Shown here in pieces: positions 1-64,000 of a DNA stretch of 64,000 nt. The position numbers were made by a program, and so were the translations under genes. The DNA comes from Alicyclobacillus pomorum DSM 14955 (lineage in GTDB: Bacteria > Bacillota > Bacilli > Alicyclobacillales > Alicyclobacillaceae): positions 121,169-185,168 of the forward strand of contig NZ_AXAR01000004.1 in NCBI RefSeq assembly GCF_000472905.1. The letters are read 5' to 3'. Below the pieces are notes generated by a model. The model made no database searches. It was not told where the DNA came from and saw only the letters and a program-made list of their open reading frames with translations. Within the stretch, counting starts at the first letter, position 1. Each line of letters begins with the position of its first letter.

Positions 1-31
1 CCGGCCACCTTGCTACACACCAAGGGGCCGG
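1..31 (-). terminator. hairpin, possible terminator of the DUF1906 gene
   Basis: An inverted repeat pairs CCGGCC-CCTT with AAGGGGCCGG (one bulged A). It lies just downstream of the minus-strand gene ending at 67. The T-run that would confirm termination would fall left of the window, so this is tentative. Confidence 0.3.
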
Positions 32-66
32 CGGCATGTTGCGCGGTTCGCATCAACCGTCCGACG

Positions 67-1251
67 TCACCACAAGTTCGGCAGCAAAGACGGATGGACC
101 AGGTCGGTATCGATGCAGTGTGAACCCGCCGTTCCGTTTTCCCCGTACTGCCATGCTAAGACGCGGCCCGGGCATGGTGGAGCGGCCGGATGCCAAGCGG
201 GAGCGTGGGTCTTCGTCGTGATGCCAGGTTCCCGTTCATTGCTCCACAAGATGAGGTTCCGAGCCACCTTTAGGTCATTCCGTACCGCTGTACAGTACGC
301 CTGGGAAAAACCTCCCGTGATGGGATTGTGATAAATCCCGGGCACGTACTGGGATTTTGTCATGGTGTCCGTCCACCCCCGGATCCACGCTTCGTCGACG
401 ACGTAGTCCGCTTCGACGTCTGCGAAGATAACCACGCCTCCGGGCATACCTAGCGCACGCGCCGATGCAATCCCTTCATTGGCTTCTGCGACTCCGCTGG
501 AATACCCGGTGGCGCGACTGAAGTTGTTGAAGATAGCCAAGATGCGCACCCCTCGCTCATGCAAGAAGGTCACTTCTGGGGTGGTTAAGCCGTCACTTAC
601 ACCGCGAATCGGTTTGATGTAACGTCCCCAAAACACAGGCTTCCCGTACTTATCCACCACGCAGTCGAAGAACGACGTATCGACAGCCGCCGCTGAATCC
701 ACGCCCCAGGAAGGTATGGAAAGTACCTGTGGCTCGGGTGTGGAACGCGACGAAGACGTGCCTGGGCTGATTCCTGGACTGGTTTCGGCGCAAGAACAAG
801 GGACATTGGCACTGCCGATACAGTGTTCAGTGGGCGCCACGGGGTGTGGGTACTTCGCAAGTTTGCCCGGAAATCGCCCATGTACAGCAAAGTATGCGAA
901 TGCATTGGCAATCTGCTGCGTGTCCGCGGCAGACACGCCCGCAGCGTTGACGAAGTGGTTCTTACCTGGCAACGTGGTCTGCGGCGCAGAAACAACCTCG
1001 AACGGCGTATGCCCTCCCGCCTGATTCAGAGGATTTGACCAGCCGCAGGGATTGTAGTAGAGCGCGTTCAAAGCAGCGCCGCCGACAGCAAGGACCAGGT
1101 ACTCCCCGCTCGCCACGTCGTTCCACGCTTTCGCGTAGTTTCCGGTGACGTTTGCCACAGGAATCCCGGATTGCCTTGCGGCCTCCAGTGCCATCTTACA
1201 GTCGGTGGAATCGGCGGCGTACAGTATCACTTTGTTTGCTGGAACCGTCAT
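67..1251 (-). CDS. DUF1906 (glycoside-hydrolase-like, Rv2525c-like) domain protein
   Basis: 394 residues. The C-terminal half (about 185-390) has the look of the DUF1906 or GH25-like TIM-barrel family: it opens with a GVDSAAAVDTSFFDC-like segment, continues through a VRILAIFNNFS strand, and has acidic FADVEADY after VVIFAD where the catalytic acids of GH25-like folds lie. The N-terminal 150 residues form a separate alpha/beta domain that I cannot assign. The two halves are joined by a Ser/Pro/Thr-rich linker around residues 155-180. There is no clear signal peptide, so the location (spore coat, cytoplasm or non-classical export) is open. The ATG start follows GGGGAG with 7-nt spacing. The gene is divergent from the nucleoside transporter and not obviously linked to it. 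The family call is moderately sure; no substrate is claimed. Confidence 0.7.
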   Translation of the reverse strand: MTVPANKVILYAADSTDCKMALEAARQSGIPVANVTGNYAKAWNDVASGEYLVLAVGGAALNALYYNPCGWSNPLNQAGGHTPFEVVSAPQTTLPGKNHFVNAAGVSAADTQQIANAFAYFAVHGRFPGKLAKYPHPVAPTEHCIGSANVPCSCAETSPGISPGTSSSRSTPEPQVLSIPSWGVDSAAAVDTSFFDCVVDKYGKPVFWGRYIKPIRGVSDGLTTPEVTFLHERGVRILAIFNNFSRATGYSSGVAEANEGIASARALGMPGGVVIFADVEADYVVDEAWIRGWTDTMTKSQYVPGIYHNPITGGFSQAYCTAVRNDLKVARNLILWSNEREPGITTKTHAPAWHPAAPPCPGRVLAWQYGENGTAGSHCIDTDLVHPSLLPNLW

Positions 1252-1394
1252 ACGCTCACTCCCCTTCTACGGACTTGAACGTGGCCTACGAGCAATTTTT
1301 TTTGCAACTTGCGCACACTAGCGGCAGGATTTCTTGCTCTGCCAAAGAATTCTGTCCTGTTGTCGAAGTTTGTCTATTCAAGGAGGAAAATGAG

Positions 1395-2444
1395 ATGCGC
1401 ATACAAATGGTCGCTTCTGCGGCCGCAGTACTGACATTCGGTGCCCTCTTGACCGGATGTGGCACCGCAGCAAACAACGACACAAACAATGCTGGCAACA
1501 CCACGGGGGCAGCCCCTAAGTCAAATTTCAAAGTGGGACTGGTCACCGACACAGGAGGCTTGAACGACCACGGATTTAACTTCCTTTCCAATCAAGGCCT
1601 TCAGCAGGCAGTGAAACAACTGGGTGTACAAGGTGCGGTGGTTCAATCCCAATCGGCGAACGACTACGTTCCCAACTTGCAAAGATTTGCCCGCCAGGGG
1701 TACAACGTCGTCATTGCCGTCGGATTCCTGATGGATGATGCTGTGAAACAGGTCGCGCCACAGTATCCGAACACGAAGTTTCTTATCATTGACGATCCAA
1801 TTCAAGGCATCCCCAACGTCACGAGCGCCATCTTCAACACGGAGCAATGCGGCTACCTGGTTGGCGCCATGGCAGGTTTGTTAGAAAAGCAAGGAAAACT
1901 CCCCGGCCTCAACAGCAAAAACATGCTGGGCGTCGTCGGCGGCCAAGCGATACCACCGGTCACGTCATACATCGCCGGATTCCAGCAAGGTGTGGCGAAA
2001 ACGGACCCCGGTGCGACGGTAGAAGTGAAATTCGCCAACAGTTTCAGCGACCAGGCGCTGGGCAGTCAGATTGCACAACAAGAAATCAACGATGGCGCGG
2101 ACATCCTCTTTCAGGTTGCTGGCGGCACCGGTGTAGGCGTTATCAATGCCGCGAAGAGCAAGCACGTGTACGCCATTGGCGTCGACGCGGATCAGGCGTA
2201 CCTCGCTCCAGACACCATCCTGACGAGCGCGGTGAAGGGTGTGGATACGTCGACCTTTGACGTCATCAAACAGGCTGTGAACCACCAGTGGAAATCTGGC
2301 ATTCAGTACTTTGATCTCAAGAACAACGGTGTCGGTCTTGGCACAGTGAACCCCAAAGTGCCACAGGACGTGCAAAAGCAGGTCGACCAGCTTGCGCAAC
2401 AGATCAAGAACGGAACCATTACTGTTTCGCCAAATATGAAATAA
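1395..2444 (+). CDS. nupN: BMP/PnrA-type nucleoside-binding lipoprotein
   Basis: 349 residues, the solute-binding lipoprotein of an ABC nucleoside importer. A lipoprotein signal ends in LLTGC (about residues 18-22), so the mature protein should be lipid-anchored on the outer face of the membrane. A Thr/Asn-rich tether follows, then the BMP fold: VGLVTDTGGLNDHGFN start, a DDP hinge segment and the GVDADQAY ligand-pocket motif near residue 260. The start at 1395 is chosen because AAGGAGGAAAATGAG precedes it; a longer upstream reading frame lacks signal features. It heads the operon nupN-nupO-nupP-nupQ, in the same order as B. subtilis yufN-nupOPQ (guanosine uptake). Exact nucleoside specificity cannot be read from the sequence. 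Confidence 0.92.
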   Translation: MRIQMVASAAAVLTFGALLTGCGTAANNDTNNAGNTTGAAPKSNFKVGLVTDTGGLNDHGFNFLSNQGLQQAVKQLGVQGAVVQSQSANDYVPNLQRFARQGYNVVIAVGFLMDDAVKQVAPQYPNTKFLIIDDPIQGIPNVTSAIFNTEQCGYLVGAMAGLLEKQGKLPGLNSKNMLGVVGGQAIPPVTSYIAGFQQGVAKTDPGATVEVKFANSFSDQALGSQIAQQEINDGADILFQVAGGTGVGVINAAKSKHVYAIGVDADQAYLAPDTILTSAVKGVDTSTFDVIKQAVNHQWKSGIQYFDLKNNGVGLGTVNPKVPQDVQKQVDQLAQQIKNGTITVSPNMK

Positions 2445-2520
2445 GTCAGGGTCATATTCTCGGTCCAGGTCGTCCCTGGGCCGTTTTCGGGAATCAAAGG
2501 AACGGGAGAGGAGGCCCCGG

Positions 2521-4053
2521 ATGACCAGCTTTTTGGAAGTTGTCGACCTGGTGAAACATTTCCCCGGCGTCAAAGCGAACGACGGAGTCAACTTAACCTT
2601 GCACAAAGGTGAAGTGCACTCCATTCTCGGCGAAAACGGAGCGGGTAAGTCCACTTTGATGAAGCTCATTTACGGCTTGTATCAACCGGACAGCGGCGAA
2701 ATTCGCCTGGAAGGCAAGCCCGTCAAGTTTCACAGCCCGCGGGACGCCATTCGCGCCGGAATCGGTATGGTTCATCAACATTTTATGTTAATTCCCGCGT
2801 TGACGGTCGCAGACAACATTGTGCTTGGCGACGAACCGGGTGGCATCACGTACAAGCGGGCTGAAGCCGAGAAAAAAGTCCGGGAGTTGTCCGAAAAGTA
2901 CCGACTCGAGGTAGATCCGTCGGCGAAAGTCGAACAACTCAGCGTCGGTCTCCAGCAACGCGTGGAAATCTTGAAAGCCCTTTACCGCAAGGCAAAGGTG
3001 TTGATTCTCGATGAACCGACGGCAGTGCTCACGCCACAGGAAACCGAAGAACTGTTCAGTGTCGTCCGCCACTTGAAGTCGCAAGGCATCCCAGTCTTGT
3101 TCATCAGTCATAAGCTGGACGAGGTGCGGGCTATTGCGGATCGGGTGACGGTCATGCGCGCGGGCAAAACAGTGGAAACCCTGCCCATTGGCGATGCCAC
3201 ACCACAGCAGTTGGCAAACCTGATGGTTGGACGCGAAGTGGTCTTGCGCGTCGAGAAGACCAAAGCCAATCCGGGCGAAGTCATTTTGGACGTGCAACAG
3301 TTGCGCGTAAACGATACGGCGCGGCGGGAAAAAGTACGCAACGTCTCGTTCCAAATTCGAGCAGGAGAAATCTTTGGTATCGCTGGCATTGACGGCAACG
3401 GCCAAACGGAACTGGTAGACGCCATCGCGGGACTACTCCCTATCGTCGGTGGACGTTTGCGGTTCCTCGGACGGGACATCACGCGGTTGTCGACAGCGGA
3501 ACGGACCAAAGCCGGGATTGCGTACGTCCCACAAGACAGACAATTAGATGGATTGGTGCTCGACTTTACTCTGACGGAAAACGCCATCCTCCGGGATTTC
3601 AAGCGCAAGCCATTCTCGAAAGGCGGTATTCTCTTCCACAAACCTGCGAAGACTTATGCGGAGCGTTTGATCAACTTGTTTGACGTCCGGCCCCGCGACG
3701 TGAATCGACACGCCGGTGACTTGTCAGGAGGGAATCAGCAAAAAGTCATTCTGGCGCGGGAAGTGTCCCGTGAGCCGCACTTGCTGATTGCCGTTCAACC
3801 GACACGCGGCCTGGACGTGGGCGCCATCGAAGGCATTCACAAACAACTGCTTCGCTTGCGGGACGAAGGAAAAGCGATTCTGCTGGTTTCACTGGAACTC
3901 GACGAAATCCTCAGCCTGTCAGACCGGATTGGCGTCATTCACAGCGGAGAGATGGTCGGGATTGTCCCCGGCGAATCGGCGACGCGTGAACAGCTGGGTC
4001 TCCTCATGACAGGTGTGACGAACGGGGAAGCGACGGAGGTGACGACTAGGTGA
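2521..4053 (+). CDS. nupO: nucleoside ABC transporter, duplicated ATPase subunit
   Basis: 510 residues with two ABC ATPase domains fused in tandem, as in NupO and sugar (RbsA/MglA) importers. Domain 1 has Walker A GENGAGKST (about 38-46), signature LSVGLQQRVEI and Walker B LILDEPTAVLT. Domain 2 starts near residue 255 and has the degenerate Walker A GIDGNGQTE typical of this family, then LSGGNQQKVILAREV. It energises purine nucleoside uptake by the two permeases downstream. The ATG follows GGGAGAGGAGGCCCCGG. The stop codon overlaps the GTG start of nupP by 4 nt, which implies translational coupling. Confidence 0.93.
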   Translation: MTSFLEVVDLVKHFPGVKANDGVNLTLHKGEVHSILGENGAGKSTLMKLIYGLYQPDSGEIRLEGKPVKFHSPRDAIRAGIGMVHQHFMLIPALTVADNIVLGDEPGGITYKRAEAEKKVRELSEKYRLEVDPSAKVEQLSVGLQQRVEILKALYRKAKVLILDEPTAVLTPQETEELFSVVRHLKSQGIPVLFISHKLDEVRAIADRVTVMRAGKTVETLPIGDATPQQLANLMVGREVVLRVEKTKANPGEVILDVQQLRVNDTARREKVRNVSFQIRAGEIFGIAGIDGNGQTELVDAIAGLLPIVGGRLRFLGRDITRLSTAERTKAGIAYVPQDRQLDGLVLDFTLTENAILRDFKRKPFSKGGILFHKPAKTYAERLINLFDVRPRDVNRHAGDLSGGNQQKVILAREVSREPHLLIAVQPTRGLDVGAIEGIHKQLLRLRDEGKAILLVSLELDEILSLSDRIGVIHSGEMVGIVPGESATREQLGLLMTGVTNGEATEVTTR

Positions 4054-5132
4054 AACACATCATGCGGGCGTTGGCGACACCAGTCATCGCTTCCTTGCTC
4101 GCCATTATCATCGGTGGCATTATCGCGGCCGCCATCGGGTACAACCCATTGCAAGTCTACGGGGCGCTCATTTCTGGGGCGTTCGGAAATGCCGCGAATA
4201 TCGGTTACACGCTCGCCATCGCTACGCCTCTCATCTTGATTGGACTCGGCATTGCGATTTCGTTCCGGGCCGGCCTGTTCAATATCGGCGCCGAAGGCCA
4301 GTACTGGGTCAGCGTGATGGCGGCAACCTGGGTTGGTTATCACTTCACAGGGCTACCTGGGTGGCTCCACGTCATCCTCTGCCTCGTTGTCGCGATGCTC
4401 GTCGGTGGCCTCTGGGCTGGTATCATTCCGGGACTTGCGAAGGCGTATCGAGGCGCGCACGAAGTCATCACCACCATGATGATGAGCTACACTGGTATTT
4501 TGCTGTGCAAGTATATGATTGAAGACGGCCCGATGCGTAAACCAGGGTATATTCCAGAATCCTATCCAATTCCTCAAAATACGTGGCTACCAACTCTGAT
4601 ACCACAGTCGCAGTTGACCATTGGCATTGTCATCGCCATTGTCGCTGTCGTCGTGGTCTGGTTCGTGTTGTTTCACACAACACTCGGTTTTCAACTGCGC
4701 GTAGTCGGATCCAATCCGCGCGCTGCTCGCTATGCAGGGATCCGAGTCCCGCTATACACAGTCCTCGCGCTGGGGATCAGCGGTGTCCTGTCGGGATTGG
4801 CCGGCGGCGTGCAATTGCTGGCCATTGACCACCGACTGGCCGAAGGGTTTAACACCGGGTACGGGTTCACGGGCATCGTCGTCGCCCTGTTGGCTCGAAA
4901 CAACCCGTTTGGCGTCATCGTCGCCGCCGTCTTTTTTGCTGCGCTGTCCACGGGTGGTCAGAACATGCAGCAGGTGACCAATATCCCAGCAAGCCTGACG
5001 GACGTGTTGACCGGATTGATTATTTTCTTCGTCGCCGCGGAACGAATCGTGCCGCAAGTGATCCAGTGGTACAAACGGTGGACGTCGCGCGCGTCTACAT
5101 CCATTTCCGAGGAGGGTCCGAAGCCGGCATGA
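4050..5132 (+). CDS. nupP: nucleoside ABC transporter permease 1
   Basis: 360 residues, an integral membrane permease of the BPD_transp_2 family with about 9-10 hydrophobic segments. The conserved cytoplasmic coupling region includes LFNIGAEGQYW (about 72-82) and GSNPRAARYAGI (about 218-229). The GTG start overlaps the nupO stop and is preceded by GGAGGTGACGACTAG. Its last codons overlap the ATG of nupQ (ATGA). It pairs with NupQ as a heterodimeric channel. Confidence 0.92.
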   Translation: MKHIMRALATPVIASLLAIIIGGIIAAAIGYNPLQVYGALISGAFGNAANIGYTLAIATPLILIGLGIAISFRAGLFNIGAEGQYWVSVMAATWVGYHFTGLPGWLHVILCLVVAMLVGGLWAGIIPGLAKAYRGAHEVITTMMMSYTGILLCKYMIEDGPMRKPGYIPESYPIPQNTWLPTLIPQSQLTIGIVIAIVAVVVVWFVLFHTTLGFQLRVVGSNPRAARYAGIRVPLYTVLALGISGVLSGLAGGVQLLAIDHRLAEGFNTGYGFTGIVVALLARNNPFGVIVAAVFFAALSTGGQNMQQVTNIPASLTDVLTGLIIFFVAAERIVPQVIQWYKRWTSRASTSISEEGPKPA

Positions 5133-6049
5133 ACATCCTTACCAACGCACAACTCTGGGCCTCTACACTCGCCATGGCGGTGCCGCTCGCATTACCTGCG
5201 ATTGGCGGTACGTTTTCAGAACGCACCGGCGTCGTCAACATCGCCATGGAAGGCATCATGTTGATGGGCGCATTCTTCGGGGTTGCCTTTTCGTACTGGA
5301 CCGGCAGCGCCTGGGTGGGACTCCTCTGTGGACTCATCATGGGTGGACTGCTATCCGCTGTCTTCGCGTGGGCCGCGATTCGACTGGCCGCGGATCAAGT
5401 CGTCCTCGGCATGGCCATTAACATCTTTGCCGCGGGCTTAACGGCCTTCCTGCTGGATACCATCTTCGGGTTCGGCGGCACGCCGCCACAGACCCCTCAG
5501 CTTCCGACGTTGTCGATACCAGTCCTGTCGTCGATTCCGTTCATCGGCGCCTTTTTCACGAATCAAAGCGTGCTGGTGTACGTGATGTTGGTCATCGTAG
5601 TCCTGTCGCACTGGTTTCTGTTCCACACGCGCATTGGGCTGCGCATGCGCTCCGTCGGCGAAAATCCGCTGGCAGCCGACACCGCTGGGCTGAATGTGTG
5701 GCGTCTGCGGTACGCTGGCGTCATCATCGGCGGTGTGTTGTCCGCACTGGGTGGCGTGTATCTGTCCCTCGGGATTCTCAACTCGTTTGACGTCAATATG
5801 ACCAACGGTCGCGGTTATATCGCGCTGGCGGCCATGATATTTGGCAAGTGGACGCCCCTCGGGTCGTTCGCCGCATCGCTGCTCTTTGGATTTGCTACGG
5901 CGCTCGGCATTGCCTTACAAAACCACGGGATTTCAGCAAATCTGTTGGGTATGTTGCCGTATCTGTTGACCATTCTTGCGCTCGCGGGACTGGTAGGTCG
6001 CAGCAAAGCGCCAGCCGCTGACGGAATCCCCTACAATCCGCAGCGTTAA
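5129..6049 (+). CDS. nupQ: nucleoside ABC transporter permease 2
   Basis: 306 residues, the second permease of the same family, shorter than NupP as usual. It has multiple transmembrane helices, the coupling segment GVVNIAMEGIMLMGAF near residue 35 and the paired motif RMRSVGENPLAADTAG near 172-188. The start at 5129 is chosen because GAGGAGGG precedes it at 5109-5116 and it forms an ATGA overlap with the end of nupP; the 21 codons upstream lie inside nupP and have no separate support. It is the last gene of the operon and is followed by a hairpin terminator. Confidence 0.92.
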   Translation: MNILTNAQLWASTLAMAVPLALPAIGGTFSERTGVVNIAMEGIMLMGAFFGVAFSYWTGSAWVGLLCGLIMGGLLSAVFAWAAIRLAADQVVLGMAINIFAAGLTAFLLDTIFGFGGTPPQTPQLPTLSIPVLSSIPFIGAFFTNQSVLVYVMLVIVVLSHWFLFHTRIGLRMRSVGENPLAADTAGLNVWRLRYAGVIIGGVLSALGGVYLSLGILNSFDVNMTNGRGYIALAAMIFGKWTPLGSFAASLLFGFATALGIALQNHGISANLLGMLPYLLTILALAGLVGRSKAPAADGIPYNPQR

Positions 6050-6068
6050 CGTAAGACCCTTGACACAC

Positions 6069-6113
6069 GAAGGGCCGCTCTAGGGTACATTGACGCCCTG
6101 GAGACGGCCCTTC
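6069..6113 (+). terminator. terminator of nupNOPQ
   Basis: A long hairpin with outer arms GAAGGGCCG and CGGCCCTTC and inner arms CTCTAGGG and CCCTGGAG begins 20 nt after the nupQ stop. A T-rich stretch follows it. Confidence 0.75.
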
Positions 6114-6160
6114 ACTTTCTATGCCGTTTTTGTGTCGCTGGAAGGGTCTGCGCAACCAAA

Positions 6161-6202
6161 AAGAGAACGCCGACTCCGAGACCCTGGAGTCGGCGTTCTC
6201 TT
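6161..6202 (-). terminator. terminator after tRNA-Arg(CCG)
   Basis: A perfect 17-bp stem (AAGAGAACGCCGACTCC and its complement) with an 8-nt loop. On the minus strand it runs into TTTTT, so it ends the tRNA transcript; it may also back up the nup terminator. Confidence 0.85.
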
Positions 6203-6214
6203 CTTCTGAAGTTG

Positions 6215-6289
6215 TGGTGCGCCCAGAGGGAATTGAACCCCCGCACCCGGTTCCGGAGACCGGTGCTCTATCCGCTGAGCTATGGGCGC
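6215..6289 (-). tRNA. tRNA-Arg(CCG)
   Basis: Cloverleaf on the minus strand with acceptor GCGCCCA/TGGGCGC, anticodon stem CCGGT/ACCGG and loop CTCCGGA giving anticodon CCG, GGTTCAATTCC T-arm and an encoded CCA (6215-6217). It stands alone, downstream of trpE. Confidence 0.96.
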
Positions 6290-6321
6290 AAGTGACGAAT
6301 TAGAATATACCACAACTCACG

Positions 6322-7932
6322 TCATTTGTACAAGTGATTCAGTGCAGATCTGAGTAGAAATTGTTTACAGCTGGTGTTACTCACGGCTTCCAGTCTCGGA
6401 ACCCCCAAAACCTCCAAGAGGGCACCTAACTTGTGGTTACACTCCTGCCATTCCTGTTCCGGATTGCTGTCGGCGACAATGCCCGCTCCCGCTTGTACGT
6501 AGTATGTCCCTTGGTGCTCCACCACCGTTCGAATGACGATGGCCGTGTTGGCATTTCCGTCGAAGTCTATGATACCCACCATGCCTCCGTAGGGTCCACG
6601 TCGATAGAGTTCCAGTTCGTCAATAATCTCCATAGCACGTATTTTCGGTGCACCGGACAACGTGCCAGCCGGAAACGTCGCCAGCAACGCGTGAAATACG
6701 CTCACATCGTTGCGCAACACGCCCGTGACCCTGGAGACAAGGTGAAACAAGTGAGAGTATGCTTCCACGGTGAGAAATTCGTCCACTGTCACCGAACCGT
6801 ACTCACATACACGTCCGAGGTCGTTCCTGCAAAGGTCCACCAACATGACGTGTTCGGCGCGCTCCTTCTCATCAGACAGTAGACGCTTTATCAACGCTTC
6901 GTCCTCTGCAACCGACCTCCCCCGTCCCTTCGACGTTCCCGCAATCGGCTTCATCTCGGCCACACCGCCTACCGCACGGAACTGAACTTCTGGACTCGCT
7001 CCGAACAACCGCATATCCGGGTACTCCGCCATGAACATGTACGGAGACGGGTTCACAGCGCGCAACTTCTCGTATACGGTGTAGTGATGCATGCGCTTGG
7101 GCACCCGTAGCCGCTTTGAAAGCACAACCTGAAAAATATCTCCCGCCCGAATATACTCCCTCGCGGCCTCGACATTCGCGATAAATCGTTCTCGGGACAC
7201 ATCTTCCACAGCCGAGGCCATTGCATCCACGTGTGGGGTCTGTCGGGGAGGCGTGCCCTGAACGCGCGCCTCAACCATCGCGTACCGAACCGCTTCTACC
7301 TGGCGCGCCCACCGTTCCCATTCATTGTCCGATAAGACAGGTTCCAGGAAAGGTAGTGCGTCGTACACGGAAGCCCCGTCGTCGTTGAGATGCGCCACGG
7401 CAGCGTACCATTGAAGTCGGACATCGGGTAAGCCTCTGTCGTCCAACGTGGTCTTTGGCAACGCCTCGAGGTAGTGAACCGCGTCGTATCCAATGTAACC
7501 AAATAAGCCGGTCGAGAAGGGCGGGCCTGCGTCGACTGGATGATTGGCTCGGATGGCCTGACGAATGCATTCGAGGACAGACATCGGATCAGTAGAACGA
7601 TACCGTAAACAAGGTCCGTCCACGTAACTTTTCATACGGCCTGCGTCGCTTTCGCACACTTCCCTCCATCCCGCCGCAGCCAGTGCATGGCGAAGGTACT
7701 CGGCCAGCCCTGTCAGCGCAAACACGGCAATATCTCCATCCTTGACCTGGAACTCCAGGATTGGCAAGACGCCAATGAGACTCATCCGGTACCCAGTACC
7801 CGTTTCGTTGGCCGCGTCCAGCAAAAACACCTGACCTTCACCAAATTGCTCCGTCAATCCGAGATACGTGTAGAACGGGTCTAAAGTCGCAGCCTTTGCA
7901 TCGAAGCTGTGAGATTGAAATTCATCAGACAC
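6322..7932 (-). CDS. trpE: anthranilate synthase component I
   Basis: 536 residues, chorismate-binding enzyme of tryptophan synthesis working with the glutaminase encoded just upstream. The chorismate domain has AGDIFQVVLSKR (about 265), the PIAGT motif with Ala, which distinguishes TrpE from PabB (PIKGT), then TLSGAPKIRAMEII and GAGIVADSNPEQEW. In the N-terminal domain the LLES motif of the tryptophan feedback site reads LLDA (about 37-40), so inhibition may be altered. The start is GTG at 7932 after GGGGGAGACGTCCT. It lies 28 nt after trpG, apart from any other trp genes in the window. A PabB-like or dual role is possible but less likely. Confidence 0.85.
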   Translation of the reverse strand: MSDEFQSHSFDAKAATLDPFYTYLGLTEQFGEGQVFLLDAANETGTGYRMSLIGVLPILEFQVKDGDIAVFALTGLAEYLRHALAAAGWREVCESDAGRMKSYVDGPCLRYRSTDPMSVLECIRQAIRANHPVDAGPPFSTGLFGYIGYDAVHYLEALPKTTLDDRGLPDVRLQWYAAVAHLNDDGASVYDALPFLEPVLSDNEWERWARQVEAVRYAMVEARVQGTPPRQTPHVDAMASAVEDVSRERFIANVEAAREYIRAGDIFQVVLSKRLRVPKRMHHYTVYEKLRAVNPSPYMFMAEYPDMRLFGASPEVQFRAVGGVAEMKPIAGTSKGRGRSVAEDEALIKRLLSDEKERAEHVMLVDLCRNDLGRVCEYGSVTVDEFLTVEAYSHLFHLVSRVTGVLRNDVSVFHALLATFPAGTLSGAPKIRAMEIIDELELYRRGPYGGMVGIIDFDGNANTAIVIRTVVEHQGTYYVQAGAGIVADSNPEQEWQECNHKLGALLEVLGVPRLEAVSNTSCKQFLLRSALNHLYK

Positions 7933-7960
7933 AGGACGTCTCCCCCTTCGTTGTGGCAGA

Positions 7961-8530
7961 TCAGCTGGCTAGGAAATTTTTGAGGATGGTTTTGCCGTGC
8001 GTCGTCAGAATCGATTCGGGATGAAACTGGACGCCGACCGCACCCGTGGGTACATGCCGAACACCCATGATGATGCCGTCGCACTCTGCTGTCACCCGAA
8101 AATCAGCGGGCAATGTGTCCCTGTCCACAATGAGTGAATGATACCGAGTGGCTTGAAAAGGAGTCGGAACCCCTTCGAAAAGTGCATCTCCAAAGTGATG
8201 AATCATGGAGGTTTTTCCGTGCATCAACTCGCTCGCACGCGTCACCCTCCCCCCAAACGCTTGGGCGAGCGCCTGATGCCCCAAACAGACGCCAAACACC
8301 GGTACACGCCCTGCAAAATAGCGAATGGCATCGAGGGAACAGCCAGCTTCACTGGGCGAGCACGGACCAGGAGACACCAGTACCCGCGAGGGCTTTAAGG
8401 CGATGAGCTCGTCGAGCAGCACGGAGTTGCGTCGAACCTCCACCTCAGCCCCTAGTTCTGCGCAGTACTGAACGAGGTTGTACGTAAAAGAATCGTAATT
8501 ATCAATCACCAACAGCAGGAGACAGCACAT
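7961..8530 (-). CDS. trpG: glutamine amidotransferase (anthranilate/aminodeoxychorismate synthase component II)
   Basis: About 185-189 residues, class I glutaminase that delivers ammonia to TrpE. Visible motifs are [12 protein letters not shown] at the N-terminus, oxyanion motif [11 protein letters not shown], nucleophile GVCLGHQ (Cys about 84) and the catalytic FHPES (His/Glu about 173-175). The exact start is unclear. The ATG at 8530 sits directly on AGAAAGG, and the family normally begins just before [10 protein letters not shown], so TTG or CTG codons 8512-8518 are equally plausible. In Bacilli one subunit often serves both tryptophan and folate pathways. The leader carries a TRAP site and terminator, which favours tryptophan control. 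Confidence 0.88.
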
Positions 8531-8568
8531 CCTTTCTGTTCGCTAAAGTGAGCGGACCAAAAGGGAAC

Positions 8569-8596
8569 AAAAAAACCACAGCAGCATAGCTGTGGT
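8569..8596 (-). terminator. attenuator terminator upstream of trpG
   Basis: Stem ACCACAGC/GCTGTGGT with a 6-nt loop, followed on the minus strand by seven T residues. It lies 40 nt downstream of the TRAP-like repeats and about 40 nt before trpG, so it fits a transcription attenuator and not the end of a gene. Confidence 0.85.
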
Positions 8597-8635
8597 CGAT
8601 GTTGGACGCATATCGACAGACCTATACAAGCGTCG

Positions 8636-8677
8636 CTACCCTCAGGCTACACTACACTCAACTATCTCACTCAGCTC
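8636..8677 (-). promoter_or_regulatory. TRAP-binding site (nine GAG/TAG repeats)
   Basis: On the minus strand the leader contains nine (G/T)AG triplets: GAG, GAG, GAG, TAG, GAG, TAG, TAG, GAG, TAG, spaced by 2,1,1,2,2,2,3,2 nt. The trp RNA-binding attenuation protein (TRAP, MtrB) of Bacilli binds 9-11 such repeats separated mostly by 2-3 nt when loaded with tryptophan. The position upstream of an intrinsic terminator and trpG-trpE fits tryptophan-dependent termination. The gene for TRAP is not in this window, and no long antiterminator is obvious by eye. Confidence 0.82.
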
Positions 8678-8687
8678 AACTGTCTTC

Positions 8688-8716
8688 AGCTTACCGAGGA
8701 ATCCAAGATCCGTCAA
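8688..8716 (-). promoter_or_regulatory. possible sigma-A promoter of trpGE
   Basis: TTGACG (8711-8716), a 17-nt spacer and TAAGCT (8688-8693) on the minus strand, 11 nt before the first TRAP triplet. The -35 box is strong and the -10 box weak. Confidence 0.5.
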
Positions 8717-8741
8717 TCCCCACTACAGGGCGTTCATAACG

Positions 8742-8763
8742 AAAAAAGGACCTTGCGGTCCCT
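8742..8763 (-). terminator. terminator of the tRNA cluster
   Basis: Stem GGACC-GCAA-GGTCC with a GNRA loop, followed by TTTTTT on the minus strand, 19 nt after tRNA-Ile. Confidence 0.8.
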
Positions 8764-8781
8764 AATCGAATCGAAGAGCTG

Positions 8782-8858
8782 TGGTGGGCCTAAGAGGACT
8801 CGAACCTCTGACCTCACGATTATCAGTCGTGCGCTCTAGCCAGCTGAGCTATAGGCCC
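8782..8858 (-). tRNA. tRNA-Ile(GAT)
   Basis: Acceptor GGGCCTA/TAGGCCC, anticodon stem CACGA/TCGTG with loop CTGATAA (anticodon GAT), encoded CCA. Last gene of the nine-tRNA cluster. Confidence 0.96.
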
Positions 8859-8871
8859 ATGCTTTTCAAGA

Positions 8872-8948
8872 TGGCGGAGCTGACGGGATTCGAACCCGCG
8901 TTCTCCTGCGTGACAGGCAGGCATGTTAGGCCTCTACACCACAGCTCC
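8872..8948 (-). tRNA. tRNA-Asp(GTC)
   Basis: Acceptor GGAGCTG/CAGCTCC, anticodon stem CCTGC/GCAGG with loop CTGTCAC (anticodon GTC), discriminator G and encoded CCA. Confidence 0.96.
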
Positions 8949-8957
8949 ATGTAACTT

Positions 8958-9033
8958 TGGTTGCGGGGGCAGGACTTGAACCTGCGACCTTCGGGTTATG
9001 AGCCCGACGAGCTGCCAACTGCTCCACCCCGCG
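8958..9033 (-). tRNA. initiator tRNA-fMet(CAT)
   Basis: Anticodon loop CTCATAA gives CAT. The first acceptor pair is a C-A mismatch (CGCGGGG/CCCCGCA) and the anticodon stem has three G-C pairs (TCGGG/CCCGA). Both are hallmarks of the bacterial initiator tRNA. CCA is encoded. Confidence 0.95.
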
Positions 9034-9054
9034 GTGGGTGCGCGCATTGCGCAA

Positions 9055-9129
9055 TGGTGGGCGGTGGCAGGATCGAACTGCCGACCCCTCGCGTGTGAAG
9101 CGAGTGCTCTCCCGCTGAGCTAACCGCCC
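9055..9129 (-). tRNA. tRNA-Val(CAC)
   Basis: Acceptor GGGCGGT/ACCGCCC, anticodon stem CTCGC/GCGAG with loop TTCACAC (anticodon CAC), encoded CCA. Confidence 0.93.
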
Positions 9130-9130
9130 A

Positions 9131-9205
9131 TGGTGACCCCAAGGGGATTCGAACCCCTGTTACCGCCGTGAAAGGGCGGTGTCTTAACCACTTGACCATG
9201 GGGCC
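9131..9205 (-). tRNA. tRNA-Glu(TTC)
   Basis: Acceptor GGCCCCA/TGGGGTC with one G-U pair, anticodon stem CCGCC/GGCGG with loop CTTTCAC (anticodon TTC), encoded CCA. Confidence 0.96.
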
Positions 9206-9235
9206 ATTGCGCCACCCGAAGGCGACGGAAACGTT

Positions 9236-9310
9236 TGGCTCCCCGAGTAGGATTCGAACCTACGACCCTCCGGTTAACAGCCGGATGCTCTACCGCTGAG
9301 CTATCGAGGA
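9236..9310 (-). tRNA. tRNA-Asn(GTT)
   Basis: Acceptor TCCTCGA/TCGGGGA with one U-G pair, anticodon stem TCCGG/CCGGA with loop CTGTTAA (anticodon GTT), discriminator G, encoded CCA. Confidence 0.96.
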
Positions 9311-9314
9311 ACGT

Positions 9315-9390
<76 letters not shown>

Positions 9391-9395
9391 ACACA

Positions 9396-9478
9396 TGGTG
9401 CCGAAGGCCGGACTCGAACCGGCACGGTTTCCCGCACGATTTTGAGTCGTGTGCGTCTGCCAATTCCGCCACTTCGGC
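9396..9478 (-). tRNA. tRNA-Leu(CAA)
   Basis: Class II tRNA with a long variable arm. Acceptor GCCGAAG/CTTCGGC, anticodon stem CACGA/TCGTG with loop CTCAAAA (anticodon CAA), encoded CCA. Confidence 0.96.
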
Positions 9479-9479
9479 A

Positions 9480-9556
9480 TGGCGTGCCCGGAGAGATTCG
9501 AACTCCCGACCTCTTGATTCGTAGTCAAGCACTCTATCCAGCTGAGCTACGGGCAC
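9480..9556 (-). tRNA. tRNA-Arg(ACG)
   Basis: Acceptor GTGCCCG/CGGGCAC, anticodon stem CTTGA/TCAAG with loop CTACGAA (anticodon ACG, presumably read as ICG), encoded CCA. First gene of the cluster. Confidence 0.96.
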
Positions 9557-9600
9557 TTGCTTTGGCTTGTTTTTTCCGTCGCCCCCGAGCGACAAGGACT

Positions 9601-9629
9601 ATTATACTGAGGCATGTGCCCTATTGCAA
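9601..9629 (-). promoter_or_regulatory. sigma-A promoter of the tRNA cluster
   Basis: TTGCAA (9624-9629), a 17-nt spacer and a perfect TATAAT (9601-9606) on the minus strand, about 45 nt upstream of tRNA-Arg(ACG). Confidence 0.75.
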
Positions 9630-9671
9630 CTGTTTTTTCACTTGAAAAATATTACATTTCAAAACACGACC

Positions 9672-9712
9672 CAACCTCCGGGAACCACTGGTCTTCACAG
9701 TCCGGGAGGTTG
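9672..9712 (-). terminator. hairpin after the 105-residue hypothetical gene
   Basis: CAACCTCC at 9672-9679 pairs with GGAGGTTG at 9705-9712. It follows the minus-strand gene ending at 9750; the T-run is weak. Confidence 0.45.
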
Positions 9713-9749
9713 CTCTGCGTAGCCATTGAATGGGGTTGCGGACCATTTC

Positions 9750-10067
9750 TTATCGGTCAAGCTCTCGTCCATCGACAGCGCACCATGTGCCGCCCAAGTA
9801 AAATCCCCCACACGATTCGATGTACGGGACAAAAGCAGCGTGCTCATGTTGAATGTAGTCCAGGACATCGTGTTCAATCGTATAGTCGTCTGACGTACGG
9901 AACGTTCCATAACCAAAGTCCTTGCGGTGGCCGTTAAAGATCAGATATCCATCGCGAGCGTCACCGTCGGCCTGCTCCGTCCCGCGAAAATCGCTGTCCA
10001 CAAACTCGACGAAACGAACGTGAACGAGGTCGGCTTGTACATCCGGGCTGTGGTGTGGCGTAGGCAT
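9750..10067 (-). CDS. hypothetical protein, 105 residues
   Basis: Not recognised. A small, acidic, soluble-looking protein with many Asp, His and Phe residues, no signal peptide or membrane segment, and a central VHVRFVEFVDSDFRGTEQAD strand-like stretch. The start at 10067 is chosen because AAGGGGGGATTGGA precedes it; an upstream ATG at 10094 has no ribosome binding site. It is followed by a hairpin and lies alone between the tRNA cluster promoter and another small gene. Confidence 0.6.
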   Translation of the reverse strand: MPTPHHSPDVQADLVHVRFVEFVDSDFRGTEQADGDARDGYLIFNGHRKDFGYGTFRTSDDYTIEHDVLDYIQHEHAAFVPYIESCGGFYLGGTWCAVDGRELDR

Positions 10068-10315
10068 TCCAATCCCCCCCTTGGCATTCTTCACCTATCT
10101 TGCACCAACCAGCGGCTCCACCATACCCGGATGTAAGCTTTGCCTTCCCTGAAAGCGTCGTAGCGAATGGAAGTCAACAGAATGCACCTCAGGATGTCAC
10201 CGCTGGGTGTCCAAAGATGTACAATGTGCACCATTGTCATCCATGATTTCCGGAAACAGATGGAATGAAGGGCACACAAGAGACTGAAGATACGTGTGAG
10301 GGAGGAAAACAACAT

Positions 10316-10465
10316 ATGGGAGACAGCAAAACGTTCAGCTATCCAAAGACAAACTCAGCACACTCCAGTTCCCAAGCCGGGCACAGTTCACGCGTGACGA
10401 ATCGTAAACCAGCTCCGCACCAGACACAAAACCTGCAGCAGGAAGATGTGCAGAATCGGGGATAA
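10316..10465 (+). CDS. small hypothetical protein, 49 residues
   Basis: Starts MGDSKTFSYP after GAGGGAGGAAAACAACAT, a strong ribosome binding site with 10-nt spacing. It is rich in Ser, Gln, Asn and His with almost no hydrophobic residues, so it is probably disordered, like many small spore-associated Bacilli proteins; that is only a guess. No similarity recognised. The 230 bases that follow (10466-10696) show no supported gene. Confidence 0.5.
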   Translation: MGDSKTFSYPKTNSAHSSSQAGHSSRVTNRKPAPHQTQNLQQEDVQNRG

Positions 10466-10696
10466 CAACCGTCCATCCGAGTGCGAATGGCCAAGTGACT
10501 CGCGTTCATCCAGTCAAACCCGAGTGTGACGCTGCACTGAGACATGAAAAGATAGAACGCAGAATCGGGCTCGCTCTGCCCTTTCTGCGTTCTGTCCACC
10601 CTTGGTGTTACAGTTTCCGGAGGAGACAGAAAAGTGGCACTTCATGGTGGCGTCTAGGCGAAAAGAAGCAAAGCTCACGCACTTGCCCGTCTGATA

Positions 10697-11158
10697 CTAG
10701 AAGTCCTTCTCACTCAGTTCAATAATTTTCCGGAACACGCGCATAAACTGTTCCATTTCATGCGGAGGGACTTTGTCGACGATGTTCACGAGCCTATCTG
10801 TCACGTGCTGCCGAATCTCTTCTAATTTAGCGACGCCAAGATCTGTTAAGTTGATAATCACCACGCGCCGGTCGTCTTGAGAACGATTCCGTGCAACCAG
10901 TCCAAGTGTCTCCAACTCATCGCAGATTTGTGTGACCGCGCCCGGGCTGAGTCCGCACGCCTTGCTTATGTCAGAGGCCTTCGCAGTGCCCCGCTTGTCT
11001 AAATACCTCAATATAAACATCTGGGTAGCGGTCAGTCCGTAACCCTTTTCGACGGGTCGGACGTACATGAGGTGTTTTAGCCGGGAGATTTGTTCCTCTA
11101 ACTCCCTCGCCATCCGCTGTGTATTCGTCAAGTCGTTCAACCCCATTACTGTAAACAT
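10697..11158 (-). CDS. MarR family transcriptional regulator
   Basis: About 153 residues, a winged-helix DNA-binding dimer. The MarR core reads LTATQMFILRYLDKRG, recognition helix region LSPGAVTQICDELETLGLVARN and the wing with the DDRR motif (SQDDRRVVIINLTDLG). The C-terminal helix forms the dimer. The ATG at 11158 is preferred because AGGTAGA precedes it at reasonable spacing; ATGs at 11161 and 11146 are alternatives. No divergent target gene is obvious; it is convergent with nothing and shares a terminator region with hsp20 upstream. Ligand unknown. Confidence 0.88.
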   Translation of the reverse strand: MFTVMGLNDLTNTQRMARELEEQISRLKHLMYVRPVEKGYGLTATQMFILRYLDKRGTAKASDISKACGLSPGAVTQICDELETLGLVARNRSQDDRRVVIINLTDLGVAKLEEIRQHVTDRLVNIVDKVPPHEMEQFMRVFRKIIELSEKDF

Positions 11159-11264
11159 CATTCTACCTGTGAAAGCGTTCACCTACAGTTTGCACTATTG
11201 CAGTGTCCCCGTAAAGATTTCACCTGCTCTAAGTGAGTGGCTGGCACAAGCGCTGCACATGAGG

Positions 11265-11299
11265 AGAAGCCGATCCACTCAAAAAGTAGATCGGCTTCT
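11265..11299 (-). terminator. terminator of hsp20
   Basis: Perfect 11-bp stem AGAAGCCGATC/GATCGGCTTCT between the hsp20 stop (11350) and the marR start. Confidence 0.75.
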
Positions 11300-11349
11300 A
11301 TCAACGCTTGACCCAGACGATCCGATTCTCAGAAGTCACCTGGTCGGTG

Positions 11350-11784
11350 TTAGTGAAAGTCAACGTCAATGTGACGACCGACTTGCTGCTGTAACTTCGG
11401 GAGGCAAACCTCTAAAATTCCGTTCTTGTACGACGCTTTCGCTTTTGAGTCGTCAACACTCGTGGGCAGCGGGATGGTTCTCGAGAAATGCCCGTGATAT
11501 CGTTCTGTTCGGTGGAAGTGCTCGTCCTTTTGTTCTCCCACACGCTCGATAGTACCACTTAAGTGCAAGTGGTTGTCATGTACTGTGATATGGACGTCCT
11601 CTTTTTTCTCGAGCCCCGGAATTTCTGCCGACACAATCACTTCCGTTGGTGTTTCTCTTACATCGACCCGAACGCGAGGCATCGCCGCGAAATGTGCGCC
11701 GAGCCAATCGTCGTCTAATAAACGTGGGAATGAACCAAAGTCGCGACGCAACATGCCGAATGGATCATATGGTACGAGAGCCAT
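11350..11784 (-). CDS. small heat shock protein, Hsp20/alpha-crystallin family
   Basis: 144 residues. ATP-independent holdase chaperone. The alpha-crystallin domain spans about 42-135, with RVDVRETPTEVIVSAEIPG as its first strands and the diagnostic A-x-x-x-n-GIL-x-V signature as ASYKNGILEVCLPK. The start at 11784 (MALVPYDPFGML) follows GGAGGTGCGTTTC; the N-terminus resembles Bacilli Hsp20 proteins. Monocistronic with its own terminator. Confidence 0.93.
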   Translation of the reverse strand: MALVPYDPFGMLRRDFGSFPRLLDDDWLGAHFAAMPRVRVDVRETPTEVIVSAEIPGLEKKEDVHITVHDNHLHLSGTIERVGEQKDEHFHRTERYHGHFSRTIPLPTSVDDSKAKASYKNGILEVCLPKLQQQVGRHIDVDFH

Positions 11785-11961
11785 GAAACGCACCTCCAAA
11801 CCTAAGATGCGCGTATGTTTCCACCGTACACTACGCTTCATGCGTCATACCTATGCGAGGTGGCGCTTGAAGACACTCCGACCCATGTTTCATTCAGTAC
11901 CCACATCATTCAGCACACGATATGTATCTGAATCAACGCCAGCGACGTTGTTTCCTCCAGT

Positions 11962-12048
11962 TCACTTGTGCAAGAGATTCTTGGCTGCCCAAGCCACCCA
12001 AACAAAAGAAATGACTGCCGCCAGTACAATCAGAAGCATAAGGAACAT
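11962..12048 (-). CDS. 28-residue single-pass membrane peptide
   Basis: ATG at 12048 follows AAAGGTGG with 8-nt spacing. The peptide (MFLMLLIVLAAV... ending AAKNLLHK) is one hydrophobic helix of about 22 residues with a positively charged C-terminal tail, so it should insert in the membrane. No family recognised; similar tiny membrane peptides in Bacilli are stress or sporulation related. Supported by the ribosome binding site and composition only. Confidence 0.55.
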   Translation of the reverse strand: MFLMLLIVLAAVISFVWVAWAAKNLLHK

Positions 12049-12202
12049 GATGTCAGCCACCTTTCAACAATGCTGTAACCTATTTTACCTCGTTCTCTCG
12101 ACCTGTAGGTGCTGACCATGTGTCAATTTTGAAACAACGTATCGTAAATTGTCGATGTGGACGATCCTCGGTTCCTTCTGAATAAAATAAAAAAATTCAC
12201 AG

Positions 12203-12232
12203 TCGACAAATTGGGCGGAATTTTCTTATAAT
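12203..12232 (+). promoter_or_regulatory. sigma-A promoter of the acetone carboxylase activator
   Basis: TCGACA (12203-12208), an 18-nt spacer and a perfect TATAAT (12227-12232), about 50 nt before the activator start. Confidence 0.65.
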
Positions 12233-12280
12233 GAGTAGCGGGACAATGATGAATCAATTGTTCAAGGTGAGTGATGGTCA

Positions 12281-14329
12281 ATGGCAGCCGCTCGTATGCT
12301 TGACTTATCACCCGGCAGTCTCGATGCACAACATCAAACAACGATGAAGAATTGGAGTCATTTCGTCACCAATCTACAGTCCAACCAATCCAGCCACCAA
12401 AACAATTCATCCATCCGCGACTTCATCCGAGACTCGTGGCTTCGCTGTGTCCAAAGCGGCACAAATCCCATGCAAAAACAAACAAATGTCTCACTGCGTG
12501 ACGACGAAATTCGGAAGATCATCGACCGTTCACAGCTGTATGAATCAGCATTACCATGCCTGACGCGGTTGTCGAATCAGGCGAAAGGAACCGGTCACCT
12601 GATTACGTTGTGCGACAGCCAGGGCAGAATTCTGTTTCTGGATGGAGATCACGACGTATTCCATCGGGCAGAGCAAATGAACTTCGTCGTCGGTGCCGAT
12701 TGGAGCGAAGAAGCCATTGGCACAAACGCCATTGGAACCGCCCTCGTTGAGAAGCAACCTATTCAAGTGTTTGCTGCAGAACACTTTTGCGAAGGTGTGC
12801 ATGACTGGGTGTGCTCTGCTGCCCCCATCCGTGACCCTGCTACAAACGAGGTCCTCGGTGTTGTCGACGCGACGGGTCTTTGGAGCCATGCTCAATCCCA
12901 CACGCTCAGTATGATGACGGTGGCAGCCGACATGATTCAGAGCATACTCATGCAACAAACGACGCAATCTCAGCACTACCTGTTGGAAGAGTATGTCACT
13001 GCGACGCGTCGGTACCCTGGTGATGGAATCATATTGCTGGACAGAGCATTTCAGATCATCGAAGCCAATCACGTGGCCATCGAAACCGTGAGAACCTTGA
13101 CCGGCAAGCAACTTCGCGACGTGTGGAACCATCGTGAATTTCACAATCAATTGTTGCACCATCGACCTCGTGGGAACCATGAGTGTTACGAGATTGTCAT
13201 CGAAAGCCTTGACCTGTCGGCGACAGTTCGAGAAATTTACTCCGCAAACCGACGAAGCGGGTTTATCCTCATCATCAAACCGCTCGTCCAACACAGCCTC
13301 CAACGCTACGAGACAGTGAAGGGCAGTTGGACAAACATCGTTGGACAATCTCCTCAAATTCGATGTGCCATCGCCAAGTGCGATGTGGCGGCGCAAACGA
13401 ATGTGCCCATCCTCTTGCAGGGTGAAAGCGGGACAGGAAAAGAGGTTTTTGCCCGCGCCATTCACGATGCAAGCCCACGCCGAAATCAACCTTTTGTTGC
13501 CATCAACTGCGGTGCCATTCCCCGTGATCTGTTGGCAAGCGAACTGTTCGGATATGAATCCGGCACTTTCACGGGCGCCGCAAAGAATGGAAAGAAGGGA
13601 AAATTTGAAGAAGCGCAAGGCGGTACGATTTTCCTTGATGAAATTGGTGAAATGCCCATCGATTTTCAGGTGTATTTGCTCCGGGTTTTACAGGAGCGCG
13701 AGATTGTCCGACTGGGGTCTGCAAAGTCGGTTCCGATTGACGTCCGAGTGATTGCAGCCACCAACAGAAACTTGGATGAAGATGTCCAAAACGGGAAGTT
13801 TCGCTCAGACCTGTATTACCGCTTAAACGTGGTGTGCATCCACCTCCCACCGCTCAGGCAACGTCGTGAAGACATTCCGTTGTTGATACAACATGTGTTG
13901 CGTCAACTGTCAGATCGTCATCAACTGGCCTATCCCAACGTAGATCCGGATGTCCATCAATTTTTGGTAGACGAATACGATTGGCCAGGAAATGTTCGAG
14001 AACTTCAAAACATGATGGAACATGCGTTGCTGTTCGGCCATGGTCGTATCTCGTGGGAAGCGCTTCCACCCTATGTTCAGCCGCTAGACAAGGTCCAAAC
14101 CGAAGTGCCACTCAACGTAACAACGTCTGGACCGCATCGACGACGAAAGAGAAACCTGAAAGAAGCGAACCCCGCAAGGAACACTCGAAGATACTGTACA
14201 CAAGAGCGAGATGAACTACTCAAATGGCTCGAGATGACAAACGGAAATATTTCTGAAGTAGGGCGCCAGTTGGGTATCGCACGAACGACCGTCTACCGGC
14301 GGATGAACAAGTACGGGCTGCTGAATTAA
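12281..14329 (+). CDS. acxR: sigma-54-dependent activator (AcoR/AcxR-like) of acetone carboxylase
   Basis: 682 residues, enhancer-binding protein that remodels sigma-54 RNA polymerase. The order is an N-terminal sensory GAF-type domain (about 80-220, with [15 protein letters not shown] as in AcoR), a second less conserved sensory segment, the AAA+ domain (about 355-585; Walker A GESGTGKE near 380, Walker [14 protein letters not shown]) and a Fis-type HTH at the end ([19 protein letters not shown]). The sigma-54 contact loop reads GTFTGA, not the usual GAFTGA. ATG follows AAGGTGAG with 9-nt spacing. It is convergent with acxABC, whose upstream region holds a -24/-12 promoter and paired palindromes, so it is the likely activator responding to acetone or a related ketone or alcohol. 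Confidence 0.88.
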
Positions 14330-14337
14330 CCTCCATC

Positions 14338-14376
14338 AAAGAAAACCGGAGTGGGTTTACCACTCCGGTTTTCTTT
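14338..14376. terminator. bidirectional terminator between acxR and acxC
   Basis: Perfect 17-bp stem from AAAGAAAACCGGAGTGG, loop GTTTA, with T-rich flanks in both directions. It sits between the two convergent stop codons. Confidence 0.9.
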
Positions 14377-14398
14377 GTCATGGCTGCATCGTTGAAGC

Positions 14399-14896
14399 TC
14401 AGTAGCTCGGAACAGGCCTTTGGAGCCATTCTTCATAAAACGCGTCGATATCGGGTTCGAAGTCGTGGATTACCGGGTACCACGGTGTCACGTTTTCTAC
14501 TTCCAACTGCGTGGCACACTGCGGGCAATAGTATTCTCGAATGACTTGCCACTGCGGATCCGGTGCCAGGTACTTCGGATAAATCTCTGCCATTTTCTCC
14601 TCTGTGTCACGCACGTAGATTAATGCGTGCAACTTCCAGTTCTCATGGCTTTCACAAAATTCGTGACCACAATCGCACTTGATGACCCGACGCCCGTCTC
14701 GTTTCAACACGATATAAAGGTGCAATCCGTAGGGCAACAAAATCTTGTCATCCCACGGTACCCTGTCCTGCAGGATACTCACATAGGTATCAAAGCGCCC
14801 TGGATCTTTGAACGATGACAGCATTTCCTTCAGCTTAAAAAAGTCTATCGTTCCATCAATCAACTCTTCGATGGTCGCGCGATCATAATTTGGCAT
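14399..14896 (-). CDS. acxC: acetone carboxylase gamma subunit
   Basis: 165 residues, close to the family's usual length of about 165-170. Small metal-binding subunit of the (alpha beta gamma)2 enzyme that converts acetone, bicarbonate and ATP to acetoacetate. It has a Cys/His-rich centre (CDCGHEFCESHENW) and a second CPQC pair near residue 123, which fits a zinc-ribbon-like fold. ATG at 14896 follows GAGGTG; a GTG three codons upstream overlaps the acxB stop. Last gene of the operon. Confidence 0.88.
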   Translation of the reverse strand: MPNYDRATIEELIDGTIDFFKLKEMLSSFKDPGRFDTYVSILQDRVPWDDKILLPYGLHLYIVLKRDGRRVIKCDCGHEFCESHENWKLHALIYVRDTEEKMAEIYPKYLAPDPQWQVIREYYCPQCATQLEVENVTPWYPVIHDFEPDIDAFYEEWLQRPVPSY

Positions 14897-14901
14897 TTCA
14901 A

Positions 14902-17214
14902 TCACCTCGCATGGGATTTCTTATGTCCAGACCCGAATGTCGGCATTTCCAATTCGTCTTCGGAGAGATTCCACGTCTCTGGCAGGTTCCAAAACGCTCG
15001 GAACTCCGTCAGAAACTTCTCCGTGATTTCAAAACTGGTCGCATACATGTGGCGGACAGGCAGAGAGGCTTCCTTCCGTTCAATCCGACCACGTTCTTCG
15101 GCCATCCATTCACGGGTCGGACGCCCGCGTTGCAAGCGTTCCTTCCGAATGGCTTGACGAGCTTGTTCAGTTTTCTCCGGATCCACGTGGTACTTCCCGC
15201 GATTATCTACCGTAAACACCGCGCCGTACACTTTTTCCGCGTACTCCGGAAGCACGTACCCACCGTTGAGGTCTTTCTCAATGTCCTCCGGGCGGCGTTC
15301 CAGCGGATCGCCAAAGCCAGGGCCACCGCGCAGGTAGTTCAGGTAGAGATCGTAATCTTCAAAAATCGCTTCCGTTGTGATGGTTTGCTTATCCCGTTTC
15401 ACGACCTTGGCCTCGAGACACTGCTCGTATTTGTGTTCTGCCGGATTCGGGTCTCCCCCTCGAGGGAACGGAAGTTGTTTCTCAAAGCGTTCCTTCAGGT
15501 CGGTACCGTGTGCTTCGAACCGATACCCTGAAGCGGCCGGATAACCGCCCATCAAACCACAGTCGCTCGTGATGTACCCATTGCCCATGAAGAACATCGT
15601 CCAGTCCCGCGAACCCCAGACCATGCGCAGCGTCTCGTAACCACAGCCACCGCGATACTTCCCATATCCACCTGTGTTGGGCTTAATGGACCGACCGAGG
15701 TACACGAGTGGTTCAGCCAATTCCCAAATCTCCATGTCCCCCATGTCGCCTTCGGGATTCCAGATGGCTGCGGCGTGATCCAGTCCATCCTTGACTGCCC
15801 CTGCACCCGTGCCTTCGGCCGCCGCTTCAAAGCTGTTAATGGCATGGATGTCGTTGTACTGGTTGTATCCCCCGCCTTGCATCCAGTTGCTGGTGTTCGC
15901 ATTGCCAGCATTCACTTCTTCGAGGTATCCACGAGAGAAGTAAGCTCGACTCAGTCCCCGCCACAGAGGGCTCCAGGCCGACACCAGGAAGTGCCATGCG
16001 TAACTATGGGCCGTACGGATATCGTCTGGATTCATCCATGCACCATACGGGAGCTGGAACTTGGTCGCGAAGTAGGCACCATCGTTGATGCGGTCGTTCG
16101 GGATCAAAGTCTGTGTCATCATGACCCAGATACCACTCGTAAACGACACGGTCGTCGCATTGTAACTGTGCCATCCCCACCGACTTGATCCATCAAAATT
16201 GAGCTCCATTTGTCCGTTGCGATGGATGGTTATCTCGGACGGCGCATGCATGATGGTATCGACTTTGGCATAGGGTGGGACTTCAACATCGGAATGCCGA
16301 TACGGAACGTCGACAAAGCCGACCTGACGATACTTTCCTGGAATTGTAACGGCTTTGATGCGGTTGATGAGCCCACGCCGACCTTCTTCAATGACCTCGC
16401 GAATGAACTGCTTATAAGCGTCAACACCCTCTTCGGCAATGAGGCTCAGGACCAGGTCACGAATCATGTGGCATCCAGCAATCCGCGTCCGTTCATCCAG
16501 CAGCCAATACTTCGTTGTGCGGACGGAGCGCTGACTTTCAATCACCCAGTCTTGAAGTAAGGTATCGTTGCGGCCGATTTTCCGGCATGCGACCTGATAC
16601 CCGTCGTCGTATCGCGTTACAGGACCCACCGTCATGCTGCCGGGACCGGTTGCACCGGTATCAATGACGTGCGTGACCCCGCCGACCCAACCGACGACTT
16701 CTCCTGCCCAGAAAATTGGGACAATGGTATGCACGTCGCAGGGGTGCACGTTGCCAATCTGGCAATCGTTATTGCAGAAGATATCGCCCGGTTCAATACC
16801 AGGATTCACTTCGTAATCATGGTTTACCATGTACTTGATGGCTGCGCCCATGGTTCCGACGTGGATGATGATCCCTGTCGACGTCACGACGGAGTCCCCT
16901 TCGGGCGTGTACAACGTAAAACACAATTCGCCTTCCTGTTCGACGATGGGAGACGCAGCGACCCGCTTGGCCGTCTCACGCGCGTGCACGAGTCCACCGC
17001 GCAGTTTGGCGAACATTTTCTCAAATCGAATGGGGTCTTGTTCCTTCAATACAAGTTCCTTCAGTCCAGCATAATGCCCAGTTTCCTGGGTGATTTGATC
17101 GATTTCCGCACGCATTTCCTTGAGCGTTTTTCCATTCCAACCAATCGCCCGTCGATACTGCTGGGTAAGTAACTCTTCCTGCTTGTTACTCAAGTCCCCT
17201 TGCCGAATCGCCAC
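14902..17214 (-). CDS. acxB: acetone carboxylase alpha subunit (HyuB family)
   Basis: 770 residues, the hydantoinase B/oxoprolinase-type subunit; the family alpha subunit is about 770-780 residues. It binds the metal centre and catalyses carboxylation of the activated ketone. Visible landmarks are ETAKRVAASPIVEQEGELCF near residue 80, FCNNDCQIGNVHPCDV (about 146-161) and a Gly-rich C-terminal half. The start is GTG after AAAGGAGGAATTTCC, 27 nt after acxA. The trio order beta-alpha-gamma with an AcoR-like activator is the classic acetone carboxylase arrangement and argues against a plain hydantoinase or 5-oxoprolinase. Confidence 0.9.
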   Translation of the reverse strand: MAIRQGDLSNKQEELLTQQYRRAIGWNGKTLKEMRAEIDQITQETGHYAGLKELVLKEQDPIRFEKMFAKLRGGLVHARETAKRVAASPIVEQEGELCFTLYTPEGDSVVTSTGIIIHVGTMGAAIKYMVNHDYEVNPGIEPGDIFCNNDCQIGNVHPCDVHTIVPIFWAGEVVGWVGGVTHVIDTGATGPGSMTVGPVTRYDDGYQVACRKIGRNDTLLQDWVIESQRSVRTTKYWLLDERTRIAGCHMIRDLVLSLIAEEGVDAYKQFIREVIEEGRRGLINRIKAVTIPGKYRQVGFVDVPYRHSDVEVPPYAKVDTIMHAPSEITIHRNGQMELNFDGSSRWGWHSYNATTVSFTSGIWVMMTQTLIPNDRINDGAYFATKFQLPYGAWMNPDDIRTAHSYAWHFLVSAWSPLWRGLSRAYFSRGYLEEVNAGNANTSNWMQGGGYNQYNDIHAINSFEAAAEGTGAGAVKDGLDHAAAIWNPEGDMGDMEIWELAEPLVYLGRSIKPNTGGYGKYRGGCGYETLRMVWGSRDWTMFFMGNGYITSDCGLMGGYPAASGYRFEAHGTDLKERFEKQLPFPRGGDPNPAEHKYEQCLEAKVVKRDKQTITTEAIFEDYDLYLNYLRGGPGFGDPLERRPEDIEKDLNGGYVLPEYAEKVYGAVFTVDNRGKYHVDPEKTEQARQAIRKERLQRGRPTREWMAEERGRIERKEASLPVRHMYATSFEITEKFLTEFRAFWNLPETWNLSEDELEMPTFGSGHKKSHAR

Positions 17215-17241
17215 GGAAATTCCTCCTTTGATTTTGAAAAA

Positions 17242-19386
17242 TTACCGATTCACTTCACGCAAGTGAAAAATTCGGTGAGTATCCAGGACGGTCTCAAACC
17301 CAGGTGGTACCACGAATGTCGTAGCGGGTGACTCGATGATAGCCAGTCCGCGTATCCAATTGCCGGCCTGTAACGCCTCCATCTCCCAAATGTCCGCTTC
17401 AACCCATTCGCCATCCCAGTACACTCGCCGTTTCCCCTGGAAGGCTTCCTTCGGTGGGATCTCGCCGACATACGGCTCTTCCGGAATCTTCGGCTTTGGT
17501 ACATCCACAGAGCCGCGAACAATGGCACCTGTAATGCTATATCCAAGTTCTGGAGAGCGAGCTGCCTTGGCGTACACTCGCGAATACGTCTCTTCAAACG
17601 CATACGTGAGTTTATCCCAGTCCTCGACGGAGTTGACCTTTGCCAACGGAGCCTCAATCTCCAAATCGTTCAATTGACCTTGGTACTGCATACGGAAGTA
17701 CAGGCGAAATTGAACTTCGGAACTGTTGAATCCGTTTTTCTCGAACTCTTGCTGCACTTTTTCCGTCAATTCAGTCCAAGCGTCCTGGAGCGTTGCCAGC
17801 GCGTCCTCTTTTTCATCCGCTGTTGCTTCGCTCGCCACGTTGATATCGAGCGTTTTGTCGTAGCGATACTCAAAGTCGGCAGCCCCGCAACCGAACGCAG
17901 AGAATCCCGCGGCCCATGCAGGTACCAATACATCTTCAAAACCGAGCCCTTTCACATATCCTGCGGTGTGCAACGGTCCGCCCCCGCCGTACGAGAAGCA
18001 GGCAAACTGAGTCGGCGAGTATCCTTTGCCCATGACCAGAGACTCGAGGTAGTTGCGCAATTGGGATTCAAGCAACTGAATGACGCCGAATGCCGCAGCT
18101 TCCACGGACAGCCCGAGCGGATCTGCGAGTTGTTCCTTTACACCTTGATACGCCCGTTCACGGTCCAATTTCACTTGTCCGCCGAGGAAGTTGTCCGGGT
18201 TAATCAGCCCCAACACAACGTGACAGTCTGAGACCGTGATGGTATCAATGCCGCCTTCGGGATAACAGACACCGACGCGATAGCCAGCGCTGTCTGGGCC
18301 GAGCACGATGGATTTCGTGTACGGATCCACCCGGACGAAACTGCCGGTACCTGCGCCCACCGAGTCCATGGCAACAAGTGGCAACGACAGAACCAGTCGA
18401 GCCATGTCTGGACTTGTATCGATGGTGAAGTCACCCTGTGTGATAAGCGCAATGTCGAAACTCGTACCCCCGATGTCGGAACAAACAATATTCTTGATGC
18501 CGAGTTGTTCCCCTAAGTATCTACCGCCGACTACACCGCCAATGGGACCAGAGACGAGCGTGCGTGCGAGTTCGTTCGCTTTGATGCTGATGGTCCCGCC
18601 GTGGCTGGCCATCACCCGGACGTCAAAATTGGCACCCTTCTCCTTGATTCGTTTGTCGACCAGTTCAAGCGTGTGGCGCGATGGGTCTGCCGCGTATGCC
18701 TCAATGATGGTCGTGTTGGTTCTGTGGGTCTCCTTGCGAACCGGGTAGTAATCCACTGAAGCAAATACAGGAATGTCCTTCCCCTTCTTTTGAATCGTCG
18801 CTTTCGCGATGTCGCGGACCCGGCGCTCATGGACCGGATTCTTGTACGAGTGAAGTAATGAAATGACAATGGCCTCCACGCCTTCTTCAATCAGCTCAGT
18901 GACAGCTGGTTCAACCTCATGCTCATACAGTGGAATGACAACATTCCCAAAGAGGTCAATCCGTTCCGTGACACCCCGAGTCCACTCTTTCGGCACAAGC
19001 GGAGGGTCATAACGGTGCGTATTTAAGTGAAGACGGTCTGAATACGAGTAACCTAAGTAGGACTGGATGGCCCTACCCATGCGGTGGAAGTCTTCCATCC
19101 CTTTGTTCACGATGAGACCCACCTTGCGACCTTTGCGAGACACGAGTCGATTTAACATCGCTGTCCCGGAATACACACCGGTCAGCAACTGTGGAAACGC
19201 TTCCTCCACGGTCATGTCCCAAAACGTTAGTGCGTCTGCTGCGGAGTGCAGCAGGCCGATTGACTCATCCCCCGGGGTCGTCTGGGCTTTACCGACAACG
19301 AATTCTCCATGATCGTCAATGATGAACGTGTCGGTCATGGTCCCCCCGGCATCAATCGCGAGGATTTGAGTCTTTCGACTTGCCAT
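17242..19386 (-). CDS. acxA: acetone carboxylase beta subunit (HyuA family)
   Basis: 714 residues, the hydantoinase A/oxoprolinase-type ATP-binding subunit (family about 715). It has the ASKHA-like phosphate loop DAGGTMTDTFIID at the N-terminus and a second Gly-rich motif DIGGTSFDIALI (about 303-314), then SYGGGGPLHTAGYVKG (about 466). It phosphorylates acetone and bicarbonate at the cost of ATP. ATG follows AAGGAGAGATGGTAC. First gene of the operon, about 40 nt downstream of the predicted sigma-54 transcription start. Confidence 0.9.
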   Translation of the reverse strand: MASRKTQILAIDAGGTMTDTFIIDDHGEFVVGKAQTTPGDESIGLLHSAADALTFWDMTVEEAFPQLLTGVYSGTAMLNRLVSRKGRKVGLIVNKGMEDFHRMGRAIQSYLGYSYSDRLHLNTHRYDPPLVPKEWTRGVTERIDLFGNVVIPLYEHEVEPAVTELIEEGVEAIVISLLHSYKNPVHERRVRDIAKATIQKKGKDIPVFASVDYYPVRKETHRTNTTIIEAYAADPSRHTLELVDKRIKEKGANFDVRVMASHGGTISIKANELARTLVSGPIGGVVGGRYLGEQLGIKNIVCSDIGGTSFDIALITQGDFTIDTSPDMARLVLSLPLVAMDSVGAGTGSFVRVDPYTKSIVLGPDSAGYRVGVCYPEGGIDTITVSDCHVVLGLINPDNFLGGQVKLDRERAYQGVKEQLADPLGLSVEAAAFGVIQLLESQLRNYLESLVMGKGYSPTQFACFSYGGGGPLHTAGYVKGLGFEDVLVPAWAAGFSAFGCGAADFEYRYDKTLDINVASEATADEKEDALATLQDAWTELTEKVQQEFEKNGFNSSEVQFRLYFRMQYQGQLNDLEIEAPLAKVNSVEDWDKLTYAFEETYSRVYAKAARSPELGYSITGAIVRGSVDVPKPKIPEEPYVGEIPPKEAFQGKRRVYWDGEWVEADIWEMEALQAGNWIRGLAIIESPATTFVVPPGFETVLDTHRIFHLREVNR

Positions 19387-19437
19387 GTACCATCTCTCCT
19401 TCCACTGGTAGATCAGAGTGCTTCGACATTACGTAAT

Positions 19438-19454
19438 TGCAATATCCGTGCCAA
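19438..19454 (-). promoter_or_regulatory. sigma-54 (-24/-12) promoter of acxABC
   Basis: Minus strand TTGGCACGGATATTGCA matches the consensus TGGCACG-N4-TTGCA almost perfectly, with exactly 10 nt between the invariant GG and GC. Transcription would start near 19427, about 40 nt before acxA. Confidence 0.9.
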
Positions 19455-19505
19455 TTGCGAATTGCCGAATACCGCACTCAATTCAGTGATTTCCTCTCCG
19501 AAAAC

Positions 19506-19533
19506 GCTACAACTGTAGCGCTACAACTGTAGC
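19506..19533. promoter_or_regulatory. tandem enhancer palindromes for the acx activator
   Basis: Two identical adjacent copies of GCTACAACTGTAGC (19506-19519 and 19520-19533). Each is a 6-bp inverted repeat GCTACA/TGTAGC around 2 nt. They lie 52-95 nt upstream of the -24 box, the usual place for an upstream activating sequence of a dimeric enhancer-binding protein. Confidence 0.8.
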
Positions 19534-19596
19534 ACTGTGTAACCGGGGCACCGCGACAGCCTTGCAGGTGGATGATTTCTCGGTGTGTAGGAAGGA

Positions 19597-19626
19597 AAAA
19601 ACACTCTTTTCGCAAAGAGTGTTTCT
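19597..19626. terminator. strong bidirectional hairpin
   Basis: Perfect stem AAACACTCTTT/AAAGAGTGTTT with an A-run before and T-run after. It insulates the acx enhancer region from the SRPBCC/ArsR genes. Confidence 0.8.
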
Positions 19627-19697
19627 AAGAGGTTCGCATCGTTCAAATGCCACTTGAGTGTGCGGAGGATGTTTTCCGCAACTTGAAGATACAAAGA

Positions 19698-19723
19698 AAC
19701 GCGGCGTTTGGATATACCGCGTT
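19698..19723 (-). terminator. terminator of the ArsR-SRPBCC operon
   Basis: Stem AACGCGG/CCGCGTT, about 85 nt after the SRPBCC stop codon, followed on the minus strand by a T-rich TTTCTTTG. Confidence 0.55.
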
Positions 19724-19808
19724 CCGCATTTTCATGTGGTTTGAAAAATCATTCTTGTGTCGCTGCTGGGACTGTTTCTCAAAAATGAATCAGTCAATGC
19801 AGGAGCAC

Positions 19809-20297
19809 TTATTGTTCATTTTCAGAGGCGTCTGCTACAGCCCGAACATAATTCTCATGCCATTTTTTCCATTCGTCTTCTCTGGACTCTAATGTCGTAC
19901 CATCCAGTAATGCATTGATGACATCCAGACATACATGCCACCCAGCAAGGTCCTTGGAAGTATGGTCCGTCAAGGTATTTATCTTTCTGATTAAGACCAA
20001 ATGACAGCCTTCCGGCTCTGGATACAACTCGAAACGAACACTGTCTCCCCACCACGTATATTCCAGTACGGAATACTTTTTGAGTTCAGTAATTTGAAGT
20101 TCATCAGCGGTACCATCCTGCATGTGAAACGTAATGGTCCCACCTTCACGGAGATCATCTACCCGGAGTTCGGGAAACCATTTCGCCAGTTTATCGTTCT
20201 CCGTTAGCGAAGACCATACCTTCTCAACGGAATGCTTGAGATGCCGTTCGAAGCGGGCGATATAACCATTCTCCACTTTTTGTACTACAGCTAACAA
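19809..20297 (-). CDS. SRPBCC/AHSA1 family protein
   Basis: 162 residues. Activator of Hsp90 homologue-1-like (START/Bet v1) ligand-binding fold: RFERHLKHSVEKVWSSLTENDKLAKWFPE at the N-terminus is typical, followed by the beta-rich core and a C-terminal helix after DLAGWHVCLDVINALLDG. Its biochemical role is unknown. It begins 3 nt after the ArsR-like gene, a pairing seen very often for this family, where the regulator controls its partner. Confidence 0.85.
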   Translation of the reverse strand: MLAVVQKVENGYIARFERHLKHSVEKVWSSLTENDKLAKWFPELRVDDLREGGTITFHMQDGTADELQITELKKYSVLEYTWWGDSVRFELYPEPEGCHLVLIRKINTLTDHTSKDLAGWHVCLDVINALLDGTTLESREDEWKKWHENYVRAVADASENEQ

Positions 20298-20300
20298 TTG

Positions 20301-20612
20301 CTACTCCTCCTCGTCAAGATACTGCTCCAAGGCATCCAGTTTCTCCGACCAAAATTGCCGATACGGCTCCAGCCAGTGATCTACTTCAGCCAAAGGCTCA
20401 GCCCGTAAATGGTAGCGATGTTGCTGCGCGTGTTTGTGAACCTCAACGAGTCCGGCTTCGCGAAGAACCCGAAGATGCTTAGAAATAGCAGGCTGACTCA
20501 AAGAAAAATGCTCGGCAATTTCTCCAACGGTACGATCCCGAACTCTTAGGAGATCCAAGATACGTCGCCGGTTAGGTTCCACCAATACCTCGAAAATGCT
20601 TAGGTTTTTCAT
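20301..20612 (-). CDS. ArsR family winged-helix regulator
   Basis: 103 residues. The ArsR/SmtB wHTH covers residues 5-85: EPNRRRILDLLRV, then recognition helix SLSQPAISKHLRVLREAGLVEV and a wing with HKHAQQHRYHL. It has no metal-binding Cys cluster, so it belongs to the non-metal SdpR-like branch. It forms a tight operon with the SRPBCC gene (3-nt gap) and is divergent from oxdC across about 230 nt. Confidence 0.88.
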   Translation of the reverse strand: MKNLSIFEVLVEPNRRRILDLLRVRDRTVGEIAEHFSLSQPAISKHLRVLREAGLVEVHKHAQQHRYHLRAEPLAEVDHWLEPYRQFWSEKLDALEQYLDEEE

Positions 20613-20839
20613 ATATTTTATTTTACCGTTTGGTTATATAACTTTCAAGTAATATTAAAGGCAGTTGTGGAATAGGCTTTCGTGTGCGCCTCTTTGCAAT
20701 GTTGACGATAGAGGATGGAGTGACTTGAACTTTCGAAACTGGTCAGACGAGCATATTGCGTAATTTTAGGCATAAATGCATCCGCATCGCATACGGCGTA
20801 AATGAGGCGCAAAACGATACGGCAAAGGGGGCAATTGAT

Positions 20840-22003
20840 ATGAACAAACAACCTCAAGATCCCCCAGAAAACGCAAACCGTGTTCCACAGCCCATAAGGG
20901 ATGGAGCTGGCGCGACGGATCCCGGTCCGAGGGACGTGATGCGAGATCTTGAGAACCCTGATTTGCTGGTCCCACCGACCACCGATGCCGGCACAGTTCC
21001 CAACTTGAAGTTCTCCTTTTCCGACACCCATATGCGGTTGGAGCCTGGCGGCTGGTCTCGGGAGATCACAGCCAGAGAACTCCCCATCTCGACGACCATT
21101 GCGGGCGTAAACATGCGTCTGACGCCGGGCGGTGTTCGGGAGCTTCACTGGCACAAGCAGGCAGAGTGGGCATTCATGATCGTCGGCCGGGCGCGCATCA
21201 CCGCCGTAGACCAAAATGGTCGGAACTTTATCGCCGACGTCGGCGTGGGAGACCTGTGGTACTTCCCTCCCGGTATTCCGCATTCTATTCAAGGACTCGC
21301 TGAGGGCTGCGAGTTCCTGCTGGTTTTTGATGATGGTAACTTCTCCGATAATGACACCTTCAGTATCACCGACTGTTTTGCACACACACCGAAGGACGTT
21401 CTCTCGGCCAACTTCGGCGTGCCGGAAAGCGCCTTCGCCAATATCCCATCTGAACAGGTCTATATGTTTCAGAGGAGTGCACCAGGTCCACTTTCGACCC
21501 AGAAGGTATCGAGCCCGGCAGGCACGGTGCCGCGGAGTTTTTCACACCGTATGCTGGCTCAGCAACCAATCAGGACCCTGGGTGGGACGGTGCGTATTAC
21601 TGATTCCTCGAAATTCCCCATCACCACCATTTCGGCAGCATTCGTGGAAGTCGAACCGGGCGCGATGCGGGAACTACATTGGCACCCGAACACCGACGAG
21701 TGGCAGTATTATCTGCAAGGAACGGGACGCATGACAGCGTTCGCGTCCGCAAGCAAGGCGCGCACTTTCGATTTTCGGGCGGGTGACGTTGGTTATGTAC
21801 CATTCGCCTATGGGCACTACATTCAGAATACCGGTGACAAAAAACTGATTTTTCTCGAGGTATTCAAGAGCAGTTACTACGCAGATGTATCGCTGAACCA
21901 GTGGATGGCACTGACCCCACGCGAGCTTGTTGAGGATACTTTGAATGTAGGGCCAGCATTGATGAATGCGCTGCGCAAGGAAAAATGGCCAGTCGTCAAG
22001 TGA
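20840..22003 (+). CDS. oxdC: bicupin oxalate decarboxylase
   Basis: 387 residues, close to B. subtilis OxdC (385). Mn-dependent cytoplasmic enzyme converting oxalate to formate and CO2. Both cupins keep metal ligands: HWHKQAEW (about 124) and GIPHSIQG in the first, HWHPNTDEW (about 300) and FAYGHYIQN in the second. The active-site lid, SENST in OxdC, reads SDNDT here, replacing the catalytic Glu162 with Asp. The ATG at 20840 is chosen for AAAGGGGGCAATTGAT before it. Monocistronic. Confidence 0.9.
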
Positions 22004-22444
22004 AGGTGTTTTTGCACTGGCTTCAAGAAACGTCCACCGCCCTCGGTATGGAGAAGCGCATATTTCAATGCGTTGTTTCCAGCATAGAGAACGAAATCCC
22101 ATTCCACCGATGGAGAGGTCATGCGCGACGAGAACGGTTTCAATGCCTGCCTACCCACACGTTCGTCTGAGGACATAAAAATCGACCTCCGTTCTGTGGT
22201 TACACAGAACGCGAGGTCGACTTCACGGACAACGGTCATGTTTTTAGTAAGCAATGTGCTCAACTTTTCAATCGCAACGTTGCCCTCATGATCCGTTGCC
22301 TCACGTTGCTCATTGACCCACCAACGTTCACCAAACGTTGATGTGACCAGGATCATCCTCTATGGCGAAGGGGTTGGGATTCAAACCGATAAAGTAGCCT
22401 TACCGAAGGAGAACGTGATTGCGAAACGGGGTGACTGCCGTGAT
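22004..22444. other. intergenic stretch after oxdC
   Basis: 440 bases without a supported gene. It contains the hairpin at 22182-22220. A minus-strand frame beginning at 22356 reads like a short protein but has no ribosome binding site and runs through the terminator, so I do not call it. Confidence 0.4.
22182..22220 (-). terminator. terminator of the CxxC-protein transcript
   Basis: Stem TCGACCTC-CGTTCTGTG paired with CACAGAACG-GAGGTCGA around GTTA. On the minus strand it is followed by TTTTT, so it ends a transcript coming from the right. Confidence 0.75.
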
Positions 22445-22585
22445 TCAGTCTCCACAGAGTGCTGTTTCATATTCCTGCGCACATGAGGAACAAAGAGGGC
22501 CTATACCTGCTATCCTTAATTCAACGCTATGTTCATCCAGTTCTTCATGGCAAGCGACACACTGTGTGTTGTTTACTTCGCTCAT
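22445..22585 (-). CDS. small CxxC zinc-ribbon-like protein, 46 residues
   Basis: Starts MSEVNNTQCVACHEEL after GGGAGGAATCTGT, a strong ribosome binding site with 6-nt spacing. It has a CVAC pair at residues 9-12 and a CSSC pair at 32-35 after GIGPL, the pattern of a compact treble-clef or zinc-ribbon that binds one zinc, plus a final Cys near the C-terminus. Many Bacilli small Cys-rich proteins (YhfH/sigma-factor-inhibitor Gin-like) share this layout; I cannot assign it to one. The coding case rests on the start signal, Cys spacing and the downstream terminator. Confidence 0.65.
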   Translation of the reverse strand: MSEVNNTQCVACHEELDEHSVELRIAGIGPLCSSCAQEYETALCGD

Positions 22586-22839
22586 ACAGATTCCTCCCAG
22601 TATATGATGTCACGTCCTCCAAAAAGCGTTTTGAGATAAAACGCTCATAGTGGCCGGGATACTCCGATTTGGAGGCACGTGCTAAATATTTCGTTGGCAG
22701 TGAGACATCGGTGAACGCAGTCGTGAAGCCAGTAGCGGAATTCGGACACGAAAACAGTGCGTGCCGAATGTACACCGGACGCGAATCAGATTCCGTCCCG
22801 GAGATGTTCTCTCCACCTTATTGCAAGACGCCTTGTGAA

Positions 22840-23121
22840 TCAATCTCTCAGAGCCAGTAAGTTTTTCGATTCATGAGCAACAGCTCCTGACTCGCTCAAA
22901 TTCTTGGACAGACGGTGTATGACTTTGTCGACGACTTGACGTTGAGCCAGAATGCCACGAGGCGACAGGCGGTTCTGGGAATACACAGCATGATGGATGG
23001 TGTTCGTCTTATGGCTGACGCACAGCTGAATTTCAAGATCTCGCACCAACTCAAATTCGTCTGCACTCAGCCATGCGCTGGCGAATTCATCGAAATCCAA
23101 AAACGTATATTCCTCCATCAC
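22840..23121 (-). CDS. hypothetical protein, 93 residues
   Basis: Not recognised. The start ATGATG follows GGGGAGGATTTGTG, which strongly supports translation. The N-terminal third is acidic and amphipathic (EEYTFLDFDEFASAWLSADE), the C-terminal third is rich in Ser, Lys and Leu. No membrane segment. It is divergent from the MerR-like gene across 240 nt. The 254 bases between it and the CxxC gene hold nothing I can support. Confidence 0.6.
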   Translation of the reverse strand: MMEEYTFLDFDEFASAWLSADEFELVRDLEIQLCVSHKTNTIHHAVYSQNRLSPRGILAQRQVVDKVIHRLSKNLSESGAVAHESKNLLALRD

Positions 23122-23362
23122 AAATCCTCCCCAGAATAAACACGTTCTCCGTGCGATTTCAGTATATTCTCACTAGATATGATGCACGTGAATTGTAAAG
23201 TCTATGTGAATTTTTGCTTATTTTATCGTAAAAGGATGACAATGCGGACTCCGATGGAAACACGTTTGAAACGTAAATCATCGCAATGGATTATCATCTC
23301 AGCGCAGAAAACGACGGATTTTGCAACGGTGTTCCCCTATACTTTGGGGCGAGGTGAGCGAT

Positions 23363-24019
23363 ATGAACGGAAAAACACTCCAAAACAAGCCGATATACAA
23401 AACGAAGGACGTGTCGGAACGCTGCAACCTAGCAACTCCTACGGTTCGAAAATACGCACAAGCGCTCGAAAGGAACGGATTTCTTTTCGAGTATGACGGC
23501 TCAAGTAGACGATACAGCGAGTCAGACATTCTCGTCTTTCACCAAATGAAGAAAATGTCGGAGAACACCAACATGGGGATCGACATGATAGCCCAAATCG
23601 TCATCCACAAATATCAACAAAGCGATACAATACAACCTGTAGCGTCTACCGATTCGCCCTCAGAACCAGGAGAAACAGCCAATGGCATCACGCAATACGA
23701 CGAACAATACGCGGCATTTCGTCAATTGATTCAGCATGAAGTTGCCGCAATGATACCCACCATAAAATCGGAGATCCGCGCGGATCTGGAGGCCAAATAT
23801 CACTCTCAATTCGAAGCAACCAAGCTGGATACCCTCGATGCTGTGGATCAAAAAATCGAACAGATCCGTGAACAATGGAGAAAAGAACGGGAAATTGCAG
23901 CCGCACAGGAATCCATCGACGACATACTTGAGAGGCGGGATCAGATGCTCATAGACACGATGCGAGCACTCTTAGAAGCCAAAGAAGCAGATAAAAAGCC
24001 CTGGTGGAGGTTTTGGTAG
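23363..24019 (+). CDS. MerR-like DNA-binding protein with coiled coil (DUF3967-type)
   Basis: 218 residues. The N-terminal MerR-like helix-turn-helix covers about 8-65 (YKTKDVSERCNLATPTVRKY, then the RRYSESDILVF wing). After a Ser/Pro/Glu linker comes a charged coiled coil (about 135-205) and a C-terminus ending KKPWWRFW, an aromatic tail typical of the plasmid- and phage-associated MerR/DUF3967 proteins of Bacilli; RacA has a similar architecture. It likely binds DNA without a metal or drug ligand. ATG at 23363 follows GAGGTGAGCGAT. A truncated paralogue lies at 45245-45665. Confidence 0.78.
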   Translation: MNGKTLQNKPIYKTKDVSERCNLATPTVRKYAQALERNGFLFEYDGSSRRYSESDILVFHQMKKMSENTNMGIDMIAQIVIHKYQQSDTIQPVASTDSPSEPGETANGITQYDEQYAAFRQLIQHEVAAMIPTIKSEIRADLEAKYHSQFEATKLDTLDAVDQKIEQIREQWRKEREIAAAQESIDDILERRDQMLIDTMRALLEAKEADKKPWWRFW

Positions 24020-24084
24020 CCCCAATCGCCAGGGGAAGTTAGGCACCTTCGGGTCGTAGTCACCCCGTCGGAACTCGATGAAGA

Positions 24085-24522
24085 TTACGTTGCTGGCCTC
24101 TTTGCGATAAGCAGTTTGTGTGTGGCCACCAATACGGGATTTCCATCCTGGTTCAAGACCGTCGCATGTGATGCTACAATGCCCGCTTCACCTTTATCTT
24201 GTTTGGACGCGACTTCCATTTCAACGTGAATCGTGTCGCCGATGTAGGTGGGTCGTACGAAGCGAAGATGATCAATGCCGTAAAACGCGACAACGCGTCC
24301 AGGTTCTAAATGAGTCAGTCCCATCGAAGCAGAGAGAATCAGTAGTCCGTGAGCGATACGTTGGCCAAACTGGGTGTTCTTTGCCCACTCTTGGTCGGTG
24401 TGAAGCGGATACCAATCCCCGCTCCAGGCCGCGAACATGACAAGGTCTGACTCTGTGATGGTTCGCCCTCTCGACCGCCAGGTGTCGCCAATCTGATACT
24501 CCTCAAAATACTTGTCGAACAC
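24085..24522 (-). CDS. MaoC-like hotdog-fold dehydratase
   Basis: 145 residues. Single hotdog domain with the hydratase-2 motif (SGDWYPLHTDQEWA at about 34, then GLLILS), so it probably hydrates or dehydrates an enoyl/3-hydroxyacyl thioester. The start is GTG at 24522 with only a distant GAAAGG, so a few residues either way are possible. It lies downstream of the pyrimidine operon on the same strand (about 150 nt after the permease) and may or may not belong to it. Substrate unknown. Confidence 0.82.
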   Translation of the reverse strand: MFDKYFEEYQIGDTWRSRGRTITESDLVMFAAWSGDWYPLHTDQEWAKNTQFGQRIAHGLLILSASMGLTHLEPGRVVAFYGIDHLRFVRPTYIGDTIHVEMEVASKQDKGEAGIVASHATVLNQDGNPVLVATHKLLIAKRPAT

Positions 24523-24678
24523 GGATCATCACTGCCTTTCATGGAAGAGTTATTTTAAATTTACGTCAACTTTCAACAAAAGGGGAAGGAAAGCGGTCCT
24601 TCCCCATCACTGGTGTCTTTACCTGCAGCAGTGGCATTGGCAGAGTTTCGCAATTCAGCTCGGCAGTGATGCGAGATA

Positions 24679-26199
24679 TTACTCCGTGGTCACAGCAGTT
24701 CCGGCCGATGGACCCGATGGAGCAACTTCTGCCACAGTGACTGCCTCATACTCCTCGTCGGTGAGTACCGACTTTTCCCCTCGCATAAACATCCAATAGG
24801 AAAATAGACCTCCCAAAAGTCCGAAGAACCATCCACCACTCCAAAGGAAGTGCAGAGACGGGACAACGAGGCCGATGAAAGCGATAATCCACCCGACCAA
24901 GAGCGCGTACACAGCCCTCATGTTAAATCCACGCGCATACGCGTAACGGCCTTTCGGAGTGTACAGTTGCAGCAAGTCAAGGCGCCGGGATCGAACCAAC
25001 CAGTAATCTGCAATGGCAATCCCGTCAAAAGGTCCCAACAAGGTACCGTAAGTACCAAGCCAGTTGAAGATGTAATTGCTGAATTGCGACAAAACGTACC
25101 ACGGTTGCATGCCTAGGGCTAAAATTCCCGTAATCACGGCCCCAATGGCAAAAGTGATGCGGCGTGGCCAAAGATTTTCGAATGCGCGGGCAGGAGCCAT
25201 AACGTTGGCTCCCACGTTGATGGTTACCGACGACAGAATGACGACAATGCCCGCGACAATCACCACAAGCGTTGGGAATCTCACAATAAGGTCCACAGGA
25301 TTCCACAGGGGTGTTCCAAACAGAATGACCGTCGCGGATGTCACCGCGATGCCAATAAACGAAAACAGTGCCATCGTCACCGGCATGGATACAATCTGCC
25401 CTGCGACTTGCCCCTTTTGTGTTCTTGCGTAACGAGTGTAATCCGGGATGTTCAAAGCCAAAGTGGCCCAGAACGCAATGACGCCAATGACGGACGGATA
25501 GAAGGCAACCCAGAACTTGGCGCCATGAATTTGAGCCGGTGCCGAGAGCATGTGACCGAAACCACCCGCGCTAACCACCGCCCAGACCAACAGCACAATG
25601 GCTCCAATCGCCAGGGTTGGCGCGGCAACCATAGCTAATTTCCCAATCGCTTGCGGGCCCCTTGTGGCAATACCAACATTCAATGCCCAAAAGAGTAAGA
25701 ATGCAAGACCCAAATGGAATCCGATGGATGCCCAGCCGGTGAAAATGTGACTTAGGATGGCATCTAAGGCTTGCCCACCAAACCATGAGTTAATGCCAAA
25801 CCAACCGGCAGCGATGACAGCGCGGGCCAAGGCTGGAATATGGGCTCCCTTGTTTCCAAACCACAGTCGAGCAAATACAGGATAGGGGATGCCATACTTG
25901 GTACCTGCGTGAGACATCAAGAGTATCGGAATCATCACAATGCAACTGCCAGCGAATACGGTGAGAACAGCTTCCCACCAATTCATCCCCAGCGCAATCA
26001 TTCCACTGGCGAGAGAATAGGTCGGCAGACAAATACACATGCCAATCCAGAGCGAGGCGAAGCGTCCGCCTGGCCAATTGTGTTCGTCTCGAGAGCAGGG
26101 ACGCAGGTCATTATTCCAAAGTGAATGATGACCTTTGACCTGATTGCTCGCTTCGTCGGTGAGATAGACAACGTCACCTGCCTGAACCTGCGTTTTCAA
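24679..26199 (-). CDS. NCS1 family nucleobase/hydantoin permease
   Basis: 506 residues, 12 predicted membrane helices of the NCS1 (PucI/Mhp1) fold. The N-terminal SLWNNDLRPCSRDEHNW motif and WFGINSWFGGQAL (helix 3 region, about 150-162) are characteristic; the latter aligns with the Trp-rich substrate site of the hydantoin transporter Mhp1. Probably proton- or sodium-coupled uptake of uracil, dihydropyrimidine, hydantoin or allantoin. The start is TTG at 26199 after GGAGGGTGAGAGCCA. Located directly after the ureidopropionase gene (43 nt), so it feeds the pathway encoded upstream. Confidence 0.9.
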   Translation of the reverse strand: MKTQVQAGDVVYLTDEASNQVKGHHSLWNNDLRPCSRDEHNWPGGRFASLWIGMCICLPTYSLASGMIALGMNWWEAVLTVFAGSCIVMIPILLMSHAGTKYGIPYPVFARLWFGNKGAHIPALARAVIAAGWFGINSWFGGQALDAILSHIFTGWASIGFHLGLAFLLFWALNVGIATRGPQAIGKLAMVAAPTLAIGAIVLLVWAVVSAGGFGHMLSAPAQIHGAKFWVAFYPSVIGVIAFWATLALNIPDYTRYARTQKGQVAGQIVSMPVTMALFSFIGIAVTSATVILFGTPLWNPVDLIVRFPTLVVIVAGIVVILSSVTINVGANVMAPARAFENLWPRRITFAIGAVITGILALGMQPWYVLSQFSNYIFNWLGTYGTLLGPFDGIAIADYWLVRSRRLDLLQLYTPKGRYAYARGFNMRAVYALLVGWIIAFIGLVVPSLHFLWSGGWFFGLLGGLFSYWMFMRGEKSVLTDEEYEAVTVAEVAPSGPSAGTAVTTE

Positions 26200-26242
26200 T
26201 GGCTCTCACCCTCCAGGTGAAGCATGCATCAAGGGATTCCTA

Positions 26243-27136
26243 TCACTTCGTCAGCTCCACCAAAGCGTCGTAAGATTCAGGTCTCCTATCGCGGTAGAAT
26301 TGCCAGATGTTCCGAACTTCGGTGATGACATCACGGTCCATTTCACCAATCACAACCTCGTCCTTGTCGCGGCTTCCCATGGCAACAAACTCCCCGCGCG
26401 GATTGACCAGATACGACTGGCCGTAAAATTCGCCCATATTCCATGGCGTCTCATAACCCACCCGGTTGATTGCCGCTACGTAGTAGCCATTCGCGACAGC
26501 ATGCGCTGGTTGTTCCAGTTTCCACAGGTACTCGGACAGTCCAGCTACGGTGGCAGAGGGGTTGAAAACAATATCGGCTCCATTCAACCCCAAAAGGCGT
26601 GCTCCTTCTGGAAAATGCCGATCATAGCAGATGTAGACACCGACTTTCCCATAAGCCGTGTCAAAAACCGGATAGCCCGAGTTACCAGGTTTAAAATAGT
26701 ATTTCTCCCAGAAACCACAGCCAGCCGGGCCAGCCTGCACTTGAGGTAGATGATGCTTGCGATATTTCCCCAAATACGTTCCATCGGCGTCGATGACAGC
26801 TGCCGTATTGTAATAGACGCCGCGGATCTCTTCCTCATACATCGGCACAATCAAAACGACCCCTAACTCCCTAGCCAATTCCCGCATGACATGCGTCGTT
26901 TCTCCATCGGGAATGTGTTCCGTTGCTTCGTACCACTTCGCGTTTTGTTCTGTACAGAAGTACGGCCCGTAAAACAGCTCCTGGAGGCAGATCATTTGTG
27001 CGCCCTTTTGACTCGCATCACGAATCAGTCCCAAGTGCTTTTCAATGGCTGCCCGCTTGTGCACGGAAACCGGTTCTCCACCGTCCACGTCGTGATGCGC
27101 TTGAATCAACCCAATTTTCACTTTATTGTTCGTCAT
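26243..27136 (-). CDS. beta-ureidopropionase (nitrilase superfamily)
   Basis: 297 residues. Hydrolyses N-carbamoyl-beta-alanine (or another N-carbamoyl amino acid) to the amino acid, CO2 and ammonia. The Glu-Lys-Cys triad is visible: LQELFYG (Glu about 52), KYRKHHLPQ (Lys about 126) and VYICYDRHFPEGAR (Cys about 160). ATG at 27136 is chosen because AGGAGGTCCATGAG precedes it; longer frames run into the hydantoinase gene. Third enzyme of the reductive pyrimidine pathway. Confidence 0.9.
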   Translation of the reverse strand: MTNNKVKIGLIQAHHDVDGGEPVSVHKRAAIEKHLGLIRDASQKGAQMICLQELFYGPYFCTEQNAKWYEATEHIPDGETTHVMRELARELGVVLIVPMYEEEIRGVYYNTAAVIDADGTYLGKYRKHHLPQVQAGPAGCGFWEKYYFKPGNSGYPVFDTAYGKVGVYICYDRHFPEGARLLGLNGADIVFNPSATVAGLSEYLWKLEQPAHAVANGYYVAAINRVGYETPWNMGEFYGQSYLVNPRGEFVAMGSRDKDEVVIGEMDRDVITEVRNIWQFYRDRRPESYDALVELTK

Positions 27137-27180
27137 CTCATGGACCTCCTGTGCAAGCGAATCTCGTACAGCTGCTAAAC

Positions 27181-28578
27181 TTAAAACTGGACTGGATAGA
27201 ACCTCCCGCAACGCAGGAACTGACCTTGGCCGACCGCACCGATGTACGAATCATGGTCCACAATTTTATGGCCACGAAGAAATACGTACTTCGGCTTACC
27301 GTATACCGTCATGTCTTCAAAGATGTTGTTGTCTGCCCTCATGTGATGTGTTGCTGCCGATATCGTGTGCTTTACGCTCGGGTCCCACACCACAATATCT
27401 GCATCACTGCCGACTGCGATGGTCCCCTTCTTGGGAAACAGGCCAAACAGCTTGGCGATATTCGTCGATGTCAGCGCCACAAACTTGTTCAGGCCAATCC
27501 GCCCTTCATGAACGCCATAGTGGTATAAGATGTTCATGCGATGTTCAATCGTCGGCGACCCGTTCGGAATCTTCGAAAAATCGTGAATCCCCAACTCCTT
27601 TTGCCCCTTCAAGTGAAAGGAGCAGTGATCAGAGCCGAAGGCTTGCAATTCCATGTTCTTTAACTTGTTCCACAGAACATCCTGATTCCATTTGTCCCGC
27701 AGAGGAGGAGACATCACATACTTGGCTCCTTCAAAGCCGGGACGCTCATAATCTGTGACATCGCAGACAAGGTACTGGGGACAAGTTTCTCCATAAATGG
27801 GCAAGCCGCGTTTGCGTGCATCGCTGATTGCATTCGCTGCCTCAGCACAGGTCACGTGAACAACATACAATGGGGCACCCGCAATCTCAGCCAATCGAAT
27901 CGCCCGAGCTGTCGCCTCTCCTTCCGCTTCCGGAGGCCGTGTCAACGCGTGATACTTCGGTGCAGTGAGGCCTTTCTCAAGGGCTTCTTTGACCAAGACA
28001 TCAATCACATCTCCGTTTTCTGCATGTACTTGGACAAGTGCACCTACCTCGGCCGCCAACCGTAACGTCCGAAACAGCGTCTCGTCATCGGCCTGCAGGT
28101 TGTTCTTGTAGGCCATGAACACTTTAAATGACGTGACCCCTTCCTTTTCCACAACGTCCGGAATTTCTGCCATGACCGATGCGTTCATATCTCCGACCAT
28201 GACGTGAAATCCATAGTCAATCGCAGCTTTCCCGCTCGCCTTGTCGTGCCATGTATCGATGGCGTTCTTTAAGGTATCCCCCTTGGTATGCAGCGCAAAG
28301 TCAATCATGGACGTCGTTCCGCCAAAGGCAGCGGCTCTCGTTCCTGATTCAAAGTCGTCAATGGTTACGGTTCCGCCGAAAGGCATATCCAAGTGTGTAT
28401 GTGGATCGATACCGCCCGGAAACAAATAACATCCTGAAACATCCACGACAGTGTGGTCACTTGGAGGAATGTGCCTCGCGATGGTTGTGACCACTTCGTC
28501 TTCCACCAACACGTCAGCGTGAACCGTGTCACTCGCGGTGACCACCGTGCCGCCACGAAGTAAAGTCCCCAACTTCAT
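27181..28578 (-). CDS. hydA: dihydropyrimidinase / D-hydantoinase
   Basis: 465 residues, cytoplasmic amidohydrolase that opens dihydrouracil, dihydrothymine or 5-substituted hydantoins. The binuclear metal site is complete: DPHTH (about 57-61), carboxylated Lys in FKVFMAYK (about 150), His in VQVHAENGD and YVVHVTC, Asp in GSDHCSF (about 315). ATG at 28578 follows GGGAGGTGC. It is 44 nt upstream of the ureidopropionase gene and 39 nt downstream of preA, in one operon. Confidence 0.93.
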   Translation of the reverse strand: MKLGTLLRGGTVVTASDTVHADVLVEDEVVTTIARHIPPSDHTVVDVSGCYLFPGGIDPHTHLDMPFGGTVTIDDFESGTRAAAFGGTTSMIDFALHTKGDTLKNAIDTWHDKASGKAAIDYGFHVMVGDMNASVMAEIPDVVEKEGVTSFKVFMAYKNNLQADDETLFRTLRLAAEVGALVQVHAENGDVIDVLVKEALEKGLTAPKYHALTRPPEAEGEATARAIRLAEIAGAPLYVVHVTCAEAANAISDARKRGLPIYGETCPQYLVCDVTDYERPGFEGAKYVMSPPLRDKWNQDVLWNKLKNMELQAFGSDHCSFHLKGQKELGIHDFSKIPNGSPTIEHRMNILYHYGVHEGRIGLNKFVALTSTNIAKLFGLFPKKGTIAVGSDADIVVWDPSVKHTISAATHHMRADNNIFEDMTVYGKPKYVFLRGHKIVDHDSYIGAVGQGQFLRCGRFYPVQF

Positions 28579-28617
28579 GCACCTCCCGAGGGTCCTGCCC
28601 TTTCCCAGTCCTCTCTT

Positions 28618-29841
28618 TCACGATGGCGCTGTTGAACCCGTACTGATGTCTGCCATCGTGATGCAACCTTCAACAGGACAAACCATTGCACAAAGATTGC
28701 ACCCAACGCACTCCGACTCATCGACCACCCACTGCGCAATGCCATTCTGTTCAACCGGATGGATACATTGGTGAGCCGCATCTTCACATGCGATATAACA
28801 CTTGTTGCAGTGAATACACAGGTCTTGGTTAATTTGCGCAACCACTTTGTACTCCAGATTTAGATGCTTCCAATCTGTAAAACATGAGACCGATTGTCCG
28901 ACCAGTTCCACGACGGAATTCATGTTGCGGGCATCCAAATACCGATTCAATCCGTCAACCATGTCCTCCACGACGCGAAATCCGTGGTGCATAACGGCCG
29001 TACAGACCTGAACATTGGTTGCGCCCATCAGGAGAAATTCAACCGCATCTCGCCAGGTCGCCACCCCTCCAATGCCGGATATCGGTACGGGAACGAGCGG
29101 ATCGCGTGCGCACTCAGCGACCATGTTGAGGGCAATGGGTTTTACGGCGGGCCCGCAGTACCCCCCGTGGGCCCCTTTCCCATCGACATGAGGGATGGGA
29201 TGCCACGTATCGAGATCTACCCCTATCAAGCTGTTGATGGTGTTAATCATACTGACTGCATTCGCCCCGCCTTGTACCGCTGCACGCGCCGTTTGACGAA
29301 TATCTGTAATATTCGGCGTCAGTTTCACAATAACGGGTATCTCTGCGACTTCTGCCACCCATTCGGTATTTTGAGCCACCAGGTCCGGAACCTGACCCAC
29401 AGCGGCGCCCATCCCTCGTTCGGACATGCCATGAGGGCACCCAAAATTCAGTTCAAAGCCGTCCACCCCCGCCTCCTGCACACGCTTCACCAACTCGTGC
29501 CAGCGTTCCCGTTTCGGTTCCATCATCAAGGACGCCACAACCGCTCTGTCGGGAAACGCTCTCTTCACTTCACGAATTTCTCGCAGGTTATCTTCTAGGG
29601 GTCTATCCGTAATCAATTCAATGTTGTTGAGTCCTACCATCCGTTGTCCCGCGACGGTTAGAGCGCCAAATCTGGAACTCACGTTGACGATGGGGTCTCC
29701 GAGGGTCTTCCAAACGGCCCCGCCCCACCCCGCCTCAAACGCTCTCATCACCTGATAACCACTGTTGGTTGGGGGAGCCGAGGCAAGCCAAAACGGGTTC
29801 GGACTGCGAATGCCAGCGAAGTCAACCGATAGGTCTGCCAT
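28618..29841 (-). CDS. preA: NAD-dependent dihydropyrimidine dehydrogenase, PreA subunit
   Basis: 407 residues. FMN-binding barrel (about 1-310) with the active-site loop NFGCPHGMSERGMG carrying the catalytic Cys, followed by a C-terminal ferredoxin domain with two [4Fe-4S] motifs (CIHCNKC..C and CVGCNLCAMVCP). It reduces uracil or thymine to the 5,6-dihydro form using electrons from PreT. ATG follows GGGAGGTTCAGGTC; 32 nt from preT. Confidence 0.94.
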   Translation of the reverse strand: MADLSVDFAGIRSPNPFWLASAPPTNSGYQVMRAFEAGWGGAVWKTLGDPIVNVSSRFGALTVAGQRMVGLNNIELITDRPLEDNLREIREVKRAFPDRAVVASLMMEPKRERWHELVKRVQEAGVDGFELNFGCPHGMSERGMGAAVGQVPDLVAQNTEWVAEVAEIPVIVKLTPNITDIRQTARAAVQGGANAVSMINTINSLIGVDLDTWHPIPHVDGKGAHGGYCGPAVKPIALNMVAECARDPLVPVPISGIGGVATWRDAVEFLLMGATNVQVCTAVMHHGFRVVEDMVDGLNRYLDARNMNSVVELVGQSVSCFTDWKHLNLEYKVVAQINQDLCIHCNKCYIACEDAAHQCIHPVEQNGIAQWVVDESECVGCNLCAMVCPVEGCITMADISTGSTAPS

Positions 29842-29873
29842 GACCTGAACCTCCCAAGATGAAAGTTTCCAAT

Positions 29874-31202
29874 CTATTTCATCTTCAAGAACGCATCCAC
29901 ACTGCGGGCAACGATTTTCCCTTGCTCTGCAGCTTCAACCACCATGGCTTCCCGTGCACCGCCCCGAGAAAAGGTATTGTCTCCTGCAGCGAAGATGTTC
30001 GGTTGACTGGTTCTGAACCCATCATCGACGTCTATGACCCCAGATGTATGACGTAACCCGAATTGTTCAATCAAGTCCGTCTGTTTGCTCTGGCCAATGG
30101 CACGAATCACGGTCTCGACTTCGACGAGAAACTTTGTACCCGGGAGCGGTTCAACCGTCCCGTCCTCTAGCAATCTCGTGCGTATGAACTCTATCGCTTG
30201 CACGCGACCGTTTTCTCCGGCGATTCGCGTGGGTGCACACTTCCATCGGAATTCTACGCCTTCTTGTTTCGCAAACTCATACTCAAACGGATAAGCCGTC
30301 ATTTCATGTTCTGTGCGCCGATAGAATATGGTGACTTGGTCGGCCCCGAGACGCTTCGAACAGGTGGCCGCGTCGATGGCGGTGTTGCCGGCTCCAATAA
30401 TCGCCACACGACTGCCAATATCCCCAACAGCAATCCCGGACTTCACTTTCTCAATGAAATCAATCGCGTCCCAGACCCCATTCAAATGTTCTCCCGGAAT
30501 ACCTATCTGTGGTACGTAGCCCAGGCCACATGCGAGGACAATGGCATCGTATGCTGATGTCAGACTTTCTACTGATACATCTTGGCCTACAGCACAGTTG
30601 GTTCGAATGTGGACGCCCAGTTTTTCAACTTGCTCTGCTTCCCACAGCGCAACATCCATGGGCAATCGAAATGGGACAATTCCGTAGGTATTCAGGCCTC
30701 CTAACTTGTCTTTCGCCTCGAACAACGTGACGTCGTGGCCTGCCCGCGCCAGTTCACGCGCCGCGGAAAGCCCTGCGGGTCCCCCTCCTACGATTGCGAT
30801 CCTATGGCCAGTCGCCGGACCAGGAGTAAAATCGGTCATTCCGTGTTCCATCGCCCAATCCGTCGCGTATCTTTGCAAATCTCCAATTCGAATTGGAGAT
30901 TCATCGCGTCCAAGCACACATGCGCCTTCACACAGGTCATCAGTGGGACACACCCGCGCACAACTGGCCCCCATAGGATTCGCATCCATGATGACCCTGG
31001 CACTTCCAGAGAGGTTATCCGTTGCAATCTTTCGTATGAACGAAGGCACGTCGATATGGGTAGGGCAAGCCTGTGTGCAGGGCGCGTCATAACAGTACAA
31101 ACATCGGTTGGCCTCGCGCATCACCTCCAGTCGGGTCAGTTCGTCGTACACGGTGTGATGCACCCTGGAATCGACGCTTTCCCTCGCGTCTGCCCGGCTC
31201 AT
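29874..31202 (-). CDS. preT: NAD-dependent dihydropyrimidine dehydrogenase, PreT subunit
   Basis: 442 residues, the electron-input subunit related to GltD. N-terminal [4Fe-4S] cysteines (CLYCYDAPCTQACP and CARVCPTDDLCEGAC), FAD loop IVGGGPAGLSAA (about 134-145) and a second dinucleotide fold with IIGAGNTAIDAA (about 275). The start at 31202 is chosen because GAAGGAGGTTCATT precedes it; an upstream extension of 41 codons is poor in conserved features. It heads preT-preA-hydA-ureidopropionase-permease. Confidence 0.93.
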   Translation of the reverse strand: MSRADARESVDSRVHHTVYDELTRLEVMREANRCLYCYDAPCTQACPTHIDVPSFIRKIATDNLSGSARVIMDANPMGASCARVCPTDDLCEGACVLGRDESPIRIGDLQRYATDWAMEHGMTDFTPGPATGHRIAIVGGGPAGLSAARELARAGHDVTLFEAKDKLGGLNTYGIVPFRLPMDVALWEAEQVEKLGVHIRTNCAVGQDVSVESLTSAYDAIVLACGLGYVPQIGIPGEHLNGVWDAIDFIEKVKSGIAVGDIGSRVAIIGAGNTAIDAATCSKRLGADQVTIFYRRTEHEMTAYPFEYEFAKQEGVEFRWKCAPTRIAGENGRVQAIEFIRTRLLEDGTVEPLPGTKFLVEVETVIRAIGQSKQTDLIEQFGLRHTSGVIDVDDGFRTSQPNIFAAGDNTFSRGGAREAMVVEAAEQGKIVARSVDAFLKMK

Positions 31203-31523
31203 AATGAACCTCCTTCCGTCCATTTCTTCCATGTGTTTAGACTTTCTATGGTTCCTATTGATGAAAGAGCTCATCTGTCCAAGCGAGTCGTCACCATTGC
31301 TTCTCGAGGTAGAACGGTCCCTCACAAACAGCTGGTTAGTGAATTTTATGAACCCATATCACTGTCACGCATGCTACAAAGTGTATGAATGTCGGGGCAA
31401 TTTTCATGCAGTGTAGATAACATAACCCTCGATGTGTATGGGATAGAGGTATACACGAAGATGAGAGACGTGGATGCGAAGTACTTCGTCACGTTTTAGG
31501 AACTGAGAAGTGGTTGGTCAGTG
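31203..31523. other. intergenic region upstream of preT
   Basis: About 320 bases that must contain the promoter of the pyrimidine operon. I find no -24/-12 motif, clear operator or small gene. Confidence 0.4.
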
Positions 31524-31552
31524 AAAAAGGGTACCCTTCAAGGAGTACCCTT
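31524..31552 (-). terminator. terminator of the small membrane protein gene
   Basis: Stem AAGGGTAC/GTACCCTT with an A-run to the left (TTTTT on the minus strand), 22 nt after the stop at 31574. Confidence 0.75.
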
Positions 31553-31573
31553 GCCATTCAATTTCACAGCGGT

Positions 31574-31723
31574 TTACGTCCGTTGATTTCTCCTGAACAG
31601 ATGAACTCCGAACATCACGATTGCTGCGATAAGCAAGAGATGAATCATCCCATAAAAAACTAGGTGAAAGATCACACCCAACAGCCACAGCACAAGAAAA
31701 ATTGACGCAATTGCTAGAAGCAT
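31574..31723 (-). CDS. lmo0937-family small membrane protein
   Basis: 49 residues from MLLAIASIFLVLWLLGVIFH, with two closely spaced hydrophobic helices and a basic tail (LFRRNQRT). This matches the short lmo0937/DUF5670 membrane family, often stress-induced in Bacilli. The start is uncertain: AAAGG sits directly before this ATG, and the frame is open upstream to 31831, so a somewhat longer N-terminus cannot be excluded. Confidence 0.65.
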   Translation of the reverse strand: MLLAIASIFLVLWLLGVIFHLVFYGMIHLLLIAAIVMFGVHLFRRNQRT

Positions 31724-31760
31724 CCTTTGCACTTCATTTGTAGATGAATTGACCTCACTC

Positions 31761-31901
31761 TCATTTTCTCCACCTTTTCTGTAAGCGATCCCTGTTATGG
31801 TTTTTACCCTGTTTGATACTGCAGAAATCACGGTTCACGTTCTTCCTGACATATCTATACAACGATGTTTTATTAATTCCTGTGGCTTCAGCTATCTCCA
31901 T
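31761..31901 (-). pseudogene. helix-turn-helix fragment, recombinase-like
   Basis: A 46-codon frame starting MEIAEATGINKTSLYRYV resembles the HTH that closes serine recombinases (and related HTH_7 domains). The same frame is open about 30 bases further upstream (ALWSH before the Met) to a TAA. There is no ribosome binding site, the rest of a recombinase is missing, and the tail is basic and unrecognised. I read it as a remnant of a mobile or regulatory gene; a functional micro-protein is possible but less likely. Confidence 0.35.
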
Positions 31902-32093
31902 GTGAGACCATAATGCCGCACATAAAGAAGTGAATATTTTTTATTTTCATATTATGAATAACACCCAAATTTTATGTTAAATTATCATTAATATCCTTTT
32001 TACCGAACCATGAGCTCAGTAAAATAGCGAAAGAGACAACGCACACACTAACTACTGCCGCTTTGTAACACACACCCATGAGGAGGAGATATC

Positions 32094-33092
32094 GTGCGAA
32101 AAGCCACAGTTGTCACCGCTGCGATGCTATTCATTAGTACCGGGACCACTGCATATGCAGTGTCAAACCATGCTACAGCTTTGGCAACTTCGTCTAGCGC
32201 CGTATCCGCGGCAACCTCAACAACGGACAACCCCAGTTCGAAAGAGCAGAACGTAAGCAGTGAGTTCCAGAAGGTTACCCGGGACACGACCTGGCAACAA
32301 AAAGAAAAGATTGATCTACAATTTGACACCTATCACCCACAAGGGATGGTTCGAATCGGGGATCTGTTTTACATGTCTTCGGTTCAAATCATCGAGCAGC
32401 CGATGAAATACGATCACCCCCAGGGAGGCTATGACCGCAGCCCTGGACGAGGAATCGGGCATTTGTTCGTCTTTGATAAACAAGGCAAGCTGTTGAAGGA
32501 TATCCGACTTGGCGAAGGAAGCATTTATCATCCGGGAGGAATTGATTTTGATGGTAAAAGTATTTGGGTGCCTGTAGCCGAATATCGCCCCAACAGCCAA
32601 GCCATCATCTACAAAGTGAATCCCGAGACCATGAAAGCACAAGAAGTCTTCCGCGTTCATGACCATATCGGCGCATTAGTCATCGACCGACAAAACCACA
32701 AAGTGATGGGCGTCAACTGGGGATCGCGCAAGTTTTATGAGTGGAACGAACAAGGGCGACAGCTGCTTGTGAGAGATAACCCGAGTTACTTCGTAGATTA
32801 TCAAGATTGTCACTACATAGGTCAAGGCAAAGCAATTTGCAGCGGAGTCGCTTCACTTCAAAACCCTAGAGATCTGAATAATCCATTCCAGTTGGGTGGA
32901 TTGGCTTTGCTTGACGTGAAGACTTTGAATACCCTTCATGAAGTACCAATCACGGAATTGTCTCCACAAGGACGTGTCATAACGTATAACCCAGTTTTCT
33001 TAGAAAGTACTGGGCAAGAGCTTCGACTTTATGCAGTACCCGATGATGATCACTCGTCTATGCTGGTGTATGAAACAAACAACCTTAAATAA
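32094..33092 (+). CDS. secreted DUF6454-like protein
   Basis: 332 residues. Signal peptide about 1-22 (MRKATVVTAAMLFISTGTTAYA), a Ser/Thr-rich spacer, then a domain with YHPQGMVRIGDLFYMSS and repeated LFVFDKQGKLLKDI-like strands that suggest a beta-propeller or esterase-like repeat fold, consistent with the DUF6454 family. The start is GTG after GAGGAGGAGATATC. It is monocistronic with its own terminator and lies in a run of three exported proteins. Function unknown. Confidence 0.7.
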   Translation: MRKATVVTAAMLFISTGTTAYAVSNHATALATSSSAVSAATSTTDNPSSKEQNVSSEFQKVTRDTTWQQKEKIDLQFDTYHPQGMVRIGDLFYMSSVQIIEQPMKYDHPQGGYDRSPGRGIGHLFVFDKQGKLLKDIRLGEGSIYHPGGIDFDGKSIWVPVAEYRPNSQAIIYKVNPETMKAQEVFRVHDHIGALVIDRQNHKVMGVNWGSRKFYEWNEQGRQLLVRDNPSYFVDYQDCHYIGQGKAICSGVASLQNPRDLNNPFQLGGLALLDVKTLNTLHEVPITELSPQGRVITYNPVFLESTGQELRLYAVPDDDHSSMLVYETNNLK

Positions 33093-33131
33093 AAACTACA
33101 GCTTAAGACAGGAAAGTCTATCTCCCTCGCT

Positions 33132-33165
33132 AGCCTACTACGTTATCGTAGTAGGCTCTTCATTA
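33132..33165 (+). terminator. terminator of the DUF6454-like gene
   Basis: Perfect 11-bp stem AGCCTACTACG/CGTAGTAGGCT with a TTAT loop, followed by TCTTCATT, 40 nt after the stop. Confidence 0.85.
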
Positions 33166-33380
33166 TGGCTCACTAGCCAAATTTAGACTTGTTGTGGCCA
33201 ACCTCCATAAACAGCTCCACCGTGTTTCAATTAGAAGAAACTTTATATAACTATATGCATTCATTACCAAAATTTAAAATGAATTTTATCAATTTTTATC
33301 ACACGGTTGCTAGCTTTCTAATAGAGTTAATTCGTCCAAGGTTATTCAGGTTATGGATTTAATGAAGAGGTGTAGAAGTC

Positions 33381-34652
33381 ATGAATCGACGTCACAAAGT
33401 AATCCAGTCAGGGCTGGCTCTGGCAATCACTATGGGTATCGGTTTTCCCGTTGTCGCCAATGCAGCTCCTAAAAATAGTGCTGCCTCGGCTCCTGTCACT
33501 TTGAGTACGACATCTCCGACAACTCCAGCTTATTGGCCGACGGTCTTATCTGAGAAAAAGTCTCCAATCGAAACAATTACTTCTGGCGTCACTCATTACT
33601 CGGAATCATTTCAAACGGTGAATGGTCCTATACAGACTAACGTCACAGAGGTTGACCTCACAAACCCGAATGTCAGATTGGGTGTTACGTTAGCCAATAA
33701 TAAGCTTTATAGCCCTGATGAAACAGTTAGCTCTATGGCTAACCGCACAGGTGCAGTAGCCGGTATAAATGGGGATTTCTTTGATATTAACGCGACCGGT
33801 GCCCCCCTTGACTTGACGGTAGTGAATGGGCGGATTGTGGAAAGCCAGTATAGTAATGAATCCGGTATTTTAGGTGTGACTAAGAATGGGAGAATTTCAA
33901 TTGCTCCTGAAGTCTTCACTGCTTCCGTAACTTCGTCTTCCGGTTCTTCGTACTCAATCGAGTCCCTGAATCGTCCAGGAACTGAGGCCAATGGGAACCT
34001 AACTCTGATTACATCAGACCTCGGTGCGTCGTTCCCTGTCAGTAATGCAACGGTCGCATACTTGAAGCCGGACTCTCAGAACTCATCAACGAAATTCACA
34101 GTGGAAGAAGTAGACACGAATGTCTCACAAGTTCCTCAACTACATCCTGGTGAAGAGGCACTCGTGGCTGGCGGCGGAAATGCAGCATCTTGGGTAACCA
34201 GCCATCTCAAAACGGGCTCCAAAGTACACCTTCATGAAAAAGTATCACCGAATCACGATTTGGAACAAGCACTAGGTACGGGTTACATCCTGCTTGAAAA
34301 TGGACAATGGTACAACGACCCGAACGGACACGGTACAAAATACGCTATTTCTAATGCATTGGAACCATTGACTGCGGTAGGGGTCTCGAGGGATGGAAGA
34401 CACATGTATATGGTGGTCGTTGATGGTCGCCAACCAAATCTTAGCATCGGTTTGTCGTACAAACAAATGGCGAGCTACTTACAGAGTTTAGGCGCGTACA
34501 AGGCAGTAATGCTTGATGGTGGCGGTTCAAGCGAAATGGTGGTTCGCCACCACGGTGATTCGACGGTTTCCGTCGTAAACTCACCGTCTGACGGACATGA
34601 ACGTCCGGTTGCAGATGGGCTGTTCGTTTATTCAACCAAGTCTGGTAAATAA
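33381..34652 (+). CDS. secreted phosphodiester glycosidase (NAGPA/DUF2233) family protein
   Basis: 423 residues with a signal peptide ending near VVANA (about 28). The NAGPA domain covers about 95-420: AGINGDFFDINATGAPLDLTV, then AVGVSRDGRHMYMVVVDGR and the closing MLDGGGSSEMV motif. The family cleaves GlcNAc-1-phosphodiesters, so teichoic acid or exopolysaccharide phosphodiesters are likely targets (inference). ATG follows GAAGAGGTGTAGAAGTC. An AT-rich upstream region has loosely spaced TTATCA/TTGCTA elements at 33286-33312 that could be a weak Pho box. Confidence 0.85.
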   Translation: MNRRHKVIQSGLALAITMGIGFPVVANAAPKNSAASAPVTLSTTSPTTPAYWPTVLSEKKSPIETITSGVTHYSESFQTVNGPIQTNVTEVDLTNPNVRLGVTLANNKLYSPDETVSSMANRTGAVAGINGDFFDINATGAPLDLTVVNGRIVESQYSNESGILGVTKNGRISIAPEVFTASVTSSSGSSYSIESLNRPGTEANGNLTLITSDLGASFPVSNATVAYLKPDSQNSSTKFTVEEVDTNVSQVPQLHPGEEALVAGGGNAASWVTSHLKTGSKVHLHEKVSPNHDLEQALGTGYILLENGQWYNDPNGHGTKYAISNALEPLTAVGVSRDGRHMYMVVVDGRQPNLSIGLSYKQMASYLQSLGAYKAVMLDGGGSSEMVVRHHGDSTVSVVNSPSDGHERPVADGLFVYSTKSGK

Positions 34653-34662
34653 AAATTGGACT

Positions 34663-34709
34663 GCCTCCCTTAGTGGTTGAACCTGTTGTACGAACTACTT
34701 CAGGGAGGC
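34663..34709 (+). terminator. terminator of the phosphodiester glycosidase gene
   Basis: GCCTCCCT at 34663 pairs with AGGGAGGC at 34702, with further pairing inside, 10 nt after the stop codon. Confidence 0.65.
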
Positions 34710-34754
34710 AAACCTCCAGAATCACCAAATCCTACTGGAAACGTTTGCTGAATC

Positions 34755-34797
34755 TTAACACAAACTTCGTAAGATATTCACTCCCGTTTGGTATAAA
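34755..34797 (+). promoter_or_regulatory. Pho-box-like repeats and -10 of the phosphodiesterase gene
   Basis: Four hexamers recur at 11-nt intervals: TTAACA (34755), TTCGTA (34766), TTCACT (34777), TTGGTA (34788). PhoP boxes of Bacilli are TT(A/T/C)ACA-like hexamers separated by about 5 nt and located upstream of the -10 region. A TATAAA -10 box follows at 34792-34797. Confidence 0.5.
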
Positions 34798-34836
34798 TTC
34801 TGTTGCAAATAAAATCTATGTATTCGAGGTGTTAAG

Positions 34837-36363
34837 ATGAAGAAACGCGTAGCAGTTCTAGCATCAGGTCTCGCTTTATCCGTTGCTCTTTCACCCTTAA
34901 CAAGTTACGCAACAACAACAACGAAGAAGGACGACTCCGCAAAGACGGCACCACAAGCAGTACAACGAGTCTTGTTGATTAGTGTCGACGGAATGCATGA
35001 AAGTGACCTTGCGAACTTCGTGAAAGAACATCCGCATTCGAATCTGGCTGCTTTAAGCAACCACGGCATTACATATACAAATGCCTCGACTTCCAAGCCA
35101 TCTGATTCCTTCCCAGGCACACTGGCAATGGTAACCGGCGGTACTCCAAACTCAACAGGCGTTTTTTATGACGACTCCTATGATCGAAAACTGTTGCCGC
35201 CTATTGCTAGTCATGCCGGAGACAAACCGGGTACTGAGGTCCTGTATGACGAGTCAGTCGATAAGGATAAAAATAAAATTGATGGCGGCGGTGGTATTAA
35301 TCCAGCGATGTTGCCTCGCGATCCTGTAACCAAACAGCCCGTATATCCTCACAGCTATTTAAGAGTCAACACGATTTTTGAAGTGATCAAAGCGGCCGGA
35401 AAGCACACTGCGTGGGCTGACAAGCATCTGTCGTATGATTTGCTGAATGGGCCGTCAGGCAAAGGTGTTGACGATTTGTATACGCCCGAAATCGCAGCCA
35501 ACGGGGATGCCACCACAAGTATCGCCGCCACGGAAGCAAACGATGATTTAAAGGTAAAGGCAATTGAGAATGAAATTGACGGTAAAGATCATACCGGTAC
35601 GAAGTCCACTCCAGTCCCGACTATATTCGGTATGAATTTCCAGGCTGTCAGTGTCGCTCAGAAACTCCCTGGCAATGGTTATCTCAACAGCAAGGGAACC
35701 TTCAGTAAGGGTCTTGAGGGTGCTTTTGAACATACCGATGCATCTATCGGTAAAATCGTAAATGAATTGAAAAAGAAGCACCTTTACAATTCGACCCTTA
35801 TCATCCTGACTGCGAAGCATGGACAAACTCCCATCGACCCTGCAAAGCTGAGAATAACCGATAAAAATCTAATTACGGCAGGCGTCCCTTCGAACCTCAT
35901 TGCTCAGATGACTGCAGATGACATTGCATTGATCTGGCTCACTGACCAGTCCAAGACGAAGGCTGTAGTCGCTGCCATCGAACGCAACAAGGAAAAAGCG
36001 CACATTAAGGCAGTATATTCTTATGTCACATCTAAAAAGCAATGGCTGTTCAATAACCCTGCCACTGATTCCAGAGTGCCAGATATTGTTGTCCAACCAG
36101 AAGATGGAGTAGTATATGCAAAACCTGGTTCAAAGATTGCTGAGCATGGCGGTTTTAGTGAAGATGATACGCATGTAGCGTTGTTGGTATCATTTGCAGG
36201 GATCCAACACGCCGAGAAAATTGCTTCTTCTGTCCAAACAACCCAAATTGCACCGACGATTTTAAAAGTGCTGGGATTGAATCCGAATGCACTTGAAGCT
36301 GTACGGAAAGAACACACACAGGTACTACCTGGATTGATGATGCTGCGCCACGCCAAGATGTAA
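34837..36363 (+). CDS. secreted alkaline-phosphatase-superfamily phosphodiesterase
   Basis: 508 residues. Signal peptide about 1-26 (MKKRVAVLASGLALSVALSP, cleavage after SYA). Type I phosphodiesterase/nucleotide pyrophosphatase fold: metal Asp in LLISVDGMHESD (about 50), nucleophile Thr/Ser region SKPSDSFPGTLAMVTGG (about 86-102), later metal ligands in ILTAKHGQTP (about 325) and AEHGGFSEDDTHVALL (about 433). The family hydrolyses phosphodiesters or phosphomonoesters outside the cell. ATG follows GAGGTGTTAAG. A Pho-box-like array upstream suggests induction by phosphate starvation. Confidence 0.87.
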   Translation: MKKRVAVLASGLALSVALSPLTSYATTTTKKDDSAKTAPQAVQRVLLISVDGMHESDLANFVKEHPHSNLAALSNHGITYTNASTSKPSDSFPGTLAMVTGGTPNSTGVFYDDSYDRKLLPPIASHAGDKPGTEVLYDESVDKDKNKIDGGGGINPAMLPRDPVTKQPVYPHSYLRVNTIFEVIKAAGKHTAWADKHLSYDLLNGPSGKGVDDLYTPEIAANGDATTSIAATEANDDLKVKAIENEIDGKDHTGTKSTPVPTIFGMNFQAVSVAQKLPGNGYLNSKGTFSKGLEGAFEHTDASIGKIVNELKKKHLYNSTLIILTAKHGQTPIDPAKLRITDKNLITAGVPSNLIAQMTADDIALIWLTDQSKTKAVVAAIERNKEKAHIKAVYSYVTSKKQWLFNNPATDSRVPDIVVQPEDGVVYAKPGSKIAEHGGFSEDDTHVALLVSFAGIQHAEKIASSVQTTQIAPTILKVLGLNPNALEAVRKEHTQVLPGLMMLRHAKM

Positions 36364-36396
36364 TTGTCCCTTCCAAAAACAACCTGTCATGAAGTC

Positions 36397-36430
36397 CCCC
36401 TAGAGTGGTCAATTTGAATCACTCTAGGGG
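36397..36430 (+). terminator. terminator of the phosphodiesterase gene
   Basis: Stem CCCCTAGAGTG/CACTCTAGGGG, 34 nt after the stop. Confidence 0.8.
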
Positions 36431-36632
36431 CGTTGATTATACCGAGTCACGGATAGACACAAAGCCCGTCGTATCCAATGTATCGCGTTCATCTGTTATT
36501 CCTACGGCACAGATCTACCTTTTTTACACTCCTACATCCGTCATCGCGTAATGTATTTTCAAAAACATCTTGCAATACCCCTTCATTTTGCAATAATTAA
36601 TTGGTATGGCAAGTGAGAAAGGTGTGATACAT

Positions 36633-36797
36633 ATGTGGTGGAAATTGGCTCTGAAAATCGCCGGGGTCCTATGTATGTTCATAGCAGTGATGAATTGGTT
36701 TACGCACGAGAAGGTCAAAAAAAAGAAATCCAAGAAGTTTAGTCCTAACCTGACCACGTTTGTCCTCGGCCTAGCTCTGTTCACCGTCGCACAATAG
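36633..36797 (+). CDS. small membrane protein, 54 residues
   Basis: Starts MWWKLALKIAGVLCMF after GAAAGGTGTGATACAT. Two hydrophobic helices flank a strongly basic loop (EKVKKKKSKKF, about 25-35). Not recognised. A -35/-10-like pair TTGCAA...TAATTA lies just upstream (36570-36599). Confidence 0.6.
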   Translation: MWWKLALKIAGVLCMFIAVMNWFTHEKVKKKKSKKFSPNLTTFVLGLALFTVAQ

Positions 36798-37016
36798 CTC
36801 CGTTTCACTGGCGAGCCACTCCATCCACGCTCCCGGCCGCGTCCCGCGTTCTGGAAGTATCTTAACTCATCACGGATCATGGTGACCCATGCAGGAAGCT
36901 GGAATTCGCCTTTTCCATCGTCACCACCAGGCGCGACACAAGGTCTTGCTTTGTGCACTGATTAAATACGACCGGATCTCTTCATAACGCCGTTGCATAC
37001 CACCAAATCATCGAAT
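36798..37016. other. intergenic region with a possible gene scrap
   Basis: No gene is supported. A minus-strand frame near 36840-36958 (GGDDGKGEFQLPAWVTMIRD) reads like protein but has no start signal and merges into anti-sense of the small membrane gene; it could be a relic. Confidence 0.3.
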
Positions 37017-37052
37017 AGAAAACACCCTCGAATGAATCGTGGGTGTTTTCTA
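37017..37052. terminator. terminator downstream of gbsB
   Basis: Stem AGAAAACACCC/GGGTGTTTTCT; flanking bases allow function on either strand. It lies 116 nt after the gbsB stop. Confidence 0.65.
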
Positions 37053-37167
37053 ATATGCAAATCGTTAGATGATTCGGATTGACGTTGGCGTGACGTCGCA
37101 TCCGACCAATGAAACAGCCCAAAGACTGATTTCATCAATTAGAAAAACCAACAGGATTCGTATGGAC

Positions 37168-38367
37168 TCATGTAGAGGGTTCGAGACCAAGACAGCGTCG
37201 GTAGAGCCAGCGATAGCCTTCAATCCCGATGTCTCGCGGGTTGCCTACGGTCTGTGGGTCCTCGAATGCGGCCTGTGCGTAACGCTCGATGTCTTCCGGA
37301 TTTACGCCTTGTTCGAGCAGTGTAGGGATGTTTAACTGACGCACCAAGCGGTCCACTTCGCGCACGGCTGCTTGGGCAGCATCATTGACGCTCATTCTCG
37401 TCGTGTCGACGCCCAAAGCCTGCGCAATCCGCGCGAACTTCTCCGGCTCACCCAGCCAGTTATATTCCATGACTGGCACCAACATCGCCGCGACACACTG
37501 ACCGTGCATAACGGGAACCATTCCACCAAGGGTCTGCGCCATTGCGTGCACCGCCCCCGCCGACTCACTGCCGTAGGACAGTCCTGCCAACATGGCGGCT
37601 TGTGCCATGCCGTGACGCGCTTCGAGGTCGTGTCCATTCGCATAAGCGCGGTGAATGTACTTCGCCACGTATTCTATGGCCAACAGTGCAACGGCGTCTG
37701 TAATGGGTTGCGCATAGTGACAGGTATAACATTCAATGGCGTGGCACAGCGCATCGAGGCCTGTCGCCGCGGTGATGTGAGGCGGCATGCTGACATGTAA
37801 CTCCGGATCCAAAATGGCCACGTGCGCGGCAATCAGCGGACCGCCGACATTGAACTTGATTTTCCGCTCTGGGTCTTTAATCACAGCCCATTGCGTCACT
37901 TCGCTGCCGGTACCGGCTGTGGTAGGAATCGTGATCAGCGGCGGAATGCGGCGTTCCAGCGGTTTTTTGCCAGGGGCTGCTTCGTAAGCGAGTAACGGCG
38001 CATCGTGAACCGCCTCCACGCCAATCGATTTGGCGGTATCCATGGAGCTTCCCCCGCCAACCGCGACCAGGCCATCGCACCGTTCTTCCTTGAACCTCCG
38101 GCTGCCCTCGGCGACCAACGCCGTGTCCGGCTCCCCTGCGATTTCCGCAAACAGTACAGTGGTGACGCCAGCCTCGTGTAGACTCTGTTCAATCGGATGA
38201 ATGAGCCCGGCCCGATAAATTATCTTGTCGGTCACCAGCATCACCTTTCTGACGCCAAGCGCCTTGGCTTCATCGCCAACGTGCTTGGATGCACCAATGG
38301 AAGACTTCACCGCGGTCGGCATTTCGAACCCCTTGTATCGCATCATGCGTTCAATACGCATCATCAT
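37168..38367 (-). CDS. gbsB: choline dehydrogenase, iron-containing alcohol dehydrogenase family
   Basis: 399 residues of the type III (Fe-dependent) alcohol dehydrogenase family: GGGSSMDTAK (about 103-112), IPTTAGTGSEVT (about 146), metal-site TGLDALCHAIECY and HGQCVAAMLVPVMEYN. It probably oxidises choline to betaine aldehyde. The start is an ATGATGATG run after GGGAGGGAATCG. It follows gbsA by 38 nt, and gbsR is divergent from gbsA, the same neighbourhood as in B. subtilis; outside this context it would be called only an alcohol dehydrogenase. Confidence 0.86.
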   Translation of the reverse strand: MMMRIERMMRYKGFEMPTAVKSSIGASKHVGDEAKALGVRKVMLVTDKIIYRAGLIHPIEQSLHEAGVTTVLFAEIAGEPDTALVAEGSRRFKEERCDGLVAVGGGSSMDTAKSIGVEAVHDAPLLAYEAAPGKKPLERRIPPLITIPTTAGTGSEVTQWAVIKDPERKIKFNVGGPLIAAHVAILDPELHVSMPPHITAATGLDALCHAIECYTCHYAQPITDAVALLAIEYVAKYIHRAYANGHDLEARHGMAQAAMLAGLSYGSESAGAVHAMAQTLGGMVPVMHGQCVAAMLVPVMEYNWLGEPEKFARIAQALGVDTTRMSVNDAAQAAVREVDRLVRQLNIPTLLEQGVNPEDIERYAQAAFEDPQTVGNPRDIGIEGYRWLYRRCLGLEPST

Positions 38368-38405
38368 CGATTCCCTCCCGTCTCAATTCGGTAAAACGAT
38401 GAATA

Positions 38406-39902
38406 TTAGCCAAACCACTTCATCGGCTGCGTGTCGAAATTCTGATAGATATGCTTCCGTTCCGTGTACTCTTCAAGCCCCCACGGCCCGAGTTCACGGC
38501 CGATGCCCGACTGTTTGTAACCTCCCCAGGGCGCCTGAGCGAAATAAGGATGAAAATCGTTAATCCACACGGTTCCAAGGCGCAAGGCCCGACTCACCCG
38601 GCGTGCCCGAGCCATATCACGCGTCCAAACCGCGCCCGCCAATCCGTACACGGTATCGTTGGCCAGGTCAATGGCCTCCTCTTCTGTGCGAAACGTCTCG
38701 ATAGTCAGAATTGGACCAAATGTCTCCTCCTGAACAATGCGCATCGACGATACACAATCGTCAAAGACGGTAGGCTCCACGAAGAACCCTTTTTGTAGAT
38801 CCCCCCGTTCCGGCCGCTTGCCTCCAACCAGCAACTTGGCACCTTGTGCCCGGCCAATTGCCAGGTACTGTTCGACTTTTGCACGGTGTTCCTCGGAGAT
38901 GAGCGGCCCCATCTGTGTGGTTTCTTCAAATCCGCTGCCAAGCCTGATCTTCCGAACGCGTTCCACCAGCGCTTCGACAAACTGGTCATGCCACTCCTCC
39001 TGCAACAGCAACCTAGCTCCGGCTGAACACACCTGCCCGGCATGAAAATAGACCGCGTTCAAGGCATAATCCAACGCGGTCTCAAAATCTGCATCGGCAA
39101 AGACAATGTTGGGATTCTTGCCGCCAAGCTCAAGGGCAATTCGTTTGAAATTTACAGCTGCAGCACGCATCACCTTCCGCCCCGTGTCACCTCCTCCAGT
39201 GAAAGAGACAAGGTCTACATCGGGGGATTCAGCGAGCGTTGCACCAACCGTTTCGCCAGGGCCGGTGACAATATTGACCACCCCGGGAGGCAATCCGACC
39301 TCTTCGAAGATCTTCGCCATCCGAAGCGTGGTCAAAGGCGTAATTTCGCTCGGCTTCAACACCATGGTACAGCCCGCCGCGAGTGCCGGAGCCAGCTTCC
39401 AGGATGCCTGCAGCAGGGGGTAGTTCCAAGGTGTAATCTGTCCGCACACGCCGACCGGTTCACGTACGACGAGACTCGCGGAATTTGCATTTGGCGAGTC
39501 AATCACAACACCGCCGTCCTTGTCGGCTAACCCCGCGAAGTAGCGAAAGACTCGGACGATGTCGCTCATATCCGCGCGACTCTCCGTCAACGTCTTTCCT
39601 GTGTCCAATGTTTCGAGGATAGCGAGTTCTTCGGCGTCGCGTTCAATGAGACTGGCGACATGATATAGAATTCGTCCACGCTCTGCCCCCGTCATTCTCG
39701 GCCAGGGACCATCGTCGAACGCTTCGCGCGCGGCCTGAATTGCCCGTTCAGCATCCCTGTTGTCACCCTCCGGGACAATTGCAATCACAGTTTGATCAAA
39801 AGGATTGATGATCTCTCGCATGGCCCCCGAGACAGCCGATGCCCACCCGCCTGCGATATACATCTGCGTTTGACGAACAATCACCTCTTTGGGAATGACC
39901 AT
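38406..39902 (-). CDS. gbsA: betaine aldehyde dehydrogenase
   Basis: 498 residues, NAD-dependent aldehyde dehydrogenase that makes the osmoprotectant glycine betaine. Signature ELGGKNPNIVFADAD (catalytic Glu about 260) and GQVCSAGARLLL with the nucleophile Cys about 293; PWNYPLLQASWKLAPALAAG is the usual NAD-site strand. ATG at 39902 is chosen for GAAGGGGGCTTGGTGTC before it. Start of the gbsA-gbsB operon. Confidence 0.92.
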   Translation of the reverse strand: MVIPKEVIVRQTQMYIAGGWASAVSGAMREIINPFDQTVIAIVPEGDNRDAERAIQAAREAFDDGPWPRMTGAERGRILYHVASLIERDAEELAILETLDTGKTLTESRADMSDIVRVFRYFAGLADKDGGVVIDSPNANSASLVVREPVGVCGQITPWNYPLLQASWKLAPALAAGCTMVLKPSEITPLTTLRMAKIFEEVGLPPGVVNIVTGPGETVGATLAESPDVDLVSFTGGGDTGRKVMRAAAVNFKRIALELGGKNPNIVFADADFETALDYALNAVYFHAGQVCSAGARLLLQEEWHDQFVEALVERVRKIRLGSGFEETTQMGPLISEEHRAKVEQYLAIGRAQGAKLLVGGKRPERGDLQKGFFVEPTVFDDCVSSMRIVQEETFGPILTIETFRTEEEAIDLANDTVYGLAGAVWTRDMARARRVSRALRLGTVWINDFHPYFAQAPWGGYKQSGIGRELGPWGLEEYTERKHIYQNFDTQPMKWFG

Positions 39903-39934
39903 GACACCAAGCCCCCTTCGCACCAAGTTTCGTT

Positions 39935-39954
39935 TGTACAGTTTTTTCTGTACA
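39935..39954. promoter_or_regulatory. inverted repeat, candidate GbsR operator 1
   Basis: TGTACAG-N6-CTGTACA, a perfect 7-bp inverted repeat 32 nt upstream of gbsA, in the divergent gbsA-gbsR region. Confidence 0.55.
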
Positions 39955-40038
39955 TACCGTTACAACAGAAAACATTATCAGTACTATCTGAACATTTCAA
40001 GACTGGAATTTCAAAAGCACATAGTGTTACGATAAATT

Positions 40039-40068
40039 CAGTTCATACACTTTTGACCGTACGAACTG
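40039..40068. promoter_or_regulatory. inverted repeat, candidate GbsR operator 2
   Basis: CAGTTCATAC-N10-GTACGAACTG, 9 of 10 bases paired, about 37 nt before gbsR. Its position suits autoregulation. Confidence 0.5.
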
Positions 40069-40105
40069 TTTTACCAACATACACAAAAGAATGGTGTGCC
40101 CGAGC

Positions 40106-40666
40106 ATGAGTAGTCGTCAATTACCCGCAGAATCAAAATTAGAACAGGCGCGACGTCACTACATTCAAGCGTTGGCGGAAACGATGAACATGTATGGCCT
40201 CAGTCCCTCGATGGGCCTCCTATACGGCATCATGTTTTTCCGCGACAAGCCGATGACCTTGGATGAGATGTGCGCACAAAGCGGCATGAGCAAAACAAGT
40301 ATGAGTACCGGCGTACGTGAGTTGGCCCGCCTGCGACTGGTCCACAAGAAGTGGGAGAAGGGGGTGCGTAAGGATTTATACCAGGCGGAACAGGACTTGT
40401 TTCGCGCATTCCGGGAGTTTTTCACGCATCTGTGGAGTCAGGAAATCGAACTGTGCACAAAGGGATTGGCCACAACAGAACAGGAAATCCGTGCGCTATT
40501 GGAGAGTGGGGATCTTTCGCCGGAAGACGTCAAGCAGGCCGAGGCCGATTTGGAGAAACTGCGTCACGCGAAAGACTACTATGACTGGCTGAGCGACCTG
40601 ACAAAGGCGATGGACAGTGGACAACTGATGAAGTACTTTATGTCGTCCCCGGTTCCCGAAGAGTAA
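40106..40666 (+). CDS. gbsR: GbsR-type choline-responsive repressor
   Basis: About 186 residues, MarR-like winged helix of the GbsR family: MNMYGLSPSMGLLYGIMFFRDKPMTLDEM, HTH in AQSGMSKTSMSTGVRELARL, then a C-terminal helical region (LTKAMDSGQLMKYFMSSP). In B. subtilis the homologue represses gbsAB and choline uptake and is released by choline. The start is uncertain (ATG at 40106 or 40091; neither has a strong ribosome binding site). Divergent from gbsA and 38 nt upstream of a betaine/choline-binding lipoprotein gene. Confidence 0.86.
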   Translation: MSSRQLPAESKLEQARRHYIQALAETMNMYGLSPSMGLLYGIMFFRDKPMTLDEMCAQSGMSKTSMSTGVRELARLRLVHKKWEKGVRKDLYQAEQDLFRAFREFFTHLWSQEIELCTKGLATTEQEIRALLESGDLSPEDVKQAEADLEKLRHAKDYYDWLSDLTKAMDSGQLMKYFMSSPVPEE

Positions 40667-40704
40667 AACATCCACATCATTATCCCAGCCAAGGAGGACA
40701 TCGA

Positions 40705-41616
40705 ATGGTAAACGACAAAAAAATTGTGCGTATATTACGTATATTACCTGTCTCTGGTCTAGCAGTCACGCTGCTGGCCGGATGCGACACAGTCGCCCAA
40801 GGTTCCAACAATGGTCCTCATGCTGCTTCGCAAAGCAGCAAGACCGTGACCATCGGATACGTCACGTGGACCGAGGACGTTGCACTCAGTTACCTTTGGC
40901 AAAACCTGCTTGAGAAGAAAGGTTACAACGTCCAACTCGAACAAATGGTAACCGGTCCTCTTTACCTCGGCGTGTCCACCGGAGATATCTCTGTACACCT
41001 TGATGCATGGCTCCCCTATACGGATCAGAACTACATCAAACAATACGGCAGCAACTTGACGGATTTGGGTACCTGGTACCAAGGACCCGCGAAGATTGGC
41101 ATTGCCGTGCCCAGCTACGTAACGGATGTCAATTCTTTAGATCAGTTGGCTGCCCACGCCAAGGAATTTGGGAATCAAGTCGTCGGTATCGACCCCGGTT
41201 CAGGCGAGATGGAAGTCATTCAAAAGTCCATGCAGGCCTATGGTTTAAACAGCATGCAACTCGTCAGTGGCAGCGAAACGACCATGCTCTCAGCATTGAA
41301 AGCTGCATACGCAGCGCACAAGCCGATTGCCGTCACCCTTTGGAGTCCGCACTGGGCATTCTCGCAGTGGCAGTTGAAGTACTTGGCCGACCCAAAAGGA
41401 ACGATGGGCCACGATGAACGCATTGACATTGAAGCCAATAAGACTTGGGCGGCACAAAACCCCGAGCCGGCGAAATGGTTCAGAAATTTCAAACTAACAC
41501 CAGATCAACTCGGTCAACTTGAGATTGACATCAACCACGCGCCAACTACACAGGCAGGCGTCGAAAAGTGGGTTCAATCAAACCAAAACCTCGTCAACAG
41601 CTGGTTCCGTTCGTAA
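40705..41616 (+). CDS. OpuAC-type glycine betaine/choline-binding lipoprotein
   Basis: 303 residues. Lipobox LLAGC (about 23-27). The periplasmic-binding fold begins VTIGYVTWTEDVALSYLW, and the aromatic cage residues for the trimethylammonium head are present (Trp in VTWTED, DAWLPY and SPHWAF). ATG follows AAGGAGGACATCGA. It is linked to gbsR, not to the permease, so it may deliver choline for the GbsAB enzymes while the second binding protein (41844-42746) delivers betaine; that division is an inference. Followed by a strong terminator. Confidence 0.88.
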   Translation: MVNDKKIVRILRILPVSGLAVTLLAGCDTVAQGSNNGPHAASQSSKTVTIGYVTWTEDVALSYLWQNLLEKKGYNVQLEQMVTGPLYLGVSTGDISVHLDAWLPYTDQNYIKQYGSNLTDLGTWYQGPAKIGIAVPSYVTDVNSLDQLAAHAKEFGNQVVGIDPGSGEMEVIQKSMQAYGLNSMQLVSGSETTMLSALKAAYAAHKPIAVTLWSPHWAFSQWQLKYLADPKGTMGHDERIDIEANKTWAAQNPEPAKWFRNFKLTPDQLGQLEIDINHAPTTQAGVEKWVQSNQNLVNSWFRS

Positions 41617-41650
41617 TTTCCTGTTGTGTATTCGTCATCACCCTTATGAA

Positions 41651-41702
41651 GAAAAACCACCAGGGCGGCAGCACACTCACATACTACCCTGGGGGTTTTT
41701 CT
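41651..41702. terminator. terminator of the gbsR-linked binding protein gene
   Basis: Arms GAAAAACCACCAGGG and CCCTGGGGGTTTTTC with T-rich ends on both sides, between two convergent genes. Confidence 0.8.
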
Positions 41703-41843
41703 CATTGGTACTTCGTTCTTCAAATTTGATGAAAGAGTATCCGCCCTCGTTCACGTACTTTTCTTACTGTGGATATTTTTTGTTTCGGCCCATATTCCTT
41801 CCTGCTTTCGGCACCGTTCACTCCCGCACTCTTGGTAGGTTCT

Positions 41844-42746
41844 CTACTTCAACCAGCTGTTCACGAGGTTTTGATTGTCGCTTATCCACTTCTTAACCCC
41901 TTGGTCCTTTGAAGGCCCGCTGTTGATGTCTTCTTCCAGACTTCCCAGTTGCTGCGGCGTCAGTTTAAAATTCTTGATCCACTGTGACACCTGTGCGTTG
42001 CTACTTGCCCAGTTTTTATTGGCTTCCGTTTGAATCCAGCCGGGCTTGCCGAAGTCGCCTTTGGGATCCGATAGGTACTTCAGGTGATACTTCGTCACGG
42101 CCCAATGCGGACTCCACATGGTGACGACAATCGGTTTGTGTTCGCTGTACGCCTTCTGCAATGCACTGAGCATGGCTGGTGACGAACTTTGAACCAGTTG
42201 CATGCCGAGTCCGTAATCAGAGACCGCCTTGGCAGCGAGTTGCATTTCTCCAGCACCAGGGTCAATCCCGACAATTTGATTTCCAAATTCCGCGGCGTGT
42301 TTTTTCAAGTCCCCGATGCTGGTGACATCGGTGACATAACTGGGTACAGCAAACCCTTCCTGCGTTTGACCTTGATACCACTTACCGAGGTTCGCGAGAT
42401 TGCTTCCGTATCGGGTCATGTAAGTCTGGTGCGTGACTGGAAGCCATGTGTCAAAAAAGACGTCAACACCACCTTCGGACAGACCAGAGAACAACGGCCC
42501 TGCGTCAAGGGACTGCAATTGAACGCTATACCCCTTCTCCGTCAAAATGTCTTTCCAGAGGTATGAAGCGGCGACGTCTTCATCCCAATCCACGTAGCCG
42601 ATGGTGACTGTCTTCCCCGATGTTGACGTGTTTGGTTGATTGCTGGTCTGATGACCTTGGGTCGGCGTGTTCGAACACCCCGCCAGCGTAAGTGTTGTAA
42701 GGCAAATCCCGGACAACGCGCAAGTGATCTTCTGCAGTTTGTTCAT
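41844..42746 (-). CDS. opuAC: glycine betaine-binding lipoprotein of OpuA
   Basis: 300 residues. Lipobox TLAGC (about 20-24), a Thr/Asn/Gln linker, then a binding domain about 50 percent like the one at 40705 (GYVDWDEDVAASYLW; aromatic cage in VDWDED, DTWLPV, SPHWAV). The ATG overlaps the opuAB stop by one base. Last gene of opuAA-AB-AC. Confidence 0.9.
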   Translation of the reverse strand: MNKLQKITCALSGICLTTLTLAGCSNTPTQGHQTSNQPNTSTSGKTVTIGYVDWDEDVAASYLWKDILTEKGYSVQLQSLDAGPLFSGLSEGGVDVFFDTWLPVTHQTYMTRYGSNLANLGKWYQGQTQEGFAVPSYVTDVTSIGDLKKHAAEFGNQIVGIDPGAGEMQLAAKAVSDYGLGMQLVQSSSPAMLSALQKAYSEHKPIVVTMWSPHWAVTKYHLKYLSDPKGDFGKPGWIQTEANKNWASSNAQVSQWIKNFKLTPQQLGSLEEDINSGPSKDQGVKKWISDNQNLVNSWLK

Positions 42747-43600
42747 CAGGCATTACCACCCATCGTTTGTCGACGCATTCGCCCAGTGCCCAGCTTTTGC
42801 GAAATGCGGTCCAATATCACTGCAAGAATGACAATACTGATGCCAGCTTCAAACCCTTTACCGACATTGATGGTTTGCAGGGCAGACATCACGTCCGCGC
42901 CAAGTCCGCCCGCACCAATCATGGATGCGATGACCACCATGGACAGTGAGAGCATAATCGTCTGATTGATACCTGCTTTAATACTCGGCATGGCAAGTGG
43001 AATTTGCACCTTCCACAGTAGTTGTCTGTCGGATGCTCCGAACGCTCTCGACGCTTCGACAAGCTGAGTCGGCACGTGCAAGATACCAAGGCGCGTCAAA
43101 CGGATCACGGGCGGCATCGCAAACACAACGGTGGCAAAAATGGCCGGTACCAGTCCGATGTTGAAAAAGATAAGCACAGGCACGAGATAGACAAAGGCTG
43201 GCATCGTCTGCATCAAGTCGAGCAGTGGTGCGACAAGTTTATAAACGCGATTGCTGCGAGCACTCCAAATCCCAATGGGCAAGCCAATCACCACAGACAC
43301 AAATGCGGAGAGTATGACGAGGACCAGCGTTGCCATCATGTCATTCCAAAGGGCTAGGTCGTACACGAGAAACAGTCCAATCGCGGTTCCAATCATCAAT
43401 TTCCATCGGCCTGCGAGGAACGCGAGCGCCGAGAATACGACCAGTACGACTAGCCATGGGATGGCGGTCATTTCGTTTGTGATGGCCGTCACAATCGTCT
43501 TAATAAATTCCGAGACGAGATTGCAGAACGGACCGAGGGCCGAGTAAACCCAACTGACCAATGCATTAACCCAGTTATCGAGTGGAAGTTGCGGCAGCAT
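42746..43600 (-). CDS. opuAB: glycine betaine ABC transporter permease
   Basis: 284 residues, about 6-7 membrane helices of the OpuAB/ProW type, with the EAA-like coupling loop VEASRAFGASDRQLLWKVQIPLAMPSI. ATG at 43600 is chosen because AAGGAGG lies 8 nt before it; a GTG three codons upstream sits on the Shine-Dalgarno itself. The start lies inside the end of opuAA (about 25-nt overlap). Confidence 0.92.
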   Translation of the reverse strand: MLPQLPLDNWVNALVSWVYSALGPFCNLVSEFIKTIVTAITNEMTAIPWLVVLVVFSALAFLAGRWKLMIGTAIGLFLVYDLALWNDMMATLVLVILSAFVSVVIGLPIGIWSARSNRVYKLVAPLLDLMQTMPAFVYLVPVLIFFNIGLVPAIFATVVFAMPPVIRLTRLGILHVPTQLVEASRAFGASDRQLLWKVQIPLAMPSIKAGINQTIMLSLSMVVIASMIGAGGLGADVMSALQTINVGKGFEAGISIVILAVILDRISQKLGTGRMRRQTMGGNA

Positions 43601-44792
43601 CCGCTTCACCTCCTTGTGAAGTGAGGGCCTCTAAAATGGAGCTTTTGAGAATAAGCCCCTCAAGACGCGCTTTGTCATCCACCACCGGAAGCGGGTATTT
43701 GGAATGCACGATACGATGCAATAATGCGTCGAGTGATGTGTCCTTTCGAACTGGGGTCACATCCTCGAGGCTGCATTCACTGACCGACAGCTTTTTCTCT
43801 GCAACAGCCGTCACCAGCGCGTCGACTGAAACAATGCCCTGCAACGTGCGAGCGTCGTCAATCACAAAGCCACTGGATAATCCGGCGTCCCTCAGTGTCC
43901 GCAGCGCCACCCGGGGCCCGTCCTTCAATCGTAGAAGCGGGGATGGACGCTTCATCACATCGGCTGCCACAAGCACTTTCGTCAAATCCACACCGCGCAC
44001 AAAGCGTGCAACGTATTCGTTTGCCGGATTACTGACGATGTCGTCTGGGGTCCCGCATTGAATGATTTGCCCGTCTTTCATCAGCGCAATTCGGTCACCG
44101 AGTCGCAAGGCTTCGTTCAAATCATGGGTGATGAACACAACGGTTTTGTGCAGACGGTGTTGGAGTTGCAATAGTTCCGTTTGCATGTCTTCGCGAATGA
44201 GTGGATCTAATGCGCTAAACGCTTCATCCATCAACAGGATATCCGGGTCATTCGCCAGGGCACGTGCTAGGCCAACACGCTGCTGCATCCCGCCGCTCAA
44301 GTCTTCCGGGTAATAATCTGCCCATTCCTCCAGCCCGACCAGACTCAGTTTTTCCCTTGCAATCCGGAGTCGATCCGCTTTCGATACATTCTGCAGTTCC
44401 AGTCCGAACGCCACATTCTCAACGACAGTTCGATGTGGGAGCAGTGCAAAGTGCTGAAACACCATCGCCATTTTCGTCTGCCGGAAGCGCAACAGGTCCT
44501 TCTTGCTGAGACTCAGAATGTCCGTGTCGTCAATGCGAATCAATCCGGATGTGGGTTCAACCAATCGATTCAAACATCGCAGCAATGTAGATTTACCGCT
44601 GCCTGAGAGTCCCATCAGAACAAACAGCTCACCCTGTTTTACCGTCAAGCTGACTTGATTGACCCCCACAGTTGCTCCTGTCTGTTTGAGAATTTCCTCC
44701 TTACCTATGCCTCTTTGTAACAGTTGCAAGGCCTGTGCTTTTCGTGTACCGAAGATTTTAGTGACGTTCTTCAACTCAATGAAATTAGCCAT
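43575..44792 (-). CDS. opuAA: glycine betaine ABC transporter ATPase with CBS domains
   Basis: 405 residues. ABC ATPase with Walker A MGLSGSGKST (about 62), signature LSGGMQQRVGLARAL, Walker B ILLMDEAFSALD, then two C-terminal CBS domains (about 275-400) that sense ionic strength in OpuA. ATG at 44792 follows GGGGGGTATCC. It heads the operon. It raises intracellular betaine under osmotic stress. Confidence 0.94.
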   Translation of the reverse strand: MANFIELKNVTKIFGTRKAQALQLLQRGIGKEEILKQTGATVGVNQVSLTVKQGELFVLMGLSGSGKSTLLRCLNRLVEPTSGLIRIDDTDILSLSKKDLLRFRQTKMAMVFQHFALLPHRTVVENVAFGLELQNVSKADRLRIAREKLSLVGLEEWADYYPEDLSGGMQQRVGLARALANDPDILLMDEAFSALDPLIREDMQTELLQLQHRLHKTVVFITHDLNEALRLGDRIALMKDGQIIQCGTPDDIVSNPANEYVARFVRGVDLTKVLVAADVMKRPSPLLRLKDGPRVALRTLRDAGLSSGFVIDDARTLQGIVSVDALVTAVAEKKLSVSECSLEDVTPVRKDTSLDALLHRIVHSKYPLPVVDDKARLEGLILKSSILEALTSQGGEADAAATSTR

Positions 44793-44826
44793 GGATACCC
44801 CCCTGTGACAGTATGGTCTAGCTTCA

Positions 44827-44852
44827 GGTGTCAACTGAATGCAGCCGACACC
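44827..44852. promoter_or_regulatory. inverted repeat upstream of opuAA
   Basis: GGTGTC-N14-GACACC, 35 nt before opuAA, overlapping a TTGACA hexamer on the minus strand. Possible operator; the half sites differ from the gbs repeats. The rest of 44853-45240 shows no gene. Confidence 0.3.
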
Positions 44853-45244
44853 ATATCACTGTTAACAATAAATATGAAATGCTCAGAATCTATGACGAGT
44901 ACAATGCGCCTACAATCCATGAGCGTGCGACGGAAACCACGAAACGGGTTACATTACAAAAACGAACATTCGGGAAATTAAAACGAAGGAAGTAGCAGTT
45001 CTGTCGTATTCGCCTACGGGGTTAGCTGTCGGGTTCGGCGAACATCGCCTATGACGAAGCTGCGAGAACAGCCAGTCAATTCACCCCAGAAATTGTGGGT
45101 CCCCCGTTCTCGCACCAGTACCGATGCGAAATTCGGCCCGTCCTAAGTATGCTAGGCAGGGTAAGAAAGGAGATTGTGTGCGAATTCATTTCTGCATGCG
45201 CATCCACGTTTCACGTGACTCAGTACTTACTCCCTCCTCACTGT

Positions 45245-45665
45245 CACTCTTCCAGTCTAAAGGAAAACGGAATATCCGGCAAGAAAAATACACCATTGTG
45301 GATGTCATTCCGTAAAAGCGAATAAAGTAGAATGCAGGTATCTCCATAATGAAAGCTATGTCCGAACATCCGAAGCCATACCTCCAAAACGCCGCCATGC
45401 ATTCCCTCTTATGTATTGTGAGCCTCCTTGCCGAAATTGCGAGGACATCGTCCGAACCTCTGAAATACCAACAGAGCGATGCGATACCATCTGTAGCGGC
45501 TACCGATACATTCCCACAACCACATGAACAAGCGAAAGGTGTCACGCAATACGAGGAGCAGTACGCAGCATTTCACCAATGTATTCACCAGGAAATGAGG
45601 ACAATGAAACTCAACATCACATCGGAGAGCCGAGCGGATCTAGAGACCGAGTCTCAGGCATCATC
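45245..45665 (+). pseudogene. truncated paralogue of the MerR-like coiled-coil gene
   Basis: The frame from about 45349 carries MKAMSE, then KYQQSDAIPSVAATDT, GVTQYEEQYAAFHQ and SESRADLE, which match MKKMSE, KYQQSDTIQPVASTDS, GITQYDEQYAAFRQ and SEIRADLE of the intact protein at 23363-24019. The helix-turn-helix is not readable (only a LKENG scrap upstream near 45260), there is an insertion between MSE and KYQQSD, and similarity stops near 45660, leaving out the coiled coil and WWRFW tail. The next gene's stop codon is at 45688, so the paralogue was cut where the lactonase cluster begins. Confidence 0.7.
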
Positions 45666-45687
45666 CATGGCATGGACTCTATCACAT

Positions 45688-47070
45688 TCAGAAGGTGATG
45701 TGATATTTCTTGAGCTTCATGTAGAAGCCCTTGCGGCTCATTCCTAGGCGTTGGATGGCTTCCGTTTTGGTCCTGGATTCCCTTATGGCCTGCATCATCA
45801 TCTCTTTCTCCACCTGCTCCATGACCTCTTTCAGGTTCGCTTTGACCTTGATATCCTTCTGCGAGGGAGGTACACAAGCTTCTTCTCTGCTCTGGGCGTT
45901 GGCAGCCTCCCAGAGGTGATGGGGCAAGTGCTGGACGTCCAATAGCTGTCCTTCGGACAGAACGTACATGTACTCGATACAGCTTTGCAGCTCCCGCACA
46001 TTGCCTGGCCAGGAATACCTTTTCATTACGTCCAGGACTCGGGGAGAGAAAGATTTGTGCAGACCGTGACGCTCCTCCAGCTGCCGCTTGAAGTGTTCGG
46101 CCAAGAGGAGTACATCGGACGCGCGCTCCCTGAGGGGCGGAATGTGGATGGGGATGACGCTGATGCGGTAGTAAAAATCGGGGCGAAAATTCCCGTTTTC
46201 GACCATAGACTCCAGGTCGCGGTTGGTTGCGGCGATGAGGCGGAAGCGTACGGGGCGGGCTTTGGTCCCCCCCACCCGGATGACTTCGCGCTCTTGCAGC
46301 ACCCGAAGCAGCTTGGATTGGAGCATGGGGCTGATTTCGCCGATTTCGTCCAAAAATAGCGTCCCGCCCTCGGCCAACTCCATCAATCCCGACTTGGTCT
46401 TGTGCGCCCCGGTAAATGCGCCAACCTCATAGCCGAAAAGCTCCGATTCAAGCAGGGTCTCCGGGATAGAAGCCATGTTGAGGGCGACAAAAGGGCCGTT
46501 AGAGAAGGGGCTTGCTTCGTGAACCGCCCGAGCGAACAGCTCTTTGCCCACCCCGGTCTCCCCTCTGAGGAGGACAGTGGTGTCCGTCTGGGCCACCTTT
46601 TGCGCAATGGATATCACGTTTTTCAGCGCCTGGCTCTCTCCAACCAAGCGTCTAAACGGCTTGTCTCGCTCCATCGGCTCCCCCTTCGTGCGACTTACGG
46701 GAGCGGAAGCGCGAAAAGAGTCGGCGGAAAATAAGGAAACGGGGCGAAAAATGCCAATGGCCCCCACTTTTTTCCCTTCGTCGTAAACGGGAAAGATATT
46801 CGCCACGATATCCATGCCCGCGGATTCGATATAGGAGTAATCGTGACAGACCGGCCGCTCCGACTCCAACACCTCGATAATCCGCGCCCTGGGCTCGATG
46901 TCGGATAAGTGCCTGCCAATCACCTTGTCCTTGGGGACGCCAATCAGCCGAGAATAAGCACTGTTGGCGTAAAGAATCTCCGTATCGTTGCCGATAAACA
47001 GGAAAATCTCGTCCAACTGGTCCAAGATGCTGGACCAATTGTTTAGCAAAACCTGCTGGTTTTTGCTCAT
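45688..47070 (-). CDS. PAS-domain sigma-54-dependent activator
   Basis: 460 residues. N-terminal PAS domain (about 8-115, with ILYANSAYSRLIGVPKD), AAA+ domain (about 140-375; Walker A GETGVGKE, canonical GAFTGA loop, GGTLFLDEIGEI) and a Fis-type HTH at the end (AIQRLGMSRKGFYMKLKKY). ATG at 47070 follows GGGGGTTAAG. It lies 28 nt after the kinase gene on the same strand and is the obvious activator of the -24/-12 promoter at 51343. The effector may be a small acid or CoA-pathway intermediate (inference). Confidence 0.88.
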   Translation of the reverse strand: MSKNQQVLLNNWSSILDQLDEIFLFIGNDTEILYANSAYSRLIGVPKDKVIGRHLSDIEPRARIIEVLESERPVCHDYSYIESAGMDIVANIFPVYDEGKKVGAIGIFRPVSLFSADSFRASAPVSRTKGEPMERDKPFRRLVGESQALKNVISIAQKVAQTDTTVLLRGETGVGKELFARAVHEASPFSNGPFVALNMASIPETLLESELFGYEVGAFTGAHKTKSGLMELAEGGTLFLDEIGEISPMLQSKLLRVLQEREVIRVGGTKARPVRFRLIAATNRDLESMVENGNFRPDFYYRISVIPIHIPPLRERASDVLLLAEHFKRQLEERHGLHKSFSPRVLDVMKRYSWPGNVRELQSCIEYMYVLSEGQLLDVQHLPHHLWEAANAQSREEACVPPSQKDIKVKANLKEVMEQVEKEMMMQAIRESRTKTEAIQRLGMSRKGFYMKLKKYHITF

Positions 47071-47098
47071 CTTAACCCCCAAAAGAGATGATAAGTTG

Positions 47099-48217
47099 TC
47101 ATTCTATTTTTTCATCTATTCTGAATATAGTCAACGATGGACGATTTACATCATGACCCAAGGACACCCATTGTTGAAGGCGATGGCTTGGACCATCGCC
47201 TGAGCGTTTCCATATGACTGTAGAGGATGGTGTAAATCGAGGTACAATGCCCGGAGGCCGGCGTGGTTCACCAGCAGGAGACCGGCTCCGATTCACACGC
47301 CAGTCTACAGTTTTCCCACCCCCGCCAAAGCATCGGCATGACGGAGCAGGTGACGTACCCGTTCCCCAAAGGAGGACCCGGGAGAAGAAGCCAGAGTAGG
47401 TGGTCACATTGGGCAACACGTGGATGAGCTCCTCGGGATCCTCCGGCCGCGCCCAGTAGCTTAAAGCCGCGGCCAGGTCAAAGAGGGGATCGCCGATGGT
47501 CGTCATCTCCCAATCGAGCACCGCCACGGGCTCAGCCACATCCTTTGGATTCCACAGCATGTTGTTCAACTTGTAATCGTTGTGGATGACCGTCAGCTCG
47601 GAACTCTCAGGCACGTTGTCCGACAGCCAGCGAATGAGAGGCTCCGCTTCAGGATCATCGTCGGTCTTTGCCTTGTCGTACCGTGCAATCCACCCGTTTA
47701 CCTGACGCTCTAAAAACCCCGCGGGGCGGCCGATGGATGCCAGCCCCGCTTCCCGCCAGTCGATGTCGTGAAGCTTCACCAGGGTGTCCACCGCCGCTTC
47801 CGAAATCCGCCGGCAGAGATCCGGTGTTGGATGTACCCCGGGAGGGAAGGTACCATCGATGACAACGCCTTGCCGGCGCTCCATCACGTAGAACACGGCT
47901 CCTAACACAGAAGTATCTCGGCAGATGGCATATGGCTTCGGCGCCAGAGGGAATACCGGGTGAATCTTCTGTAGAATCGTTGCCTCACGCTCCATGTCGT
48001 GAGCCTTGGGCGGCAGCGGACCGAGGGGAGGGCGGCGCAGCACCGCCTCCCACTCGCCAATCCGGATGAGATAGGTCAGGTTGGAAGCCCCAGTGGGATA
48101 CTGCCGCACCTCTACGGGAGCATCCGCCACCCCGGCGATATGCTCTCGTAGGAAACGGATTAACTTTTCCCCATCCAACGCTTCCCCTTCCCGAACGGGA
48201 ACCGTCTTCTCCTCCAT
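47099..48217 (-). CDS. APH-family kinase (ACAD10/LvaA-like), C-terminus disrupted
   Basis: 372 residues. Residues 1-275 are a convincing aminoglycoside-phosphotransferase-fold kinase of the acyl-CoA-linked branch: PTGASNLTYLIRIG (nucleotide loop), VIHNDYKLNNMLW (catalytic loop), VLDWEMTTIGDPLFDLA (metal DxD-like). In the lva pathway such kinases phosphorylate 4-hydroxyacyl-CoA. After YSGFFSR (about 278) the sequence turns Pro/Arg/Ser-rich and no longer resembles the family, whose C-terminal helices are missing, so a frameshift or deletion is likely near 47380. Another minus frame (47146-47274, LVNHAGLRALYLDLHH) is open there but not recognised. ATG at 48217 follows GGAGGGAGACCC. Confidence 0.75.
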   Translation of the reverse strand: MEEKTVPVREGEALDGEKLIRFLREHIAGVADAPVEVRQYPTGASNLTYLIRIGEWEAVLRRPPLGPLPPKAHDMEREATILQKIHPVFPLAPKPYAICRDTSVLGAVFYVMERRQGVVIDGTFPPGVHPTPDLCRRISEAAVDTLVKLHDIDWREAGLASIGRPAGFLERQVNGWIARYDKAKTDDDPEAEPLIRWLSDNVPESSELTVIHNDYKLNNMLWNPKDVAEPVAVLDWEMTTIGDPLFDLAAALSYWARPEDPEELIHVLPNVTTYSGFFSRVLLWGTGTSPAPSCRCFGGGGKTVDWRVNRSRSPAGEPRRPPGIVPRFTPSSTVIWKRSGDGPSHRLQQWVSLGHDVNRPSLTIFRIDEKIE

Positions 48218-48275
48218 GGGTCTCCCTCCAATCCCCTTTTCATCTTTCATGTTCCGAGCTGCTCCTCGATTTCGG

Positions 48276-49979
48276 TTACGCGTTTTGTTGATTCAAAGAC
48301 GCCTCCCTCGCCTCGTCCCGAAGCTGCCGGCGCAGGAATTTGCCCGTGGCCGTCTTGGGCAATTCCTGTAGGAAGATGATCTCCCGAGGATATTTGTAAT
48401 CTGCCATTCTCTCCTTGCAGAATTGGATCAGCTCTTCCTCCGTTATGGAGAAACCTTCCTTGATGGACACGTACGCCCTGACGGTCTCGCCCCGGTAGGG
48501 GTGAGGAACGCCGACCACCGCCGCCTCCTTCACAGCGGGGTGCTTGTACAGAACGTCTTCCACATCCCGGGGCCACACCTTGAATCCAGACGCGATAATC
48601 ATGTCCTTTTTCCGGTCGACGACGTAGAACCAACCCTTTTCATCCATCTTGACCACATCGCCGGTGAGGAACCAGCCATCGTGGAAAGCCTTTTCCGTCT
48701 CAGCGGGTTTGTCCCAGTAGCCGGCGAAAATCATCGGGCCCCGCACAGCAAATTCCCCCGTCTCCCCCTTGGCAGCCTCCTTCGAGGGATCTGACAGGTC
48801 CACCACCTTCACTTCACAGTTGGGGACGGGAATGCCCACCGAGAGGGCTCCGCTCTCCAGATCTACCGGCGCCCGTTCGCCCAAGGGCACAGCGTGGGCG
48901 GGAGAGTTGCTCTCTGTCAGCCCGTAGACGTTGTGAATGTAAATGTCAAACTTCTCCAAAAACTGTTCAGTAATGCTGGGAGCGATGGGCGCACCGCCGC
49001 TGTAGCATTTTTTCAGAGAAGAGAGCTGGCGCTTTTCAACATCCGGGTGGTTCATCAGAGCGATGTAGACCGTGATGGAGCCGACAGTAAAGGTGGGCTC
49101 CCACTTTTCGACGAGCCGCAGCATCTCCTTGACATCAAACCGATGGAACAGCACCAGAGGAATTCCGACAAGACTCGACACAGCGATATGACCCACCATG
49201 CCAGTGATGTGGAACAAGGGCGCCACACCCAACACACAGTCCTTGTCTCCTAGCTGCATCCATGTGCGATACACCTCGGCATTGAAGGCGATGTTCTTGT
49301 GTAGGCTCATTGCCCCCTTCGGAAGACCCGTGGTACCAGAGGTGTATACCAAACAGGCGACGTCGTCAGGGGTAACCTCCTCATGCGGGGCACGCATGTT
49401 CAACCTCTGTTGCACCACATCCATCATGTCGATGGTGTCGGCAAACCGCTGCTTATGTGAGTCATTGAGAAGGCTGATGGACTCCTTCATCCCGTCGGGA
49501 AGTAGATCCGCCTCATTGGTGGTGACCACATGTGCCACTTTGGTCTTCGCCACCACTTCCTGGGCCACCGAGGCGTATAGGGACTCCAGACAGACCAGAA
49601 CCTTTGCCCCGGAGTCTACTAAGTGGTACTCGAGCTCCTTTTCCTTGAACATCGGGTTGAGGGGAACCATGATGGCGCCGCGCTTCCAGGCACCGTATTG
49701 GACGATGAGGAACTGGGGGTTGTTCTGCATGTAAACAGCCACCCGGTCCCCCTTGCCAATCCCCCACTCTGCCAGGAGGGCGGCAAAGGCCTCCGCCATG
49801 TCATCCAGCTCCTGATAGGAGATGGAGTGGTCGAAATAATGAACAGCCGATTGGTTGGGATGCCGCTTCACCGACTCCTCGAAATAGTCAATCATGCTCA
49901 TCTTCGGCAGCGGAAGCTCCGGAGGAACGTAAGGCGCGTAAGACGCAAGCCAGGGTTTGTCCTCATACGCGGAAGACAT
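48276..49979 (-). CDS. acyl-CoA synthetase (AMP-forming)
   Basis: 567 residues, ANL superfamily ligase of the long/medium-chain fatty acid type. AMP-binding motif LVYTSGTTGLPKGAMS (about 212-227), VYGLTESNSP, GWFLTGDVV and the C-terminal lysine in ELPKTATGKFLRR. It activates a carboxylic acid with CoA. ATG follows AGGAGGGATAAGC; 84 nt after the lactonase gene and 58 nt before the kinase gene. By context the substrate is probably the hydroxyacid released by the lactonase. Confidence 0.9.
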   Translation of the reverse strand: MSSAYEDKPWLASYAPYVPPELPLPKMSMIDYFEESVKRHPNQSAVHYFDHSISYQELDDMAEAFAALLAEWGIGKGDRVAVYMQNNPQFLIVQYGAWKRGAIMVPLNPMFKEKELEYHLVDSGAKVLVCLESLYASVAQEVVAKTKVAHVVTTNEADLLPDGMKESISLLNDSHKQRFADTIDMMDVVQQRLNMRAPHEEVTPDDVACLVYTSGTTGLPKGAMSLHKNIAFNAEVYRTWMQLGDKDCVLGVAPLFHITGMVGHIAVSSLVGIPLVLFHRFDVKEMLRLVEKWEPTFTVGSITVYIALMNHPDVEKRQLSSLKKCYSGGAPIAPSITEQFLEKFDIYIHNVYGLTESNSPAHAVPLGERAPVDLESGALSVGIPVPNCEVKVVDLSDPSKEAAKGETGEFAVRGPMIFAGYWDKPAETEKAFHDGWFLTGDVVKMDEKGWFYVVDRKKDMIIASGFKVWPRDVEDVLYKHPAVKEAAVVGVPHPYRGETVRAYVSIKEGFSITEEELIQFCKERMADYKYPREIIFLQELPKTATGKFLRRQLRDEAREASLNQQNA

Positions 49980-50063
49980 GCTTATCCCTCCTGTGATTCA
50001 CCAGCCCCGGAACGATGGCCGCGACCAGATATGTATTCACGGGTCCGGGGCCGAATGTGTCGA

Positions 50064-51068
50064 TTACACTTCCACCTTGATGCGAACGCCGAACATCCGC
50101 GCCGGGTTTTTCACCATGATCTGATCAATTTGCTCCTCCGTGACGCCTTTTTCCATGAGTTGCGGAATGACGTTGTCAAACACATGAGTGATATGCCAGT
50201 TTTCCAGCAATTTGGCCAGCTGCTCCGGCCAGACAGGAGGCCGGCCCAACCAGATGTTTACCGTATCGTGGGATAGGAGAATTTGCTCCTCGTAGCCTGC
50301 AGCAATCAGCCCCAGCAGAACAGTGAGTTTCTCAGATTCCATCGGCATCCCGACAAATCCCTGGATGCCCAAGCGGTCAAAGCCGACAGAGCAGCCAGTC
50401 TGCAGCACGCGGATGTGGTAGCCAACATCGGTATTCCCATCCATGTGACCGATGAGGATGCGGCTGGGTTCCGCCCCTTCGGCCACCAGAAGCTCCGCCT
50501 GTTCCGGCCCCATCGTACCTTCCTGGGTGTGGGTAATGATGGGGACCCCTGTCTCCCGTTGCGCTCTGGCCCCCGCCCGGAAGAACATCTTCTCGTAATC
50601 CGTAATCTCATTTTTGCTAGAAGCCAGCTTGATCACGCCGGCCTTAATGCCGGTATTGCCAATCCCCTCTGTGATTTCCTTGATAAACATCTCATAGATT
50701 TCCTGTTCCGCATTCGACACCAGATTGCGGAATTTAAAGTAGTTGGGTGCACCTTCTCCTTCGTAGTAGTATCCGGTGGAACAGACAATGTTGACCCCCG
50801 TCTGCTCGGAAATCTCCTTTAAAAATTCAGGGTTCCGCCCGCAGTCGTTGGGCGTCGCATCAACAATGGTTTTCACGCCGTTGGCTTTCGCCTTTTCAAC
50901 GACCTCAATCCCCTTCTGCAGAGCCGCCTTCCGGTCAAAACCTCCCAAGGTCACATCGCCATCAAAACCGGGGTATCCAAAGATGATATGCTCATGGAAC
51001 AAGGTTTTTCCTAATTCTTCTCCAGCAACCGGACCGCAAACGGTGTTCACCACATGTGCCATGCTCAT
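50064..51068 (-). CDS. phosphotriesterase-like lactonase
   Basis: 334 residues, amidohydrolase of the phosphotriesterase (PHP/PLL) family. Metal ligands: LFHEHI (HxH, about 23-26), carboxylated Lys in AGVIKLAS (about 149), His in IITHTQEG (about 180) and IGHMD (about 208), Asp in LLSHDTVN (about 266). Many members hydrolyse N-acyl-homoserine or gamma/delta-lactones, and some organophosphates promiscuously. Start ATG at 51068 or 51062, both after GAGGAGAGAG. First gene of the sigma-54-controlled cluster. A phosphodiesterase or other esterase role is possible. Confidence 0.88.
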   Translation of the reverse strand: MSMAHVVNTVCGPVAGEELGKTLFHEHIIFGYPGFDGDVTLGGFDRKAALQKGIEVVEKAKANGVKTIVDATPNDCGRNPEFLKEISEQTGVNIVCSTGYYYEGEGAPNYFKFRNLVSNAEQEIYEMFIKEITEGIGNTGIKAGVIKLASSKNEITDYEKMFFRAGARAQRETGVPIITHTQEGTMGPEQAELLVAEGAEPSRILIGHMDGNTDVGYHIRVLQTGCSVGFDRLGIQGFVGMPMESEKLTVLLGLIAAGYEEQILLSHDTVNIWLGRPPVWPEQLAKLLENWHITHVFDNVIPQLMEKGVTEEQIDQIMVKNPARMFGVRIKVEV

Positions 51069-51089
51069 CTCTCTCCTCGTATGCTTTTG

Positions 51090-51215
51090 AATTGGGTAGG
51101 TCTTTCAGGAATGTGTCCTTTTCATGGGCGCCGCTGTTCACGTCAACAGGCGAGCTTGTCCAATCTCGATGCGCACTTCCGGGGTGTCCACAGGAACGTT
51201 GATCATAGAATGCTG
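51090..51215 (-). pseudogene. remnant resembling an acyl-CoA dehydrogenase
   Basis: A minus-strand stretch reads PEVRIEIGQARLLT, stop, TAAPM. It looks like the conserved helix of ACAD10/11-type acyl-CoA dehydrogenases (RIEIEQARLLTLKAA-like) interrupted by a nonsense codon. Only about 15-20 residues are recognisable, so chance similarity is possible, but such a dehydrogenase is the expected missing partner of the kinase in this cluster. Confidence 0.35.
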
Positions 51216-51342
51216 TGGGTGCTTCGGCGCATGGGCGTTGCGCCTCGGGCCGCTTCCGGTACTTTTTGAACACCTGCGGCCCGAGCAAAAACCACCTCCC
51301 CTTCGCTCGAGGACGTAGAATGGTCGTTCACCAAAGATACAA

Positions 51343-51357
51343 GCAAGATGTATGCCA
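51343..51357 (-). promoter_or_regulatory. sigma-54 (-24/-12) promoter of the lactonase cluster
   Basis: Minus strand TGGCATACATCTTGC has the invariant GG and GC exactly 10 nt apart and fits TGGCAc-N5-TTGC. It lies about 275 nt upstream of the lactonase start. Confidence 0.72.
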
Positions 51358-51466
51358 GCCGATATACAGCGTTCCACGGGGGATATTTGACTGAATATTG
51401 TGTTATATGTACACAAAAAAACAACCATCTTCGCCAGGGCTGGATAGGTCGCAAACAGACAGTGTG

Positions 51467-51513
51467 TGTTTCTTTCACATGTTTCTTTTGGAAACAGTTA
51501 TGGATGAGAAACA
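51467..51513. promoter_or_regulatory. nested TGTTTC/GAAACA repeats, candidate enhancer
   Basis: Two TGTTTC (51467, 51480) face two GAAACA (51491, 51508). The inner pair forms TGTTTC-N5-GAAACA. The array is 110-160 nt upstream of the -24 box, a typical place for an activator dimer pair. Confidence 0.5.
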
Positions 51514-51550
51514 CGTCCCACACCGGCGTACCGCATCCGAGGTAACAAGC

Positions 51551-51577
51551 AAAAAAGCGTCCTCGAACTGAGAACGC
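51551..51577 (-). terminator. terminator of the hut operon
   Basis: GCGTCCTC/GAGAACGC stem with one mismatch, followed by TTTTTT on the minus strand, about 97 nt after the hutG stop. Confidence 0.65.
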
Positions 51578-51673
51578 CTATTTTGTAGACAGATTCAATG
51601 GTTACGAGTGCCACCTTCCTAGCACGGGTGGGAACATCTGTAGTGTCCTACACTTCAGAGTCAAGTGTTCGCC

Positions 51674-52627
51674 TCACCTTTTTCGCAGAGCGAGTCCTGT
51701 CAAGAATGACAGCATCAGATTCGATGCCACACGAGTCGTCAAATCGCGGACGTCTTGCGTTGGGTCAGCACACACAATGTCTAGTACCTGCACGTGCTTT
51801 TGCATCCCCAGCCACTCGAGCGCCTCCATCGCGTCCCACGTCGTGAGCCCACCGGGACTGGGTGCTGGCACACCGGGGACAAAACTCTGGTCCAAGACAT
51901 CCATATCGAAACTCACGTAGATTGCATCCGTGTCAGTTCCCGCTATCTTCATGGCCTCGTGGAGGATAGCGGACAAGCCCAGCTTGAACACTTGCCGAGC
52001 GGTGAATACGGTCACACCGTGTCCCAAAACATACTCATGGTACGCTTTCGCATTCACAAAATCGCGAAGTCCAATCTGCACAACGTGCTTTCCGGACACG
52101 GCACCAGATTCCAAGATGGTTCGAAATGGAGTTCCGTTCGTCCGTCCCCCGTCCTCGAAGTTGCGTACATCGTGATGTGCATCAAAATGGATGATGCCGA
52201 ACTTGTTCTTTGTCGCACGTGTCAGACCTAACACAGATGCGCCTGTGACAGAGTGGTCTCCGCCTAACACAACCAGAGGAGCCGAGTGATGTTCCCAATA
52301 TGAACCAACGGCGTCTTCAATCAACTGCTGGCAACGTGGAAGATCAGTCATGTGCATCTTCACGTTTCCGATGTCCACCACCTGAATATCGCGGCTCAAA
52401 TCCAGCTGGTGATTGATATTGTATGGACTGTATGTATGGAACGTCGTCCGAATCGCATCCGGCAGACGAGACGCGGCGGAGTGGCTAATCGACGTCTTGC
52501 TGAGCGGTGCGCCGAGAATCGCCGCATCGAATGTTTCGACCAATCCGTACGGTTGAATCCAGTCTGATACTTTCGGATCGAGACGGTCCTTAAACCTCGT
52601 CCCCGGTCTTTCCACATGCCGAATCAC
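51674..52627 (-). CDS. hutG: formimidoylglutamase
   Basis: 317 residues, arginase/agmatinase-fold Mn enzyme that hydrolyses N-formimino-glutamate to glutamate and formamide, the last step of histidine degradation. Metal motifs GGDHS (about 125), FDAHHD (about 150) and SFDMDVLD (about 241). GTG at 52627 overlaps the hutI stop (GTGA) and follows AAGGAGCGG; a longer frame upstream is anti-frame to hutI. Identification as HutG instead of agmatinase rests on the operon. Confidence 0.88.
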   Translation of the reverse strand: MIRHVERPGTRFKDRLDPKVSDWIQPYGLVETFDAAILGAPLSKTSISHSAASRLPDAIRTTFHTYSPYNINHQLDLSRDIQVVDIGNVKMHMTDLPRCQQLIEDAVGSYWEHHSAPLVVLGGDHSVTGASVLGLTRATKNKFGIIHFDAHHDVRNFEDGGRTNGTPFRTILESGAVSGKHVVQIGLRDFVNAKAYHEYVLGHGVTVFTARQVFKLGLSAILHEAMKIAGTDTDAIYVSFDMDVLDQSFVPGVPAPSPGGLTTWDAMEALEWLGMQKHVQVLDIVCADPTQDVRDLTTRVASNLMLSFLTGLALRKR

Positions 52628-53916
52628 GAAAACCGCTCCTTCACAAGCTGTCCTTCGTGCACCACAATCTTGCCTGACTTCACGACCGCATCCACGTGAT
52701 TGATGCCAAAGTGATATGGGAGGTAAGCAAGGTTCGTGGCATTGAATATCACCAAGTCCGCTTGCTTGCCAACTTCGAGGCTTCCAATCCTGTCTGCCCT
52801 GCCAATGGCACAAGCGGCGTTGATGGTCATCGCTGTGATGACTTCCTCCGGCGTCATGTGTAAATTCAAGCATGCGAGCGTCATGACGAGTTGAAGCGAT
52901 TCGGTCGGTGAACTGCCTGGGTTGTAGTCGGTCGACAATGCCACTGGAACGCCAAGCTCAATCATCCTCCGAGCTCGAGCATGCGAAGCACGCAAATTGA
53001 ACGAAGTGGCGGGTAAGCACACGGCCACTGTCCCCGCGCGCTGCATGGCCCGTAACCCTTCATCAGACGCGGCGAGCAAATGCTCGGCGGAAATGCAGCC
53101 CAGTTCCCCCGCGAGTTCGGCCCCACCCATCGGTTCGATTTCGTCCGCGTGAATCTTGATGCCAAACCCCATGGCTTTTGCAACCTGCAAGATTCGGCGG
53201 GACTGTGCAATGGTGAACACCCCATGCTCGCAGAACACATCACAGAATTCAGCCAGCCCTTGCGCCCTCACCGCCGGGAGCATTTCTTCTATCACCAAGT
53301 CGACGTAATCATCGGGTCTATCCCGGTATTCCACCGGCACCGCATGGGCGCCCATGAACGTGGACACTAAGTCGACGGGATGTGTTTCATTGAGCCGCTT
53401 GGTGACGCGAAGTTGTTTGAGCTCATCCTCCACCGTGAGACCGTAGCCACTCTTGGCTTCTACCGTTGTGGCGCCAAACAGCAGCATTTTGTCGAGACTA
53501 TCCTTCGCCTTTCGGTACAGTTCGTCTTCCGTCGCTTGACGAGTGGCGCGCACGGTGCTCAAAATGCCCCCGCCAGCAGCCAGTATCTCTAAATAGGAGA
53601 CGCCCTTGCTCTTCAACGCCAGTTCATGCTCACGTGATCCGCCGTGAACCAGGTGCGTGTGCGGATCGACGAGTCCGGGTGTGACCAAGCGTCCCCCTGC
53701 GTCGAGTTCCGTTTCAATTTCGAGGCCTTTGACTTGATCTCGAACCTCTTCCTCGCGACCGACCGCAACGATTTCCCCATCCGAAATAGCGACTGCACCA
53801 TGTTCAACAATCCCGACTTCCGACATATCCAATCCTGTGCGAGGCCCTGCTGTTCCCTGCAGCGTAACGAGCGTACCGATGTTGTGAACCAACAGTTGAA
53901 TTGTTTTCCCTTCCAT
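52624..53916 (-). CDS. hutI: imidazolonepropionase
   Basis: 430 residues, metal-dependent amidohydrolase. DPHTHLVHGGSREHE (about 79-93), HADEIEP (about 250) and ALSTDYNPGSSPTE (metal Asp about 327) are characteristic. It opens 4-imidazolone-5-propionate to formiminoglutamate. ATG at 53916 follows GGGGGAGTTCAG; 72 nt after hutU. Confidence 0.93.
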   Translation of the reverse strand: MEGKTIQLLVHNIGTLVTLQGTAGPRTGLDMSEVGIVEHGAVAISDGEIVAVGREEEVRDQVKGLEIETELDAGGRLVTPGLVDPHTHLVHGGSREHELALKSKGVSYLEILAAGGGILSTVRATRQATEDELYRKAKDSLDKMLLFGATTVEAKSGYGLTVEDELKQLRVTKRLNETHPVDLVSTFMGAHAVPVEYRDRPDDYVDLVIEEMLPAVRAQGLAEFCDVFCEHGVFTIAQSRRILQVAKAMGFGIKIHADEIEPMGGAELAGELGCISAEHLLAASDEGLRAMQRAGTVAVCLPATSFNLRASHARARRMIELGVPVALSTDYNPGSSPTESLQLVMTLACLNLHMTPEEVITAMTINAACAIGRADRIGSLEVGKQADLVIFNATNLAYLPYHFGINHVDAVVKSGKIVVHEGQLVKERFS

Positions 53917-53988
53917 CTGAACTCCCCCAAACGCCGGATTGCCCGAAGCGCACCTCGGACAATCCGGCAAATCGCTGATATACGTGAC

Positions 53989-55656
53989 TTAGATTCCCAA
54001 CATCGGAACGCGAACGCCTCGTTCCTTTGCCGTCTCAATCGCGCGCTCATAGCCGGCATCCGCGTGTCGAATGATACCCATGCCTGGGTCGGTGTTGAGC
54101 ACTCGCGACAATCTCTCGTCGGCTTCTTTCGATCCGTCCGCAACCACGACCATACCCGCGTGCAGCGAGTAACCCATGCCGACTCCGCCGCCGTGGTGGA
54201 AGGATACCCAGCTAGCGCCTGCCGCCGTGTTGACGAGCGCATTCAGAATCGCCCAATCAGCCACCGCATCGCTGCCGTCTTTCATCGCTTCCGTTTCGCG
54301 GTTCGGTGAGGCGACAGAGCCACAGTCAAGGTGGTCCCGCCCAATCACAATCGGAGCAGAAATCTCACCCTTGCGCACCATTTCATTTAAGGCAAGGCCA
54401 AATTTCACGCGTTCGCCGTAACCGAGCCAACAAATACGGGCGGGTAGCCCTTGGAATGCGACCTTGGCCCGAGCCAGCGTGATCCAGCGATGAAGGGCTT
54501 TGTTCTCTGGGAACAGCTTCAGCACAAGCTCATCAGTCTTGTAAATGTCTTCGGGATCACCAGACAGTGCCGCCCAGCGGAAGGGTCCCTTCCCCTCGCA
54601 GAACAGTGGGCGGATGTACGCGGGAACAAATCCTGGGAAGTTGAACGCGTCTTTCACACCCTCGTCAAACGCGACTTGGCGAATGTTGTTTCCGTAATCG
54701 AATACGATCGACCCCATCTTTTGCAAATCAAGCATCGCCTGTACATGCGTCGCCATCGACTGTTTGGACAGTCTGACGTATTCTTTGGGAACGCGCGTAC
54801 GAAGTTCAGCCGCTGCCTCCAGCGTATAGCCCGCTGGAATGTAGCCATTCAGGGGATCGTGCGCTGAGGTTTGGTCTGTCACAAAGTCCGGCACAATCCC
54901 GCGCTTGACAAACTCCGGATAAATTTCTGCTGCGTTGCCCACGAGCCCGATGGAGAGCGGCGCGCCCTTCTCTTGTGCCTCACGCGCGAGTTTTAACGCT
55001 TCGTCCAAATGGTGCACCATGATGTCACAGTAGCGTGTGTCAATCCGGCGCTGAATCCGAGTGGGATCCACATCGACTCCAATGACAACACCCTCGTTCA
55101 TGGTCACGGCGAGCGGTTGGGCTCCACCCATGCCGCCGAGTCCAGCCGTCAGGGTGAGTGTGCCTTTGAGGGTGCCTCCTCTGTGCTGGCGCGCAGCTTC
55201 CGCGAACGTTTCGTACGTCCCCTGAAGAATGCCTTGGCTACCAATGTAAATCCAGCTGCCGGCCGTCATCTGGCCGTACATGATGAGCCCTTTCTTATCT
55301 AACTCGTGGAACGTGTCCCAGTTTGCAAACGCTGGAACCAAGACAGAGTTGGAAATGAGGACTCGCGGGGCAAGCTTGTGTGTTCTAAAGATTCCTACCG
55401 GTTTCCCAGATTGGACCAGTAGTGTTTCGTCATCCTCTAAATCCTTTAAGCATTCCACGATTTTGTCAAAACACGCCCAGTTGCGCGCCGCTCTGCCAAT
55501 GCCACCGTAGACAACAAGATCCTCTGGTCGTTCTGCGACTTCCGGATCTAAGTTGTTCATCAGCATGCGCAAGACGGCCTCTTGTTGCCATCCCTTCGTA
55601 TTCAACTGTGCACCCCGAGGTGCTCTGATAATGCGCTTGGTTGTCTGTGCAGTCAC
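53989..55656 (-). CDS. hutU: urocanate hydratase
   Basis: 555 residues, NAD-containing urocanase. Highly conserved landmarks: [17 protein letters not shown] at the N-terminus, [30 protein letters not shown] (NAD site), and [19 protein letters not shown] near the end. The start is GTG at 55656 after GGGGGATGACGGC; a longer frame to 55749 has no start signal. First gene of hutU-hutI-hutG. hutH is not in the window. Confidence 0.94.
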
Positions 55657-55780
55657 GCCGTCATCCCCCTGTACAATCGGTATTGTTCCGTCATGAGTTT
55701 TAGGCAAAGGAAACGGTGAATGAATCAAAATGCATTGTAAATTTCGCAACTATCTGTGTCTTTACATCTCTCAGCCTACT

Positions 55781-55794
55781 AGAAAACGGTTTCA
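55781..55794 (-). promoter_or_regulatory. cre-like catabolite repression site upstream of hutU
   Basis: TGAAACCGTTTTCT matches TGWAANCGNTNWCA at 13 of 14 positions. It lies about 125 nt before hutU, right after the stop of the AraC-type gene. CcpA acts at such sites in hut operons of Bacilli. Confidence 0.5.
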
Positions 55795-55796
55795 AA

Positions 55797-57008
55797 TCAT
55801 CTAGCGTTCGTTGTCTCGTATTCGCACAATATTGCTGTTCGGTACTCCCTGGGGCTATATTTCATATACTTTTTGAATATTCTGCTGAAATAATTGGCGT
55901 CCTGGAACCCAACTTGACTCGCTATCTGCTGAATCGATAAATCAGTGGTCTTTACGTAAAATACGGCCTTTTCAACCCGGATGTGATTGAGGTATTCGAT
56001 GACACTGACACCGACTTCTTTCTTAAACAAGTGACTGAGATGGTACTTGCTGACACAACAAAATCGTGCGACATCGTCAAGTGACACTGCGTTTCTGTGG
56101 TTGCACTTGATGTAGCGAATCGCCTGCCGGACGACTGGCGAGACTCTGCCCGTCTGGGTTTGCTCCATTTGCGACGTCAACCAACCCACGTAATCAATGA
56201 CTCTTTTGACAAACTTGTCATATCGAATCGTATCGTACAGTTCTTGTATGACGCGTGTATTTTTTGACAAAACCGGACCAGCGCTGACCCCAGATTCTAC
56301 GACCGTTCTCGATATCATCATGAGAAGGTCAACGACGTCCGATTTAAAGACATCCTCCTTGTGCTGACAGACCTCCGCCATTCGTTCTAAGAGCACAGGC
56401 AAGTGAAAGCCGATGCCTTGTTCGTCCCCCATCCGAACAAGGGCCAAAAGCTCTGTCTTTTCCGTCATCAGAACATCGCCAAAATGCTCCCCATCTCTTG
56501 ATTCTTCACCGTATTGAAAGATCAAGCCGTTCCCTTGAAAAAATCTGCCGCTCATAGAGCGGATAGCTTCCTTGAACGACAGGTGCAATTGGTAAGGACT
56601 GTCGTAGTACGTGCCGATGCCGATGGAGACCGAGATGTGTTCCGACTGTAGTGCCTGTTGAATCTCTCTCGCCATTTGTACCATTCGAGAGCTCACATTT
56701 TGAGACGACACCACCTGTTGCCCGTCGACCTCGACGAGCAACGCCAGAACTCCTTCCTCAATCCAAATCCATGTATATGGCAGTGGGACCTTTTTACGAA
56801 TGGCACTCACCAAATGTTTTCCGACGGTGATGCGCCACTCCAGGGATTTTCCAACTATCAAATCCGGATACCGATCCACAGATACCACCATCACGAGATG
56901 AGGGTGTATGCGTACATTGTACCTCTCTTGCAACTCAGAAAAGCTCGCCTCATGAACTAGAGTCCCCGTGATGAGCAAGTGAGAAAAAGCGGCCAATATG
57001 GGGTTCAC
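55797..57008 (-). CDS. AraC family transcriptional regulator
   Basis: About 403 residues. C-terminal AraC double HTH (about 300-395): VSLDDVARFCCVSKYHLSHLFKKEVG and LSIQQIASQVGFQDANYFSRIFKKYMKYSPREYR. The N-terminal 290 residues look like a sensory segment with a degenerate cyclase-like stretch (VSIGIGTYYDSPYQLHLSFKEA), as in YesN/response-regulator-linked AraC proteins but without a receiver domain. GTG at 57008 follows AAAGGGAGG; an ATG ten codons upstream lacks spacing. Divergent from the molybdenum hydroxylase genes and upstream of hut; the hydroxylase is the likelier target. Confidence 0.85.
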   Translation of the reverse strand: MNPILAAFSHLLITGTLVHEASFSELQERYNVRIHPHLVMVVSVDRYPDLIVGKSLEWRITVGKHLVSAIRKKVPLPYTWIWIEEGVLALLVEVDGQQVVSSQNVSSRMVQMAREIQQALQSEHISVSIGIGTYYDSPYQLHLSFKEAIRSMSGRFFQGNGLIFQYGEESRDGEHFGDVLMTEKTELLALVRMGDEQGIGFHLPVLLERMAEVCQHKEDVFKSDVVDLLMMISRTVVESGVSAGPVLSKNTRVIQELYDTIRYDKFVKRVIDYVGWLTSQMEQTQTGRVSPVVRQAIRYIKCNHRNAVSLDDVARFCCVSKYHLSHLFKKEVGVSVIEYLNHIRVEKAVFYVKTTDLSIQQIASQVGFQDANYFSRIFKKYMKYSPREYRTAILCEYETTNAR

Positions 57009-57222
57009 TTTGAGCAGCCTCCCTTTGTTGTCTTCCATCCTACACGTCCATTGTTCCTATCAACTCTTCCACAATTTCGATAATTTCACCTTCATGAATT
57101 TGGTGCTGGATGGCCATGATGTCTGGGTAGAGAAAGTGGCTCTTGCGCAACCCACCGAATAGGACAAAAGAAGTTGCACATATAACACTTCCATAGAACA
57201 CATCGTGTAGGAGGCGCTACCC

Positions 57223-59571
57223 ATGCGACAATTCCTGGCCATTGGAACGAGTGTCCCAAGGCAGGAGGCATCGGAGAAAGTGACTGGTATCGCTAAATAC
57301 ACAAACGACATCAATACAACGGGACTGCTGCATGTAAAAATGGTTACTAGCTCCTGTGCCCACGGAACCATCGTATCAATCGATACGTCCAAAGCAAGGA
57401 AGGCACCTGGCGTACGAGCAGTCCTCACCGGGCGAGACTTCCCGATTCTTACGGGTAGTCCTTTAGCAGACAGGCCGCCCATCGCGATTGATAAAGTGAG
57501 ATACCATGGTGAGCCAGTCGCGGTGGTGGTGGCTGACCAGGAATATCAGGCAATGAATGCAGCGAAACTGGTCGATGTGGCGTACCATCCCCTCCCCGTG
57601 GTGAACTCCCCCACTGAAGCCATCCGGAGCCAGGCTCCACTTGTCCACGAAAACCTAGCGTCGTACAAAAGGTTTGAAGCAGTATATCCCGTGCCGGGGA
57701 CCAATATCGCCAACCATGTGAAGATACGGAAAGGAGATATGCAAAAGGGTTGGGCTGAGAGCGACGTAGCCATCGAAGCTTCGTTTTCAATTCCGCAATC
57801 CGATCATGCTGCCATGGAAACCCGATGCGCGACGGCAGAAATAAAGCCGAATGGACGGGTTGAGATTTACTCCGCATCCCAGTCCCCTTACGTCATTCGG
57901 GATATGCTGAGTCTGTTTTTTTCTATTGATCCCAGTCAAATCGTGGTGCACACCCCCCTCGTGGGTGGCGCTTTTGGTGGTAAAGCGCCCGTTCAGCTTG
58001 AATTCATTGCATATTTAGCCTCCAAAGCTGTTGGGGGAAGAAAAGTGAAATTGGTCAACAGCCGTGAAGAGGATTTCATCACCTCACCTGTGCATATCGG
58101 ACTAGACGCAAAAGTGAAACTTGGTGCCACGAAACAGGGAAAGATAGTGGCTGCGGAAATCACGTATTTGTTTGACGGCGGCGCTTACTCGGATCGGGCG
58201 GCAATTATTACTCGGGCGGCCGCTCAAGACTGCACAGGTCCGTACCGAATTGACAACGTGCATTGTGATTCGTTTTGCATGTATACAAACCACCCTTACG
58301 CTACCTCTTTTCGAGGGTTTGGACACCCGGAACTAACTTTTGTCATTGAACGAGCGATGGACATCCTTGCTGCGCGCCTGAATCTTGATCCCTTGACGCT
58401 ACGAAGACAAATTGCGATTGGTCCGGGAGATACAACACCAACTCAGACGGTACTGACGACGAGCAATGTGGGGAATCTCGCTCAATGTATCGATAAACTA
58501 AAGGAAATCATCAGATGGAATGACGAACCTCAGGTCGTGGTGGAAGGCCATAAAGTGAGGACGAAAGGAGTTTCTTGTTTCTGGAAAAACTCCAGTACAC
58601 CGACGGACGCTGGGGCCGGTGCGGTACTGCTTTTAAACCGGGATGGCAGCGCTCGCCTTGTGTGCGGAGCGGTGGAGATTGGCCAAGGTACCAAAACCGT
58701 CCTAAGTCAAATCGTAGCCGAAAGAATGAAAATGAACGTGGATCAAATTTATGTAGAAATGGAGGTGAACACAGACACATGCCCCGAGCACTGGAAAACG
58801 GTTGCGAGCCGGAGCACACTCTTAGTCGGCCGAGCGGCATTGGCGGCAGCGGATGATGCGATTCGTCAGCTTCGACACATCGCATCCGTTGTGTTAGGGT
58901 GTTCGGCAGACCATCTCGAGATTGGTTTCGGAAGAGTCTATCAGAAGGACAATCCACAAATTGGTGTACAGATCTCAGAAATTGCTCATGGTTACAGGTT
59001 GCCAAATGGAAATACGATTGGATCACAGGTGATTGGCCGAGGTAGTTATACTATGAGAGATTTAACATCACTAGATCCGGAAACGGGGAAAGGAAACCCG
59101 GGTCCCGAGTGGGGCGTGGGTGCTCAAGCCGTGGAGGTAGAGTTTGATACGAAAGACTTGACCTACCGAGTTGTCAGGGCTTCGGCAGTGATTGACGCCG
59201 GAAAAGTGATGAACCCCAAAGCGGCACGAGGGCAGATGACTGGGGGAATGAGTATGGGACTCAGTTTTGCTAGTAGAGAAGCATTCCTGTACAACAAAGC
59301 CGGGATCATACAAAATCCACGATTTAGAACATATAAAGATCACCGGTATGGAGATCATCCAGAGTATTTGGTTGATTTCGTAGAAACCCCGCACTTGGAA
59401 GCACCGTACGGCTTACGAGGAATTGGTGAGCATGGAGTCATCGGAATGCCGGCAGCTTTGGCGAATAGTTTGTCCCTTGCCACAGGAATCGCGATGAACC
59501 GGTTACCACTTACTCCAGAAGCTATATGGAGAGAAAAAAAGGAGAACACTGGTGATTCCTTTCGATTTTGA
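57223..59571 (+). CDS. molybdenum hydroxylase large (Mo-pterin) subunit
   Basis: 782 residues, xanthine dehydrogenase family. N-terminal hammerhead domain (about 15-125), then the molybdopterin-binding domains: GGAFGGKAPVQLE (about 246-258), ATSFRGFGHPELTF (about 361-374), GAVEIGQGTKTV (about 485) and the active-site Glu in RGIGEHGVIG (about 728). It hydroxylates an N-heterocycle, purine or aldehyde using water. ATG follows AGGAGGCGCTACCC. It forms an operon with FAD and 2Fe-2S subunits in the order L-M-S. The substrate cannot be read from the sequence; xanthine, nicotinate-like rings and others remain open. Confidence 0.87.
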   Translation: MRQFLAIGTSVPRQEASEKVTGIAKYTNDINTTGLLHVKMVTSSCAHGTIVSIDTSKARKAPGVRAVLTGRDFPILTGSPLADRPPIAIDKVRYHGEPVAVVVADQEYQAMNAAKLVDVAYHPLPVVNSPTEAIRSQAPLVHENLASYKRFEAVYPVPGTNIANHVKIRKGDMQKGWAESDVAIEASFSIPQSDHAAMETRCATAEIKPNGRVEIYSASQSPYVIRDMLSLFFSIDPSQIVVHTPLVGGAFGGKAPVQLEFIAYLASKAVGGRKVKLVNSREEDFITSPVHIGLDAKVKLGATKQGKIVAAEITYLFDGGAYSDRAAIITRAAAQDCTGPYRIDNVHCDSFCMYTNHPYATSFRGFGHPELTFVIERAMDILAARLNLDPLTLRRQIAIGPGDTTPTQTVLTTSNVGNLAQCIDKLKEIIRWNDEPQVVVEGHKVRTKGVSCFWKNSSTPTDAGAGAVLLLNRDGSARLVCGAVEIGQGTKTVLSQIVAERMKMNVDQIYVEMEVNTDTCPEHWKTVASRSTLLVGRAALAAADDAIRQLRHIASVVLGCSADHLEIGFGRVYQKDNPQIGVQISEIAHGYRLPNGNTIGSQVIGRGSYTMRDLTSLDPETGKGNPGPEWGVGAQAVEVEFDTKDLTYRVVRASAVIDAGKVMNPKAARGQMTGGMSMGLSFASREAFLYNKAGIIQNPRFRTYKDHRYGDHPEYLVDFVETPHLEAPYGLRGIGEHGVIGMPAALANSLSLATGIAMNRLPLTPEAIWREKKENTGDSFRF

Positions 59572-60385
59572 ATACTACAAGGCCACCTCTATCCCCGAAG
59601 CGATTTATCTGTTCCAAAATTTGTTCCTCCAAGGAAGAAATCCATTGTATTACGGAGGCGGCACGGAAATCATTACCTTGGCAAGAACCAATCGAATATA
59701 CACTGAGGCAGTGATTGACATCAAGGGGATTCCAGAATGCAATGTCTTTGCACATCACGACCATAAACTTTTGGTCGGCTCAGCGGTAACACTGACTCGA
59801 GTATCCGAGGAACGCCTCTTCCCCCTGTTGAGCAGAACTTGTAGTGAGGCCGCAGACCAAACGGCGAGAAACAAAATTACCGTTGGTGGGAACATCTGTG
59901 GTCGAATTATCTTCAGGGAGGCTGTGTTATCGTTCTTGCTAGCCGATAGCGACATCTTGATTGCAGGTCCGTCTGGTATCAATAAAAAACCGATTCACGA
60001 GATCTTTAAACAACGAATGCGCTTGCAAAGAGGAGAGTTTGTGGTACAGGTTCATACCGATACTGACTACACGAAACTTCCTTTTATCGCTGTAAAGAAG
60101 AGAAGAATTGGTTCTGTTGGATATCCTGTGGTGACGATAGCCGCAATGAAAAAGGAGCAGTTGGTTCGCGTAGCCTTTAGTGGTGTGTGCGCGTTTCCTT
60201 TCCGCTCGCATCAAATCGAAACTATATTGAACGACAGGCTAACACCCTTGGAGACCAGAATCGAACGGGCTGTTCGGCATCTTCCAGCGCCTTTGCTCAG
60301 TAACACGGACGCTTCAGCAGAATACCGAGCTTTCGTATTAAAGAACACCTTGCTCGATGTGTTGACAGCCCTAGAAGAGGTGTAA
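59552..60385 (+). CDS. molybdenum hydroxylase FAD-binding subunit
   Basis: 277 residues, CoxM/XdhB type. PCMH FAD domain with YGGGTEIITLAR (about 30) and the second flavin motif ITVGGNICGRI (about 108-118), then the CO dehydrogenase flavoprotein C-terminal domain. It passes electrons from the iron-sulfur subunit to NAD or another acceptor. The start is GTG at 59552, inside the end of the large subunit gene, after AAGGAGAACACTG, so translation is coupled. Confidence 0.88.
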   Translation: MIPFDFEYYKATSIPEAIYLFQNLFLQGRNPLYYGGGTEIITLARTNRIYTEAVIDIKGIPECNVFAHHDHKLLVGSAVTLTRVSEERLFPLLSRTCSEAADQTARNKITVGGNICGRIIFREAVLSFLLADSDILIAGPSGINKKPIHEIFKQRMRLQRGEFVVQVHTDTDYTKLPFIAVKKRRIGSVGYPVVTIAAMKKEQLVRVAFSGVCAFPFRSHQIETILNDRLTPLETRIERAVRHLPAPLLSNTDASAEYRAFVLKNTLLDVLTALEEV

Positions 60386-60882
60386 TGATGACAATTCCTC
60401 GCATCCCGAAGGTAAGTATCGACCTTCTCGTAAACAACGAAATGAGGAATGTGGTGGTTCGGCCGTCCGACACGCTGTTACGTGTTCTTCGAGAAGTCCT
60501 CGGATTGACTGGGGCAAAGCCAGGTTGTGAAAACGGGGACTGCGGTAGCTGCACGGTACTCATTGATGGTTGGCCGATGAAGTCTTGCATCATGTTGGCA
60601 GTCGAAGCCGTGAACCAACAAATCACCACTATCGAAGGATTGAAGGATACACCAATACAAAACGCATTTTTGGAACAATGGGCGTTTCAGTGCGGCTACT
60701 GCACGCCCGGATTTATCATGAATTGCCACGCGTTGGTCAATATTCATCCCGATGCAAACGACAAGGTGATTCAGGAGTGGTTAGAATCGAATATCTGCAG
60801 ATGTACCGGATACGAAGAAATCGAAGCCGCTGTCAAATCAGTACTATCCAAACAGCGCTCCGATGGACGTTACTCACATTGA
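60385..60882 (+). CDS. molybdenum hydroxylase [2Fe-2S] subunit
   Basis: 165 residues. N-terminal plant-type ferredoxin cluster (CENGDCGSC, then a Cys about 20 residues on) and C-terminal [2Fe-2S] helical domain with CGYCTPG and CRCTGYEEI. It links the Mo site to FAD. ATG at 60385 overlaps the stop of the preceding gene (TAATGATG context). Confidence 0.92.
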   Translation: MMTIPRIPKVSIDLLVNNEMRNVVVRPSDTLLRVLREVLGLTGAKPGCENGDCGSCTVLIDGWPMKSCIMLAVEAVNQQITTIEGLKDTPIQNAFLEQWAFQCGYCTPGFIMNCHALVNIHPDANDKVIQEWLESNICRCTGYEEIEAAVKSVLSKQRSDGRYSH

Positions 60883-60911
60883 ACAAGGTATTTCTGTTTT
60901 CGAGAACGACG

Positions 60912-61913
60912 TTATGAAAACGGCCGCAAATCTTGGAGCAAGTGTAAGACCTCAGTGTAGATGGCGAGTGGATAACGGTACTTTCCCATCTGTTCTGGAA
61001 ACTGAATGGTTAGTTTCGGTGGTTGTGCCGGCTGTGTGTCAGTGGCTATTGCTACCTTCCAGCCTTTGATATAGGACGCCAAAACCAACAGGTTCTTTGC
61101 CCATAACGCCTGATCATCCGATGTCAGTGTCCCCGTCTCAGCCCATTCTATGAGTGTTTCGGATACCGTTAGAAAATGGACATATACTTGTTGAAGGCGG
61201 ATGAATTGCTTATGGTATTGGTCTAATAAAGAATGCTTATTTTTGGCATACGGATTGAATTTGACACTCTCGAAGGCACGCGTAAATTCGGCAAGTGATT
61301 TATGTAATTCGTTGAGTAATGTTTTCGTTTGACTAAGAATGGCAATTCCTTGCCTGGCGGGACAGCCGTTCTCCAGCCATTTTGACAAGTTTTCAAGACC
61401 AACCGATACATGTTCGGCAAACATCTCGAAGGATTGTACCGCTTTCTTTGTAAAGTCTGGAGGCAGCAGCAACATCACCGCTAGGATGCCAACCACTGCA
61501 CCGATGACTGTGTCTTTCAATCGATCCAGTGCGTAGCCGCGTGATTGACTTTCAAAATATAAGACAAACAAAACACTGAGAGCCACTTGATGGATTACTT
61601 TATCACTTAGCTTTAACCACTTCGCGATTGCGGTTCCGACAAGCAGGAAAAGACCGAGCCTCCAACCACCTACACCGATATAATCAGCGATAAACGCTGT
61701 CAAAAGTACACCGAGACTTGTACCAATGACTCGCTGAACTGCAAACCGAATGGACTGATCAACGGTCACCTGAAGACAAAGAATCACCGTAAGCGGCGCT
61801 AAATACGGATGTTTAGAGCCTGTCCACGTAGCAACTTCCCATGACAAGGTTGATGCAATGGCCGTTTTCCAAACGACTACCGTTTTATTCAAGAACGTAT
61901 TTACATTATCCAC
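60912..61913 (-). CDS. FUSC-family (aromatic acid exporter-like) membrane protein
   Basis: About 333 residues. Four to six N-terminal membrane helices with KTAIASTLSWEVA at the start and KHPYLAPLTVILCLQ, then GTSLGVLLTAF and RLKDTVIGAVVGILAVMLLLPP, as in ArAE/FUSC exporters; the rest is a soluble helical domain. The likely start is GTG at 61913 after CGGAGAAACAAC; the frame is open to 62117 but the extra N-terminus is not family-like. Convergent with the hydroxylase operon. It could export aromatic or related acids. Confidence 0.78.
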   Translation of the reverse strand: MDNVNTFLNKTVVVWKTAIASTLSWEVATWTGSKHPYLAPLTVILCLQVTVDQSIRFAVQRVIGTSLGVLLTAFIADYIGVGGWRLGLFLLVGTAIAKWLKLSDKVIHQVALSVLFVLYFESQSRGYALDRLKDTVIGAVVGILAVMLLLPPDFTKKAVQSFEMFAEHVSVGLENLSKWLENGCPARQGIAILSQTKTLLNELHKSLAEFTRAFESVKFNPYAKNKHSLLDQYHKQFIRLQQVYVHFLTVSETLIEWAETGTLTSDDQALWAKNLLVLASYIKGWKVAIATDTQPAQPPKLTIQFPEQMGKYRYPLAIYTEVLHLLQDLRPFS

Positions 61914-62136
61914 GTTGTTTCTCCGTAAGAGTAAGTTATATCCAGGCCTTCCCTTTGCACGCTTTGTAGCGTGTCCTTTGAGGACCATTTCATTCGCACG
62001 CGTTTGATGTTCGTCCATACATCGATCATCGAAAATTCGTTCGGCGCCTGCGGGCTTTTCAACCTCGATCGTACCCCATATATGACATTCACACAGACGA
62101 ATACTATATGACATCAATCATAAGGGGAATGAATGT

Positions 62137-62595
62137 ATGTTTAAGTGGATTAAAATAGCAATTATTGGCGTGCCAGTTATCGTAGCAAGTTCTATATCTG
62201 CCTTCGCTTCGATAACGTCTCATTCATCGGCTTTTGCGCCCAAGTCAGCCAATGCAACATCAAACACGTCAGCTACGGATGGAAACGTCTCCATTACTGC
62301 AGGTCCCACAGAGTACGTATATGATAATGGTTCTTCACAAACCCAAACCAGCGTTGCCGGTAACACGGTTCATCAGTCGTCAGAGCAACAAGCATTGGTT
62401 AGTGGTGCTTCCACTGTTACGCAACCCCAACCGTCACAACTTACAGGCACTGATACGATGAATCTAGCGTCCAGTTCAGTAAAACCCCGTCCCCACCATG
62501 GCCATCATCATGGTCACGGAGGTGAAGGCGATAAAATAAAACATGGCGACCACCATGACGACGGCGGTGATAGCGGGGACAATGGGAATGATTGA
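62137..62595 (+). CDS. exported His/Asp-rich protein
   Basis: 152 residues. Signal peptide about 1-25 (IAIIGVPVIVASSISAFA), a low-complexity Ser/Thr/Gln middle, and a C-terminal 35-residue tract rich in His, Gly, Asp (HHGHHHGHGG, then HGDHHDDGGDSGDNG). The tail should bind divalent metals such as Ni, Zn or Cu. No globular domain is recognised. ATG follows AAGGGGAATGAATGT. A weak hairpin (AGGCCG/CGGCCT, 62651-62676) follows. Confidence 0.65.
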   Translation: MFKWIKIAIIGVPVIVASSISAFASITSHSSAFAPKSANATSNTSATDGNVSITAGPTEYVYDNGSSQTQTSVAGNTVHQSSEQQALVSGASTVTQPQPSQLTGTDTMNLASSSVKPRPHHGHHHGHGGEGDKIKHGDHHDDGGDSGDNGND

Positions 62596-62797
62596 ACGTT
62601 GAGCCATCCATACTGTGACACATATAGTTTAGCTAGTCATACAAGGGATTTAGGCCGTGAGCTGGTTGCCCCGGCCTATTCGCTTGATTCAGCGAGACGT
62701 GTTCCATGCGGCTTCCCCCGTTTTCAACTTGGTAGACCCAAACCCCTGATTTTGTGACCTAAGGGTTCTTGGTAATCACTGCACTCCCCCACCTTTG

Positions 62798-63820
62798 TCA
62801 ATCCCTCGGATGATTCATGAAGAACTCGTACATAGCCTGACTTGCACTCGGGCCGAGAGGATCCGTGAACGATCCGCTCAGGTTCCCACCCGACCAAGCG
62901 TGTCCCATGCCATTCACCACCCAATATTCTTCCACTTCATGTCCGCGTTCGTCGTTCCACTTCTCCACTGTGTACGATTGACCGCCTGGAGATAGGCCGC
63001 TTATCGTGTTATCCGGAGATGGGAACTGAGCGTTGAATGCCTTGGAAGCAAGGTGATCGGTCTCCATCCACTGCTCAACCACCTGCTGACCGTTGACAGG
63101 GTTGACCGTCGTATCGGCGCTGCCATGGAACACGATGATGGGCACCGCACGGGCGTACTTGCCCATGGCGTTGTAGGCCGCCTGTCCTTGCTGTGTCGGA
63201 GCCGGTCCGCCAAATGCCATCGCCGTAGCACCCGAGAACAGGGACGTTCCCGCCTGGTACTCCAAGCCTGAATGTACACCGATGGCGGCGAAAATGTCCG
63301 GATACGTCGCGCCCATGATCACCGACATGGCTGCGCCCGCCGACATGCCAGCCACATACACCCGGTTCTTGTCAACAGTCCATCGGGAGGTGTTGTTTTC
63401 TACCTGTGCTGCAATGCCGGCGATGATGGCAGCTTCTCCGCCGCCGCGGACCTGACTGATCGGATCAAACCAGTTCCAACATCCGCTGCCGTTATACTGG
63501 CTGGTCTGGTCCGGATACACCACGATGAAGTTGTGCTCATCGGCCAAGTCGTTCATGCCGGTTCCCGCGGCGAAGTCTGCAGGCGTCTGCATGCATCCGT
63601 GCAACATCATGATCATCGGTACAGACGTTCCCACATGGTAATGGACTGGCGTGTAGACGTAATAGTTTCTGCTGCCAGTAGGCCCGCTGTAGGTAAACTG
63701 CTGCCATGTACCACTGTCTGCGTATGTGACGTCCTGCGGGGTGAAAAGCACAACCGCTGCGACCATCGCCATTGTCAATAACGAGATGCGCGGCCATTTC
63801 ACGTTCGACAGAGTCCACAT
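62798..63820 (-). CDS. secreted PHB-depolymerase-family esterase
   Basis: 340 residues. Signal peptide about 1-34 (SLLTMAMVAAVVLF, cleavage after TYA). Alpha/beta hydrolase of the extracellular PHB depolymerase/LpqC family: oxyanion MLHGCMQTPADF (about 71), Ser in AGMSAGAAMS (about 169), Asp in FHGSADTTVNP (about 252), His in GMGHAWSGG (about 314). It may cleave polyhydroxyalkanoate, feruloyl or other esters outside the cell; no substrate-binding domain is attached. ATG at 63820 follows AGAAGGAGACCAAAA. Confidence 0.87.
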   Translation of the reverse strand: MWTLSNVKWPRISLLTMAMVAAVVLFTPQDVTYADSGTWQQFTYSGPTGSRNYYVYTPVHYHVGTSVPMIMMLHGCMQTPADFAAGTGMNDLADEHNFIVVYPDQTSQYNGSGCWNWFDPISQVRGGGEAAIIAGIAAQVENNTSRWTVDKNRVYVAGMSAGAAMSVIMGATYPDIFAAIGVHSGLEYQAGTSLFSGATAMAFGGPAPTQQGQAAYNAMGKYARAVPIIVFHGSADTTVNPVNGQQVVEQWMETDHLASKAFNAQFPSPDNTISGLSPGGQSYTVEKWNDERGHEVEEYWVVNGMGHAWSGGNLSGSFTDPLGPSASQAMYEFFMNHPRD

Positions 63821-64000
63821 TTTTGGTCTCCTTCTCAAAGGTTTTAATTCACAATATTCAGTTATATAGTTCCATAGGCTGACAGCGTCCAATTTCACCC
63901 CAGTGAAGTGATCTTGGGATGGGACTTTACAATCGCCGTACTATAATTTTACGAAGTCTATTCGTATTCTGTTCTTATTCAGAAGCGATATGGACAGCGG

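Follow-up and report, generated by a model that had tools for sequence, protein, structure and literature searches.

We found that the leader of the trpG-trpE operon in Alicyclobacillus pomorum DSM 14955 very probably acts as a tryptophan-responsive, TRAP-dependent transcription attenuator. Within the stretch of DNA analysed (64,000 nt, hereafter the window), computation identified a promoter match, an array of (G/U)AG triplets, an intrinsic terminator and complementarity between the array and an arm of the terminator; a TRAP gene in the genome, conservation of the leader in the family and TRAP-like sites at a second trp operon were also found.

Architecture of the trpG-trpE leader and the gene for TRAP

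An earlier note on this DNA had described nine (G/T)AG triplets and an intrinsic terminator in front of trpG-trpE, and all of these elements were found on the minus strand, to which the window coordinates given here refer. A predicted sigma-70-type promoter (8688..8716), with -35 and -10 sequences TTGACG and TAAGCT separated by a 17-nt spacer, is located directly upstream of the triplets, and transcription would be expected to start near 8681. The predicted TRAP-binding array (8636..8677), which is conserved in the family, consists of nine triplets, in the 5' to 3' order GAG GAG GAG TAG GAG TAG TAG GAG TAG, starting at 8677, 8672, 8668, 8664, 8659, 8654, 8649, 8643 and 8638 and separated by gaps of 2, 1, 1, 2, 2, 2, 3 and 2 nt; the sequence from 8681 to 8636 reads AGTTGAGCTGAGTGAGATAGTTGAGTGTAGTGTAGCCTGAGGGTAG. 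The description of this spacing as mostly 2 nt was slightly generous, in that two of the eight gaps are 1 nt, the rest being 2-3 nt. Known TRAP sites have gaps of 2-3 nt between triplets, and since two gaps here are shorter, about eight of the nine triplets are likely to be usable. The array starts at about +5 relative to the predicted start of transcription, with no 5' stem-loop preceding it, and is followed by about 40 nt of other sequence and then by the terminator hairpin (8569..8596), which has a perfect 8-bp stem (ACCACAGC/GCTGTGGT), the loop TATGCT and an unbroken U run.

The region immediately 5' of trpG (8526..8558) contains a short imperfect hairpin (GGTCCGCT/AGCGAAC), at a position where several relatives have a clear one (TTCAGCTC/GAGCTGAA) just before trpG, and the Shine-Dalgarno sequence AGAAAGG; its function is putative. 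No triplets are present at this Shine-Dalgarno sequence, the array being about 100 nt upstream. The gene trpG (7961..8530), encoding the glutamine amidotransferase of anthranilate synthase, matched TIGR00566 with 232 bits (cut-off 121), but its start codon is uncertain (8516-8530), as the first in-frame ATG touches the Shine-Dalgarno sequence and CTG is present where relatives have ATG. For trpE (6322..7932), encoding anthranilate synthase component I, the best NCBIfam model was TIGR00564 trpE, with 441 bits, which is below the cut-off of 517.7.

The earlier note had named mtrB, which encodes TRAP, and anti-TRAP as genes to look for, and only the former was found in this genome. The lack of any mtrB homologue, which the note gave as the outcome that would refute its reading, is therefore not the case. 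A profile search of the genome located mtrB at G000:C7:67662-67859(-) (115.9 bits; cut-off 21.3), and its product also scored above the curated cut-off of the NCBIfam MtrB equivalog NF009724. Solved TRAP structures were the closest matches of this protein among structures and aligned with it over the whole core, and residues K37, K56 and R58, known to bind RNA in B. subtilis TRAP, were all kept in the alignment. The neighbours of mtrB, named by eye from their translations, look like an HU gene upstream and the genes for heptaprenyl diphosphate synthase, menG and ndk downstream, an order resembling that of B. subtilis. Across the family, TRAP was detected in 38 of 41 genomes, and across the order in 54 of 59. 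Anti-TRAP (PF15777) gave no match in this genome and was above the cut-off in 5 of the 41 family genomes; the mechanism does not require it.

Leaders of relatives and the trpDCFBA operon

Arrays were found in front of trpG-trpE across the leaders of the family. In about 20 genomes representing many genera (G000, G016-G024, G028-G030, G032-G034 and G036-G039, with G026, G027 and G040 being less clear), the array is followed by a terminator whose stem is close to CCACAGC/GCTGTGG. These terminator-bearing genomes share a promoter similar to that in the window and at the same place, TTGAC(G/A/T)-16..18-TAAGCT or TAATCT, and because it sits just before the array, most of the mRNAs would carry the array close to their 5' end. 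An array and a terminator also occur in the order's sister family, but there a stem-loop precedes the array, as in B. subtilis, so that the loss of the stem-loop from the trpG leader of the present family looks derived.

In genus g2, which contains Alicyclobacillus, the terminator is absent from 15 of 15 genomes. The trpG leaders of this genus are short and have a few triplets, usually followed by a hairpin and then by further triplets, the Shine-Dalgarno sequence being included in these; one such leader is arranged as GAGCGGAG-GGGGCC-GAAA-GGCCC-GTCGAGATGAGGGGAGCGGAG...ATG. In leaders of this kind a GNRA-capped hairpin (GGGCC-GAAA-GGCCC) splits the array, and the triplets 3' of it lie over the Shine-Dalgarno sequence just upstream of trpG. 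Folding recovered the hairpin in most, not all, of nine leaders tested, and it would need to be looped out of the TRAP ring. This arrangement points to a translational block. We regard it as fairly likely that TRAP control has switched mode within one family at the same trpG-trpE operon, with most genera using transcription attenuation through an array at the extreme 5' end of the mRNA and with TRAP covering the ribosome-binding site directly, by way of a hairpin-interrupted array, in the genus containing Alicyclobacillus, while trpDCFBA carries both modes in tandem.

The trpDCFBA operon, which the earlier note had set apart from trpG-trpE, does lie on a different contig, within an aro-trp cluster that also contains DAHP synthase and, as named by eye, aroC, aroB, tyrA and aroA. 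Its trpD leader has a promoter (TTGACG-17-TAATAT) and then a 5' stem-loop, a first TRAP-like array (C3:108847-108900) and a terminator (C3:108763-108796; ATCCGCAGG...CCTGTGGAT with a T-rich run). Downstream of these, a second array of five to six TRAP-like triplets, GAGTTGAGCAGAGAGGAGTCGAG, lies over the trpD Shine-Dalgarno sequence (G000:C3:108705-108727, minus strand). Two predicted TRAP outputs are therefore present in one leader, a combination recurring across the family: the array and the Shine-Dalgarno triplets recur family-wide, and most genera outside g2 have the terminator as well. When the genome was scanned with a strict four-triplet pattern, seven matches were obtained, of which three fell at trpD, a further one at trpG-trpE and the remaining three in unrelated sequence, compared with eight for a control pattern, so that the strict count alone is not significant and it is the placement that counts; the matches on C4, C7 and C31, in or near unrelated sequence, were discarded as chance. 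Because trpDCFBA has its own array, terminator and Shine-Dalgarno array, through which the same TRAP probably acts, TRAP probably joins the two operons into one regulon.

The proposed switch and competing readings

In a fold made without the 3' arm of the terminator, AGCUG of the first triplets (8676-8672) pairs with CAGCU of the terminator 5' arm (8592-8588), and the pairing is extended by GAU/AUC and GUUG/CAAC. The 5' strand of the proposed antiterminator (8659..8676; AGCUG at 8676-8672, GAU at 8666-8664 and GUUG at 8662-8659) is within the array, and its 3' strand (8588..8604; CAAC, AUC and CAGCU) overlaps the 5' arm of the terminator. When 19 genomes were compared in a fixed register (GCUG-A-N7 versus N7-NN-CAGC), 161 of 209 cells were paired, whereas permuted partners gave 144 (sd 5) and slid registers 43-101. 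Covariation with one genome per genus was only suggestive (54.7/84 versus 48.1 over seven variable pairs, mean p 0.05), and comparative support for the antiterminator appears real but moderate. Single-sequence folding alone was unconvincing for the window: array-to-arm pairing amounted to 4 bp, little better than the mean of 3.4 with shuffled spacers, and the antiterminator, at -25.2 kcal/mol versus -32.7 kcal/mol for an alternative containing the terminator, is not the minimum-energy fold. Because the antiterminator is less stable than the terminator fold, read-through without TRAP would have to be kinetic, through folding during transcription.

From these elements we infer a switch extending from the start of transcription and TRAP binding to termination in vivo and the response to tryptophan. 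Transcription would begin almost at the first triplet and, with tryptophan plentiful, Trp-loaded TRAP would wrap the (G/U)AG array as it emerged from the polymerase. A wrapped array could not pair with the sequence leading up to and into the terminator 5' arm; the terminator would therefore be left to form, and its 8-bp hairpin would stop RNA polymerase before trpG. With tryptophan scarce, TRAP would be off the RNA, the array (GAGCUGAG...) would pair with ...CCACAGC as the antiterminator, and trpG-trpE would be transcribed.

TRAP might instead force termination directly at the polymerase, the antiterminator being unimportant. Such a reading would agree with the behaviour of B. subtilis TRAP, which terminates in vivo with the attenuator mutated or deleted (PMC3913778), and with the energies of the window folds, but we consider it unlikely, since the array and the terminator arm pair in register across genera and a terminator with a perfect stem and an unbroken U run must be opposed by something if read-through is to occur. 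The switch proposed above is compatible with TRAP also acting directly on the polymerase, as in B. subtilis (PMC3913778). We find it more doubtful still that TRAP binds the array with its main effect on trpG translation, by a Shine-Dalgarno hairpin being exposed or induced, and with the terminator playing a minor part. The g2 leaders, all 15 without a terminator and with triplets directly over the Shine-Dalgarno sequence, are consistent with translational control, as are the Shine-Dalgarno hairpin of some terminator-bearing relatives (TTCAGCTC/GAGCTGAAAGG), which could pair with the array through its 5' arm, and such a layer in B. subtilis trpE (PMC11255114). However, the window leader keeps a strong terminator that is conserved in about 20 genomes, and at its trpG Shine-Dalgarno sequence there is only an imperfect hairpin, free of triplets.

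The adjoining tRNA cluster reported in the earlier note is real, comprising nine genes (8782-9556, minus strand), and a tRNA gene ends directly upstream of the trpG leader also in G016, of the same genus, and in several other family genomes, even though the leader carries a promoter of its own. Its position directly upstream could be taken to mean that the triplets are chance and that the hairpin constitutively terminates transcripts reading through from the cluster, an explanation to which we attach almost no weight. The cluster has a separate terminator (8762-8742, minus strand; GGGACC-GCAA-GGTCC-T6) between it and the trp promoter, because of which the adjacency looks incidental, and the arrangement is conserved in genera whose leaders have no tRNA genes upstream. 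Among 20,000 second-order Markov sequences, each 250 nt long, triplet chains with gaps of 1-3 nt reached a maximum of 5, versus 9 observed, and those with gaps of 2-3 nt a maximum of 4, versus 6 observed; the array score was 8.0, versus a shuffle maximum of 4.8, and the nine-triplet chain is the longest in the window with both strands counted. The TRAP gene in the genome also argues against chance. Leader-peptide attenuation was rejected as well, because the leader has no run of Trp codons, with just a single UGG, located in an unpromising ORF that overlaps the terminator.

Comparison with known systems

T-box trp operons of Firmicutes likewise employ RNA-based attenuation, sensing uncharged tRNA-Trp. 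A T-box leader was rejected here, as the window has no match to RF00230 at the Rfam gathering score; T-boxes are present elsewhere in this genome. The window also contains a c-di-AMP riboswitch (44996-45148, minus strand; RF00379, 78.5 bits versus a gathering score of 38).

TRAP is a model of RNA-based metabolic control known mainly from Bacillus, and a search of the open-access literature found no papers on TRAP sites in Alicyclobacillaceae. The present system differs from its closest known counterparts, the B. subtilis trpE attenuator and trpG site, in that both halves of a split pathway have predicted TRAP sites, in the 5'-terminal position of the array, in the strength of the terminator and in the probable change of mode in the family. 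TRAP apparently acts on both operons, the leaders of which are built differently, and the output step used at one and the same gene seems to vary among members of the family. This offers a natural series in which to study how an RNA switch shifts between transcriptional and translational output, and whether it can do without the 5' stem-loop and anti-TRAP.

The present leader resembles that of B. subtilis trpEDCFBA in having a promoter, a (G/U)AG array, a competing antiterminator and terminator, an anthranilate synthase gene next and MtrB as regulator, with the antiterminator and the regulation being predicted here. The reading in the earlier note is supported by mtrB, the conserved array and terminator, and an alternative pairing that overlaps the terminator 5' arm across genera, but its term "textbook" has to be qualified. 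The trp leader of B. subtilis carries 11 triplets preceded by a 5' stem-loop, and its attenuator is weak (PMC3913778), whereas the present one has eight to nine triplets from about +5, two 1-nt gaps, no 5' stem-loop, which is an accessory rather than a defining feature, a strong terminator and an operon of trpG-trpE only; moreover, no anti-TRAP was found in the genome, and the other trp operon also carries predicted TRAP sites. In B. subtilis trpG (pabA), TRAP covers the ribosome-binding site and blocks translation (PMC11255114, PMC4347634). The present leader is similar in having a predicted TRAP site before trpG but differs in that the array is far upstream and is followed by a terminator, whereas the trpG leaders of genus g2 are of a kind similar to that of B. 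subtilis trpG.
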